NCBI GenBank assembly: GCA_947650285.1
Contig: CANTFL010000222.1
Span: 1 to 64,000 of the forward strand
DNA length: 64,000 nucleotides
Direction: 5' to 3'
Source: Hyaloperonospora brassicae
Lineage: Eukaryota > Oomycota > Peronosporomycetes > Peronosporales > Peronosporaceae
This document shows, one piece after another, positions 1-64,000 of the stretch. Position numbers and translations under genes: made by a program. Position 1 is the stretch's first letter; every line of letters begins with the position of its first letter. Below the pieces are notes generated by a model. The model had not been told where the DNA came from and made no database searches. It was given only the letters and a program-made list of their open reading frames with translations.

Positions 1-3000
1 CCAACTGAGCGTATGTCACCGTAAATGGAGTGTAATTTTCAATGCGGTATGGCGGCGCGCACGACACATCCGTCAGAATAACATACACGTACATATCCAC
101 CACTTGCACACTGGCCTGACAGATCAAATAACGCTGACGCACAGATGAGTAGACTTGTAGATACACGTCTCCAGCCGTGTTAATCGGAATCGCAAATGAC
201 CAATTCTTCTTGTCGGCGTCGTTGCTCCATTCTTTCGAAAATGAGAACGAAACATAGCGCTCGCTCTGTTCTGCAGACTCGTTCTTCTTCAACGCCTCGA
301 AGTGGTACAATGGTGTAGTTTGACCGTCCTCCAGTGTCATGTGTAGCTGCTTCACGACATCAACACTTCGCTTGTGGAATAATTCGTTCACTTTTTGAGG
401 GTCAGTATCGTGCGAGGCAAAGCTCTGCATGTACAACTTCTGGCTCAGACAGTTTTGGACAAAATATCGGGGGCTTAACGTTAGCGAAACGCCGGGCTCG
501 AAAAGACCGTATAAACCTTCCATTTTCACGCCGAAAACGCTCGGGCCGCACACGATCTCGCCCATGGTGTTGATCGCGGTCGTATTCATAGGTTTTGACC
601 ATCGCGCACTCTCGACTGCGTGCTCCGATATCACAGATGTTTTATACGCGGTCTCCGGCATACTACCAAGTTCAACCCATGCCTTGGGCCGGCGGTTTAG
701 GTTCCCAACCGGTTTCAAACTCAGACGATCATGAGGTAATGATGTCATGATAGGGTATCTGAACGATGCACAAACATCCATGGACTTGAGCGATGTGTGC
801 TTCGCGCCAGGCTCAGTCGACGCGTAGTCGAACGCAAGTGACGAGTTATTTACAATCCAATACGGGCTCGAAAATCGCACAAGTCGAGGGTAGCCAGGAA
901 GAGTGATTCGATCGATATTGAACTTGACACCGACATCGACTTCAACACTTTCTCGTGACGTCGTAAACTGCTCGACTCCTTTATGAATCATCATTAAAAG
1001 CGGTTTTGACCACGGTGACACCACCTGCTTGTCTGTGATACGCTTCTTGGCCACGAGCCGAATCGACAGGTACCCAGGATGCCCTCCGCTAACTCCGGAC
1101 ACCTCCATGTCGTGGCCTGAATCCACCACGCCGCTCAGCACTCCAGTGGACGATTCGACTGCACCCTCGCGACGCAGGAGATTATCCACTTTCGCGAATT
1201 CGGTCTTCATGTCTCTCAATGAACTCGACTTGTACTCGATAAACCGAAATTCCATCTCATAAGGAAGCGAGTTACGAACAACAAATGGAGGAAGCAGCGC
1301 GATTTCCCATTCGAAATGCGAACGCAGGTACCAACGACGCACGATCACATTCGAGGTCAGTCGCCGAATCATCTTTGTGCAAGTTTCCTCAGTATCACCA
1401 TACACGATGGTACCGCCTCGGTGCTGTTTCGTCTTTCCTTTGCGCTCTGCTTCGTGCTCGTCAAGCTCTCTAATTGCCTCCTCGGACGTCAACACATCGT
1501 TGTTTAGGGAAGTCTTGACGATCCAGTGTTCATGGCTTTCAGGACGCGCGTAAAACTCTGTAATCCCCATCAAAAGCGAGAGTGGCAATGACATGCGCTC
1601 ATTAGGTCGTAACTTGACTACTTGAGATTCCACTGCCTTTCGGCCTTCACACCCTAAACTCAAGTACTTCACTTCGTAACATTCAGAGCTATGGTTGCAG
1701 AAGAACGCGTTTGATCGCAGAACGATATGCTGTCGCCTCGGGTTTTCCAATCGTGAAAATAATGTGACGAACAATGTAGCTTGTAAGGCTTCTGCGGTGC
1801 TCACGCCAATATTTACGCTGCCAAAGTGGGGTAGCTTCACCGAGGTGTTGCTCGTGCCCCACTGGTCAATTTCGAGTAGGTCCAGTGTTGCTTCTCCATC
1901 CTTCAAAACACCATTCTCGATGTAAGCGCGATCATGCGTTCTGATCGTGATCGTCTCATCACTGCCGCTCAATTTTAGCACAATCGTGCACCCAGTGAAA
2001 TTTTCAACCAGGCAATCAATTTCTTTGCATTTCTTTGCAGTCATTGAGTTACGGAAGCTGTTCTGGTGCGTTTGTAGACCGTTCTGTTGGACTTCTCCGT
2101 CAATGGCATCCATTAGAGCACGATAGGTTCTTAGAACGCTCGGAGTCACGTTGATTTGAAATCGTTTGGCAGCCTCCATTAACACTGAAAACCCATTCTC
2201 GCCATCGCTAGAAGACAGGCCTACAACCAGCTCCCATGGCTCAATAATGAATTCCATGTCAGTAGCAACTTCACTATAACATGACGACGACAGCTTGAAC
2301 CCAAACAGCCCCATCCAGTCGGAATCGCCAGATGTAGCCAAACCGACCCAATCTACGGGACCAATTTCATCGATCTCTTTGCCAGTCAACCTCACTGACA
2401 ATTTCACATCTTTGATGACGAAATCACCACGACAGAAACGAGTGGGCAACTCTGTGTCCGTTAGAACGAGCCGCAGGTTCCCCATTCGTACGTCCGTCGT
2501 AAGCCGCAACTCCTTCTTCACCGGGTTGGCGCTCTGTGTAAGCTTGTTTACCAAATGTTCTGCTTCATTCATGGCTGCACTAAAAATACCGCGTTTCTTT
2601 TTTGCGATAACTTTCGCCGCACTCTGGTACTCGCTGAGACCTCCGCAATGTGTGAATGGTTGCAGTAGCCACTCGCAAAAGGCGTGGTCCGTACAAAGAT
2701 CTTCCATCACAGGCAGAACCAAAGCATCCCAGATGAGATTTGCGGCATCGTAGTTCTTCAGCAAACGTACTAACTTCTTTTGCACATCCAGCGGATTCTG
2801 ATCACACAGGGAGCGTTTCGTAAGGTGAGCTTCGCTCTCAAACAGCTCCCAAAACCGTTCGACAAACACAGGACGCTGAATCCACTCTGCGAGTTGTTCA
2901 GAAAACGCAATCTTCGTCTCGCACATCTTGTTGATCACTTCAAACGAATGGTATTCGCTTCCGCGCAAATTAAGAAAGCCACTGAGAGCATTGCTGCCAT

Positions 3001-5899
3001 TCCCCGACGGTGCACCCGAAGCTGCCACCGAGTTATCGGACAACAGGTCATCACGCAAGTATGCTCGTAGCTCTTGGAATTCCAGAAACCCGTCGCCGTC
3101 CTGATCGATTTCTTTGAAGAGTGCACGAACCAGATACTCTAACTCGCTCTCAAGCAACGTATCACCAATCTTGACGCGGCGCAATAATAGAAGAAGCTCG
3201 CCTAGCTCAATACGACCATTCCCGTTTTCGTCAATTTCGTCGAAAAGACGGTGCAAGCGGTCGAGAACCACATCGATTTCAGCCTGGCGTCGAATTTCGT
3301 TTTGCTTCATACGACTCAGTAGGCGGAGTCGGGCTTGGTCCGGCGTGGTGGTCTGTACGTTACCAAGTGCTTCAGCACAAGACGCCAACAGCGACAAACT
3401 CAGGTCTGATCCAGACACTAAGACATCTGGCATGTGCACCATTACGCTCTGGCGGCATGTCGATGAGTCTACGGAGTCTTGCTCTAGCGTGAAGTGCAAC
3501 GCCACACTCGTTGGGGCCAGGATTGTTTCCATCTCTTTGGCGTTATGAACGTATTGCGCACCGATACTAAAACTTTGCGCGTTGAACTCCATCGACTCCT
3601 TTACCTTAGAGCTCTCGAGACAAATGCTGAATGTCACTGGTATATCCACGTGACAGTCCACTTCGTAGTCATTTTGCCATGTCTCCACATCCATATCCGT
3701 ATACAGTGACTTTGAATAAGATGGAGTGGGAAGCAAGAGGATGCGGCAGTCGCTCATGCTAACGTCAAGTTTCAGCAACATCCCACCAAAAAGGCTGAAC
3801 GGAGACATTGGTACCTCCTTCGTCAACGTCTCCATCTCACTTTTGGCAATCTCCACCGGCGCAGGCAATTGCTCAGAGTAAGTAGCCGGTGTTGGAGGTG
3901 GACGCGCAGTCGACAGAACTTGCGCAGACTTCGTGCTCAGTCGATCCACATACAGCAAAAAGCGTTCCAGCGCGCCCACTGCCAGGATCACCTTTATATT
4001 GTTCAAGCTAGCACAAACAGCATGTTTTCCATTTTCGAATTGGTTTATATGGGCCATCAGCATCTGTGGCGCCGCTGCCGCGTCAGAATCTGTTGTCACA
4101 TTGCCAAAGTCCGCAAACAGTAGCTTTTCCGTGGGAGCAACAGTTTTGGGAGCCGAAGACTCGACGTTAACCAAAAACGTCGTCTGGCCCACGACCACAT
4201 CCACGTCCAGTTTCTGCTTTTCCTCACCTTCCGCAATTGCATGGGTGCGCACATTGGCGCCAAAGCCGACCACTGCCATCTCTGAGACTTGGTGATCCCT
4301 TTCCACAAACCCAATCACGATACTGTCCGAGCGCAACGCGATCTGCAGTGCCCTGAACATAATGTTGCTTGTCTTAGTTGCGTTCTCTAGCACGATTGCC
4401 TTGACATCAGCAAGGGTAAGCTCGTCTTGATCACGGCGGTAGTACTTGGCCAATCCAGTCGCCCGACTGCGCAGCTTAAGAATCTTGTTCAGCGACATCG
4501 CCGTTTCAAGTGTGCGCAATTTTTCATTAATCTCCGCCTTCTGTTGGCTAGATAGCGACTTGTTACTATCCTCCTTGTCGAAATTGCTCACATAAAATTT
4601 CTCGTCCTCCTCAGAAATGGGCTTGCGAACACTTTCATCATGTTCCAGCGTTCGCACCGACTGCACTAGCACCTGGTGGTCATTGTATGGAACGACCAGG
4701 TCGCGAAGTACTCCCACCACCAACTCACGTGTGATCGAGATGTTGATCGTCGATGAAGATAGTAGCTCCACTTGCGCCCCACGGTTCATCATCGAAATAG
4801 GAGCGATGTCCTCCACGATACCTAGTACTCGTGGCATGGGTGGTACATGCAGCTTTGCGGCCAAACTTGAAAAGGACAGTAGTGGTTTTTCGCCAGGGCT
4901 CTTTTCCCTTTTGCCCTTCAGTAAGTCCACCTTCTTCTCCACTACGACCTCTTCACTTCCGTCTTCACCGTCTACAACAGTAGCACAGATGCTCCCACCT
5001 TTCATGCTCATAGCGTGCTCCACCTTGATCTCCTCTGACGTCAAGATAAGTTGCAACGCCTCGTCTACGTTTTCGTGCAACACATCCGACAACACGTCAC
5101 ACGAGTCCAGAGCAAAGCTCACGCGTGTAGGTTTCAACAGAAGCCCGGAGATCAAGCCATTTCTGGCCTCGTCTGCATCCATGCCATCCTTCTCTTCGTT
5201 TACTTCATCATGACCGTCAACGGCAGCAGCTCCAGGAGTCAGTCCCGTGATAGTAACTCGCAACTCGCTGACGTGGATGTCCACCTGTGCCGCAATCTGC
5301 TGCAGCACGCGATCTTTGAAACTAAAAGCTTGATCTGCCGCTCCAGGAGCGCGCGCTGCTTGCGTCTCCTCTCGCTTCACTCTCAGCTCTGTTTTCTTAC
5401 GCTCTACATCTAGCAGCGTGATCCAATTCGCCGCTTCAGTTAGCTTCATGGCCACCGCGTCTTGCAGCTCAAACACGCCGTCTGCATTAGGGTCCACGAT
5501 CCGGCCGTCTACACTCACGCCCTCGAGTTTCACCACCATTTTCCACGTCGTGGTTACATGAATCTCAATCTTCTCAATCGCCACGCGCTGGAGCTCAACA
5601 GGTGCGAGTCCTTGCTTGACAAACGCCAGTGACTTGAGGAACTCGCTCTGCACCGTGACAAAGAAGAGCGAGATCGTGACGCCACGCACGAGCTCCGAGT
5701 CGGCACTGCGGTGCTTGCGCAAGGCACACGAGCCAAAGCAAAACTCAATGCGGACGCTGTCCGTCAAATACGCGGCTGCGAACTTGTGCACGAGCGCCGA
5801 GAGCAGGGGAAAGACCGTGAGACGTGCTAGCGCGGGCACGACGCAGAGCGACAGGGACACGCCCACCGAGAGCAGCGCCACGGCCAGCATCCCCGGCAT
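1..5899 (-). CDS. VPS13/chorein-type bridge-like lipid-transfer protein with central EF-hand pair (3' end beyond window)
   Basis: One uninterrupted minus-strand frame of 1,966 codons runs off the left edge, so the C-terminus is missing. The last visible residues (PYRIENYTPFTVTYAQ, positions 1-55) match the SHR-BD/VAB-type repeat of VPS13 proteins. Two EF-hand loops (DENGNG near residue 890 and DQDGDG near residue 931) sit in the middle and suggest calcium control. The N-terminus (from 5899) is strongly hydrophobic and could be one or two membrane segments; I see no classical chorein_N start, so the protein may be anchored differently or an upstream exon may exist. VPS13 proteins move phospholipids between membranes at contact sites. 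The start is the first ATG after an in-frame stop at 5996-5998 (MPGML); a second ATG lies at 5890. The gene diverges from the Nudix gene. Family call is fairly sure; subfamily is not. Confidence 0.82.
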   Translation of the reverse strand, partial: MPGMLAVALLSVGVSLSLCVVPALARLTVFPLLSALVHKFAAAYLTDSVRIEFCFGSCALRKHRSADSELVRGVTISLFFVTVQSEFLKSLAFVKQGLAPVELQRVAIEKIEIHVTTTWKMVVKLEGVSVDGRIVDPNADGVFELQDAVAMKLTEAANWITLLDVERKKTELRVKREETQAARAPGAADQAFSFKDRVLQQIAAQVDIHVSELRVTITGLTPGAAAVDGHDEVNEEKDGMDADEARNGLISGLLLKPTRVSFALDSCDVLSDVLHENVDEALQLILTSEEIKVEHAMSMKGGSICATVVDGEDGSEEVVVEKKVDLLKGKREKSPGEKPLLSFSSLAAKLHVPPMPRVLGIVEDIAPISMMNRGAQVELLSSSTINISITRELVVGVLRDLVVPYNDHQVLVQSVRTLEHDESVRKPISEEDEKFYVSNFDKEDSNKSLSSQQKAEINEKLRTLETAMSLNKILKLRSRATGLAKYYRRDQDELTLADVKAIVLENATKTSNIMFRALQIALRSDSIVIGFVERDHQVSEMAVVGFGANVRTHAIAEGEEKQKLDVDVVVGQTTFLVNVESSAPKTVAPTEKLLFADFGNVTTDSDAAAAPQMLMAHINQFENGKHAVCASLNNIKVILAVGALERFLLYVDRLSTKSAQVLSTARPPPTPATYSEQLPAPVEIAKSEMETLTKEVPMSPFSLFGGMLLKLDVSMSDCRILLLPTPSYSKSLYTDMDVETWQNDYEVDCHVDIPVTFSICLESSKVKESMEFNAQSFSIGAQYVHNAKEMETILAPTSVALHFTLEQDSVDSSTCRQSVMVHMPDVLVSGSDLSLSLLASCAEALGNVQTTTPDQARLRLLSRMKQNEIRRQAEIDVVLDRLHRLFDEIDENGNGRIELGELLLLLRRVKIGDTLLESELEYLVRALFKEIDQDGDGFLEFQELRAYLRDDLLSDNSVAASGAPSGNGSNALSGFLNLRGSEYHSFEVINKMCETKIAFSEQLAEWIQRPVFVERFWELFESEAHLTKRSLCDQNPLDVQKKLVRLLKNYDAANLIWDALVLPVMEDLCTDHAFCEWLLQPFTHCGGLSEYQSAAKVIAKKKRGIFSAAMNEAEHLVNKLTQSANPVKKELRLTTDVRMGNLRLVLTDTELPTRFCRGDFVIKDVKLSVRLTGKEIDEIGPVDWVGLATSGDSDWMGLFGFKLSSSCYSEVATDMEFIIEPWELVVGLSSSDGENGFSVLMEAAKRFQINVTPSVLRTYRALMDAIDGEVQQNGLQTHQNSFRNSMTAKKCKEIDCLVENFTGCTIVLKLSGSDETITIRTHDRAYIENGVLKDGEATLDLLEIDQWGTSNTSVKLPHFGSVNIGVSTAEALQATLFVTLFSRLENPRRQHIVLRSNAFFCNHSSECYEVKYLSLGCEGRKAVESQVVKLRPNERMSLPLSLLMGITEFYARPESHEHWIVKTSLNNDVLTSEEAIRELDEHEAERKGKTKQHRGGTIVYGDTEETCTKMIRRLTSNVIVRRWYLRSHFEWEIALLPPFVVRNSLPYEMEFRFIEYKSSSLRDMKTEFAKVDNLLRREGAVESSTGVLSGVVDSGHDMEVSGVSGGHPGYLSIRLVAKKRITDKQVVSPWSKPLLMMIHKGVEQFTTSRESVEVDVGVKFNIDRITLPGYPRLVRFSSPYWIVNNSSLAFDYASTEPGAKHTSLKSMDVCASFRYPIMTSLPHDRLSLKPVGNLNRRPKAWVELGSMPETAYKTSVISEHAVESARWSKPMNTTAINTMGEIVCGPSVFGVKMEGLYGLFEPGVSLTLSPRYFVQNCLSQKLYMQSFASHDTDPQKVNELFHKRSVDVVKQLHMTLEDGQTTPLYHFEALKKNESAEQSERYVSFSFSKEWSNDADKKNWSFAIPINTAGDVYLQVYSSVRQRYLICQASVQVVDMYVYVILTDVSCAPPYRIENYTPFTVTYAQL

Positions 5900-6172
5900 A
5901 ATGGGCCAGCGGCTCAGAAGATACAGCGGCACGATGGCTAATGGGCACAGACGTTCGGGGAAGACGAAAACGACCAACACTCTTGGATCTGGTTGTCAGC
6001 TGGTTTCTTTTCGAATGAGACACGAAAGATACCGTTGCAGATTGCGCACTCGCTGGACAGCCGAATCGCGTCGGATATGTATAAGTTTTCATGGGTCCTA
6101 TCGTATCAAATAGATAATTCAAGAGGCACCTCATTTGATAGCAACACTACAAGTGCTGCGGCTACGGGCGGC
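5900..6172. promoter_or_regulatory. Shared divergent promoter region
   Basis: This 273-bp gap separates the minus-strand VPS13-like start from the plus-strand Nudix start, so both promoters must lie here or overlap the coding ends. I did not find a convincing oomycete Inr/FPR core element by eye. In-frame ATG 6077 would extend the Nudix protein into it. Confidence 0.4.
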
Positions 6173-6783
6173 ATGCGATCGGTACCGGCTCTGCCTCGCA
6201 AGTTACTCACACTGGCGCTCATTGTGCGTGACGGCGCTGCTGCCGCACATGGCGAGCAGCAGGTGCTGTTGGGTCTGAAGAAACGAGGCTTTGGCGCGGG
6301 CAAGTGGAATGGATTTGGAGGCAAAGTCGAGTCGACAGACGCGAGTATTGCAGCAGCAGCGGCGAGGGAGGTGCAGGAAGAAGCCAATGTGCACGTCCAG
6401 AGCGAGGATTTCGAACCGCGTGGTGTGTTGCTATTCTCGTTCGAGAAGCACATAGAGGTGTTGGTGTGTTGCGTAACTGGAAGGTGGTGTGGTGAGGCGT
6501 GTTGTCTAGTTGTATTTGCGGGGCGCTCATTTCTTGATTGTTGCTGTAGGAAGTGCACGTGTTTCTGACGCAACACTTCTCGGGCGAGCCGTCCGAGAGC
6601 GAGGAGATGAAGCCGCAGTGGGTCAGCGTCTCTCAAATCCCATTTGAAAACATGTGGGCAGACGACGTGTTTTGGCTACCACACGTGCTGAGCGGCAAGA
6701 GCGTGCAAGGCCACTTTCACTTTGCCGCGGATGAAGAGTCGGTGCTGGACTACGAGCTCAAGTGTCGCAATAGCATAGAATGA
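6173..6783 (+). CDS. Nudix hydrolase, MTH1-like (8-oxo-dGTP/2-OH-dATP diphosphatase family)
   Basis: Two exons, 6173-6463 and 6550-6783 (174 aa; human MTH1 is 156 aa). Exon 1 has the substrate loop GFGAGKWNGFGGKV followed by a Nudix box with REVQEE. Exon 2 gives EVHVFLTQHF, then EMKPQWVSVSQIPFENMWAD and a LDYEL C-terminus, all in the order seen in MTH1. The 86-bp intron has donor GTGTGT (6464) and acceptor TAG (6547-6549); this donor gives a gap-free alignment to MTH1 (HIEVL|EVHVF), whereas GTAACT at 6473 would add three residues. The expected role is cleansing oxidised purine nucleotides from the pool. Oddities: the first Glu of the Nudix consensus is Asp and the consensus Gly after REVQEE is Asn. 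Start ATG 6173; ATG 6077 is an alternative. Confidence 0.85.
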
Positions 6784-7730
6784 TTGACGGTAGTTGTCGG
6801 GACTAGCGGCTGTATATGTAATTGGCGCGCATGCGTCTATTTGTCCACTGAGTGTCGTGCATTTATTACAACTGAGAAACCGATCGATCAGAGAATTGTA
6901 GTCTATTGTACTCATCATCGAACATCTCCACAATAATGTGTTTCCTCACTTCGATCGTCCCACATGCTATCGATGCGGTGTGTGCAGTCCTACAGCTGCA
7001 GCTATGTATGCATAAGGTATTGACAGGCATGTCACGACTCGTAAGACCATCGCGTCCACTGACTCGTTGGAAGAGATGAACGCGGCGGTGAGTTAGAATT
7101 GTATCGGTCTAGCAAGGGAAAAAAATTGGACTTTTCTACGGACAAAGAAAAGAACAGAGTGTATCTTGCAACAAACAGAACATGACTGTATGTACACGTC
7201 ATTGACATACATGTACGACCCACTGCATTAAGCTTACGCCAACCCGATCGAGGCAAGCTTTTTGCACCAGACGCACGCGGACTCAGACAGGAATGCACTT
7301 CCCTTCGCCCTTGTACCGCACCACTCATTTTGTGCTCATACTATACCCACCAGCGCACATGGAAAGAACCAGCGGGCTGTTGGAAGAGCACTACACAATA
7401 AGCGCAGACGTTGTCCAGTGCACTGAGCCTCACTTGTGGTCTGCAGCAGGGAATTTCGAGACTGAGCTCTGCAAGCGCGTTGGTCAACGCGGTTTCAAAT
7501 GACTGGTGTGGACTCGAAGGAGATGGATGTTGATCCAATGTCGTACGTGATGTGGTACACCCCGAATACACACAACGGAGACCAAACGCCTCTACGGAAT
7601 GGCGCGCAGCTGCTAAAGCTGCCATCGTCAACGACACGGCCACGTCCATTGGACATCTATCTATACACCGATAGAAAAACGGCGGCCCACTCCGCAAGCA
7701 ACTGCACAAGCAGTGAAACACTGCGCTGGA
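6784..7730. other. Intergenic region, no gene recognised
   Basis: About 950 bp between the Nudix stop and the transporter start. Short open frames on both strands have no family resemblance and no start or intron support. The last few hundred bases presumably hold the transporter promoter and 5' UTR. Confidence 0.5.
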
Positions 7731-9622
7731 ATGTGTACGGACGCCTCGGACGCCTGCTTGCAACCTTGTACGTCGCCTGATAAATCCAATGGCCTGCTCC
7801 TGATGCCTCCGTCGTCTCCTGATCGATCGCCACTCAAGCCCTGTCGCACTGAACCGAGCGTGCTAAGGAGTCAACACTTGCTTGAGGTTCAGTCGGATTG
7901 TGATGGCCCCAAGGAGCAGCCAAGGAAGCAAGGAAGGGCCAAGACTCGGACGATCAACCACATCACGCTGGGATTTATTGCCTACTTTGCAGTCGCAGCA
8001 GGACCTTTTGGTGTTGAAGATGCAGTGCGAGCCGCAGGGCCATACCCAGTGCTTCTGGCTGTGGTGCTACTGCCATTTACATGGGGGTTGCCACAGGCAT
8101 TGATGGTGGGGGAGGCTGTATTATCGATGAACGGTCAACGTCTTCAGCTGACGATTGTTGGTTGGTGTTCTACAGACCGCTGAGCTTAGCTCCATGATCA
8201 GTGAAAATGGAGGTTACATCTTGTGGGTGCGCCGTGGACTGGGCCAATATGCTGGCTGGGTGAATGCGTTCAACTGCATTGCTAGCAATGCGTGCGACTT
8301 GCCCACGTACCCCGTGCTATTCTGCAGCTATGTCGAAGCGTTTTTGGTGTCCGGATATAATTATAGTCTATCCGGCACAGAGCGATGGTTGGTGAAATGC
8401 CTCGCTCTACTGTTTGTGTTCGTATCGAATGTAGTCGGATTACGCGCAGTGGCAGTGGCCTCCGTGCTGATGTCCCTCTTTGTACTTGCACCGTTCATCT
8501 TGGAACCGCTCTCAATTGAGACCTTCAACCTCGCTACGTGGGGAAGCGTTGCACCGGACATCGACTGGTCGGTGTTTCTCTCCACCATATTGTGGAACTA
8601 TCAAGGTGGGCTTTGCTGGAGGTGGGGAGCGACGTTTGAACTTGCCTCTCACTGCACATAATGGATCGTTTGTTTCAAACTAGGTTGGGATTCTCTCGGG
8701 TGCGTAGCTGGCGAAGTCAAAGAAGGAGGAAGAACTTACCCGATCGCCATAACGATCGCAATGATTCTGATCACCGTCAACTACGCTGTTCCAGGTCTGT
8801 GTTATCTCATTGATTGCGCATTGCGAATGAACTCCGTCCTCACGCTTATTTCTTCACCCGTATGCAGTCGGTGCAGGTATCATGGTGAAGTCTGACTTTT
8901 CGCAGTGGCATGAGGGTTCTCTGGAGACCATCGCCATGTCCATTGCTCCATGGCTTGGGGTTTGGGTCGGCATGGCTGCAGTCGTAGCAACGCTGGGCGA
9001 GTTCAACGTCGTGATGGCTTGCAGCTCGCGTGCGTTGTGGGCAACAGCAGACTACAAGATGCTGCCGTCGTTTCTCGCTATTGAGTGGGAGCGCTTTGAG
9101 ACGCCGGTTGCAGCAGTGATCTTCCAGACGATTACCACTGGCATGCTCATGAACTTTTCATTCGAGATCTTGGTGGTCATTGACACCTTCTTCAACAAGT
9201 ACGTCGTCGTCGCTTGTGATCCGTCTTTGCGAGGTGAACAGCTGCGCAGGACACTAACCAGTTGTTGTGTGATGGAATCCTGCAGTCTCACGCTGATGCT
9301 GGAGTTCTTTGCGTTCTTGCGCCTGAAGTACGTGGAAAAGGACACTGAACGTCCGTTTGTAGTACCGTTCGGCAGCGCTGGCGCGTGGGCAATTACGCTG
9401 CCCAAGATCGTCGTGCTCTTGGGCGTGCTGATTGCACAAAAGCGCAGCGTGTGGGTGATCTGCGGGCTCTTTAATGTGGTCGTCTCCAGCGCGTACCTCG
9501 TTTGGCGCCGCTTCCATCCACCGCAGCAAGGCACGTGCGCTTACGCTCGCACTAGTACCACTGTTCCCACCACGTATGGCACGGGTTTGTCGTCGCAGCC
9601 AGTCGTTGTGCACCGCTCCTGA
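7731..9622 (+). CDS. APC-superfamily polyamine/L-type amino-acid transporter (PUT/LAT-like)
   Basis: Five exons: 7731-8117, 8176-8605, 8684-8794, 8868-9198, 9286-9622 (531 aa). Introns: 8118-8175, 8606-8683, 8795-8867, 9199-9285, all GT..AG. A hydrophilic N-terminus (about 85 residues) precedes about 12 hydrophobic segments beginning NHITLGFIAYFAVAAGPFG. Family marks are the LPQALMVGEATAELSSM stretch formed across intron 1, ENGGYILWV, YPVLF, and WDSLGCVAGEVKEGGRTYP across intron 2, which parallels plant polyamine-uptake transporters. It likely imports polyamines or amino acids at a membrane. The start is the first in-frame ATG (MCTDASD); a later ATG at 7803 is possible. Intron 4 is 87 bp, stop-free and a multiple of three, so retention would keep the frame. 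Substrate is not certain. Confidence 0.83.
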
Positions 9623-9955
9623 TATGTGTCTCTGCTAACTTCACTCCTGCATCCGGTTTTTGTCATTGGCGACAGCTACTAAATGTGTGTGTATTTCGTG
9701 TAAACCACACCACTCGCAATTTGCTCTTGTCGACTGCCAGTGGGGCAAGGAACCAGTCATCTTATCCCAGTCCTCGCTCCCCTGTTATTTTACTTCGCAT
9801 CAGGATACTGGCCTCTATCAGCGGTTGCCATTGGCCAAAACCCCATCCACATCACATTAATCGAACCTTCGTGCGTATCTTCCGGCACGCAAACTCAGAT
9901 CCCCGCTCGCCATCATTACAGCTTTTGCCACGTCCAACTCAAGTGCCTGTGTGCA

Positions 9956-12583
9956 ATGGCTGCAAGTGAGACGTCGCCGCTGCTGCAGCTCCGCGCCCAG
10001 CGCCTCCGCCCGCCGCTGCGTCGTGCACTGTACGCAATCGTCGCGCTCGTGCTCGTCGCTGCCGTCGTGATCGTCTGCTTCCTCGTCCGCAGCTCCCCGT
10101 CGAGTACCTCCCAATCGACGGCACGGCCTGCAGCGCTCTCGACTGCTGAGCTGCTGGCAATGCGGCCGCCATTTGCCGAGAAGGTGCACCCTGTGCCCCC
10201 GAAACTCGTGCGCGATCGGGACCACGTTGGCCAATCGCTGCCAACCAATGCGTTCTGGTCGAACTTCCTTGTTGCAGACGGCCACGGACTCAACGCTGGC
10301 TGTGGCGAGGTCACCTTAAGTCCGTATACAGTCCGGAGCTTGCCAAAGCGACTGGAAATCTCGTACGGAGACTCGCGTCGCGTGGCGACACAGGACGCGA
10401 TCACAGAGTACTTTAACGTCGACGTGAGTTTCGCGGCTTATGGGTTCACGAACGATGCGCCTGGTGACAAGGACAGGAGTCCAGTTGAAGTGCTGGGGCA
10501 CGGCAAGAGCACGTCTCGACGCGTCGTGGCCTTTGATGTCTTGTCGGTCACGTTGCAATACGATTACGGCAGCGAGAACAAGTGGATGAAGGCGCCGCTC
10601 GTGCGTGGCTCGCCGTACGTCACGGTCGAGTACCAAAACGTAGCGCCCGTGGTGGAGTTGAACGCTACTATCATAGCTGTCAATGGCGAGCGAGTAGACC
10701 AGAACGCGAACGCTGGGGCGTCTCGGAACCACTTGCAAACGTACGTGGGCAAGCGATTTGAGCTGGATGTTCAAGTCTATGGCACCGGAGCGAGTGCACA
10801 TGGAACAGGAACGTCGCAGCAGAAGTGGATCTTGTACTTTGACAGCGCCCGGACACTGCAACTCCAGTTTGCGAACGAAGAAGACTATAGGCCGTACAAT
10901 CTGCATGGTGAATTGACTACCCCCACTAAAGTTCGACTGGTGGACACGGACTCGTTCACGGGTGTCGCGCGACTTGCTATTGTCCCACAAGGAGCTCCAC
11001 AGCATGCGGTGATTGCGCTGGATGAAGGTGCTGGAACATACCCAGTGAGCTCTTCGATTTCGACGCATGTCAACGACGTTGCTGCGTCGTTCTCGTTTTG
11101 CTGGAAAACGAAGCAGTTCGCCGATCAAGCTGAGTCGAACGGGAACGCCAATTCGACCGCTGAGCTGCTTATGATGGCGAACCCGCATCACGCGGCAACG
11201 ATAAAGACCGATGCTACCGGCGTTCAGGTGCTCGGCCACTTTGGGCATCGTACGCTGAAATCGAATATGACGGCGGTACTCGGCAGCTGCTGGGAGATGC
11301 AGGAGACCCTACCGAAAGCTTCGTTTCACGACGACAATGTGCAGATTCAGCCTCAGTACGTGGAAGCAATCAAGGTTGCTCTGGCCAACGACTCGAATGT
11401 CACGCCAAGGGCCGATGACCCGTATTTCTTTGGAAAAGAGATCGGCAGCCAGGCTCGTTTGGTTCTTATTGCCGACAAGCTCAACGAGAAGGATCTTCGT
11501 GACGATATTCTCAACAAGCTCGAAGAGTGGTTGACGCCGTGGATGCTAGGTCAAAACAGTGACCACTTCGTATACGATCGCAGCTGGGGTGGCTTGTGCT
11601 CTCGGAATGGACTCAAGGGTGTGTTCTGGATGACAGACTTCGGCAATGGCTGGTACAACGACCATGTATGTACTGACCTCTTTCTGTCCCAAACAACAGA
11701 AAGAAGAGTTGTGTAGCTGACTTGAGTATGTTGTGTACGTGCTGCTGCTGTATTGTATAGCACTTTCACTACGGCTACTTCTTGTACGCTGTCGCTGTGC
11801 TGGGCAAGTATCGCCCGGACTTCGCGAAGACGCACAAGGCGGCTGTCATGTCCATTGTCCGTGACATTGCTAGCCCAAGTCAGAACGAGTAAGTTGCTCT
11901 TGTGCTGATATAAAGTGAAACGTTGCGAGGGATTGAGGGATTGACATGATATCTGTTCATCGTATTGTAGCGCGTTTTTCCCCTTCACCCGCCATTTCTC
12001 TTGGTTCGACAGTCACTCGTTTGCCAGTGGTGTCTACACACTCGACGGTGGCAAATCTCAAGAGAGTGTGAGTGAAGCCATTAACGCTTACTACGGCGTG
12101 TATCTGGTAGGCAAGTCTTTCGAGGTCCCCGAGGTGGAGCACATGGGCCATCTTCTGCTTGCTTTGGAGATCCGCGGTGCGCAGACATACTGGCAGATGC
12201 CATCTTCCTCGACTATATACGAGCCTGTGTATGCCGCCAACAAGATGACGGGCCAAGTTGCTGCCACGAAGGTGTCGTATACGACATGGTTTGGCCCACA
12301 GGTGGAGCACATGCACCTGATCAACATGATCCCCTTCACGCCAATTACCGACGCATTTCTGAAGCCCGCGTACATTCGCGAGGAGTACCCGATTTTGCAG
12401 CAACAAGCCTTTGGTCGTACAAACGACCCGATCGATGATCGGTGGAAGGGGTATGCGTACCTGGACCTTGCCATTATCGACCCGACGGAAGCGTGGAAAA
12501 AAGTGCGAAACATGACTTTCTTCGACGACGGCAATTCCCGCACGAATTCGCTGTTTTGGATTGCTACACGTCCGACTGCGTAA
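9956..12583 (+). CDS. GH81 endo-1,3-beta-glucanase, N-terminally membrane-anchored
   Basis: Exons 9956-11665, 11761-11888 and 11971-12583 give 816 aa. A single hydrophobic span at residues 25-44 after a short basic cytosolic tail predicts a type II anchor, so the catalytic domain would face the lumen or wall. GH81 hallmarks: LPTNAFWSNFLV, the block DFGNGWYNDHHFHYGY joined across intron 1, FFPFTRHFSWFDSHSFASG across intron 2, and QESVSEAINAYYG. By analogy with characterised GH81 enzymes, D569, E644 and E648 are the catalytic residues. The substrate is 1,3-beta-glucan, the main oomycete wall polymer, so the likely role is wall remodelling or release during growth. Introns of 95 and 82 bp have GTATGT and GTAAGT donors. 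The start is chosen at ATG 9956 because the open frame upstream has no support. The 333-bp gap before it shows nothing else. Confidence 0.9.
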
Positions 12584-12970
12584 GAACGCGAGGCTGCGAG
12601 GCGACGCCTTTGGTGGCGAAGGCGTCGAAACACCTAACGAAGATGGACACGACAAGCAGGTTCGACTCAGTATGCTCGACACTGTCATTCAATTGTGCGT
12701 AGACTGCCGCAAGTTTTTTTTTCGTGTGAGAGTTGAGTTCGCAGTCGAGAACAACGAGTCTCGTGACTTCTGAAGGCCCGTATGTTTGATCCAATATAAG
12801 GACGTGCGCTCACATGCTCTAGAGCGGCCAAAGAATCTCTCGTCCAGTCAAGCTTTGACCACTCATGATCATTTCTTGGTCGTTTGTACTATCTCACAGA
12901 TACACCACTTGTACCACGTCACAGATCATCTCGCTGTGCTGCCAACCAATCAATCGGTCAGTACTTCAAT

Positions 12971-14311
12971 ATGCTACAACGAGGAGCTCTGATACCTAGA
13001 GCTCTGCTGCGTCGCTCCTTGTCGACGCCTCGCCACACAAAGGGGCTGAACTTGACATCGTACGTGTCACCACTACTGCTTCGCCTGCATCCAGACATGG
13101 TGCAGCGCCATGCACCGGCGCTGGCACAAGAAAACGAACAGGCACTAAAGATGCTCAACGTGTTTCTGGAACTCGCTACATGTGGGTGCAATAATGACGT
13201 CCGCAATGCCCGAAATCTCGTTTTAGCCCTGCGAGACCGATACGAAGCTGTTGTCGAAGCGTCTGTGGTGTTTCCACTTGTTTTTCATGCCCCAATCGAC
13301 AATTATGAAACTCAGGAGCAAGTTCCCGAGTTCATCCGCGTCAAGTACACAATCGAGATTCCTTATCGGCTCGTAAGACGCACGCTGTCCCATCATGGCC
13401 GCTCAATAAGTACTCGATATGACCCAAAGGCTGCATTGCAAGCGCCTTTTGCACGGGAGTGGCAGCGTACGACAAAACGGATTCTGCAGGATCTATTTGA
13501 CGTGGCGCAGGTGCCGCTTGTTGCGGAAGAAAGAGGCAAGAAGACAATGACCGCCCTCGCCGACTGGCTAGCAGAAGAAGACACGGTAGTGGATCAGGCA
13601 GAGAGACATGGGATTCGAGCTGTTGAACACAATCGAGCTGTTAAGCGCGAGCACGAAGAGTTCAATAACCTCTACCACGCGATGCTCACGCGCGAGAAGA
13701 ATATCGTGCACGAAGTGACGACCGGCTTGGAAGATGGGCCGAGTAAGTACTGCTCTGCTTGTGAGTGTTTTTTGTGCGAGGAGACAGTAGCAGTGCAAGC
13801 TTACCAATGTCGATGTCATTTGTTGTGTCTCCTCTTTGTTCTAGCAAGGCAACACGCTGTGCTGACAAGCTTGCTCCATTCGAGACTGTTCTTGCCGAAA
13901 TTTCGCGATCCACACATGAAGAAGAGTGCGTTTCACTGGATTGCCAACCTCATGCTTGTCAACTTTATGGAACTGCGTCTACACAACCTCGTGTGGAATA
14001 AAGTGACGCTGTTGGTTACCGCCGATTCAGGCATTGACGAACCTCAAGTGTCTTGGGATGAAGAAGCACCGGAGCAAGGGATGGGGTTTCTCATTCCCAT
14101 TGGCATGGACGTCGATACACTGATTGATTTCATGTTTGAGAACGTGGAAGATCTGGAATTTGCTCTGGTGCAGAAAGCGTATTGCAAACAAGCAGCAGCC
14201 TCCGCAGAACATAAGCTTCGACGGGAGCTGAAGACGAAACAGAAAGGAAGATCGAGACGACGAGACCATTTTTATAAAGCTGAGGTCGATCAGATCTTCT
14301 CAAGACGATGA
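12971..14311 (+). CDS. DUF4460/DUF4461 mitochondrial protein, TCAIM-like
   Basis: Exons 12971-13742 and 13845-14311 (412 aa). The N-terminus is rich in Arg and Ser with few acids (MLQRGALIPRALLRRSLSTP), as in a mitochondrial presequence. It is followed by SYVSPLLLRLHPDMVQRHAP, the J-domain-like DUF4460 start shared with TCAIM proteins. A charged helical middle and a conserved C-terminal part (ALADWLAEEDT, NLMLVNFMELRLHN, GFLIPIGMDVDTLIDF) fit DUF4461. The protein ends in a basic tail. Biochemical function is unknown; animal TCAIM is mitochondrial. The intron has donor GTAAGT at 13743 and a pyrimidine-rich TTCTAG acceptor ending 13844; it is 102 bp, stop-free and in frame. The 387-bp gap upstream after the GH81 stop shows no gene. 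Confidence 0.78.
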   Translation: MLQRGALIPRALLRRSLSTPRHTKGLNLTSYVSPLLLRLHPDMVQRHAPALAQENEQALKMLNVFLELATCGCNNDVRNARNLVLALRDRYEAVVEASVVFPLVFHAPIDNYETQEQVPEFIRVKYTIEIPYRLVRRTLSHHGRSISTRYDPKAALQAPFAREWQRTTKRILQDLFDVAQVPLVAEERGKKTMTALADWLAEEDTVVDQAERHGIRAVEHNRAVKREHEEFNNLYHAMLTREKNIVHEVTTGLEDGPSKYCSACECFLCEETVAVQAYQCRCHLLCLLFVLARQHAVLTSLLHSRLFLPKFRDPHMKKSAFHWIANLMLVNFMELRLHNLVWNKVTLLVTADSGIDEPQVSWDEEAPEQGMGFLIPIGMDVDTLIDFMFENVEDLEFALVQKAYCKQAAASAEHKLRRELKTKQKGRSRRRDHFYKAEVDQIFSRR

Positions 14312-17300
14312 TTGTCAAGCTGCTCAGACAACAGTGGTGGCGGAGCTGGAAGAGGTGTGTAACTTGCGGTGCCAGACGTCATCGTGAGTCGATATTGGCG
14401 CGTGGATCAGCAACTGTTTACAATCGTGCGGGTAGCCGCCATGAATACACCCAACTCCGTCTTGCGTGCTGAGATTGTCGACGCCAACTCCATGCAGTCT
14501 CCGTTGTATTCCATACAGTCGAGCGCTATCGCTGCAAGCGAAAGCGAGTCTTCGCACTTGCTCTCGCTAAACCTATTGTCAAGAGCGACAGTGCTGTTGT
14601 GCTTCACAGTGCGGGACATCCTTTCATCAACGATTGTGGGATGGCGAAACGGATGGCCGAGATACGTTGTAGGGCACAGTAACTAAACGCCGGATCGACA
14701 GCTACTGCTTCATTCAATTGTGGTGTATGTTTATGCTTCGCGTCACAATCCAACTTCTCTGCCATACCTGTTGTCAGTAACGTTTGGGCACGAGCGGTGC
14801 GGCAATATGATGTATTGCGAGCTGGCATAAGTCTTAATCTGGGAGGCCCGCATCGCTGCAATCGTAACGTTGTGTGTTCTTGATCCTGGTATACCATGTT
14901 CCGCTTGCACGATGGAACTGAAAGGCTGATACAGGCTTGAATGTGATGTCCTCGTGCCGAGGTCACTCTAAGCTGGTTTTTTCGTACGTGGTAATACACT
15001 ATCTTGCACGTTTGGCATCGTCACTTGCGTCTTCTGATGTCGCATCAGCTTCGCGTTCACCCGCAACGAAATAGCAAGTGCTGCTGGCATAGCGGTGTAA
15101 CGATTTATCTTCGTAGCAGCCTATTCATTCTGCATTTTGCTTGTTAGTGTACATATATCCACGATTAGTTGCTGATACCTTCACTGCTCGTCAGACTTGG
15201 CACTAGAAGGATCCGATTGCGACAGTGCATAAACTTCTCACGAACGTATCACGAGTATTCAGGAGCGTCTGGATGAAGATGTACTCAGTCCTTGTCCAGG
15301 CATTTGTCAGCATTCACACTGATCCCGTATCGAGTCGGCATCTTCGAGCTTCTGTAAGAGCAACCCTTGGTTGGTGGTAGTTGACAGAGCATGACGTACA
15401 AATGTGCTCCCAATGCCAAGCTTGCAAGACTAGAAGATCGCTCGACCGGGATTGCACTAGATCGTGCTAAATGTGAACAAAAGAACACGCTTCGCATTGT
15501 ACGTGGTCTACGACCATACAATGGAAGGTCTGGCGTGACTGCAAGGGCGATCAGAAAACAGTGACCTACTACCCAAAGAAAGCCGTCTGCCACTGCTCTT
15601 GAGTACGAAAGTGCAGGAGTCATCAATGCAACCTCTGGGGCCCGTGTATCTATAACCTTTTTGCAATCAACAAACCTTCCAGGTCATCATTACGGGAAGC
15701 CAGGACTGAATCTTGACCGACTCGATGAATTGTGTGATAAGGGCCGCTCTGGTTGCAACACTCGTCGAAGCAAGCAGTATGTCATGAGGTTACATCTCTC
15801 TGTGGTAACAACGCCGAGATAGTTTGCCCGGCCATTATGAGTGGACGGATATACGATACGTAATGCAGCGCCGCGTCCGCAATTTATATACGTGGCTCCT
15901 CTATCCAGCAGAGGCTAATTGATTATGCGTGATCGACTCTCTAGAGCACACGATCGTGCCGTTTTTCATCCCAAAACCACTAACCTCTTGACCGCATGAC
16001 TCACGTTGTCATTGCCGTCATCGCTGTCTGGATTGCCAGCAACACTATGACATGAAATGGCACCCCTGCATTAAACTACATAAACAGTAAGCGAGATAGA
16101 GCTTTTTGACATACTATCTGGTAGATCACATGCGAATTGCATAAAAAGGAGGTATCGCAATCGACGGAGGCCATCAAGTCACTTTCGAATAGAGCCTCCC
16201 TTATACAGTATAGCCCGCATATGCCACATTACCGCATAGTTGTTGGCAAGAACGAGCGACCCTCAAGGCGTTCGAGCCACGGGGAGTAAGCGGTACGATA
16301 ACGATGTGCTTTCGATGATCCAAACAGACAATAAGGTGCAAGTAACTAAATGCTCAATGCCTAAGCAGCGCAAGCCGAGCAATGGGGTGAAGGATTGGGT
16401 TGCGAATGGCAACAAGAAGATCGTTCGTCAAGCTTTATGATTACGCAGCTTGGTCATCCGCGGACGCAGCATCCAAGAATGATATCGAGAATGGGTGCAT
16501 GCGCTTCCGTACAAACTGGCTGAAGTGAAAAGGCTAGATGCGTTTCCATTCATGGCATCGAGCTTGCACCTACATGGCATGCATGCGAATAAAAGAGCAC
16601 TGTTGATCGTCCACCGCCTGTTCTCAGGTCATCGTGTCGCTCTTTCCGCGGGTTCCTTGATTTGCATCCCAATTCGTTCTCTTTTCCATTTCCATTCAGA
16701 TGCGCGGGTGTACCTGACCTGTGACAGGTCTTGCAGTTAGAGGGTGACCATGACCAATTTGTCAATAACTGACATGCCCGAAGAGAAACAAACGTGGGCT
16801 ACCTGTCGCTCCAAGCTACATAGGTGTCCGTTGATACAGATCTCGTAGACACTGTGCACAATTGATCTCGTGTCACAACCGAAGAGGGTCAAAAGGCGGT
16901 CAGGGCATGGAACATGGCGACGTAAGCGATACGACCACAATGTCAACAAACCCTTTACTGCATACGATAGAGCGACATCGAGGCTCCATCGTGCGCACTC
17001 AGACTCTCCTTCTCTGTAGCTTTCCCATGCTTTTATAGCACAAACGACGTCTTCGGCGCCCGTGACATTCCTCATCACCGAAATCGGAAGCGGTTGCCAC
17101 CGTTCACATTGAGAACACACCAGAGTGCCTGCGATGCCCACGCTGCATATTTACACCCTGTTCCGCCTTGTGCATTTGCTTGTAAGTCTGTCGATTCGAA
17201 TTCCAGCTGGACCGCCAGAGCTCGAAGGCAGTCGACGACTTATGAGAAGCAAGGGAACGCTATCGTGCCTTAGGAAGTGCTACGCACAGTACAGATACCT

Positions 17301-18996
17301 GACAGGAGTCGTGCTGCGTCCCCCAAAGGGTGTGATTGACGACAGGGGCTGCTGTAGATACAGGAGAGGCTCTGTATTCGGCATTCTGCAATGCTGTATC
17401 GACCGCATCTCTCTATGACGCACGTAAATTAGATATGAGAAGGTATGGACTAAGCGCGAGGTCGACGTCAGTGCGACAAGTGTGCGCACGTGCAGCCATT
17501 TGGTCTCCATCGGTTCAACCGATCCTCTATTTGCGCCGGTATACTCAACGCCTGAATGAGTACATGCTTCCAACGCTATCGACGCTCCTGAACTATATCA
17601 CGCAAATTGGTGCAGGAGTAGCGAATGGATGTAACATGCTCGATCAGTCGATCTCGTTAGAGATTGTATCGCAACGTGTAAAGCTACTCACCAGAAAGTT
17701 GCTGTTTTAACCTCACGACGATGCATGGACCCAGAAGCGGAGCTGTCATCGTCAGCGCGCTGCTGATCGAAAACATTAGGTCCGATGAAACGCATTACGC
17801 GCTTTATGCACGATAAAGGATGACTCGACTCACTTACGTTTCCTGCAAATTTGATGACGATGGAGACAATCCTAACGACAGCGTTCGAGCATTTCCACGT
17901 ACTATGTCAATGACGGCGCTGCCAGCCCGCCCGTCCATACACGCCCTCTCGTACACGCATTTGCAAACAGAGACAAACCATTTCCATTGTGAATGCAAAC
18001 GCTTGCACTACACTCGTCTAGTTTCACAATAAGGCCGGTGTGTCGGGTTCTCACCAGCTTCGCACTGCCGTGCCAGTACGGCGTTCGAAGACGTATTGAT
18101 GCTCGTCCAGAGCCGGGGTATGCTTCGTCGACTGCGTCATTATTGGGATATATGTCGTGGATCATTTGTAGTGGAAGTATTGCATGCTTTGACGTTTTGT
18201 CGGTTGAAGGCGGACTTCTGTGTACGTCCGTTTACTTACGACCAGACTTTACGCGCAACAAGAGTGCGCAAAATTCCAGACACCGCGTCTGCTGCGGTGG
18301 CGGCTGCTGCAGTACCGGAGAGTACGAAATAAATTTCAGCGAACACAGCTGCGATTTGCACACAGATCAGCCAGGACAAAGCAGTTGCTACACTACCGGC
18401 TACCATGCCAGCTGGACTAAGGGACAAGTGGCGTGGATAAAAACGTGTGCCTTGGACTTAGAGAGACTCGTCAGTGGTCTACCTTATCCAGTTCCTGATC
18501 TCGCATCGATCGCCACGTGAAACCCTACGTTCCTTTTGACATGCCATCAACGGTGAATCTTAATTAACTATGACCTGGCAACAAACCACACACGACGATG
18601 TTAAACTTAGCGATCTGTTCACGGGTTGGTCCGCCACGGCAGACGGGTGAACCGGTCAAATACGATGGAGTCGACGGACAATATTCGAAGATGGAGACGA
18701 TTTAGCAAACTACAGCCTGAGTTGTTGTGCGCGACAGTCATCGAACTACTTAATGACTTGAATCAATGGGAGATCCTCAATGTTATGGGTGTCTTGCCAC
18801 CAAATCTCGCACTTATTGATATTTAGACGAACTTGGTAATGCCACAAACCAAGGCTGTGCTATACCACTTCTCCAAAGAGGTGCGCGCGGAGGTCGTCAG
18901 CATTCATTGCAAACCTGCCAACTGACAACCGGCACTTGATCTTATCGCTCGCGATGATCAACTGCTAGAATTTATATTGCGAGAGCGTTTCGGAGT
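14312..18996. other. Decayed intergenic DNA, no convincing gene
   Basis: Only short frames on both strands, none with recognisable domains or splice support. Stretches near 18.6-19.0 kb may be the 5' part of the LINE relic that follows (for example open frame 18626-18826), but I cannot assign them. Confidence 0.5.
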
Positions 18997-19149
18997 TTGA
19001 TAGGGAATGAAGCGACATGGATCATGCCCCAAGGTCGCCTTATACTTCTGTTGAAGACTTTACGTCAGCCGCACAACAACATCATCGGTCTTCATTCGAA
19101 GAATGTCGCAGGATTCCCCAAGCATCCGGAACACTGCGCATCTTGGTTT

Positions 19150-19640
19150 AGTCACTTCCGGCAGAGCGAATCAAACGAAGCCAAAAATTTGGTTCTTCTC
19201 CAGGAAACGCGAGTCACAATTAATGAGTCGAATACTATGGAAAAGCTTTGCAACCCCTCCTGGGGCTTCGTGTACAAGCGTGGACGCTAGACATGGACCA
19301 AGTCAGAACGCTCTCGAGGCGGGTGGCAATTTTATTGAACCCCTGCTCATCGATAACGCAAATGGTTCCGTGGTCTGAGGCGCATTGGACGTCGCAATAA
19401 ACGGCTGTTCGGATCACTTTCCTGGGTAAGTCAGTTCTTACTGTCAACGTTTATGCACCAAGTGTCAAGAATTAAAGGGAGTCGATGTTTGAGAGTCTTC
19501 TACTTCTTTTTCACGACTACGAAAGAACCATGTTTGTTGGAGGGGACTTTAGCTGTACTTTAGAGCCGCGACTTGACCGTTCATTTGTATCGCCCATTCG
19601 GACGACACGACGCTTTGGCGCTACGACGGATTCTCGGTAG
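19150..19640 (+). pseudogene. LINE endonuclease domain, broken
   Basis: LVLLQETRV (Glu codon 19204-19206) matches the EN active-site QET motif. In another frame after stops, TVNVYAPSV and ERTMFVGGDFSCTLEP (about 19440-19570) match the NVYAP and GGDFN-type motifs; the usual Asn after GGDF is Ser here. Frameshifted relic. Confidence 0.7.
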
Positions 19641-20839
19641 AGCGCAGCTAAACGATGTTCTTTGTCATGAATTGGAGATCGCCGAAGAAGAAATAGCTGT
19701 ACCGGTATTTAAAGCGGCGGCTCACGCGTATTTCTACACTCTGTCGGGATTTGGTTCGGCAAGTTCACGACTGGATAGGTGGTAGGTGAGCTCTCGGCAT
19801 GCTGATTGAATTTAAGGCATTGGCATGTCGCTGCCTTGTCAGAATGCTGACCACAATGGCATTAGTGTCATTATCGGCGCTCCACGTCATGTGGTTTGTG
19901 TCCGAAAGCCGAGGCGCGTGTATCCTGTTCCTGGTTGTGCACATGCGGCCGCACACAAAGCAATCATTGCGTCCATTTTACGCAGGCACAGATTCAAGAT
20001 GACGAGAATATTTCTGTTCCGACTTCGGACTCACGCCCCGGAGCTTGGTCGTCTGGTAGGATGACGGGAAAATGAGGCTTCGTAAAGTTCTTTTCGCGAC
20101 TACCAAAATTTTGCGACAAGGTCTGACAAAGAGCTATCAGCAGCGACTTCTTCGTGTCTACGTACGATTGTATGCTGTTCTGCTGGTGGCGCGGACTCGT
20201 AGCGCCGCACCATTGATATATCAGGAACGTTGCGACCAGCCTCGCACCACCGATACTACGGTTGAACTTTGGATTAATAAGGGAGAGTGTCGACGATTAT
20301 GGCAGAGAACCAAGAAATATATCCTTCTCGTTCAGCACACGTTCACTCCTGACGAGACGTCTCGCCGTTTTCACGCCCAGGTGTCGACTATGCTTCACGA
20401 CAAAACCATCGTTTCCCTGGTCCAAAAAGCAACATTCGACCTGAATCGGTCCCATGAATTGGCTGATGAGATGGCCGACGGCTGGGATCGTATTATGACT
20501 CATTCCTTTGTCTTTCCCGAAGCCAACGCTGAGTTCTTTTTCCAAACCTCCCCTTCGGACCGGGTTGATGGCTCTACTGTGACGTCGGACATTTTTCCCG
20601 ACGACTTGAGTGAGTCTTTGAAGAGTTCAACACGTGGTAATGCCGCTGAACCTGATGAAATTTTAATACACATTTCACAGCGATTACGCGGACTTTCTCG
20701 GTCATATTCTCGAGACATTTTACACCAGACGACTTACGTGCAGCGTGTTACCGGCGTCTTTCGATGAAGCGAATATTCAATGTTTTAAGAAATCTCCGGG
20801 ATCCGCCTTGCCTCTTGATCATAGCCTGATCTATCCTCT

Positions 20840-21430
20840 CAACAACGACTACAAGTTATTTACCAAGCATTTTGTGTTTCGGATGCGGACATCGCTGTCG
20901 CGTCTCGTTCTGCCGGTTTAAGTTGCTTTTAATCCGAAGCGATCGATCTAGATATACAGCTTTTGACATTTTCGCGGCGGCACGCAAAGCTGCGAATGTG
21001 GATAGGGATCTTCATGGAGCAATTGTTCGGTTTCTCCATTTTGCAAAGGCTTACGACACGTTGCAACGTCCATATATACTGTCGGCGCTGATGTGGCTTG
21101 ATTTTGAGCATCACTTCGGCTCATGAGTGGCAGCATTTTACCGCACTACTACCTGACGATTTCTTGTGAACGGACATCGCTCGAGTCGACGTGATGTTAC
21201 TTGCGTAATACGGCAAGGGTGTCTTCTTGCGTCACTTTCTTTATTTTCTCCCTCTCTGGTGTCTATCGGGTTCCTGAAGCGCGGGAGGACACTAGAGGAT
21301 GCCTAATACAATTGGATGGAGTACTGCTGAGTTTTAAGTTTCGGACTATGCCAATGATACTTCTGTCTACGTTCGCGATCGGTATGCAATGACACCGGTT
21401 ATCACTATTATCGATGATTTTGCTCACGTG
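20840..21430 (+). pseudogene. LINE reverse transcriptase domain, broken
   Basis: Readable blocks in order: NNDYKLFTKHFVFRMRT, AFDIFAAARKAANVDRD, FLHFAKAYDTLQRPYILSAL, VIRQGCLLAPL-like, and DYANDTSVYVRDR. The catalytic YADD box reads YAND at 21347-21358, so one catalytic Asp is lost. Frames change between blocks. Confidence 0.72.
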
Positions 21431-21660
21431 TCAGGTCTTTAGACAAATCGGGCGAAATCTATGGTCATTGAGCTGTACCCTCGCGGATCAGCGCAATCTT
21501 TGATCACCTGTGGTCTCACTATGCATACCCCCGGCGACTCTTGCAGGTATCTAGGTGTTCTGGTGGGACAACAAAATGCAATGGCCGATAAATAGAAAAT
21601 GTGCATCCGGTCTCTCTGGATCCGACTTGTCTTAGCACGAGAGGAGACTAACACGATACA

Positions 21661-22444
21661 ACAATGTGCTCAGCTTGCCAGTGCTGTCGCTGTTCCCAAA
21701 ATCACATTCTTATCCCGGCGCTGTTGGCCTCTCTTGTAGTGTTTAATCGATTGCACAGCTTCATTATTGAGTTTGTACGGGAAGCCCGTAATGGCAAGCG
21801 GTCCCGGCCCTGGGTCCGTTCCTAGATAGCTACTTTAGGAATTCAGCAGAGGAGACTAGCGGTGTCTTGAAATCGGACGGAATCGATGACTATGGAGGCA
21901 ACAGCAGTTGGACAATGGGAAGCTATTATTTTTTGAGAGACTTGCGAATCAGTGATTTATATAGCTATCAAACAGGTCGGGTCCGGCTTACATCGCGACT
22001 TCTTGTACAGAGACAAACACCCTTTATATCGAGCGACGCTCTGGCTAATCAGATCAGAAATTGTTGGAATTTCTGCGGCTCGACGTGCCTGCCAAGGTGC
22101 GGTCAGGATGTTCCGCCGATTAACCCTACCGTTTACATCGAGAATCGCAGTCGCCTAAAATGACGACGCTAGTGTCACAATGATTGTTCGGCGGGTGCTT
22201 GACGACCGACTGCGCGCTGGGGTGCGAGCTGAAGCAGCGACATCGGGTCGATTTGATTATTGGTGGCTTGTCCCCTCCAAGACCAAGGATATGCCATGGC
22301 TGTGATATTCACGGATTACGGCATATACCTTGAACGGAGCCGAATTTGCCACGAGTTTGAATTACCTTGGTGAGACAATGTATTGGACGACCCTACAGAG
22401 TGGAATTGCCTTGTTCTCTCCTACGTATGACATGGCGACCCAGT
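21661..22444. other. Degenerate repeat DNA
   Basis: Short plus-strand frames (for example 21867-22163 and, just beyond, 22330-22584) may be the 3' part of the LINE relic, but no RNase H or zinc-knuckle motif is clear. No independent gene is seen. Confidence 0.35.
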
Positions 22445-23267
22445 CTATAGCAAAGCGACGGAATAGTTGTTCCTTCTACCTCGCCCATGTTTACAATTTC
22501 CAGTCCGTGGAATATCGGGCGCTGGAACCTGGGTCTTTAATTGCGCATTCAACGAAGGTCCACCAATTGCATGAATGGGAATGATTTCCAATTCCTCCTC
22601 CGTGCCATCCCGAAGTCTAGTTCCCGTGTAGCGCGCGTTCTGCGCTTCACACAGTGAGCGGAGCCGAGCTATAGCAGCCGCCTCGTACTTTTCCGGGTTG
22701 AGCATATACTTCTGGAAATGCCCTCGAACCAGGAGTGGCTCCGCCGAGATGGCTGGTGCAGTCCGCTCGGTCACTGTCGCAGCCCATTGGTTCGTTACCG
22801 ATTTGCGTGCCCATTTGACCTTACTCGTCATACTCGCCAAAATAGTTGACTGCGACCACGTCGTATTTTACAAATCTCGACTCATTGTCCATGCGTATCG
22901 GCACCATTGCTCGAAGAAACATCGATCCACGACACTCGCTTTCTCAAAAAAACTGAGGAGAAGCGCTAACTCCACCCCCTTCAGCTTCGGATAGAGTTTC
23001 TTGGCCGGCGGCACGCGGCCCAGATTGACCTTCACTGACTCGACTACGCCAGCAAATAACGCCTCCACGGTAGCCTTCCAGGAAGCCCGTTGCTCCGCCT
23101 CTGGCGAGGTTCGTAATTCTACCGTAACTGCCTGCAACATCTCTATCGCGCTCATGATGGGGGGGAGGCTGAACCTGCATGTCCTCAGAATTCTCATAAG
23201 GATCCTGTCGCCCCCGCTGCGTGTCCCCGAGAATCGGGTGCGTATCGGTCAGAGCGGGGGAGTGCAA
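22445..23267 (-). pseudogene. Unidentified protein-coding relic, frame-broken
   Basis: Three minus-strand frames (23267-22944, 23197-22868, 22840-22445) read like parts of one protein. The upper part has EMLQAVTVELRTSPEAEQRA and FFEKASVVDRCFFEQWCRYA; the lower part has LLVRGHFQKYMLNPEKYEAA, ARLRSLCEAQNARYTG and DGTEEELEIIPIHAIGG. Composition is protein-like, but I do not recognise the family. Its place between repeats suggests a transposon ORF or a dead gene copy. Frameshifts separate the pieces. Confidence 0.35.
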
Positions 23268-24134
23268 AGAGGATTCGAACTATCCCGCCGGACCTGCAGT
23301 GTCCGCTTGGGACCGCGCAGAATCCGAATCGCTAGCCGATGAAGCGGCGCTTGCTGAACGCTTCAAACGCCCTGACGGCAAAAGCGCACATGCGTCACGC
23401 GATGAGGTAGTCGACGAGGACCTACTGTAGGTACGACTAGCTCCGCCAATACATTCGCCCCCGCCTAGCCGCCCCCGCCGATATCCTGCGATCTGGTGTC
23501 TTTGCCTGTCGCGGTGTCCGCCATGACCGCCTGGGTCCCGTCCCCTTCTGTTCCGGATAAAGTGGCCCGAGAATTAGTGTGTGGCCCTCACTGATGGTGA
23601 TTTAGGGGGGGTTGTGACCCCTCTTCCTCCACCCGCTGGCCCTTGAGAGCCGCAGACTGGCCCACTCCTCCGGGATCCGGAGGGCGTGGGTCCTGCAGCG
23701 CTCCCCTGACCTCAGCAGTGGCTGAGGCGAGTTCCATGCTGACCAGGTCGCCCCGTGAGCTGGTGATACGGTATACGCTGGACGGCCTAGGAACGACTAG
23801 TCCGAGTTCTCCTTCAAATCCCTACGGAATGGTAGGCAAAGGAAGAAGTGACTGGATGAGGAAGAAGAAAGCGAGAAAGAGCTGTGACTCGAACGCGCGT
23901 CCCTGCTCAGCTCGTTTTTCGTGCCGCAGCGACGTACGTCACGTCCCAAGCCAAAGACTCTTTGCGACCCTAAAGGGATCTCGCAACCGCCGCCACGAAC
24001 GTCGTCCGCCCCCTCCCGACTGGGAGCTGCAGGCGGGTTCCGACTCCACCGCCTCGTCCACGTCCCGCAGCAGCAAGTGCAGGAGCAGCGATCTCATTGG
24101 AGGCACCCCCTGGACCTCGGTCGAGCCACCATAA
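23268..24134. other. GC-rich upstream region of the acyl-CoA synthetase gene
   Basis: No gene recognised. A plus-strand frame at 23643-24134 is open but low-complexity (Arg/Ser/Pro-rich) and looks fortuitous. A G-run followed by TTGTGACCCC near 23604-23622 resembles a polypurine tract plus LTR start but has no partner here. Confidence 0.4.
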
Positions 24135-26287
24135 ATGAGCCCCACGAACCTGCGTCCGTCCGTCCCTGACACTGCCTGGACACGCGTGACCGCTGCGCTG
24201 AGCAGTAGTTGTCGACCCCCGACGACGACGTCACGCGCCCCGCTGTTCAGCGCCTGGTCAGACTTTGTACCTGCCAAGTTCCTTGCAGTCACTAGTGCGG
24301 CTGCTTTGGGATACTATGTCGACCAGAAGCTGCTGCTGTCGTCCGACGTGCGGCGCTCTCGGGCACTGGTGCTGGCGCTGCTCCAGGCCAAGCGGTACGC
24401 CCGGGACAATACGCTCGTCGTGGACCTCTTTGAGCAAAGTGCGGCCAAGTGGCCGCACAAGAGCTGTCTCCAGTGTGACGCGCGCGTACTGACCTTTGCA
24501 CAGGCCGACGAAGCTATGAACCGCGTCGCGCAGTGGGGCCTCGCGCACCACTTGCAAGTGGGTCAGACCGTTGCATTGCTCATGGAAAACCGACTCGAGT
24601 TCATCCTCGTGTGGCTCGGCTTGGCCAAGATTGGCGTCGTCACGGCCCTCTTAAACACCAACTTGCCACCCGCTGGACTCGTGCACTGTGCGACGATTGC
24701 CGACGCCCGGTACATGATCGTGGGCAAAGAGCTTGCGCGGCACCTCCCGCACGTGGCGGCTCAATTACCACACGTGGTCTACTACATCTACGGCAATGGT
24801 AACGTGCGACGCTGCAACGAGCGACTGACGAGCTGGTTGCGACGGTCGACTGGCTACTGCTACTGCTACTGCTATTGCTACTGCTGCTGCATCTAACGCG
24901 TTGGTATGTCACGTGATATGTGTGTGTTGAAGGTGACCTCACTGCCGACGCTGCTGCTGCATATGTGCCGCAAGCCCTGTCGCTCGATGCAGAGCTGCAG
25001 ACGATGAACACGGAGCAACCGCCGCAGTCGATTCGCAAAGAGGCCAACATCGCGACGTCCGACATGGCGTTACTCATTTACACGAGCGGGACAACCGGAC
25101 TGCCCAAAGCTGCGCGAGTGAACCACTTCAGCATCATCTTGCGCTCGCTCGCGATCAAGTGCTCGATGGAATTGTCCATGAACGACCGACTGTATTGTGC
25201 GCTGCCGCTGTATCACACGTCTGGTGGCAACTTGGCTGTCGGGATGATGATTTGTTCCGGTGCAACGCTGTGTATCTCGCGACGGTTCTCGGCCAGCAAG
25301 TTTTGGGACGAAGTGCGGGCGAATGACTGCACGGTGATCCAGTACATTGGCGAGATGTGTCGGTACTTGCTCAACGCACCAGCAGTAGCAAACGACAAGG
25401 AGAACCGCGTTCGTGCTGCGTTTGGGAACGGATTGCGCCCCGATGTGTGGGCGCCTTTTCAAGACCGGTTTGGTATTCCGTCCGTGTATGAATTCTATGG
25501 CTCGACCGAGGGACCGATGGGTATGATCAATGCTTGTACGTCGAAAGCCGATCAGGGACATCTCGGTCGTCGGGGCTTTCTCGTGAATACGTTTGCAGGC
25601 ATTGCAATCGTCAAGTACGACGTGGAACAGGACGACTACGTGCGGTCGAGTAAAGGATTCCTTCAGCGATGTGCTACGAATGAAACGGGTGAGCTCATTG
25701 TCAGAGTGAGCGAGACCGATCCCGAGCGAGGGTTCCAGGGCTACTATCGCAACACCAACGAGTCTCGCAAGAAGGTGCTCACGGATGTGTTCAAGAAGGG
25801 AGACATGTACTTTCGAACGGGTGACCTGTTTCGAGAAGACGAACGACATTGCTGGCACTTTGTTGACCGCGTGGGCGATACGTTTCGGTGGAAGGGCGAA
25901 AACGTGGCCACCAATGAAGTCGAAGAGGCCGTGTCGCAGTTCCCTGGGCTGAACGAGATTTGCGTCTATGGGGTCACGGTCCCGGGTCGCGAAGGACGGG
26001 CGTGCATGGCGGCGATGGTTTTTGACGAAAAGGCATTTGACATTCGAGCGTTTGCACAATTTGTGAAGCAGCGACTGCCATCGTACGCCATGCCGCTATT
26101 TCTTCGCAAGCTACCGGTCATGTCGGTCACGGGCACGATGAAGCAACAAAAGGCAAAGCTGCGTAAGGAGGGGATGAACCCATCGGACATTGCAGACCGT
26201 CTCTGGGTGTTCAATCGCGACGAGGACAACTACGAGTTGCTGACGAGCGGAAATTACCACCAATTGGTTATGACTTCTCGTCTATAA
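24135..26287 (+). CDS. Fatty-acid transport protein / very-long-chain acyl-CoA synthetase (FATP/SLC27-like)
   Basis: Exons 24135-24798 and 24933-26287 (672 aa; the family is usually 620-650). It has a hydrophobic N-terminal segment (FLAVTSAAALGYYV), then the AMP-binding enzyme motifs: LIYTSGTTGLPKAA (P-loop, Tyr about residue 271), YEFYGSTEGPMG (about residue 408), FRTGDLFREDE, FVDRVGDTFRWKGENVATNE (FATP signature) and a C-terminal Lys-rich KQQKAKLRKEG. It converts fatty acids to acyl-CoA with ATP and CoA, aiding uptake at ER or other membranes. The 134-bp intron has donor GTAACG (24799), a CTAAC branch-like site (24894) and acceptor GAAG (24932). It contains a CTG/CTA microsatellite. The join gives YGNGDLTAD. 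Start is the first ATG of the frame. Confidence 0.9.
24858..24895 (+). repeat. Intronic CTG/CTA-type trinucleotide microsatellite
   Basis: Imperfect run of TAC/TGC-type triplets inside the acyl-CoA synthetase intron, just before its CTAAC branch-like site. Read through from exon 1 it would encode alternating Tyr-Cys and then stop. Confidence 0.8.
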
Positions 26288-28295
26288 TCAATGCAGCCAG
26301 CAGTCTCAAGTGCATTCGTTTGCGGCAGGTTTGGTGGGATGTGCAAGTGGTGTTCAGTCATATTGTTTTTCTTTTCTGCGCTGTGTCGTACAGGTCAAGG
26401 AGGTCTACTGACGAAGTAAGCAGCTTAGTCACTTGCAAATGCCAGAGGAACACTGTAATCAAGATCGTCTTCTGCGTACGTTTGATGACGTTGCTGTCTT
26501 TTTCTTGGCGCTCAGTACGCAGCGAGAGAGTAGTGACAGAACTCAGACATGTTGGCCATAGCGATGGGAAGTACAACAACCGCTCCATCCTACGAGAGAT
26601 TCACGTCGTTACTTCATGCCGACATGATTGAAAACGCCGGCGAAGCAAAAGAGCTTTCGTGCGATTCACGATGCGAACATTTGTACGAAAGGAGTGGAAG
26701 ACATGTCCATAAGTGGATGCGCTTCTGCCTCCAATGACTTCTACGTATAGATGACCAGTTCCATTCGACGGTTCATTCCATCGAGACTAACAAGCTGTAT
26801 CGCATTTTCGAGTCGGTCGGTAACGATTCTCCTCGGCGCTGAGTTTAACGGATGCGAGGCATAGTGAAGCTCATATGTCTTGGTCTTATTCTTCCAGTAC
26901 CAAATGGGCAAACCAAACAAATATTTGCCTGAACAAAGTGACCATTGAACATTGCCTGTCACTTACAGTGTCCACGTAGGTAGATCAACAATTGTGATAC
27001 GAGGTCTAGTGTCCGACAACTTTCCTCGAAAAACATACTGATCAACTAGGAAACAACGACTGCGATGTGTTCACGAGCAGTTGTGGCCAAGGAGAGTTCA
27101 CGCAAGACGTATCAGTTGGTAGAGGTGGGCCTTTTTGCAACCTTTAGGGTCTGTGACTTTGAACTACGTGGAAGAAGCGATTGGTCAACATACTTACTTT
27201 GTCAGACGAAGCCGAGACCGAGACCGAACAAGGGACATGTAACCGTTCATGAGTTCCTCCGTGCGCATGAAAGGCTCATATCGCGACTTAGTTGAGCAAA
27301 AGCACTGAACAATCTACAAAAACCGTCGATGTTTGCCCTTGTAAATGAAAGTGTGCTCTCATGTGGCACGACTTCACAAACTCACTAAAAACGAACTATG
27401 GCCGTTTGTAGCCAAACTCTTCTTAAGAAGGTGATCGAATTCTGTGCGGCAAACGCTCTTTGTTGTCAACATGTGAACTCTCGTTGCTAATGTGCACACG
27501 AAGCGCAACATTCGCACAGATCGAAGCAAATAACAGCTGCGGTAATCTACCAGTTTGATGCTGAATCGGATGCTGCACCATATGCTTCCTGTACTGATGT
27601 TTCAGCATTGCAACGTCTCGGACGATTCGTGCAGCCACGCAATCTGCATCACTAAGCACAAGAGTTTGTGCTCGCTACGTACGCTTTTGGTGCTACTCAT
27701 CTATGTTGTCTACTACAACATGCGTGTTGACTGCTTGCTTTAGTCAGTACGCGCGTAGTCATCTAGAGCACTTTTCATTGAATGACGATGTCATGACCGA
27801 TTGCTGTATAGCTGCATTGGGCTGGTGTCGTCAGCTGCAGCTACGCATAGTATCTTCGCAGAAACATTCTCTATCATTTACCACTACCAATAATATTGTA
27901 GTCGATTCTCTGCCGTCATCAATGTTGCATCGACATATGATGCAAAATCAGTGTCCTGCTAGCGAGTAAATTCCATCTTTCTGGCGTAACATATGACTAT
28001 AAACACGGTTTTTACAAAACCCATCACAAAACGGACAGTTTCAAACAGGTGTGACCAGCAGTTGTCTTATGCACATTTCCGCAAATCATAACACAACAAG
28101 GCCCAACCACGAATACCGACACATACCGACGCAACATGAAGCATACCGGACCAAACCGACTCAACCTCCACATCGAGCTCCGTCCTCGTTGCTCTCTATT
28201 TGGTACCACTCGACCTGTCTGTCCATCACAATTTCCGTTAAGTTCGCACGCCATCACCTCCTGTGTGCCGCCGCCCTAACTCGCAGCGCCGCTTC
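26288..28295. other. Intergenic region, no gene recognised
   Basis: Two kilobases between FATP and SSRP1. Short frames on both strands lack motifs. The pyrimidine-rich bases upstream of 28296 presumably include the SSRP1 promoter. Confidence 0.5.
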
Positions 28296-29951
28296 ATGTC
28301 GGACACGACGCTGAGCAACGTGTTCTGGGGCCACAGCGCCGGCGTCCTCGTGCTCTCGAGCTCCGGTCTGCTATGGCGCAGCCGCGCGACCGAAGGGCAG
28401 AAGAAGCTGCTGAAAGACGACATTGTCACGCTCCTGTGGACGCCCGTGGGGCCCAAGACGCACCATTTGAAAGTGTACCAAAAAGGCGGTACGTACGTGC
28501 GGTTTACCGGGCTGAAAGCACCGGACATTGCGCAACTCAAGCACCACGTCGAACGGTATTTCGACCGCGAACTCGAACAAGAGAAAGTTGCTGCAAGCGG
28601 CGGCAATTGGGGCAGTATGAAATTTGAAGGGCCTAACTTGAATTTTCGCGCCACGCACGCGAGCGTGATGGAGCTCCCATTGGAGCAAATTTCACAGTGT
28701 GCGCTCCCGGGGAAGCACGAAGTCGAGCTGCAGTTCCATGAAGACGATACCGTGGCCGGCGACGAAGAGACACTGGTGGAGATGCGGCTGTACTTGCCGC
28801 CTGCTGTGGCTACTGGCGACGGCAATGGGGACGCGTCGGACGCTGTCGTGACGGCCGAAGAGTTCCGGCAGCAGGTGCTGGAGAAGGCCAACATTCGGAG
28901 CGTCATGGGCAAGAGCATTGTCGACTTGGACGAGACCATTGGCACGTTCTTGACGCCGCGTGGGCGCTACGGCGTGGAGATCTACGGCTCGTTCTTGCGC
29001 ATGCACGGCAAGACGTTTGACTATAAGATTATGTACTCGAACATCAATCGCTGCTTCTTGCTGGAGCTGCCAAATGGCATTAACACTGCGTTCGTCATTA
29101 GTCTGGAAGAGCCGATTCGACAGGGGAAACAGGGCTACCCGCACTTGGTGCTGCAGCTGAGCAAGAACGACGTGCACATTGACGTGAACCTCTCGAGCGA
29201 CGAGATCAAACAGTACAATGGCAACATCCACGAACGCATGTCGGGCGCCTTGCCGCAGATCGTCGCGACGCTGTTTAAGTTTATCATTGGCAAGAAAGTG
29301 TACACGTCGGGCAAATTCAAGACGCATAGTGGCGACCGGGCCGTCAAGTGTGCAGTCAAGGCCCAGAGCGGCGTGCTGTTTCCGCTGGAAAAGTCGTTTA
29401 TGTTTATCCACAAACCGACGACGTTTATTCGCTACGAAGAGATTGACTACATTGAGTTTCAGCGCTACGCTGGACAGAGCGGCTCGTCAGCAAGTCGGAA
29501 CTTTGATCTGCTCGTGAGCTGCAAGTCAGTGGGCGGTGAGGCCGCGCGGGAGTATCTGTTCTCGGCAATCGATCGACGCGAGTTTCCCGAGCTCAGTCAG
29601 TTTCTGACGTCAAAGAAGCTGCGCATTCGCAACCTCAAGGAATCGCATGGTGCCGGTGCACCGGCAGGCTCGAAGAAGCGCGACTTTAACGAGTACCTCG
29701 AGGATTTGGGTCCAGAGGAGGGCGAGATTGAAGACGAAGAGGACGAGGAAGACTCGGACTTTGGACCTGGCGAGGATTCAGCGAGCGAGTCGAGCGACTT
29801 TAGCGATGAGGAGCTCAGTGGTAAGGACTCGGATGGAGACGACGGTGCAGCAGCCAAGGACGAGTCGGTCGCGAAACAGGATACGAAGAAGAAGCTAAAG
29901 AAGAAGAAAAAGCTCAAGCGAAGCAAGCACAAGTCGAGCCAAGACGAGTAA
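28296..29951 (+). CDS. FACT complex subunit SSRP1/Pob3, without HMG box
   Basis: Single-exon gene, 551 aa. The N-terminal POB3_N/PH-like domain (VFWGHSAGVLVLSSSGLLW to about residue 90) is followed by the SSrecog PH domain (FLTPRGRYGVEIYGSFLRMHGKTFDYKIMYSNI in pieces, about residues 220-330). A second PH domain is about residues 350-460 (KSFMFIHKPTTFIRYEEIDY). An acidic stretch (EEGEIEDEEDEEDSDF) and a Lys-rich tail end the protein. With Spt16 it would form FACT, which handles H2A-H2B during transcription and replication. There is no C-terminal HMG box, as in yeast Pob3 and unlike animal or plant SSRP1, so DNA contact may need a separate HMG protein. Start is the first ATG in the frame. Confidence 0.93.
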   Translation: MSDTTLSNVFWGHSAGVLVLSSSGLLWRSRATEGQKKLLKDDIVTLLWTPVGPKTHHLKVYQKGGTYVRFTGLKAPDIAQLKHHVERYFDRELEQEKVAASGGNWGSMKFEGPNLNFRATHASVMELPLEQISQCALPGKHEVELQFHEDDTVAGDEETLVEMRLYLPPAVATGDGNGDASDAVVTAEEFRQQVLEKANIRSVMGKSIVDLDETIGTFLTPRGRYGVEIYGSFLRMHGKTFDYKIMYSNINRCFLLELPNGINTAFVISLEEPIRQGKQGYPHLVLQLSKNDVHIDVNLSSDEIKQYNGNIHERMSGALPQIVATLFKFIIGKKVYTSGKFKTHSGDRAVKCAVKAQSGVLFPLEKSFMFIHKPTTFIRYEEIDYIEFQRYAGQSGSSASRNFDLLVSCKSVGGEAAREYLFSAIDRREFPELSQFLTSKKLRIRNLKESHGAGAPAGSKKRDFNEYLEDLGPEEGEIEDEEDEEDSDFGPGEDSASESSDFSDEELSGKDSDGDDGAAAKDESVAKQDTKKKLKKKKKLKRSKHKSSQDE

Positions 29952-29968
29952 GGTGGCGTTGTTGGTGC

Positions 29969-29970
<2 letters not shown>

Positions 29971-30009
<39 letters not shown>
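29971..30009 (+). repeat. (GA)n microsatellite
   Basis: A 39-bp perfect GA dinucleotide run 19 bp after the SSRP1 stop, in its presumed 3' UTR and upstream of the RING gene. Confidence 0.95.
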
Positions 30010-30010
<1 letters not shown>

Positions 30011-30190
30011 ACGATGACGATACAAACGCAGGCCACGTAACACGTTGGTGGTGTGTCTGGCCTGGTCTATGTCTTTGGGAGGACGATCTTGTGTGTAGCC
30101 ATCTGTTGTCGGATAGGTCAGTGGTTCTGTGTACCCATTTGCATGAAAAACACGCCCATCAGGCGTTCGAGACGGACCTTTTCCTCCTTA

Positions 30191-30721
30191 ATGACTCGTC
30201 GGCCTTCGAAGCGCCCGCTCGGTGTCCCCGACGGTCCAGAGCCGCGACATTTGGCCCAGCGGATCGCGAGCGTCGTAGCGCACTCGCTCGCGCAACGGGC
30301 AGAGCGCCCGCGCGCGTCTCGACGAGTAGGTGGGGCAAAGCTTATAGGCCAACAGGGATGTTTGGCAGCGATTCTCCAAAGGGCGGAGCAGAACGTGTCT
30401 GCTATGACAAATTACGTCCACCAGGTCCAGGAACTCGCTAATGTTGCTGCAAGCGGGACAAGGTGCGTCGACGCGCGCGCGGTGGAGAGCGTGCGACGTG
30501 CGACGCGTAGCGGTGACACAGTGTGTGTCATTTGCATGGACGGACATATGAACGGAACAAGCGGAGAGAGCAGCAGCGATCAGGCAGAGCGAGTGAAGGT
30601 GCTGCCTTGTGGTCATGTGTTCCATGCACAGTGCATTGCACAGTGGCTACAGTATCGACGATCGTGTCCAATCGATCGAAGAGCGTTGGGTTGTGAAGAT
30701 ATTGACGGCACTGCTTTATGA
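30191..30721 (+). CDS. Small RING-H2 finger protein (putative E3 ubiquitin ligase)
   Basis: 176 aa from ATG 30191 (MTRRPSKRPL). Residues 112-162 form a RING-H2: C112, C115, C140, H142, H145, C148, C159 (VCVICMD ... LPCGHVFHAQCIAQW ... SCPID). The eighth zinc ligand is Asp162 instead of Cys, as in Rbx1-type RINGs. A 24-residue spacer rich in Ser, Gly and acids separates the first two ligand pairs. The N-terminal half is basic and unassigned. It likely transfers ubiquitin from an E2 to unknown targets. ATG 30143 would add 16 residues; the frame is open further up but without ATG. The stop lies in an ATG/TGA-rich repeat. Neighbour SSRP1 ends 239 bp upstream on the same strand. Confidence 0.72.
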   Translation: MTRRPSKRPLGVPDGPEPRHLAQRIASVVAHSLAQRAERPRASRRVGGAKLIGQQGCLAAILQRAEQNVSAMTNYVHQVQELANVAASGTRCVDARAVESVRRATRSGDTVCVICMDGHMNGTSGESSSDQAERVKVLPCGHVFHAQCIAQWLQYRRSCPIDRRALGCEDIDGTAL

Positions 30722-31553
30722 TGATGATGATGATGACGATGGAGAAGAAGAAGAAGAGAAGAGAAGAAGGGGAAAATGTGACGAGTGTCGACGGGCTGTG
30801 TGTGGTTCGAGTGATGGGGCTACGACTGGTGCCCTGAGATGCATCAACGGACAGGACGAAAAGCGGATGAAGTGACAAGGACGTTTGCTATCTCTCTGCT
30901 GAAGAAGAAGGACCAACGCATTTGCCGATACAGTGCATGGCGCTCGTTTCCGGTAGAGTTGCAACGCAGTCACACTGCCGACGCGAGGAGCTCTCGAGTG
31001 TTTTTGCCAGCGCACTTGTTGCTGCTACTGCCGTGTATGTGTGGTGAACTGCTCACGCAAAGACGACGAACAAGACAAGTCAAGAGCGACGAACAGGCGG
31101 TCAAAGTCTGCAGTTTATCACCTGCACCTGGCTTCTTCCTGTCAAGCACTTGCCGGATGACCGCGTCCTAGACGCACTTCTATAGTCATCGAACACCAGC
31201 ATAGGATGCAAGTAGACATTTTGTATGATACTGCACGCGCTAACATTAACTACACTAATAAGTCGCCACGAGCACCAGCGGCGTGAACAGGAGGAACAAG
31301 TGCTTGGGCGGACCAGACCAGGCGGAACAAGAGACGACGGCATCGCCACTAGTGCAATCGCCTCTAGTGCAATCGCCTCTTCGGACCGCTGTTTGTTGTC
31401 CACTTCTTGATCGACCACGTACAAGCGTCTCCTCCCGTCTTGACAAGTCTGGCCATTCCTTCCTCTCGGTCCTCGACTCCTTGTTGACGTACAGACCAGT
31501 CACCCTCTATCCTCTGCGTGGAAAGCATTTGCTCGATCGATACTGCACCCATT
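30722..31553. other. Convergent 3' flank, no gene recognised
   Basis: Begins with a TGA/ATG triplet run (30718-30740). It separates two convergent genes and should hold both 3' UTRs. Short frames on either strand show no motifs. Confidence 0.5.
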
Positions 31554-34346
31554 TCAGGCCGACAACTTGCTCTTCTTATTGTCAGCCGTCAGCGGCGTGT
31601 CCTGCTGCGAGTTCTCCAGCCGCCGTTTCCGTTCATTTGCCAAATGCGATGACTCCTCGCCTGCAACTGCGGCCAGTGCACTCAACTGCAACGTCGAGCC
31701 ATTGGACGAAAGACCTGTCGACTCGGACGACGCCACGAGAGACAAAATGTCCTCGATCGATGAATTGCGCGGAAAGCCAGACTTGAAGCCACCCAGCGAG
31801 CTCAACTTGTCGTACGAGGCACTCGACGAGAGTGCACTCAGGTTCGAAAACGACGGAAAGCTGCTGAGGTGGTCGCTCGAGCCAAAGCGCGACAGCATAT
31901 CCGAGCTCGGCACTCGCGCCATCATGTCACTCGAAGGCACGCGGGGGATCCGTTGCTCGCTGCCACCGCCCACTGCATGCAACTTATCCATCGATGGAAT
32001 GCGCGGCAGTTTCTCCAACGAAGCAACACGAGGAAATTTGTCGTCGGCCGAAGAGACCCGAGGCATTTTGTCCATGGACGGCACGCGCGGAAAGATACCG
32101 GACGAGCTCCGCGGCATCTTGTTCAGCGGCTTCGGGATCTGAATCTGGTTCCCCATGCCGGACGACGCGGAAGCGTTGTGGCTGGGACTCAGACGCTTCG
32201 ATCCTCCAGAGCTCGCAGAACTGCTCATGGCATCAGACGACTCGGCACTTGCCTCACGGCCAACATACGCACTTGGCTCGGTCTTGATTCCGCCGTCCCG
32301 CTGCTGCTCTTCGACCCCATCATGCTCGCCAGACTCTTCAGCTATTCTTCGATCGCTCCCTGATGCAACCCGCTCCTCTGCATGCTGCTGTTGCTCCTGC
32401 TGCTGCTGCTGCGGTTTGCTCGTGTCACTTGCTTTTTCCATCGCTTCTCGCGGGTTGAGCGCGACTGGCGCAATTAGTGCCCCGCGTGGACTGTGCGGCC
32501 CGTGGTCCTGCAACAAGTGCGAAAGCTGCTCGAGCGACTGAATGCGGGGAAAGTAGGCATTCAGGCTCTCGCCAATCGACAGGGGCTTGGGCAATCCGCC
32601 CGACTGCGCATCAAAGCCACTGCTAGTCGACGTGGTCGTCGTCGTGAGCGTCTCGCTCGCTAGTGCAAACGACACGCCCGCCGCCAGGCCCGCAAACCCC
32701 GACGACGCTGCGTGCTGAAAGTTCTCCACACTGGCCACGCGCGGGAACAAGCACGAGAAGCTGTCGATCGACGACACGCGCGGGAACGCGTCGCTCGCAT
32801 TGCCACTGTCCATGGCCAGCGGACCAGCCGAGCGGCTGTCCGGCCCCGCGTGCCCAGCTCCTTGACCGTGGGCGAGCGCCCCGGCAATGCCCAGCATGGC
32901 CATGCTGCTGTGCTCGCCGTGGAAGCCATGCGACGAGGCCGCACTGCTCGTCGCCGGCGGTTGCTGGGGCGGATGGAGCGGCGGCGGGACGGGCAGCATC
33001 CCGCCTCCCGCTCGCCCCAATGGCCCACCGTAGCCAGCGCCTCCGTGCAGTGGCTCTTGCATAGGCAGCGCCCGCGCCTCGTGCTGACCCATCGACTGGT
33101 GCGTAGCCGCTCCGGGCGAATACCCACCAGCAGCTCCACCCGCTTGTACTTGTGCTTGGGACGGCGCATGCGGCGACCGCCCGGCGGCCGCGGCGTATCC
33201 AATCGCGCGCGCCGCCGCAAAGCGGTTCTTGTCGCGCGACAGCTCCGACTCGAGGCGCTTCTCCCGTCGCCGCTGGTTGTACTGCTCGCGCTCCAAGTAC
33301 GTCTTCTCGAGCTCGGCCAGTTCCTTGCGAATGGTCTCGAGGTCGCCCTTCGCGACGTCGTCCTCGCGGCGGCGGAAGATGATTTTGCCAATGCACTGGT
33401 CGCCAGTGTACTTCTTCGAGATGCGCATGGGGTCGCAGTGCAGCAACTTGGACAAAAACGTGCGCAGCGTCGTGCCTTCGGCCAGCGGCAAGTTGCCCTT
33501 CTTGAACTCTTCAATCAGTCGGTCGCAGTACGCGCTCTCTTCGGCGGTCCACTTGCCCTTGCGCATCACTGCCACAGGAGTCGCGTTCCCAGCACCAGTC
33601 GACCGCAGTGGCTGTCCGCTCGAGTCGGTCGCGCTAGCAATAGCAATCGCAGTCGTAGTGCTACCACCGCCACCACTGCTACTGCTACTACTACTGCAAT
33701 TGCTACTACTACTGTGATTGCTACGACTGCTTCGGTTACTACCACTATTACTACTATTATTCGACGTCGAATGGCACGGCGACGGTAGCGTGACTTCACC
33801 TGCTCCATGCTCCAGCACGTGCGTCTTGGAGTCCACTGCGTACTGGCAACTGTCGACAGACGGGCCAGCACCGCGCTGCATCTGAGCAACAAAGTGCTGC
33901 TGCTGCTGCTGGTGGTGGTGCTGCTGGTGGTGTGGCGACTGCATCATCAGCCTCCGGGGCGTCCGCACAGGCGTCCAGCACGTCGGACAGATGCGTTCCT
34001 TGGCCAGCGCGTGCTCAATGCAGCGCGCGTGGAACTGGTGGTGGCACGGCTCGAGCAGCACGTCCACGTGCGCGTTGTAGCACATGAGGCACGTGCTTGA
34101 CGTCGGCGAGAAGAACACGCCACTGTCTGTCGGTCCCGAGGGCGGCGGCAGCGGTGGCGACGCGTCAGTGTGGCTCGGCGCAGCACTCGCGAGGCCGTGA
34201 CCCATTGCGGCGTTGTGGTACAGCGCCATACTCGTCGACTGCTGCGGCTGCTGCTGGTGCGGCGGCGGCTGCTGCTGTAAGGGCAAATAGGTGCTCATGG
34301 CGCTGCTGGGGTCTCGGGATCGTGCGACACGCCGCGACTCGCCCAT
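31554..34346 (-). CDS. RING-H2 + Myb/SANT-like regulator with repeated PRVxS motifs
   Basis: Intronless, 930 aa. Residues 86-123 are a RING-H2 (C86, C89, C101, H103, H106, C109, C120, C123). Gln/His-rich (138-152) and Ser-rich (191-224) tracts follow. Residues 263-326 form a Myb/SANT-like domain (KGKWTAEESAYCDRLIEEF, TLRTFLSKLLHCDPMRISKK), then a charged coiled coil (331-372). From residue 521 to 870 a 10-residue motif, roughly [FMLI]PR[VI]xSx[DE], recurs about a dozen times, tandemly at 751-790 and 800-829. The C-terminus has a basic KRKRR-type patch fitting a nuclear signal. The domain set suggests a nuclear ubiquitin-linked transcription or chromatin regulator; target unknown. Start is ATG 34346; ATG 34298 (MSTYLPLQQQ) is also possible. 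Microsatellite-like triplets encode the homopolymer tracts. Confidence 0.85.
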   Translation of the reverse strand: MGESRRVARSRDPSSAMSTYLPLQQQPPPHQQQPQQSTSMALYHNAAMGHGLASAAPSHTDASPPLPPPSGPTDSGVFFSPTSSTCLMCYNAHVDVLLEPCHHQFHARCIEHALAKERICPTCWTPVRTPRRLMMQSPHHQQHHHQQQQQHFVAQMQRGAGPSVDSCQYAVDSKTHVLEHGAGEVTLPSPCHSTSNNSSNSGSNRSSRSNHSSSSNCSSSSSSSGGGGSTTTAIAIASATDSSGQPLRSTGAGNATPVAVMRKGKWTAEESAYCDRLIEEFKKGNLPLAEGTTLRTFLSKLLHCDPMRISKKYTGDQCIGKIIFRRREDDVAKGDLETIRKELAELEKTYLEREQYNQRRREKRLESELSRDKNRFAAARAIGYAAAAGRSPHAPSQAQVQAGGAAGGYSPGAATHQSMGQHEARALPMQEPLHGGAGYGGPLGRAGGGMLPVPPPLHPPQQPPATSSAASSHGFHGEHSSMAMLGIAGALAHGQGAGHAGPDSRSAGPLAMDSGNASDAFPRVSSIDSFSCLFPRVASVENFQHAASSGFAGLAAGVSFALASETLTTTTTSTSSGFDAQSGGLPKPLSIGESLNAYFPRIQSLEQLSHLLQDHGPHSPRGALIAPVALNPREAMEKASDTSKPQQQQQEQQQHAEERVASGSDRRIAEESGEHDGVEEQQRDGGIKTEPSAYVGREASAESSDAMSSSASSGGSKRLSPSHNASASSGMGNQIQIPKPLNKMPRSSSGIFPRVPSMDKMPRVSSADDKFPRVASLEKLPRIPSMDKLHAVGGGSEQRIPRVPSSDMMARVPSSDMLSRFGSSDHLSSFPSFSNLSALSSSASYDKLSSLGGFKSGFPRNSSIEDILSLVASSESTGLSSNGSTLQLSALAAVAGEESSHLANERKRRLENSQQDTPLTADNKKSKLSA

Positions 34347-37300
34347 GAAGATGGGACACGCAAACGAGACGATGCGACTACGGTACTACTTGTCGTCCGT
34401 GTAGTACTTGTCGCAGGTCGTCGTCGTCGTTGTCGTCGTCTCTGTCGTTAAAGGAGGAGACGGAGAGTACTATTTTTTTCCGGTGCTGGCGACGACGAGG
34501 GGTTCGTGGGGTGAGGTTTTTTCCCTCTTCTTCTTCGGCGTCGGTCGTCTGTCGACGCAGTCGTACGCGATACGGTACTACTGCTGCCACAGCGACAACG
34601 GCGGCGGCAAGGAAGGAACGAGCGCGCGACGGCCGAAGACGGACGTGTGAGATGGCGGTGAGGGGGGAATTCGTCTGGCGGGGGAGGGCCCAGCGCGTTT
34701 GTGGCAACTGCGCCGACCGCTGCTCTGGCGCGCTGGTCGAGCGAGAAAACAACGGGCAGGTGGGCGCTGATTGGGGGACGGGGACGGGTAGAAAGAGGGC
34801 GCGAGAGGGCGAATTAGGACCGCAAGTGCGGGTGTGCGTCTAATTCGGAGGGAGAAAAGGGGAGAGGGTCTGGGTTTAGTGACCGACGAGCGCCCGAACT
34901 GATTCGCGCTCTTCTATTGGCGATACAGAGCCGGGTCCATTTCGACGATGAACGGCTCTCCCGCGAGACTGATGGCAGCTGGCGAGTCTGCGTACTGCAA
35001 CGTACTTGGCCGAGTCTTCGCTTGGCTCGACCGTGCTGCTCCATGTAAAAAGCACTTGTTACGGACGTATTTTTAGTCTGCCGAATCGCTCGATCTCAGC
35101 TTGTTTCTATCTTTCGATATTTCAATTGACTTGTGCTGGTCTGCGGCCCAGTAGCGCCAGCCGAGAGAGGCAGACGACGCGGGTGACTCAGAAATGCTTT
35201 GAGGATCCATTTGCCTTGTTTTAGTCGTATTTTGGTGCTTAAAACCAGGTCCGAACTTGACCTGTTTTGCCGGCGCGATCATCATTGGACCCGCGCGCAA
35301 CGGGATCAGTAGCTGTCGCTGTGATTTCTTAGCTAAAGATGTTACTCTTTTTTGCCCCGTTTCAGCCTCAGGTTGAACTACCGGGCACGTGCGCAATGCG
35401 GGTAAGAGGTGACCCACCGAGCTACTGAGTGACCGCCGCGCGAATAACAACGATGGGCTTTTTGACTTCCAGGAAGTTGTGTATTGTTGAGGAACGCATC
35501 GTCTCGACAGGAGTGTGTACGGCAATATACCAAAAGGCTCTGGTCGGTAGTTCTCGCGTCGATATCCTATTGCTATGTCGTTTCGACACTTGAGCTTGCA
35601 GGATCTCGAAGTTGCCACATCAAGCCTCGGGTCATCACTGCAGACTCGCGATTGCACGGAAGTCACTCACGTTTGACTGGGTGAAACTGAGCTGATGGCG
35701 TGATGCAGTCCGAGCAAAAAAAGCCGAATGAAGTCAAGGTTAAGAGTGACGAGACGTGGCACCTGTTGCAACTGATAGTCTTGATGATACCCAAACCACC
35801 ACTTGTCACTTAACGCAACGTTTTACAAGTTTTGATCCATTCTATCGACTGCAGCCAGGTTGGAATTTGGAGAGTACTTTTAACAGTTCACAGAGATTCA
35901 GCTGTAACATCTTGGACAGTTCTACTGGACACTATTTTGGCACCAGAAATGGCGCTGAGACATCGTGCATGGGCAAATCAGTGCAGTACGCCTATCGTCT
36001 CCGTCTGCATGCATTGTCGAGTAGCTGGTCTCTAGCAGCCAAGAACGGATCGTCTTTGTCCTTCTTTTCTGCGCATGGCGTTCAGTCTGACTCATTGACG
36101 TGCGTTCTGTCTGGTCTATGGTGCCGGTTGGATGAGTCAGCAGACTGGCCCCATGCATGACATGTGGTTCATTGAACTTCAAGTGCGTCCGCATGTATGT
36201 GGCCACCTCCGTGTCTCATCTTCAGCTGTACCATCACTCTCGACCCGAGCTTCAACTGTTGCTCCATGCATCATAAGGTGCTACCATGTGCACTCATACT
36301 GTAACAGCTCACAATCATCGAGGGCTAGAAGATTGAGGATACACGCGCGATCTGTCAGTGTACAAGCGCGATCTGTCAGTGTATAAGCGCGACGAAAAGT
36401 CGTGCAAGACACAAGATGCCGGTGACAGCCTCGACTTTTCTGTCCTATATCTTGGCGAGCTGGTACCAGTGCCAGATCTCCATTCCCTGGTCAATGGCCA
36501 ACCTCTCACCTTCAACTCGCCTTTACAATCGAAGGCAGAGTGAGTAAGGAGGGGAGATCCAGCCAAGCTCATGTCTTCTTTTGCGCACATGTCATGAGCG
36601 GCGAATCGGTCAACGTTTCCGACTACCCACGATTGACCGTCGTCCAAAGAGCCCGTGGCTCGCGAGGCTAACAACTCTTACGGACGATCGCAATCGCCTA
36701 CAGCGAAGGAGTCTCACTATTTCAAGTATATCGTGAAAGTCAGCAAGGTCTTCGAACGCGTAAACTCGGCGCGCAAATCCTGCAACATCGCCGCCATCGA
36801 CACTGAAGACGTAGTTTCGTTACTACATTGCCGTGCTGATGACATGTGTAAGGCAGGCAAAGCGGCGGGTGACGAGCTCTAATCCCACTTTGCTGGCAAC
36901 GATCTGATCTGCAGTGATGCAAGTGACTCAAGAGACATACGGGCCTTGCCAGACTCTGATCGTGAGCACTTGTGCTTTTGCTTTGCACTTTGCATTGACA
37001 GCTGCGGCGCGTAGAAGTCCGCCAAATTGCAACGCGCTCTCCGCACAGAAACAGTTAAGTCTCGCCCGACATATGCGCTCTACGCTTCGGATAGAGGTGC
37101 ACGAGATAGACGAAGCGAAAAAGACGCGTCGATCTCACCTTCAACGATTGCAGAACGTCTGGTAAACATCTAAGCCTGAGTAGTAACGCCGGCTCCTTTT
37201 GCGAGTTCGCCGAGTCATGAGTTGCCTCAGGCCTATTGCCTGGAATGTCTGGACGCTGCCTTTGATGGCGACGTTTGCATGCAGGAGCGTGACTTGAGTT

Positions 37301-38427
37301 CATTGTGCTAACAAGCTGGAGATGCAATCGATGCTCAGTGTACGCCACCGTCGCTTCCATGCGTTTACATCGTTACAATGAGTCTCGACGTACGCGTTCC
37401 GTGACAACATACAATAAGATCGGTGCCTGTATGCGTGCACTCTGTCAATTGCTGTCTGCACATACTCTCTGTTGGTCACTAACATGCGAATGCTCCAAAT
37501 GAAGCGCAGCTGAAGTAGCTGCGCATGAGTACCGACCACGAAGGTGTCGTTCTGTTATAGCGAAGATGGATTGGTCTCACACTTTACGGTCTTGCAGTGC
37601 TATAACAACCTTTCGCGATGCATCCGACTTGACCAAGCCGTCCGTTTTTCACTAGCAGCGTCACCTTTGTGCACATAGGTAAACTCGTTGTCATACAAAG
37701 ACAGCACATCTGACTCCTGATGACAGCAGTAGCACTTGCTGCGATGCAATATCACCTGTTCCTGCTTCAACTACGTTATCGAGTCGTTGTGGATATGTAC
37801 ATATTGCAGCACCTGAAAGTCGCACGATAGAATTCCATTTCGTTCACCATAACTTGTCACACTTGTCGCTGAGGCTCAAGTCAAACGTGATGCGAATGAG
37901 CCAGAGCAGCTCAATACAAATGCACTCTTTTGGGCCAACTCAGCCCAAGTCTTTGTAAATGGTGAGATCCAACAGCGTCAAAGCTTTTGTTCAATGGCAA
38001 TTGTCCACGCAATGACGATATCGTCTTCGTCTTCGCCACAACGACCCTCAATCGTTATCATCATATTCCATCTGTAATGCCTCGTGATCTGTCTGGGAAC
38101 ATGCGTATCGCGCGTCGGAATCGATCTCGGGTCGGTGATCCGACTCGTTGGATGTCAAAGATCAGCGGTGGATCGACATCGTGCCAGTGATAAATTGTGC
38201 AGTATTTGTGACTTGTGTTTGGCGTTGCATCGTGAAGGAGATGTCGTTCACCTTTCTGGTCTGTTGTCTTCGTCCTCTTCGATCGAAGACATGGTCATAA
38301 GAGGGAGCCAGCGATACTTGTGCGCCACTGTCTTCTTCGTCCTTTACGCACGTCTACATATCTTGCACGCCACGAGCTTTCATTCAGCCCGGGCAATCTT
38401 TAAGTACTTCTCGCCTGCAGCACCGCT
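34347..38427. other. Four-kilobase intergenic region, no gene recognised
   Basis: GTC/TCG triplet-rich sequence at 34411-34445 lies just upstream of the RING-Myb start. Near 36350-36390 a unit of about 19 bp (GCGATCTGTCAGTGTA) is repeated twice. Open frames at 35073-35666 (minus) and 36655-36882 (plus) lack motifs and good starts. The rest appears to be decayed DNA. Confidence 0.5.
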
Positions 38428-40278
38428 TCAACCTGCGGCGACAAGACGGCCCTGGCAAAAAACTTTCTTGCTCGACCTCTTGATCTCCACTGGACGCGGT
38501 GCCGGCACATTCGGCTTCGCAGCAGCCACGGGTTCAATCGCACTTGCTGCCGGCGTGGCCTTGGCAATAGGCTTGACGGCGGCCGCTTCAGCTTTCACGG
38601 CAGTCTTTGGTAACTTGACCGTGACCGTTCTTGCCGCAGGGGCAGCATTGTTCAAGCCAGTCGTGACGTCCTGGACCGATGCACGTGCACATGCACTGGA
38701 CCGCCGTCGTCGTCCACCCTCGAACACCGCACGACACGGGCGATGCACACTGCGCTGAGTCGCTGCGGCGACTTTCTTGTGGGTCCCCACTCTCGTCTCG
38801 AGCTCCGTTCCGTCCAGTTGCACAATCTTGGCCGACGTTGGCCTCACGACTCGCACAGCAGTAGCCATTGCTGCTTTCTTGGCCAGTCGACTCGGCGCTG
38901 GTCCCGGTTCCGACGACCTCTCCGGGTCAAAGAGCACCACTAGCGCGGCCTGTGGCTTGACCATCGGCTCTAGTGCTGCTGGCTCAAACAGGACCACGCC
39001 AGGGCTCTTTGTTTTCTCTGCGTCCCTCAGCGTTGATTGACTACTACTACTACTACTACTACAACTGCTACCCCGTCCAGCATTCCCACTCGCCTCGGGC
39101 TTACTGACTCCACCAGGAGCTGCCGGCGCCTTTGGTCGACTGGACGCCCCATTAACAACAGCACTTGATCCCGATCGCATCACGGACGCAACGTCCGCCA
39201 CAGGCGCCAACGCCGACGTCCCGCGCTCGACTAAGGCATCCGGTGGTAGCTCTGGGGCTAACAAAAGCTCATGTGGCGCGCCACCCCCACCTGCAGCCAC
39301 CACCGCCGTCTGCAGCTTCTTGTGCACGGGACTGTCGTCGTCGCATTGGCGCCGCCGCGTGTCCGCGTCCGGCACAGACTTGCGGCCGTACGCGCCTTTG
39401 GCTTCTTTCGCGCCGCGTCCGCGTTTCTCGACCGTCCCATCAACCGGTCGCCCGCCGGTCAACGAGCTACGCAGCGGCGCGTCCGCCGACCAGCAGCGGT
39501 CACTGCCCGTCCGCCCCTCGGCTGACTCGAGCCGTTCCGTCGCGTACGTCCCAAGTGACGCGCGACTGTCACTCGACGGCGCCGCCACAAGACGTCGACA
39601 CAAACACGAGTCACTACATCCGTGCGAATGCGGCTGCTGCTCGTCTTTGTACAAACTGCTGTAGTGGTCGTGCACCAACAAGAGGTTCACGGTCTTCCCC
39701 TGTCCCTCTTTGGCCGCCGCGGCTTCGGCCGCGTCCGCCACGCGCCACCGCTTGACCGGACCCACGTGCACGACAATCGTGAGCCCCAGTAGCTGTGCCG
39801 CCGCCACGAGCTCTGCGTGGCCGCCCGCGGCGCCCGCGTGCCGCAGCCGCGCGCAGTACGCGATGACGTCGTCGTCGCAGACGTCGGCCACGAGCGGCGC
39901 AAAGCGCGCGTGGTGCAGATCGATAAAGTCCACGAGCCGCCGACGGAGCTCCAAGTGGCGGCGCTCGTGGCCGTAGAGCTGGTCGCTGAGCGCGCGGAAG
40001 AGGCAGTTGCCGTCTTTGCGCGTGGCCACGACGCGCCACTGGAGCCGCACGCACTGCTGCGCGAGCTGCGCGGCGCTGCGCCAGAGCGCGTCGCGCGACG
40101 TGACGCTGCGGTCGGCCACGAACGAACTGTCGTACGTGACAGCGGGCGTTAAGGCCGCGGGCGCCCGGCGACGTGGGCGTGCGGCCGTTGCAATGAGGCG
40201 CGGGTGGCTGACGCGCTGGGGACGCGGGACGTGGCGGTCGCGCGGGCGCACGTGGTGGCGGAGCCACGTGAGCGACAT
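38428..40278 (-). CDS. OTU-family cysteine protease (deubiquitinase, OTUD3-like domain)
   Basis: 616 aa from ATG 40278 (MSLTWLRHHV). The OTU domain is near the N-terminus (about residues 82-210): catalytic block KDGNCLFRALSDQLYG gives D89 and C92, and LVHDHYSSLY gives the catalytic His (H205). A basic leader of 40 residues precedes it. After the domain come about 400 residues of low-complexity Ser/Ala/Pro/Lys-rich sequence with a poly-Ser run coded by a TAC-type repeat at 39041-39061 and a basic Ala/Val/Lys-rich end. OTU enzymes remove ubiquitin from proteins. The frame is open upstream to a GTG at 40494, but there is no ATG there. No introns seen. The long tail is probably disordered; its role is unknown. 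Confidence 0.87.
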   Translation of the reverse strand: MSLTWLRHHVRPRDRHVPRPQRVSHPRLIATAARPRRRAPAALTPAVTYDSSFVADRSVTSRDALWRSAAQLAQQCVRLQWRVVATRKDGNCLFRALSDQLYGHERRHLELRRRLVDFIDLHHARFAPLVADVCDDDVIAYCARLRHAGAAGGHAELVAAAQLLGLTIVVHVGPVKRWRVADAAEAAAAKEGQGKTVNLLLVHDHYSSLYKDEQQPHSHGCSDSCLCRRLVAAPSSDSRASLGTYATERLESAEGRTGSDRCWSADAPLRSSLTGGRPVDGTVEKRGRGAKEAKGAYGRKSVPDADTRRRQCDDDSPVHKKLQTAVVAAGGGGAPHELLLAPELPPDALVERGTSALAPVADVASVMRSGSSAVVNGASSRPKAPAAPGGVSKPEASGNAGRGSSCSSSSSSSQSTLRDAEKTKSPGVVLFEPAALEPMVKPQAALVVLFDPERSSEPGPAPSRLAKKAAMATAVRVVRPTSAKIVQLDGTELETRVGTHKKVAAATQRSVHRPCRAVFEGGRRRRSSACARASVQDVTTGLNNAAPAARTVTVKLPKTAVKAEAAAVKPIAKATPAASAIEPVAAAKPNVPAPRPVEIKRSSKKVFCQGRLVAAG

Positions 40279-41786
40279 GTGGCGAGTGACTGCTATGGTA
40301 CTGACGGCAACGCGCGCGAGAGGGGTACGCACGGCCGGAGGCAGTCGGAAAGTGAGCAGCAGCAAAGACAGAGCGCGGGTGGGCGAGCGAGCGGGTGGAG
40401 AAAAAGGGGCCGACGGGCGGGAAAACGCGAGTGCGGCGACAGCGGCGGCGGATCGACTGCCGAAGCGCTGCGGCCGCACACGGCTTTTACGCACTCGAAC
40501 ATCGTCGCGTCTGTCTGTCGGTCGGTCTGTCGGTCGGTCTGTTTGTTGAGGGGTTTGTCTGTTTAGACAGACGGCAGTGTCTGTGTGTCTGTGTGTGTCT
40601 GTTTGTGTGTTGGTATTTGTATGGAAACTGACGACGTTTCGACCGATCGGTCGACGCGCTACGTACGACGCGACTCAAACGTTCAGTTCGAGCAAAAAAG
40701 TCTCGTGGACTGTCCATGGAAAGAGAGGCGCGCGCGCCCTGCGCACAGGCGGTGATGAGTTGATTGACCGACTGCTTCAGCGCGCTCTCTCTGCACGGTG
40801 GAGGAAGAAGGAGCGGGAAAAGTGATTTCTTTCGGTCCGCCGTTATTGCCGCAGCTGCAGCAGTCGGTGGAAAGCAGACAAAGCAGAGGGACACATGCGT
40901 GTTGGTAACTCGCGCGCGTGCTGACCATGTCGATCGACCGCTCCCTCGAGACGGTCTTGTGCGCGCGAAGGCGTCTCGCGGCTTTCTCCTGCGGTCAGTG
41001 ACGTTTGTTTACCTATTGCAACGACGAGTGCTATGTCTCTCACAAGAGCTACTTACGTACGTCTGTCTGTCGCCCCTCGGGACAGTAGCAACCAGTGGCA
41101 AGTCGCGTCGTGCCATGCACAGTACACGGCGCGTGGCTCTTTGAACGAGCGAGTTACTCACTCACCTGCACAAGCTTTCCACATGACGTTTCGCCGCATC
41201 GATCGGTCGACCGTTGACTGGATTCGCGTGTCGAGTCGCGGAAGACGATGGAAGCGCCATCTGCTCTCTAGCGCGATCTACAAAGTGAGCAGATAAGGCC
41301 ACGATCGCCTCGACGTCTTGACAACGAGTTGCGTTGTTTCCGACACTCTCGGGGCGTCAAGAATGTCCCGATTGTAAACGCAACGACACAACGACTTGGA
41401 CGGATAGCTCACGGATGTCGATCCGACGCACGAGTTAAGACAGAACGGACACGTGCGTCGCGCACTTGACGTCGCCGCTTTTTCGTCACGCCAAAATGGC
41501 AAACAACATGTCAAACGCAGTTGGCCCACATGCTGCTTTGACAGGAGGCATCGCGACACGTAATCGATCAGTTGACAAAAAAGTGTTTGCCATAGAGTCT
41601 GGCAGCAGTCCATGCATCGCTTTTTACTCGTTACTCTTTCTCTTGCGTCACAGTCGACGCTCAGAGATGTAACGAGGTCGATACATGGATGTTTACAACG
41701 TGCTGCTTTACTGGCACGTGTGGCCTGGCTAAAGCATGTGCGGCGAACCGACGATTTGCAGAGTCTGAGAGATTGGGGAGCTCTTT
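40279..41786. other. OTU gene upstream region and flank, no gene recognised
   Basis: Contains a GTCTGTCG/GTCGGTCT-type simple repeat at 40510-40545 and TGTGTCTG repeats to about 40610. It then becomes progressively AT-richer. No supported coding region. Confidence 0.5.
40510..40545 (+). repeat. Tetranucleotide-type simple repeat (GTCT/GTCG)
   Basis: Run of alternating GTCTGTCG and GTCGGTCT units about 230 bp upstream of the OTU ATG, probably in its promoter or 5' UTR. Confidence 0.8.
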
Positions 41787-41926
41787 GGGACGGGTTAAAC
41801 ATCCCCAACTGAAAGACTACCTGTCCCCAAGTCTATCCCCAACTACACAAAGACATTTAATCAGTTATTTTTGGGTCGTGATTTGTGCTCGTCTTGACAG
41901 ATGGCAAAACGACAGCGGTACATAGC
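41787..41926 (+). repeat. Left terminal inverted repeat of MULE-like element
   Basis: Starts GGGACGGGTTAAACATCCCC and ends GGTACATAGC. It pairs with 44410-44549 over 140 bp. Confidence 0.9.
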
Positions 41927-42079
41927 CTTGCGTCTTGCGATCAATACAAATATATGTATATTAACACCTATAGATCTATATCTGAATATGTATATATAAA
42001 GGCTTCCCCCACACACCAGTGCTAAACGTTACGTCTTAGCGTTTGGAAACAAACACCGAGAAATACGAGCTAAACTACG

Positions 42080-42187
42080 GCACTGACGTAAAACAAGTTC
42101 GATTCAAGGTGCTGCACTGAAGTAAAACAGGCTCGAGCTAGGTACGTGCTGCACTGACGTGAGGCAGGTTCAAGCCGGTACGTGCAG
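42080..42187 (+). repeat. Subterminal tandem repeat, 3 units of 34-37 bp
   Basis: Units begin GCACTGA at 42080, 42114 and 42151 and share GTAAAACA/GTGAGGCA, a GTTC/GCTC core and GGTACGTGC-like ends. They are imperfect copies inside the left part of the TIR element, a place where transposase-binding subterminal repeats often lie. Confidence 0.7.
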
Positions 42188-44409
42188 CAAAGCTTACTGT
42201 TTACCTTCATTTGATCCTATCGCAACTTATAAAGCTACTGGTTTCAGATTTCTGGATGGAGAATCGTCAGCAAGACAACGACTACTCAATTACGTCCCCC
42301 CAGCAGTCCGAGGATGATGGCAACATGCGACCTGACGTGTCGAATATAAGTAGAAAGTCGATGCTATGTGTGTCCACTACTGGAGCGAAGGACAGTAGCT
42401 AATCTAGCAACAGGCGTCACAGGTAGGTGGTATTCGCATTCTTAACGTACTTGTCTAATTTATTTGTGACCATGATGTTCAACAGGCCACTCAAGTCCTA
42501 CCTTCAGCACCATTCATGATGATTTTCTGCCAGAGGTGTCGAGTGTAAATGATTCTATGGCGTGTACTGAACAAGTGTATAAAGCAGCAACTATAATAGG
42601 CGATAAATCTTGTTTTAAGTGTCTGGAGGACAAGACCAATCGTATTCACAATCTGAATATGATTCGAGAAAAGAAACCGCTTCGAGAAGACATTGCTACA
42701 ACCAGTTGTATCATGGACTGACTCCACCTCTTCCGGTGGATCACCGACATGTCACGGGGCAGGCTACTATGGGCTACCAGGAAGTATCGAGTCAAGTGCG
42801 TCATCTTCAATGTACAAGTGAATATCCCTCACCCGACAAAGAACATATCCAATATTTTCCGGCCACTGCAAGTACGATTAAGGTCACGGATATCGGCTAC
42901 ATTCGAAGGGAACCTCCATTGCTTCGAGACTAGCACTTATATGATGGGTGCCTATAAGATGAGGTGGTGATGGTGGTGCTACTTTTGATGTTTCAAGGCA
43001 ATTTCGGCACGCCCCACCACTTTTCGTCAACGCACTATTCCTATACATGTTCTTATTGCTTGCATCACGTTCTCCAACGTTGACAGCTAATACAGAAATA
43101 CCAATAGTTCAACAATCAATGCTTTGACATCACACGAATTATTGTTTTGAATGTCTTTTAATCAAGCCTTTTTGCTGTATCATAAGCATGCCAATTTCTG
43201 CACGGATCTATTTTGTTTGTTGCAATTATCAATGATGAGGATGACACGTTTGTCCTTGAGCTGATTTATCATACATGTAATAATGCACTTCGTATAGGAA
43301 AAATGGAATAATCGCTAATTAAAAGTTTACATGCACTAGATACGTTTGAGGTATTAAGACAAGGTATGAGCACGTAGCTGATCTCAGTATAAGTTTAACC
43401 TCATTTTACATCTTAAATGCATTAGCCTCGGCACGCGTGATCCGGACCCGCCAAATGGTGTAGTTGCATTTTACTGAGTGCGTTCCGCGGTGCCTTCGTC
43501 TGCCAAAGCTCTAGCTACTAGTATCCATATACGCTTGAGGATGGACAATTCATTTACCGGATAAGTGACTCTGTAATATATATTTACATGCGCCGAGTAT
43601 CCGTTCGATATTAGTAGACAGCTGCGGTAACAACAGTGACTTCGTTTCCTTAGCATCTGCTGGTTGTAGACGTATTCGCCAGTCCACTGCATACCATTGA
43701 CCCCGGAGCGCTTGAGTACATAAAAATATTTAAAGAACAGGGTCACCTATCTACCTTTGCAACCTAGCACTTTTCATAACGTAGGCTTATCAGCAGCTTG
43801 AGAGCGACGGCGTATCCACACTGATTATCCAGTCATCCTGTCATTCACGATACAGATATGCCCAACATTAGATCGCAGCGGCATACTGTCATCGTTTGTA
43901 GCGACATGCGCGTCGGAAACGAATCACAAGACTGTCATGCTGAGCAAAACAGTCTGTCACTTCCCTTTAATTCTTGTCTTGTGAGCTCCTTCTAGATCCT
44001 GGCGTTGTCCACTGACCCCTGTTCATCAACGACATAGGTGACGCACTAGTATGCAAAAACAATACCATTTACATCTTGTTCTGCCAGAAAGTGTGCTCAG
44101 TCGCAGGACAGCTCGTCAACTTTTACATATCGCCCTGAAGTTGCAGAAGAAATGATTAGCTACTTGTCAGAGCCTCAATTGGTATGCCGTAGGCGGATCA
44201 CGGTCCTACCTTATTCCGATGCTTTCGTTTACGTAGGTCCGCGTACATTCATAGGAATGCAATTGCGGCTAGAGGTGACACATTGCATGTAAGGCTCGGC
44301 TTTATGGGCTCGTTCGCCTCCTCTTGAAACGGCGGGGGCCCGGGCAGGGTCGTAGTTTTCCTATAAGCTTGATTGTGTTCTTTGAGCTTCTCTTAGCGTA
44401 GAACTCGGT

Positions 44410-44549
44410 GCTATGTACCGCTGTCGTTTTGCCATCTGTCAAACCGAGCACAAATTACGACCCAAAAATAACTGATTATATGTCTTTGTGTAGTTGGGGA
44501 TAGACTTGGGGACAGGTAGTCTTTCAGTTGGGGATGTTTAACCCGTCCC
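44410..44549 (-). repeat. Right terminal inverted repeat of MULE-like element
   Basis: Reverse complement of 41787-41926 with about four mismatches, followed directly by the second copy of the 9-bp duplication (44550-44558). Confidence 0.9.
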
Positions 44550-44558
44550 GAGCTCTTC

Positions 44559-47500
44559 AACAGGTTTCCAGGTCTCTCCCTCCTTTCTCTCTTATCGGTA
44601 GTGGATGAAAATCAACTAAAAATTGACATGTCAAGTGCATGTACGTAAACGCGACGAGAGCAAGAATCACACGACAACGCTCAGTCACAAATTACGCGAC
44701 AACGCTCAGAGTCAGGAATGCAGCAGCAACACTTCGCCTTGTACCACAACGAGTGGGACGGAAGATGATTTGGATCGACTGCGACAAGCCTTGACTTTTG
44801 GCAACGAAATGACCACGGTCGGAAGTGGTGGTGTTGAAAGTTGAGGTACAAGATAGTAAAGTAACACATCAAAACAAAGGAGGGGATGGGATGCAACGCC
44901 TTTGCGATCTTTTTGTTTTAGCCTCCAATTGCGAGAATGACCGATTATCAAAAATGAGAATCTACTGGGTCCGAGCTTGTGCTCGACATCCTCAACTACT
45001 GGTAGCGTAGTGTAGGAGAACCATCACAAATTGACTGGATTAGGTGTCGTGCAGCATAGCCTAGCTACCTACTCCAGCCAAGAACACTCATATCGCGAAG
45101 CAATATCCAGGCAACGGATTTAGTCGGAGATTTCGTGCACTTCTACGTTGATGCCCTATCGTTCAAGTTGCTGCTCCAAACCTTGTCGGTCATATAGTCT
45201 CAAGATGCGGAGATCTTCCTCATCTCCTCTCTAGGAAGACTTTAATGCCTCTTTCGCATAAAAGTTGACTGTACCATATTCTAAGAATCATCGTCACTTG
45301 TCTCTATAACCTCTTCGTATGATAGCATAAGGACGTCAAATGGCGCGGCTTCTCTCAAACTTATTTCTACTTGCTCAGAATACGTGCGGATAAACATCGA
45401 CGAGCCACGCTGAGTACTTGCAACTGACTGTTCACGGCGATCCGTGATCTTCGCTTGCTATCCTTTGCGAGCGCTCGACTATGCTCAGGTCAGCACACTT
45501 TCGTTGTGATTTATACCCGAGCAGGTCTTCGATTGCACAGCTTTGATCTGATAACAACAACATTTACAATGTAGCGTATATGCCCGTATTTATATTCACA
45601 CAAGTTCGTAATGACCTAGGTGCTGCTTAAATGACAGCCCTCCCTCTGACAACGTCCCCCGCGATAACTTATAACCTTCGCTTACTTTACGATTTGGCGT
45701 TCATCGTGGTCGTTCTATATTTGCTAGTCTATAACTTATAACTAATAGCCGAGAAGCCAGATAGGAGTATATTGATGGATATGTATAGAATGTACAAAAG
45801 TACTTCCATTCATGCCAAGCAGAGAGAATTGATTATGGGGTGTGGGCATTGCGAATGGCATCATGAAGGCTGCGAAGTAACTTAAAGGAAGAACGAGAGT
45901 TCCGTGGGACGGATCAAGCAATGTACAGATGTGACAAAGCTACTCTCGGAAATGGCGTTGTCGATTCAAGCACAACGATCTCGATCTCTGACCGGATGTT
46001 ACTGCTATAGAGCGTGAAATAAGATCAAGAAATATGTAAAACGAAACACTGGATAGATGGATTGGGATTGAGGATGCTTGTCTCTTGCGGAAAAGGACAC
46101 AACAAACGGTCGAAGTGATGCACCAAATGACAAGGTCAGTGATCTACCCCATTCCAGCCGATCTGACATTGTTTCGGATATATTCGCACAAGAGAATCTG
46201 GGATCAGTGGATCTATATATAGACTACACACGGGATGAGTGTGTGCATCAATGGGGGATGGATTAAGAGTGTGTCAAAAAAATCCACCCATCTATGTACT
46301 TACAAAAAGGCAGGTGAGATCGGGATGAGATCTGTAGAAGGACATCTGATAACGGTTGGATGTACACATTGAAAGGGAAAGTGGAGATGAGTTCAGAAGA
46401 TAGCCTTCAAAGTTCAGATTAAAAGAGCCTGTGGAACGGGTCCGAATGGATGCCGCAAAGTGGATTTAAGCAGATTGAGCGCAATATTTGGATTATTTCT
46501 AATATTATATGTATTATCCCGGATTTCAGGATATAATCAAGATACTCGAGATATGGTTATATTTTGCGTGGAGAGTACAATGTTGCGGAAATTAGTGTGG
46601 ATATTAGGCTATCGGCCGGAAAAAGTTGGCACGAGGTTGAGGGTACAAACTATCGTAATAGTATAATATGCTAAGAACGATATCCCCGTTTTAGGATAGG
46701 TGAGATGATTGTTGTGCTACTAATAAGTTGGATGATAAACAGACTAAAAATCTTCTTCTTTTGCTTGAATACGCCCTCCCTTTTCTTAGAAAGATTTTTT
46801 TGGCGTCCTGACGACTGAAGGCACGGTTGTTAAAGACGTAGAAGAAAGGTCACGGTTGTTTTGGCCAAGATCGGGAAGACCGATCTCGGGACTTAAAACT
46901 CGAGTAACGCAAGTGCCATCGAGACTCAACTGCGATTGGAAGCAGTCAGAAAAAAAGGACTGGAGACCAAGATCGCTAGACGGATAAAATGTCCACAAAA
47001 CTGGAGCGAGGAGTAATAAGAATGAAACGCGAGAGATCGTGACAATAAAGCACCGATATTTGTGTGAGATTCCCGCACAGAGATCAACCCTTGATCCCAA
47101 ACACAAAAGCGAGATCAACACATTCCAAGGCCGTTACATAGAGCTCAAGATATCTCAAACGACACGTACACAAGGTTAGCAAAGTTCTATAAATCAAGGT
47201 ACGGATCGGAGTATCTTTTCGACATGTCGGAATGTCTGGGCAAGTGGAATATCACGCCTCACATCAGCAATTTGTGAGATCGACTTCATCACACAGGCAC
47301 TACCTAAAACGATTATCTACTTGGGATTGGCAAACAAGTATCAGTACTGCATCCTCATCTGCTGCATCTCCTTCAATCCTTTCCTCCTGAACTGCGTCCA
47401 GACTCTCTTGATCATTGAGATCTGATTTTGGTATTATCGTCGGTCCGACAGGGGATGAGATTCACCCAAATGACCATCGAGATGCGGAGGGACATCTTTT

Positions 47501-48222
47501 GAACTCGGTAAGCATGTTCAGCTACAAAAAATTCTCGTCCTCAGTCTTCTGTTAGACCTATATGTTTTACTGCTCCATAAACATCTCTTTCCCAATCTCC
47601 TTCTCGCACTCAATGTTATTCTCTTCTTCGCGGTGCATGAAAACTGTGGCGGACTTTGCAAGCAGCCAAATATAATTTAATAAATGTTGTATTGTGCTGT
47701 CCGGAGTTTCTGTCCAGGCGGACGGAGGCATGGCTAAAAGCTGGTAAGAATCGTAAATGGAGTCAATCTCGCCGCTTTTGTTTCACTTTAGAGCGTGGTG
47801 AATATGATAGCGCTGCGACCGCCTTCAGGTAACTTGCAATTATGCCCGCATCTATTTTTTTCGTTTTTGAGTTCTCGTTAAGCTGAAGAAGCTAAAAATT
47901 TACTTTATCAGATGCAGGTAGTCCTTGAGTGGGATGGAGCATTGTTGATCAAAACGAAGGCTTTCCTTCCCTGGTACCATACCACTAGTCAGAATTTCGC
48001 AAATTTAACTGTAACCGGACACAGGTAGCTACGCAATGACGACAGTGCGTAGCAATCTCTCCCTGAATACAGTGAAGAACTAGTGACATTGATTAAATCT
48101 GTATATGGTACGCTTTTGAGGAAGGCTTCGTAAAAAACGGTTGAGCTTCGTTAAATATATGTAAAACTGTATTAATATATATAAGTCGTGAAATGTGTCT
48201 TGTCCTATTAGTTCTAACTTAA
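44559..48222. other. AT-rich gene-poor region
   Basis: No recognisable gene, RNA or element ends. Small frames (44623-44844, 46078-46266, 46460-46666, 46786-47121) have no family resemblance. Probably old repeat DNA. Confidence 0.5.
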
Positions 48223-49335
48223 CTACATTGAACCAAAACATGCATGATGATGTCTACCCTCCACCCATTGTGCGTATCTAGCAGTGATTGCTGGGTTGAT
48301 ATAATGGTATATCATCCAATGAGTACACCCTTGGGTCACTACTACAATATCTGAACTTAATAATGTTGTAGTGAGAATAGTATAGTTAATATTGCCCATT
48401 ACCATATTGTCACAAATGATATTATTATGAACAGGGTCACCCGTTACATCAACAGTCCAATCCCTAGACACAATGCTGCAAACATACCCTTAATTATAGA
48501 CCATCATTGAAAGACATTATTGAATGAGGCACCGATCATCCATATCTTCATGGTGTGCCTGTATCAGAGTCTAAACCGCCCATTTATTATCTATTCATGA
48601 TAACCGCGGCTTTTTGCTTGTCCGAAAAAGTTAAGCTTGACCTTATTGGACGAGTCAGAATTTGATATATAGCTAGAGCGATACGTGTCTGTATAACAGA
48701 TGCAGCAGTTAAATTCTAAATTCAGGTGGAACGATGATTGTGAATATATTTCCTTTGTCCCTTTTGTGCCCGTCAAACCCTGCCTGATAGATTGTTCTAT
48801 CAGGTGCCATAACACAAAGGTTCTGTAAACGATGGGTCCGAAGGAGCTTTCCATCTACGAAACATACGAATTTCATTGTCTCATCGATGCTGTCAGCATC
48901 ACGGGCGGATCCCAGGCATCTACCGTTTTCAGCTCAGGTAGAGTCTCGCGCGAAACCCTCACATCAACCGATCCGCTTTTGCCGTGGATGCGGATAGCAT
49001 GTAGTTTCGTATCGTTGATTTTTTGAACCCATCCGTACGATCCCTTGATGGTCTTTTTGAATATACAAATCATTCGGCACATTACTCAGCTTTTGCGTAT
49101 ACTAGATCATTAGTTTAATAAACTCACGATGCTGGCACTGCACCAACCAAAAATCCACTGCCTTCTCCACCACTGGGTAATGAATAAGGCGTTGACGCTT
49201 ATGTTCAATGCTTTTATATTGCATTGCCTCCGGCTCAGCAAATTGTTTTGATGATGTTGCTGATAGAAGCCCAAGTAACCCTTTTGTGAGGTTAAATCTG
49301 TACGTATCCCCGGCAGTCAAAGTATTACACCTCAT
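48223..49335 (-). pseudogene. pogo/CENP-B-type (Tc5 HTH) transposase relic
   Basis: Minus-strand fragments follow the order of a pogo-like transposase. 49335-49102 ends with a first helix-turn-helix part (YPVVEKAVDFWLVQCQHREF). 49082-48873 has the second HTH part (FKKTIKGSYGWVQKIND, then LHAIRIHGKSGSVD), matching the family pattern F..S.GWL..F...I....GE.GSVD. 48854-48591 has QGLTGTKGTKEIYS and DSSNKVKLNFFGQAKSR, resembling the DDE-domain GTK..KER and NADGS.K.P..FIGK motifs. 48471-48223 may be the C-terminal end of the DDE domain. Stops and frameshifts make it inactive. No TIRs were identified. It likely represents an old DNA transposon copy. Confidence 0.68.
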
Positions 49336-52083
49336 AATACGAATTGCATCCTTGTTCTGGCAAATTTGATGTCATTGAACATTATTACGACCACCTTGCG
49401 ACATCTGTGCGTTGCAAAGAGCGTAGTAAATATTCATCAAAATATCGCCACACCTCGTTCCTCACAACAGTCGCCAACCCAATCGAAAACCCAGGATGGC
49501 TAGGTGTCACTGACCCTCAGTCACAACATTGCGTGGGTATGAAAAACAAGACGAGGAACTGTGTTGTCTCTCTTTGCGTTTTACGAGGGGCTCTCGATGC
49601 TAGTTAGGGTTCAAACAATACTAAGTGAAATTATATACTCAACGGCAAATTAGAAAACATAAATAGATTCTTTTATTTGCATAATTCTCATAACGTTTAT
49701 GCTACAAATCTACTGTCCACTCATTCTTTCCTGCAAACAGTGGAGCAGCGATCCATCAATATATCTGATGATTTCATCGTCTTAAACGTAGATGACGTCA
49801 CTACTGGCAGGAGGTACTGGTGAACCCTATACACCGAGAGCAGAAGACTCAACTCTCTCTCTTTTGCTCTTACCGTTTCAAGAACGGTGACGTCTCGATT
49901 GGCGTCGCTATAATAAATCGGTGAAGCTACAATCCTACATTTTTTGTCGCTCGCACGACATCCCATGCGTGAGATCAAAACTAGTTTGCATACTTGCCCA
50001 TTCAAAATAAAAATGTGCCAATCATGAAGCCATCCTCCATAATTATTTACAGCGCATCACCTATCCCAAAATGTGGGGAGGCGTTTAGAAAGGAAAGAGA
50101 AAAGAGTTTTTCTTGGTAGAATTTTCAAATTGTTTTAGGAAACCGCTATTGAGCCATCACCTTCTTGCTAATTGACCCTCAGTCCCGAATCTTTTGAAAT
50201 TTGATTGGTCAGAGTGTAAATGGGAACATCTCTTTAAAATCACCCAAATATTTTATACGTCACGAAGAGACTTTGGTCTTCTTGGAATTTAGTCGATAGA
50301 CACGGTTTTGAGCTGTTGTCGCCATATTGCTGCTGCTATGGACATTCTACAAGCCTGTGACACCAGTGACCAGTGTATGTCATTTGTGTGGTGTTTTCTG
50401 CTTTGGCAGCGTGTATGTTTATGTACACGGAAAAGTTCCAGTGTCTGTTGGCATTCGCGGGAGTTCCCAAGAATAGCGTAGCTCGAATTTTGCAGGTAAA
50501 TCTTATGAGAAGAAATGGAGGTTACTGCTGCAGCAGAACATTGACGAGAAGCCACTAACAGTGCATTCTGGTTGCAATTGCAGATTATGGTTAAGGTTAA
50601 ACAGGTCCAAATGGATCAGTTGGCGCACACTATGTTGATTCTGAAGCTTGGCTAGATCGGTTTCGCGCTTGTTCATTACAATGCAGGAGACGGGCGACTT
50701 AATGGAGGTTGCAAGTTTCGATGTGGGTCTTTTGCCGAACGGAAAGCTGGTGGTACATGCACTTTTGGTTTTATGAGCTATAGATAAGGTGCTTGGCCAC
50801 CTTGACCACGCATAGAAGAAGAAGGAGGAGGTGTGGCAGCAACGCAGCTCAAATGTCACGGCTAAAATTATGTCTTGTGTACCAAATCGTGTTGATGGCA
50901 AACAAAACACATTCTTGTTCATTTATAATTGGGCGGTAGGCAACCACGTATTGTCATCATGAACAATGTAATTACTTTATTACGTAGACCACGTTGCTGC
51001 ATTTACATCTTCAACCTTATATTTTAGTGCTTCTGAATCTACTGTTGTTGCTGCTGGTGCTGTATTTGCTGATGATGGTGCTGATAGTGTTAAAGTAGCT
51101 GTTTCTTGTGCATGCCGACGACAGGTTCGGGCATTGTGACCTGTTTACTGGAAAGTCCGACATTGCCGGCGTCGTACAGATGCTCCAAAGCAGCGTCAAC
51201 ATGCTCGAATTGCGATAACAGTAGCTGCTTTGACCCCGTTGGTCGACCACGAGTCTGAGTTTTTGTAGGATTGCGAATACCGGCCTCTGGGACTGCCAAG
51301 AAATGGTAAAGCAGCACACGCTTGCAATGTTTTGGGGGCATTGTCGCATTCGTCTGCAATCCGCTTCATTACCATCCCGATTTCAACTTACCTATCCTCA
51401 ATATGCATCTGTGTTGGCTGTACCAGCCATAAATGCCGATCAAAATCACTGACCGACCGTGATATCTCCCGGCTACAAATTCATGAGCACATGGATAGCC
51501 CATTGGGGATTTAGCGATCCTCACATCGACATTTGGAGTCGTTTACAATCCATGGCACGTTAATTACAGCATGCAAACTTCGACACGTCTCGTTTTTTCG
51601 AAGCCGCTGCCGATACTGCGTATATGCTGCCTACAGCCTGCAACAGATATCTTAACCATCACTTCTGAAAACATTGGTCCAAAGTGCATATTAGTAATGA
51701 CATTCTGCTTTGCATTTTGCTGCATAATAACAGCAAACTGACCTTCACATGCAAGGCGAACTGCTGAGTTCAATGATAATAGATGACCAGCGATGAGTCA
51801 CTCGTCAGCGAAAAAATGATAATTACAAATCCAAGAGCTCAGTACTCAGCCACCTTACCGGTTTTCACAGGTACTATTTATGAGAGCAGCATGAGGACTC
51901 TACACACGCAACTTAAAAAAGGCCATGTTGGCATTTATTCAGTAAGAAAACTGAAACAAATTCTTCTTGTACACAAGCCAAGTGTAATCAAGGTAGCTCA
52001 TCGAGACGACTGTGAATGCAGCATGGATAGATGCCAGTTTTGACTCATAACACACTACGGTTGTGGCAGCAACAAGCCTGTAT
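49336..52083. other. AT-rich flank with possible transposase scrap
   Basis: Mostly featureless. Minus-strand frame 51359-51090 contains TQTRGRPTGSKQLL, a GRPxGSK AT-hook-like motif often found near the end of MULE/FAR1-type transposases; I cannot extend the match. Frame 51783-52043 (plus) is unassigned. Confidence 0.4.
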
Positions 52084-52476
52084 TGTTACGGGGCAGCCCG
52101 TTACATGGAAATTGTCGTTTGAGAGATAATGACAATAAAGAATATTATGTTGAATATTCTTTTAACAATATCACCAATAGTGGTGATATTGATGGGTCGA
52201 CCAAAGAGTCTGCTCATTGGTTGATATCTTGACGATATCAACCCACCAATCGCCGCAAGACGCGCGCAATGAGTGGTGAGTAGACGTCGTCATACATTCA
52301 GTTGGATTAGTATAATTAAGTGAGGTCAAACAGAGAGACAGTGGTTAAAGACTTAATTATATTAATATAACAGTTCTGCTTTTACCTTATCTACGCTTCC
52401 TCGTTTGCCTCGTGTACGTCTGTCGGGCGCACCGAAACCCTTGCGTTAAGCTCACGCAAGGGTGTACCCCGTTACA
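52084..52476 (+). repeat. 5' LTR
   Basis: Starts TGTTACGGGG and ends CCCCGTTACA; the right LTR starts TGTAACGGGG, so the ends are 10-bp inverted repeats with one substitution. An AATAAA lies at 52134-52139. Perfect hairpins lie at 52167-52190 and 52219-52243. Confidence 0.92.
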
Positions 52477-52478
52477 CC

Positions 52479-52492
52479 TGGTAGCACTTCGT
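52479..52492 (+). promoter_or_regulatory. Primer binding site
   Basis: TGGTAGCACTTCG begins two bases after the 5' LTR. TGG complements the CCA end of a tRNA; the pattern resembles initiator-Met-type sites, but the tRNA is not proven. Confidence 0.6.
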
Positions 52493-52520
52493 AGTCCTTC
52501 CAAGGACCACAGCATCCAAC

Positions 52521-53648
52521 ATGAACAAGTTGGATGATGAAGAGACCTCTCACGCCACGCGTGAAGGGTTAACCCATTTGAGTGACATCGAATGGAGTGC
52601 TGTAGAACGAATGAATTCTACCGTAGGCGAATTCTCCATTAGCGCCATGTTGGAGTCTCTAGACAGAGACCAACAACATGCCGCTATAGCCAAGTTCATT
52701 CAAAATGAACTTGTCGCCGAAAGGGAGAAAGTAGTCTTGCTTCACCAGCAAGGCTCTCAACAGGCCGAGCAGTTGAGAGAAATCGGTGCTTAACAGACGG
52801 AGCTGTTGAGACAGCAGCAATTCCATGCTGCTGTGGGCGGGACGGCGCATGCGCGTCGTCCCGAAGTCATGAAAGTTGACATCTCCAAGTACAGTGGAGT
52901 CCCGGAAGAATCCCTGTTACTGTGGTTTGTCGAACTCGACAGAGCCCTAAGGGCTCGTCGCGTCGAAGATGAGCAAATGAAACTCACATTTGATCAAACC
53001 CACTTGGCCGGACGTGCCAAAACTTGGTCCCTGGGGCTCGAGAGTAGCGACCCACATGTGTTTGGGTCGCTAGATGACTTCAATTCCCGGCTCAGAAAAA
53101 CGTTTGAGCCGCCACGGGCTGAGTTCAGGGCTCGTTCAGAGCTCCTGAAACTCAAGCAGGGTAAGCGTGATGTGCACGCTTATGCACAACATATACGACT
53201 CCTTGCGAGTAGTATAACTGCAAACCCAGTTCATGAACACACGTTGATTACGGTGTTCATGCAAGGGCTCGCAGAGGGGCCCGTCAGGAGCCACCTATTC
53301 CGCCTTGAGCTGAATATGCTGGTAGAAGCGATATCAGCCGCGGAACAGGAAGAATTTAGCATGAGACAGGCTTATGCTAGCTCAAACTCTTATCGTCCAC
53401 CGAGACGACAAGAGATCGGAGGTCCAGAACCAATGGACCTCTGCTATGTTGAGATCGAGAGACCTCGCTCTTCGAACAACAAGCGATTGCAGAGGTGCAA
53501 TCGCTGTCAGAAGTTAGGGCACTACGCATATGAGTGTAGTGCTCCACGCCCAGTACCCAACAGTACTAAGCGAAATGGACGACCATTTGCCAGAAAGGTC
53601 AATGGGCGTGGGTCCAGCGCTGTTGCGAAACCGCAACAGCGAGACTGA
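52521..53648 (+). pseudogene. Gypsy gag polyprotein, one in-frame stop
   Basis: From ATG 52521 (MNKLDDEETS) the frame runs to TGA 53646-53648, broken by a single TAA at 52791-52793 (after QLREIGA). The N-terminal part is helical and acidic. The middle has a retrotransposon gag capsid-like region (LLLWFVELDRALRARRVEDE, LAGRAKTWSLGLE, LKLKQGKRDVHAYAQHIRLL). A CX2CX4HX4C zinc knuckle (CNRCQKLGHYAYEC) is near the C-terminus. Gag would package element RNA in particles. Pol continues in the -1 frame, which is open across the gag stop, so ribosomal frameshifting was possible. Confidence 0.88.
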
Positions 53649-55153
53649 CCATCAAAAAATGGTCGGGGTCAGTAGGGGCGGAGCGCCCTACTGATCCAGC
53701 AACCTCAAGAGAATTTGCAAATCTCTTGACGAAAGTTGCTCCAGATACACAATCATTGTGTGTCTCTGCACCTGGTGATGACGTTTCGCTCATCACCTTG
53801 AAGTTGGAAGCGACAAATGATTTGTCGCTTCGTGCCCTAGTAGACTGTGGGGCGTCGAACAACTTTGTTCGACGCCAGTCACTAGAGGATCGTAGGCTCA
53901 AGTTCGTTGAGCGCGACATTCCCCTCACGAGGATGACGGTGCGGCTTGCAACAAGCGCATCGATTACCGTTGAGAAACGTGTAGTAGGAATCCACTACGC
54001 GTTTGAGGTTGAACAGTACGATGATGACTTCATCGTACTGGATCTGGATGACAAATGTGATGTCATCCTGGGATTACCTTGGCTCAGAAAATACGAGCCA
54101 AGGGTGAGCTGGCAGCATCGATCCGTGAAGATGCCTGCCGCTTGTTCATCAGATGGCCATCTGATGAACGTCATGGAGCATCCACAAGCGTGTGGATGTT
54201 CTGCGAGTGAGTGCGATGGCCTCACTTGCGGTACGGTCGTTCGCACGACTGCACAAGATCACAGTGTAGTTGATCACTACACTGTGGAGCAAGCTCCCGG
54301 CGGCTGTACAGAAGTACAGGCTGCGCCGAAGGTCCACCACTCGAATAAGTCGAGTGGACCGGGACATGGATGCATGCCTAGCGGGCAGCATCTTAGAAGA
54401 AAGAAACCTGTTGCCTCCAAAGGGCAACATGGACATCCTAGGTCGACTGGAGAGTCGACCGTAGAGGATCGGTGCCTGACTGTGGTTGCACAGCCACAGT
54501 CAGAAGACGTCGAGAGAATAAGTCCCCACGTACTTGAGGAAGGAATTTCTCAAAAGTCACTTGCTGAAGGATCAGGCCCTCAGCAACCTGTGGAAGCAAG
54601 TTCCCAGGAAGAAACCGAGACGTTGAACGTCTTAGTCAATGACAGATCAATTGTAGGCGCTTATACACTTGATCTGATGGTGCCTCCGAAATTAACTTCG
54701 GAGATAACTCAATTGCCAACGCTAGAACCGAAACGGTTCTTGCGTGATCTGCGTAGTGGCAAAGTCAAGCAGATCTGCATACTCGTCACAGATGATGAGT
54801 ATGTGGCCGATATTCGGTCGGCCACAGTATTTGCTGAGAACGAACGGATTCTCAGCAGCTCATCGATGGACGAAAGTGTCCTCGATGAGAAGACCCGGAT
54901 TGAGCGATACAAGTCTCAATCCTGGGAGTCACTTCAGGCAAATCCTTTGTATAAGGATTTGATCGAATTCAAGGATGTATTTTCTGAATCCGTACCGTGC
55001 GATTTGCCGAAGGACAAAGGCACTCGACACGAGATCGAGATCAAACCGGGCTCGAAGTACTGTGTCACGAAACAGTGTCCACTGCCTCGAGAACAAGTAC
55101 TAGCGATCGACAAGTTCTTTGCCGATCGCTTAGCAGCGGTCCATGTGAGGTAA
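53649..55153 (+). pseudogene. Gypsy pol, aspartic protease and linker
   Basis: Frame -1 relative to gag. The protease active site reads LVDCGASNNFV (about 53840-53872), Cys in place of the usual Thr/Ser of D[TS]GA, followed by a hydrophobic flap region and DVILGLPWLRKYEP, typical of retropepsins in Gypsy elements. A linker of about 250 residues precedes the start of RT (LPKDKGTRHEIEIKPGSKY). The frame ends at TAA 55151-55153, where the reading shifts to the next frame within the RT fingers. Confidence 0.85.
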
Positions 55154-56235
55154 TCGACATCCCTCACACCTCTCCGACCTTCTGTGTGCGAAAGGCCACA
55201 GGAGGATGGCGGATAGTGCACGCATTCAACAAATTGAATGCTGCAACGGTACCGGCTCAGACGCGAATACCGAGGAAGGACGTAATCATAGATGGTGTGT
55301 CAAAGAGTACCATCTTTTCGTCCATGGATCTGATGGACGGATTCTATCAGATCCTCATGCGTGAACGGAACATCCCGTACACAGCAGTGAGCATCCTCAG
55401 CGGTATAATGTGGGAGTGGCTAGCGATGCCACAGGGGCTGAGCAATGCCCCTGCTACTTTCAACAGATGTGTTACAAATCTGGTGAGACCTGTGCGAGAC
55501 TTCGCACCGAGTTACTTCGAAGATGTGTTCGTTCATAGCCGGGCTATGGACGGAAAGACGGACGTTGAAGTTCACAGAACTCACGTTCGTCAGGTTCTTC
55601 AACTTATGCGCAAGCATAAGTTGTACGCCAACCTCAAGAAGTGCATATTCGCGGCTAGCGAAATACCACTTCTTGGGTGCATCGTGGGTAAACACGGCGT
55701 ACGCCCTGATCTCGAAAAGATCAAGGCTATCACCAATTGGCCAGTGCCATTCGATGTCAAGGGGCTAAGGAAGTTCCTTGGGCTAGCGGCGTACTTGCAC
55801 AAGTACTCGCGCAACTACGCCGAGATGAATGTTCATCTTTCTTGCTTGCTCAAGAAAAATGTCAAGTGGTCATGGAACGCTGAGTGCCAGCGTTTCTTTG
55901 AAGGTATCAAGCAAAGATTGATGCAATCGCCGATCTTGGCGATTGCAGATCAGGACAGACCATTTCATATGGTTTGTGACGCCAGCGATTTTGCAATCAG
56001 CTGTGCGTTAATGCAATTTGACGCAGATGGCGCGGAGCGCGTCATCTGTTATCAGTCGCGTCAGCTGCAAGCAGCTGAGCGCAATTACCCAGTGCATGAC
56101 AAGGAACTCCTTGCCATGAAGTACGCACTGGCTAAGTTCCGGATCTATCTATTGGGAGATAGACCGTTCATCGTCGATACGGACCATGCGTCATTACGCA
56201 CGGTCGCAAAAGCCCACACATCTCGCAAAGAATAG
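55154..56235 (+). pseudogene. Gypsy pol, reverse transcriptase and RNase H
   Basis: Continues RT in a new frame: SPTFCVRKATGGWRIVHAFN, SSMDLMDGFYQI, TFNRCVTNLVR, then YFEDVFVHS. The catalytic YxDD box is YFED (55513-55524): the first Asp is Glu, which should impair polymerisation. RNase H follows with DASDFAISCALMQFDADG, HDKELLAMKYAL and VDTDHASLR. The frame stops at 56233-56235. The next segment continues in another frame (RWLSFFAEYNFSLDYKPG), so a small indel lies near 56205-56225. Confidence 0.9.
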
Positions 56236-57589
56236 CGAGGTGGCTGTCTTTCTTCGCGGAGTATAACTTCTCCTTGGATTATAAACCAGGACGACTACTC
56301 GTCGTCGCGGATGCGCTCTCGCGCCGGCCCGATTTCGAGCCGGACGCACAACCAAACAGTAAGGATAAGCCCACTGTTGCGACACTGTCAGTCAGTGTTC
56401 CGTCGTCAAGCTTACTTGACGACGTACGAAAGGCATACGCAGAAGATAAGGATCTTATGCGATTGATGGATCATCTGGTGAAACCATCCAGTAAATCAAT
56501 GAGGGATTTACCGGCTTTGTACCGATCCTCATCGGATCGGTATAGTACACGCAACGGATTGCTGTACTATACAGCTGTTGCCGACGACACGCCTCGTGTC
56601 GTCGTACCCGCTCATCATGACTTGCGTTTGCGCATCATGTATGAGTGTCACGATGCCCCAACAGGCGTCCATCGTGGTAGAGAAAAGACTTACCTCACGG
56701 TAAGTCGTGAATTTTACTGGCCCCGCCAGTACCTGTTTACACGCAAGTACATACGTGCTTGCGAGGTTTGCCAACGGGTGTGAAGCCTAGTCCTTCATCC
56801 CGTGCGCCATTACAGCCTCTGCCTGTTCCGACAGAGTGCTGGCTGTCCGTTTTAATGGATTTCGTCTTCGGTTTTCCCGAAGACGCTCACAAAAATAATG
56901 GTATTCTTGTGTTTGTTGACCGATTCAGCAAGATGGTCCATCTTGCTGCTGTACCCGAGTTGATCAAGGCTCAAGGTTGTGCTCGTGTTTTTCTCGACAC
57001 GGTCTTTAGACTCCACGGGTAACCCCGTGAACTCGTATCCGACCGTTACTCTCGATTCACGGCGGAATTTTGGCAATCCGTGTTCCGTTCTCTCAAAACA
57101 CGGTTGACGATGTCCACTTCTGACCATCCCAAAACAGATGGTCAGAAGGAATGTGCGAACCGTGTCCTCGAAGAGATCCTTCGAGGATATGTCCACTCGT
57201 TGTCGAGTTGGAGCGAATTCCTACCCACGGTGGAATTCGCCATCAATAATTCGGTGCATGCCTTAACACAGCACACACCGTTTTACGTGAATGGTTTACG
57301 CGATCCACGCGTGCCCGCCCTTCTAGAGTGTAACTCTTGGATAAGGGGGGAGGGACTCGTTCGAGCAAAAACCGTTTTGGCTCTTGCTCATCACGTGTCG
57401 ACGCTAACGTCGTCACGTATGATGCCGATGTCGATCAGGTCGACATCGATGAAGCACACCACCGCAATAATAGCGACAACGCTATTATTGGATCGGATGA
57501 TGATGACGATGCTGGTATATTCAGCATCGTCAACGATTATTCCAGCGAGGAAGAAGACAACCTCGCTGAAGAAGAGAGCAATCTCTTAG
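56236..57589 (+). pseudogene. Gypsy pol, integrase
   Basis: RNase H/IN connection (SLDYKPGRLLVVADALSRRP) and the HHCC zinc domain (H..H with CEVCQRV, 56600-56780) are in one frame. The catalytic core starts in another (VLMDFVFGFPEDAH, first Asp). A TAA at 57020-57022 interrupts it. The core resumes in the same frame with LVSDRYSRFTAEFW (second Asp) and TDGQKECANRVLEEIL (Glu), giving a readable D,D,E triad. A G-run near 57342-57350 coincides with the shift to the chromodomain frame. Confidence 0.88.
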
Positions 57590-58569
57590 TAGTGCGCACG
57601 AAGCGCACTGAAAGACAAAACAAAGAGTCAGCAGAGAACTTCTTGCTGAATCGAGAAGCGGTAGTCCGTTTCGTTCAGGACTCCATCGCAAATGCGGTGG
57701 ACCGCCAGAAACGGAACGCAGACAAGAATGGAAGAGCAAATGTTCTTTCATTTAGAGTTAACGACCTAGTACTACTGTCTACGGTAAACTTACCTGGACA
57801 TGCAGTCACTAGTGTCGGCAGTAGTAAACTACTGCCGAAATACGTTGGGCCATTTCGAGTGTTGCATCGCAAGGGCAATGCATACACACTCGAATTGCCA
57901 CGTAAGATGCGCACGCATACTACGTTTTACGTGGGGAGGCTTAGGTCGTACTGTCAGTACGAGCCTTCTTTTTTCGATGAAGATAGCCCCCACCTTCAAG
58001 AACATCCATCAAGTTCTCGCGTTCGCGCTCCAGACGATCCGTCTGGTCGCGCAGATATGATACCTCGGAACTCAAGCGAGATATCTCTCCGCGAGCTGTC
58101 GCCAGCTCGCCGTAAAGGGAGCGGACATCCCGCTCGACCTGAAGCTGCGCTGTGGCATAATCGGCGCGGTCTCTCGCCCAATCATCCTCGCGATCCTTGC
58201 GGTTCTTCCGCACGGTATCAGTCAAAGCGTAGCGCCGGTCGCGCTCGTGCTTCAAGTCATCGCGCAATTCATCGATTGTGCGATCCATCTCGTAAGGGTC
58301 GAGATGGTGAGCAGAATCATCTGGAGGAGGTCTTTCCTCCTCCACCACATCCTCTGGTGGATTCTCACGGTGGCCAACGATTTCTAGTGGAGCGTATCTT
58401 GAATCAACGTGACGATTCAGGATCAAGGACGAGCTACCTTGTCCAGTGGCGGGGGTATCCACCCTCTTGGAACAGCTGGGAGCCCCGCTCTCAGCTGTTG
58501 ATGGATGTTGAAGGTCTCGTCCGCCAGTATGACGAGACTCATCCGATTGGCCCTATGGCCCATCTGTAA
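57337..58569 (+). pseudogene. Gypsy pol C-terminus with chromodomain
   Basis: Open frame of 410 codons. It starts with an acidic segment and passes through the integrase C-terminal GPY/F-type part (LLPKYVGPFRVLHRKGNAYT, FYVGRLRSY). It then runs through a low-complexity linker and ends in a chromodomain (FLVERILNQRDDSGSRTSYL, VQWRGYPPSWNSWEPRSQLL; about 58384-58560). Chromodomains steer integration to marked chromatin in chromoviruses. The linker and chromodomain overlap an antisense frame on the minus strand. The segment itself is unbroken. Confidence 0.85.
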
Positions 58570-59542
58570 ACACGCGCCCTAGGCGCCTGTAGACGGATTG
58601 CAAGTTAGCAATCGCGTCACGCATCTCAGCCGAGATGTGTGCCCTTCCCCAGGGCGAACTTAGGGAATACACGTCCCTATGTGCACGCTGCGAGTTGTAA
58701 ACACAACTCGCACAAGGGTCTCCCCATGTGAGGCAAGGAATGTCTGCCTCACTCGACAAACAGTGCAACCGGTACCTTGCACCGGTTGGCGTTCGCTTTT
58801 CGAACCTGAGGCGTACCGCCTCAAGTTTCTTGAGCCACCCTTCTCGTCTAAAATTCTTTACGTTTTGGACGAACGCGTTCCACGCAGCCAAAAGCGATGC
58901 TTTGTCACGCTTTTGGTTGCTGTCGTACGATCGGTGTCTAAGAAAGACATCGGGATAAAAATCTTCTTTAGCGCGAAAGTTCTTCGCGCTGGAACTCAAG
59001 CCGTGAAGCTCAGTCGCATCGAATAAGGGTATTCAATGGTGTTGGCTTGTCTCGTGAGACAAGCCATTGATGAGCCGTTCGGGCAGACGCCACGGCTTCA
59101 GCTCATCACGCTTCAAAGTGGTACCCTTGTCGGTACCACGGTTGTCAGTATGACGATGGCTTGCACCATCGTCAAGTCGCTCGTGCGAAGGAGCACGAGT
59201 TGATCGCGGTGATGAGCAATCATACTCATCATCAGACTCATCATCACTTCCGAACAGACTGTGACGCATGTCACGAGTTCGTATGTCCGGCAGTGTCGTG
59301 GATGAATGAGGCACCGCAGGTGAACGCGATGCCTCCAAAGGCTTTTCCGAGTCAGACACGTCTGAATCGCCAGAGTAGATGACCTCAACGTCGGGGTCAT
59401 CGTGCGCACGCGGTGTTGTACCGCGTGCACCTGCAGCACCTGTTCCTGCAGGCGGAGAACGAGCAGCAGACGACGAATCGTCTGCCGCAGAGGCTGGCAC
59501 AGCAGCGGACTGTGCGTGTCTTGGGTCACCTCGCATAGACAT
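57941..59542 (-). pseudogene. Antisense accessory ORF of the Gypsy element (two internal stops)
   Basis: A single minus-strand frame of about 534 codons from ATG 59542 (MSMRGDPRHA) to the stop at 57941-57943. It is broken only by TGA at 59033-59035 and TAG at 58553-58555. The N-terminal part is acidic and Ser-rich, with DVEVIYSGDSDVSDSE resembling a SUMO-interaction motif. The middle has a Cys cluster (HCLSSEADIPC, GDPCASC) and YSLSSPWGRAHISAEMRDAI. The C-terminal part is a strong coiled coil (MDRTIDELRDDLKHERDRR to LERERENLMDVLEGG), then a basic end. It lies 132 bp from the 3' LTR and overlaps the sense chromodomain frame. Decay is similar to gag. Function unknown; I do not recognise the family. 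A fortuitous frame is the alternative. Confidence 0.6.
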
Positions 59543-59662
59543 GTTAACTATGCGAGGTCAAGCGGAAAGTGAATGGAACAGACCCAACAAGTGATCCCTG
59601 TCCCAATGGTGCCCAATGAGTGGCCGCCATATTTTTGATAGTCATACGGTGACTATCAGTTA

Positions 59663-59674
59663 AGAGGGGGGTGA
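59663..59674 (+). promoter_or_regulatory. Polypurine tract
   Basis: AGAGGGGGGTGA directly before the 3' LTR start (59675), the usual plus-strand primer for a Gypsy element. Confidence 0.75.
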
Positions 59675-60067
59675 TGTAACGGGGCAGCCCGTTACATGGA
59701 AATTGTCATTTAGAAGATAATGACAATAAAGAATATTATGTTGAATATTCTTTTAACAACATCACCAATGGTGGTGATATTGATGGGTCTATCAAAGAGT
59801 CTACTCATTGGTTGATATCTTGACGATATCAACCCACCAATCGATGCAAGACGCGCGCAATGAGTGGTGAGTAGACGTCGTCATACATATATTTAGATTA
59901 GTATAATTAAGTGAGGTCAAACAGAGAGACAGTGGTTAAAAGACTTAATTATACAAATATAACAGTTCTGCTTTTACCTTATCTACGCTTCCTCGTTTGC
60001 CTCGTGTACGTCTGTCGGGGCAACAAAACCCTTGCGTTAAGTTCACGCAAGGGTGTGCCATGTTAGA
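59675..60067 (+). repeat. 3' LTR
   Basis: 393 bp, about 92-93% like the 5' LTR by eye. It begins TGTAACGGGG; the last bases are altered relative to the 5' LTR end (GCCATGTTAGA versus CCCCGTTACA). It abuts the stop region of the minus-strand LINE. Confidence 0.9.
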
Positions 60068-60075
60068 TTGAGGGC

Positions 60076-60615
60076 TTACACCGCCAAACAAGGGGGTTCA
60101 TTTTTCTTCTCTCCAGCCGGGGCCATCGTGCACATTCTGCGATGAGGTACGACGCTCGGGCCATGTGCTGCCATCGAGTTCAACCGCTGATGCACGTCGT
60201 TGTGCAGGTGCTGTTCCAGTCCCGCTATGAGCGAACGGTTCGCACGAGCACACGTCCGCTGCGACGCTCGCGGGTCCACCTCGTCGTTCGCAGCCCTGTC
60301 CGCCATTTTGTTGTGTCCGCGGTAGTAGTGCGTCCAGATATAGATACCCAATACGGTCGCACACCACCTCGCCTATAAGTAGAGTGGTCGAAATCGGTGG
60401 TGGCGCGGCTATCGGTGCCGCCGCATCTGCTGAATGATCATGAGACTGTATCCTACCACATGCAGTGGAGTAAGTTGGTCAGCTTCAGATCGACGGAGAC
60501 CATGATTGAGCCCCCAGAACTCCGTCGAGTTTTTGGTCGTGTCTACCCGAGCGTACGACATGCTCGCCGCCCAGATGATCTCCGCCGAGTGCGTATCCGT
60601 GTCGACGCGCACCAT
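60076..60615 (-). pseudogene. LINE RNase H domain
   Basis: Two frames: TTKNSTEFWGLNHGLRRSEA followed by LHVVGYSLMIIQQMRRH (60615-60409), and IWTHYYRGHNKMADRAANDE (60351-60076). Together they match the TNN.AEY.GL, GDS.L, and HVYRE.N..AD..AN motifs of RNase H; the usual Asp in GDS is Tyr (GYS). Frameshift between them. Confidence 0.75.
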
Positions 60616-61089
60616 GACCGAATTATATCCACCTGGTCACGGGATGCCACGTGAGCCGCCGTCGGAGAAGAGCAGACGAAGGCTCTGACTGCTGATAGGC
60701 GGCGTCCTAATGAGATCCGCAGTTGGCTCCGTGAGGCGCGCAGCTAGGGCGCCCGTCACGGCCTTCTTTGGAGCATCTTCTTCGTCCGTGTCTAGCTTGT
60801 ACTTTAGGGACACAAAGTCGCGCAACGCGTTGTCGACCTTGGCAATAACCACCGCCTACAGCGTAGACTGATCCGCTTCCAACTCGTGCCGAAACCGTAG
60901 TCGCGCGCACCAGATGGAGTGGATTGTCGTTGCCACCGTGAGCCGCCAGAGACCTCTGACAAATCGAACAAAACGTCGCGACGTTCATATCCGGCCGCAG
61001 CGAGACGTTCTTGGACTGCCTGCCACGCGCGTGTCGGCGTGTTGGGGATGTTCAGGCTGAAGCACGACTCCATGAGGCATTCCGTCACA

Positions 61090-61647
61090 TTATCGCCGAG
61101 TCGCCACACATCGGGTCCTAAAGTCTGCCCACGACGCCTTTGATACCGGGCACTCCGAGAAGACGTGCTGGAGTGTAGCGAGCTCGTCGCGCCGACACGA
61201 GCTCTGCGGGCACGATCGATCACTGTGCACGTAGTTCCACAGATTGAGCTTGTTCGCCTTGATGCGATATAGCGTCTGCACCGTGGCGGCGTCCGATCCC
61301 GTCACTGTGCCAATGTCACTCCATTTAAGCTGCGCTGACGCACTTCGTAGGTCGCTGTTGCTGGCGGCCTGCACAGCGATCGCCCGGTAGCGCTCGTGAT
61401 TTCCTTCCTTCGCGCGCTGCATCGCCGCCACCGCCTTGACCCTCGTCCGCTTAGGCCTCCATCCCTCGCCCATTTGCAGCTGCACGAGCCGCGACAGTGC
61501 CGGGTGGTCGTGTAACCGAAAGTCCCTGTTGCCGACGTCCGCTAGGGCACGTCGTTCGGAGTAGTAGCGCGACTCGACCCGATAACTGGGCATTAGAGCT
61601 TGGGGTACGAAAAGATGACGCCGTCTGCGCTGTCCGTTAGGCGCCAC
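61090..61647 (-). pseudogene. LINE ORF2 C-terminal Cys-rich segment
   Basis: Open frame with LYRIKANKLNLWNYVHSDRS followed by CPQSSCRRDELATLQHVFSE and CPVSKASW. This resembles the zf-RVT-like C-x4-C...H...C region between RT and RNase H of LINEs. No separate function is claimed. Confidence 0.6.
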
Positions 61648-62604
61648 GAGCAGTGCATCGACGAGACTGCGCCGATTGGCCGCAGGTGCATCGTCGTGTG
61701 CGGTCGGAGTAGGAGCTCAGGTAAGTAGCAAACCATCGCCTTGCAAGGATCCGAAACCGCCCGCCGCAACACAGGGGTGCGGGACCGCCGCATTTCGGCC
61801 TTTATTACGCCGTTCCTTATCCACGTGAAGATGAGGAGGTCTCGAAGCGTGCACCACCTGTCGCCACGTCGCAGCAGCCTGATGTTCATAGGCTGCCTAC
61901 TGCTGTCGATCGATCATTGCCGCATGTCGATTCCCACGCGGTCGTACCACTCAAGGCAGAACGGCCCACGCAAGCGTTGCCTCCCTCTCGACACATGCGT
62001 GAGTAAGCGCATTGCATCACTCTCAACGTCGACCTTCACGCAGTCTCCATCCCATTTCGCAGCGTACAGTTGCCACCGGAGCAGCGACGCTGTTGCGGCC
62101 ACATAGCCGGCATCCGTTGATTCGATCGGGTCGCTGTGCTCTCCGAACATTACTTCACCCCGCTCTTCCACATGGTGTCCGCCACCGTGAAGCCCCCACA
62201 TACGCGTCCCGCAGCTCCAGAGTCAGGTACAAATTGACTCCCGCTCGCTCTACCAGTAGGATGTCACCCGCGATCCGCGCCGGACAGTTCACGCCTGCAG
62301 CCCACCTGCCGACTGCAGTGGCAGCTATCGCGAGAAAGTCTGTGGCGATGTGCGGCACAGCGAGCCCCCCCTTCGCACACGCAAAGCACCGCCTGCGCGT
62401 CTCTCACCCATGCGAGGGTTGGCACGACTTCTCTCGGGCCCCAGACAAAACGCTTGATCAGCTTCTGCAGCGGAGACAAGATCTCAAAAGTCGGCTAAGA
62501 GTGTCATGCGAGTAACGTGACCTTGGAGATGACGATTGCTGCCTCCAGAGCGTCTCAGCTCCGGACCGTGTTCGTCTTCCTTCGGGCCAGCGCTATCCGC
62601 GTGT

Positions 62605-63586
62605 TCAGCGCAAAAAAGACACGCGTCCCAGTTGTCCTTGACCGTCCTCCTCTCTACAACGATCACGCCCAGATAAACGGCACCGCTCGCCAGCTTGCAG
62701 CAGTCGAATGCCGTGCAGCAGCTCCGGATCGATAAATGACCCATCACAATGCGGCACAGCCAAAGAATTTGGGGTATTGGTCTTCAGCCCAGAAGTCTCG
62801 CCAAACCGCAACAGAGCCTGCATGACCTCGACAACGTCCTCTAAGGACCGGACGTAGACAGCCGTATCATCGGCGTACCCGCAGACCTTGGCCGCCATCG
62901 CTGCCGACTTGTTAGCGATCTGTACACCCGTCGAGCGATATCGAGCCGCTCAAAGAGCGGCTACACCGCCAAGATGAACAGCAAAGGTACCAACAGGTAT
63001 CCTGTCGGATGCCACACATGACGTCCAGCAGATAGGGTACGTAGCCGCTCACGATAAATCGGCTCCTCGTGCAGTTGTGCAGTGCTGCGACGATGCGCAC
63101 GAACGCTTCCGGGAAATCGAGTCGTCGCAGCGCGGCGAGCAGGAAGTTAAGCGACAGCAAGTCGTATGTCTTTAAGACGTCCAGGAGAAGCACAAGCGCG
63201 CGTCGCAGATCAAAGTCGTCTCTGGCACAAATCTTCGCGGCAGCAAATATGTCAACGACCGTCGCCATCTCGCGGCGTGGTACGAAGCCGGTCTGCAACA
63301 GATGCACGAGCGTTGGAAGCATCGGCCGGAGTCGTGAGGCAAACACTCGCGTGAAGATAGTGTAGTCCAAGTTCAGGAGGGAAATCGGTCGATAGTAGAG
63401 CGTGCGCTTCGCTCTCTTCGGCTTCGTGATACACGATAACACCACCTCATCGAATGTGATCGTCAGGAAGACGCCGAGTGAGCACACGATAAACAGCCGC
63501 ACCAGCAGAGGGACAATATTGTTTTTGTTTTCGCGATACCAATCGTTGCCGAGCTCTTCCAGGACCCATGCTATCCGCGCTTGCAC
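62605..63586 (-). pseudogene. LINE reverse transcriptase domain
   Basis: 63586-62912 reads RTLYYRPISLLNLDYTIFTR, VHLLQTGFVPRREMATVVDI, LVLLLDVLKTYDLLSLNFLL and DVMCGIRQ, RT motifs in order; the catalytic Asp block DFxKAYD reads DVLKTYD. After a frameshift, 62898-62605 begins GYADDTAVYVRS with an intact YADD box. Confidence 0.82.
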
Positions 63587-63790
63587 CGCCTGGCTGACTT
63601 CAGCACCTCAGCATCTGACACCTCGATGCAAAGCGCCGCCATGTTATCGCCAGGCTCTCTCATTGGGAGAGAGCTGAGGAAGTCAGTGACAGTGTCACTC
63701 TCCAACGGCACCTGCTGCATGACGCCTTGCCAGCCGTCACAAATGTCCTCCGCGAGCTTCCGCGACAGTCATCTTCCTTGTCCCGCAGTG

Positions 63791-64000
63791 CCCTAGAGGT
63801 TGTACACCTTGTTGCCACGAACTTCATCGAGACTCGCCGGTAGAGGAGCCGATGCGACCGCGCCGGATGATGCTCATGTGATCGTAAAAGTGCTTGCCCC
63901 TACTTCTGTTGCCACTCGGCTTTGTACTCCGCGACTATTATATTATTGAGATATTTTTTTTTAATGTAAACTTTTATGTGTACTAAATTAATTTTATAAC
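63791..64000. other. Right window edge, AT-rich, nothing recognised
   Basis: The sequence drops from GC-rich LINE-like DNA to AT-rich DNA with a T-run (63955-63963). This may mark the LINE boundary; no feature is supported. Confidence 0.4.

Follow-up and report, generated by a model that had tools for sequence, protein, structure and literature searches.

Why should a retrotransposon be filled from end to end with short perfect hairpins? The question arises at a locus in Hyaloperonospora brassicae, within the 64,000-nucleotide stretch of contig CANTFL010000222.1 that was analysed (the window). There, an initial annotation had read well over twenty perfect inverted repeats by eye against a chance expectation of 1-2 per 8 kb. 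The locus is a whole Ty3/Gypsy chromodomain retrotransposon, here called family A, in a moderately decayed copy (Table 1). Its LTRs, recognised from a self-match of element positions 1-382 with 7592-7973 at 94.3%, have diverged by 5.4%. They bracket gag, protease, reverse transcriptase, RNase H, integrase and chromodomain in this order, as found with Pfam in pieces of the window copy and in young copies.

By blastn, the same genome holds 13 further long family A copies. The window gag frame has a shorter 5' end than in young copies (384 aa in young copy L006), and its matches to Ty3_capsid and the CCHC zinc knuckle fall below the Pfam cut-offs. The antisense open reading frame is intact as one 535-aa frame in L006; its first remnant in the window has Pfam matches below the cut-off only. 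No Rfam match within the element reached the gathering score, and scans of viral-contig and genome-contig collections found no relatives beyond its own genome, elsewhere yielding proteins only, among them one at 88% identity encoded by a family in Peronospora effusa.

Table 1. Positions of family A features in the window
Feature	Positions	Strand	Basis or remark
Whole Ty3/Gypsy element, family A	52084..60067	+	blastn against further copies; LTR divergence
5' LTR, about 393 bp, boundary approximate	52084..52476	+	self-match
gag (Retrotrans_gag)	52806..53648	+	ORF, Pfam
Start of pol: aspartic protease (RVP_2)	53726..55153	+	ORF, Pfam
Hairpin, 12-bp arms, loop 1	53807..53831	.	one of 73
Hairpin, 11-bp arms, loop 5	54014..54040	.	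one of 73
Perfect palindrome, 26 bp (28 bp in young copy L006)	54144..54169	.	
Hairpin, 11-bp arms, loop 5	54260..54286	.	one of 73
Broken pol frame: reverse transcriptase and RNase H piece	54997..56235	+	ORF, Pfam
Broken pol frame: integrase zinc-binding piece	56274..56783	+	ORF, Pfam
End of pol: SH3 (Tf2-1-like) and chromodomain	57337..58569	+	ORF, Pfam
Hairpin, 11-bp arms, loop 7	57504..57532	.	one of 73
Long antisense ORF, first remnant	57941..58462	-	ORF, Pfam
Long antisense ORF, second remnant, 3' region	59033..59542	-	ORF, Pfam
Hairpin, 11-bp arms, loop 2	59043..59066	.	compensatory pair at same register in young copies
3' LTR, about 393 bp	59675..60067	+	self-match, LTR divergence

Hairpin density and geometry

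We found 73 non-overlapping perfect inverted repeats in the element (arms of at least 8 bp, loops of 0-12 nt), so that the count made by eye was an underestimate. Sixty dinucleotide shuffles of the element gave a mean of 1.5 and a maximum of 4, which agrees with the original chance estimate, and the window outside the element (56 kb) carries 2.7 repeats per 8 kb. With arms of at least 10 bp, 30 were observed against 0.13 in the shuffles, and with at least 12 bp, 4 against 0. The five repeats first quoted all pair. Two 11-bp hairpins (54014-54040 and 54260-54286) and the 26-bp palindrome are exactly as described, the repeat at 53807-53831 has arms one base pair longer than the 11 bp reported, and the one reported at 59044-59065 with 10-bp arms extends by one base pair.

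The hairpins also exceed what the proteins dictate. In young copy L003, gag has 14 repeats against 0.45 (maximum 3) in 100 codon-preserving shuffles, and pol up to the integrase end has 49 against 1.1 (maximum 5). Since these shuffles lose the hairpins, the proposal that synonymous choice closes the arms is supported. Over a 600-residue stretch from reverse transcriptase to integrase, homolog-conserved residues are altered no more often in arms (4 of 69) than elsewhere (16 of 298), once residues varying among homologs or lying partly inside an arm are dropped. The register that pairs third codon positions together is under-used (33:29:12, p 0.006). Could chance, base composition or codon usage still produce the pattern? 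We regard this as extremely improbable: no point in its favour was found, neither dinucleotide nor codon-preserving shuffles reach a comparable density, and host DNA of the window and Copia pieces lie near chance.

Host DNA was examined as six 8-kb blocks of 0-48 kb, an overlapping stretch at 44.0-52.1 kb, and 60.1-64 kb; none of these has a comparable excess of 4-7 bp stems with loops of 3-8. Small local surpluses occur. There are 2 stems of at least 9 bp at 8-16 kb (0.1 expected), 2 stems of 8 bp at 60.1-64 kb (0.3 expected) and 37 stems of 5 bp at 40-48 kb (28 expected). Stems of at least 6 bp with loops of 9-20 number 37 against 22.5 at 32-40 kb, 28 against 15.9 at 40-48 kb and 28 against 18.0 at 44.0-52.1 kb.

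In family A, stem length is centred on 8-10 bp and most loops have 3-8 nt; the hairpins recur about once per 50 nt throughout the LTRs and the coding and non-coding parts. The excess lies almost wholly within loops of 0-16, and spans centre on 23-26 nt. GC-rich stems are shorter (arm length against GC content, rho -0.27 to -0.39, about 0 in shuffles), as expected if stability is kept. A regular spacing was considered and rejected, the coefficient of variation of the gaps being 1.0-1.1 and close to random. In L037 and L001, compared with one shuffle per window size, folding energy is below the shuffled controls across the whole genome of the element (in 100-nt windows of L037, -38.7 against -24.6). 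The third position of tetraloops is a purine in 20 of 22 cases, including 8 of 8 in non-coding DNA (p 1.3e-4, the lowest value among the 33 loop positions examined); the motif is weaker or absent in other loop sizes of family A, and no shared loop sequence was found beyond this purine.

Change in the arms among copies

Nine young copies (LTR divergence below 0.8%) carry 105-112 repeats each, and repeat number falls with LTR divergence (rho -0.86, p 4e-7). This correlation uses the 21 full-length copies among 24 aligned, the truncated L012-L014 being left out. L018-L029 were excluded from the count of copies, being self-matches of the palindrome to its opposite strand. L016 and L017, which coincide in part with L012 and L011, were set aside, and L042 and L043, considered as other families, proved to be fragments of family A. 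Comparison of the copies supports a course in which the element would be held, during its active (retrotransposing) phase, to a design of recurring short local Watson-Crick stems, which would decay after insertion.

Are the hairpins made by mutation or kept by selection? RNA hairpins have been proposed to arise, and to be preserved, through template-switch mutations (PMC8794818), and the initial annotation named template-switch correction among its possible causes. Intrastrand switching by the element's reverse transcriptase would perfect inverted repeats in a family-specific geometry and without function. It would account for perfect Watson-Crick pairing free of G-U bias, for an effect on the whole element and for decay after insertion. 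Single changes also fall more often on the 3' arm (57, against 37 on the other; p 0.049), the arm copied first in minus-strand synthesis. However, unbiased conversion of one arm to the other should leave the substitution rate unchanged, and the arms are slow.

Among the nine young copies, with arms called in each of 9 of the 15 other aligned copies in overlapping tests, changes per site are 0.024-0.031 in arms, 0.081-0.091 in loops and 0.064-0.070 between hairpins (ratio of arms to the rest 0.34-0.47, p 6e-9 to 9e-17). The slowing holds at third codon positions (0.020-0.039 against 0.094-0.101 between hairpins) and in non-coding DNA (0.037-0.067 against 0.102-0.121); arms are 1.5-3.3 times slower than spacers even there. 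The slowing is smaller, 0.53-0.62, when every stem called in any of the young copies is included, a call under which compensatory doubles (5) are hardly in excess of other doubles (4). A diverged subfamily, L015, is 84.6% identical over the 1534 columns kept after poorly aligned ones were dropped. With one of the two sequences serving for the hairpin calls, 6-7% of arm sites differ, against 18-19% of spacers and 19-23% of loops, and there are 4 compensatory pairs. Because the slowing among the young copies extends to third codon positions and to non-coding DNA, the pairing looks selected and more than a product of mutation.

Compensatory change between copies, which the initial annotation had suggested comparing, does occur and is sparse beside single changes: 5 pairs against 94 singles in the young set and 4 against 47 in non-coding DNA. 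Across 18 copies, 10 compensatory double changes are shared, against 5 other shared doubles, and one hairpin has haplotypes with 9, 10, 11 and 12 pairs, single steps apart. A comparison of 111 loops between copies revealed a single inversion, carried by L011, the oldest copy; it shows that such an event can happen and not that it is common. Stem length that depends on GC content, and Copia pieces and window host DNA that are unaffected, also speak against template switching. We therefore disfavour it as improbable, and of the causes first suggested, selection on pairing is the kind that is supported; among its selective forms (RNA structure for packaging, small-RNA escape or targeting), the present data choose none.

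Single changes in arms of the young set give G-U in 26 cases, A-C in 36 and other mismatches in 32; among shared variants the numbers are 23, 27 and 52. These counts lack the G-U tolerance of pairs on a functional RNA strand. A stem in sense RNA should tolerate G-U, so the lack of preference counts against a plain sense-RNA structure, and selection seems to act on both strands or on DNA.

Other families in the genome

We compared two Gypsy families (A and B) and two Copia families (L044 and L045); judged by frame length, frames of 1,795 aa and one of 1,940 aa in this genome may belong to a third and a fourth Gypsy family. Family B is a second, distantly related Gypsy family. Tiling was at first taken as unique to family A, as L030 and L032 hold only 2 repeats each with arms of at least 8 bp; shorter arms revealed a tiling by 5-bp stems. 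These two are 95% identical and hence count as one family. The 1566-codon ORF of family B has 68 stems (at least 5 bp, loop 3-5) against 13.5 in codon shuffles. The locus has a further 21 upstream (3.3 expected) and 26 downstream (4.8 expected), and codon registers are used without bias (25:24:19). Its arm conservation is weak: L046 differs from L030 or L032 by 0.106-0.137 in arms and 0.156-0.169 between them. In the L030-L032 comparison, with poorly aligned columns dropped, arms differ by 0.030 or 0.014, depending on the copy used for stem calls, against about 0.05. The two Copia elements, which have no blastn match to each other, show stem counts near chance. Similar tiling in a second family suggests a structural code that has gone unrecognised.

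What would such stems be for? They might act as single-stranded DNA, with cDNA hairpins (or cruciforms) that protect the cDNA, pace reverse transcription or promote strand transfer. Equivalent strands without G-U tolerance would fit, as would the small loops of family B, in most of which the closing pair is 5'C-3'G or T-A (46 of 57 L030 triloops), an arrangement suited to mini-hairpins of RNA and DNA alike. Yet the tetraloop purine and the A-rich loops are strand-specific (sense-strand loops are A-rich in family A and T-rich in family B), and Copia elements, which also make cDNA, are untiled. We consider this role rather improbable.

The main rival is evasion of small RNAs, in which local self-pairing on both strands would block the loading of 21- to 26-nt guides, hide targets and slow sense-antisense annealing, and so weaken silencing. 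Pairing kept without G-U preference is expected if both strands must fold, and the restriction to short loops and the 23-26-nt spans suit guides of this size. In Phytophthora, most small RNAs from transposable elements are of 25/26 nt (PMC3804510). The self-folding predicted for 25-mers is the same for either strand, with 34% below -5 kcal/mol against 15% in the shuffle. However, the same silencing should face the two untiled Copia families, and family B stems have only 5 bp. A fit of the whole hairpin to a 25-nt small RNA was also rejected: arms barely shorten as loops grow (slope -0.07 to -0.10 instead of -0.5), so that the invariant is the length of the arm and not the span. Evasion is possible and, in our judgement, unlikely.

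Putative packaging signals and known systems

Since family B uses 5 bp and the two Copia families have no such stems, the stems are most likely read by machinery of the element itself, with Gag/nucleocapsid as the probable reader. Through many stem-loops that are weak, redundant and specific to the family, Gag would recognise its own RNA (or cDNA) and condense it for packaging. We tentatively favour this explanation over the others: the hairpins look like a selected feature of the family A lineage and are putative signals for recognition and packaging by its own Gag. A bolder version, possible if somewhat unlikely, is that stem length (9 bp in one family, 5 bp in the other), repeated about 100 times by synonymous choice, serves as a structural barcode and lets the Gag or reverse transcriptase of a family tell its own nucleic acid from that of its competitors.

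Packaging stem-loops of the MS2 and STNV type are located in coding sequence. Dispersed packaging signals are described in ssRNA viruses such as these and, like the hairpins of family A, consist of many stem-loops spread over the genome (PMC6281560, PMC3662417). Family A differs in being a reverse-transcribing cellular element with about 100 perfect stems, a family-specific length and no G-U tolerance. The RNA of Ty3, from the same superfamily, was mapped by SHAPE and is described as having a core that is well folded and a 5' palindrome serving dimerisation, not as tiled by short perfect stems. Its packaging determinants are reported to lack a precise definition, both UTRs and POL being needed (PMC11381356). 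The stems left by template switching (PMC8794818) are as perfect as those of family A, whose slow arms, few compensatory pairs and near absence of loop inversion point to selection instead. Coding palindromes of up to 284 bp in mitochondrial genes of Nematomorpha (PMC6649704) are likewise perfect inverted repeats in conserved coding sequence, whereas family A has 8-14 bp stems in a nuclear mobile element.

It is poorly defined how an LTR retrotransposon tells its own RNA from host transcripts and from that of rival elements, as Ty3 illustrates (PMC11381356). With about 100 constrained stems, young and decayed copies, and a second family that differs in stem length, this choice becomes directly testable. 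Family A further provides a very strong example of a second, element-wide message borne by synonymous sites. Like genomes with genome-scale ordered RNA structure, it folds well below its shuffle throughout; unlike them, its excess lies in local stems only (loops up to 16), which are perfectly Watson-Crick with equivalent strands. Literature pairing such structure with retrotransposons yielded no title on a retrotransposon genome. As a minor observation, the 3'-arm bias of single changes (57 against 37) is not predicted by recognition through Gag.

Hairpin density and anatomy in family A

The initial annotation described the Ty3/Gypsy element of the window as tiled with short perfect hairpins that synonymous codon choice seems to close, and the five repeats it quoted all pair. 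We found 73 repeats (arm ≥8, loop 0-12) in this copy vs 1.5 in dinucleotide shuffles. The rest of the window has 2.7 such repeats per 8 kb, and its host DNA shows no excess comparable to that of this family (A) or of a second Gypsy family (B). Codon-preserving shuffles removed the hairpins of L003, a young copy, from both gag (14 observed vs 0.45) and pol (49 vs 1.1). In L003 and L006, the young copies measured, 49-50% of bases fall in perfect hairpins (arms ≥7, loops up to 40, loop included).

The excess is almost wholly restricted to loops of 0-16. At loops of 3-12, arms centre on 8-10 bp, with a smaller excess of 5-7 bp arms besides; arms lengthen past 10 bp no more often than expected by chance (in L003, 5 of the 27 arms that reach ≥10). 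Arm length hardly varies with loop length, and GC-rich stems have shorter arms. The LTR, gag, pol, and 3' region carry 11-17 hairpins per kb, and neither mean arm (9.0-9.4) nor mean span (24.0-24.5) differs between coding and non-coding hairpins. In the coding parts of L003, the register in which third codon positions pair with one another is under-represented (33:29:12, p 0.006).

Positions of family A features (L003 and L006, young copies; L014/L015, recombinant element)
Feature	Position	Strand	Remarks
Ty3/Gypsy element	window 52084-60067		gag, protease, RT, RNase H, integrase, SH3, chromodomain pieces
gag-pol junction	window 53649-53726; L003:3091-3142		
Antisense ORF	L006:7356-8963	(-)	535 aa, ATG start; young copy
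Antisense ORF remnants	window 57941-58462 and 59033-59542	(-)	
Recombinant element	L014 from about 7453; L015 from about 1219		

The window copy, bounded by two LTRs of ~393 bp that are 5.4% apart, is a worn copy. Among 24 aligned copies, each of the nine whose LTRs diverge by less than 0.8% carries 105-112 repeats, and repeat number drops as LTR divergence rises (rho -0.86, 21 copies with both LTRs). L003 has gag and pol in separate frames; the pol frame opens ~50 nt beyond the gag stop, and hairpins span the junction. The antisense ORF of L006 overlaps both the 3' region and the end of pol that encodes the chromodomain; a Pfam search with it gave no match, and its length in L003 is 441 aa.

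Selection, mutational correction, and strand

What maintains the pairing? The nine young copies came to differ from one another while their lineage was active. With nine other copies used one at a time to call the stems, the rate of change in arms is 0.34-0.47 of that in the rest (p 6e-9 to 9e-17; the tests overlap), and the slowing holds both at third codon positions and in non-coding DNA. Calling stems as the union over young copies instead gives a ratio of 0.53-0.62 (p 0.002-0.035). Neutral arm-to-arm conversion, a mutational correction that would explain the hairpins without selection, should leave the arm rate unslowed, make compensatory pairs common, and invert loops. However, the young set holds 5 compensatory pairs beside 94 single changes and 4 other double changes, and only 1 of 111 loops is inverted between copies, in L011, the oldest. 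Less neatly, single changes fall more often in the 3' arm (57:37, p 0.049), as a correction process in minus-strand synthesis would predict. Because slow arms, few compensatory pairs, and rare loop inversion are unlike neutral conversion, we disfavor it and hold, from these comparisons of copies, that pairing in family A is apparently maintained by selection. Of the causes offered by the initial annotation, selection on pairing is supported and template-switch correction is disfavored.

The L011 event, an exact inversion of the 5-nt loop in the hairpin aligned with window 58970-58990, is the kind of trace left when a template switch occurs within one strand or a hairpin flips. One hairpin has haplotypes of 9, 10, 11, and 12 pairs, single steps apart, and at one hypervariable spot different subfamilies form different perfect hairpins.

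The 5' part of the recombinant element is 98% identical to L037, a young copy; the 3' part (87%) comes from a diverged subfamily, and a ~300-bp stretch is too diverged for blastn alignment. Over the 1534 columns kept (84.6% identity), the 3' part (L015) differs at 6-7% in arms, 18-19% in spacers, and 19-23% in loops. Every pair is kept in L015 for 9 of 22 hairpins called in L037, and in L037 for 11 of 18 called in L015, with 4 compensatory pairs in either direction vs 0 and 2 other double changes.

Single changes showed no preference for G-U among the nine young copies (G-U 26, A-C 36, other 32), among shared variants (23, 27, 52), or in the L015 comparison from L037 (5, 4, 11). Selection therefore sees both strands alike, or sees DNA, or requires strict Watson-Crick stems. 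The lack of G-U preference conflicts with two strand-specific features that point to one strand: sense-strand loops are A-rich (0.31-0.32 vs about 0.246), and tetraloop position 3 is a purine in 20 of 22, the strongest among 33 loop positions tested in family A.

A second Gypsy family and two Copia families

Family B comprises L030 and L032, at 95% mutual identity, and L046, a diverged copy. Its pol shares 47% identity with that of family A across 1300 aligned residues for L030; for L032, the two longest pieces give 57 and 63%. Long arms occur in chance numbers only. Stems of exactly 5 bp with loops of 3-8 number 123 (L030) and 107 (L032) vs 28 and 31 in shuffles. The 1566-codon ORF has 68 stems (≥5 bp, loops of 3-5) vs 13.5 in codon shuffles. 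Loops are mostly 3-5, and 46 of 57 L030 triloops close with C-G or T-A. Arm conservation is weak. Stems with one G-U pair surpass their shuffled counts by somewhat more than stems with one A-C pair do (one-G-U 119/68, 115/68, and 43/24 observed/shuffled in L030, L032, and L046; one-A-C 68/54, 88/55, and 18/22). In the same order, one-G-U vs one-A-C counts are 82 vs 44, 75 vs 51, and 24 vs 8 at stem ends, and 37 vs 24, 40 vs 37, and 19 vs 10 inside. This excess, larger at stem ends, hints weakly at a role for the sense RNA.

Two Copia families (L044 and L045; 3.5 kb each, RVT_2, no blastn match between them) are near chance: 5-bp stems with loops of 3-8 stand at 16/12.8 and 14/12.0 observed/expected, and longer stems are near expectation. 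The exception is five 6-bp stems with loop 2 in L044, vs 0.8.

Possible readers of the hairpins and family abundance

That Gypsy and Copia elements differ within one genome, and that each tiled family has its own stem length, suggests reading of the family A and B hairpins by the element's own proteins rather than by general host defence. Our best guess is that Gag would package or condense its own nucleic acid via the hairpins. The main rival is that they serve to evade small RNAs, which would account for their strand symmetry and locality and agrees with the 25/26-nt small-RNA class described for Phytophthora transposable elements (PMC3804510), but leaves the untiled Copia families and the 5-bp stems of family B unexplained. 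Among the open-access matches listed (titles and abstract openings), none reports short perfect hairpins tiling a retrotransposon.

In the downy mildew Bremia lactucae, Gypsy elements are reported to make up 58.6% of contig sequence, with recent expansion (PMC6570648). The protein most identical to family A outside the H. brassicae genome (100.6 Mb in 898 contigs) is from Peronospora effusa (88%). Within that genome, we found 13 further long family A copies by DNA, at least 73 matches to family A pol at 99-100% identity, and at least 104 to family B RT at 88-100%; both tiled families are large, these match numbers being lower bounds.
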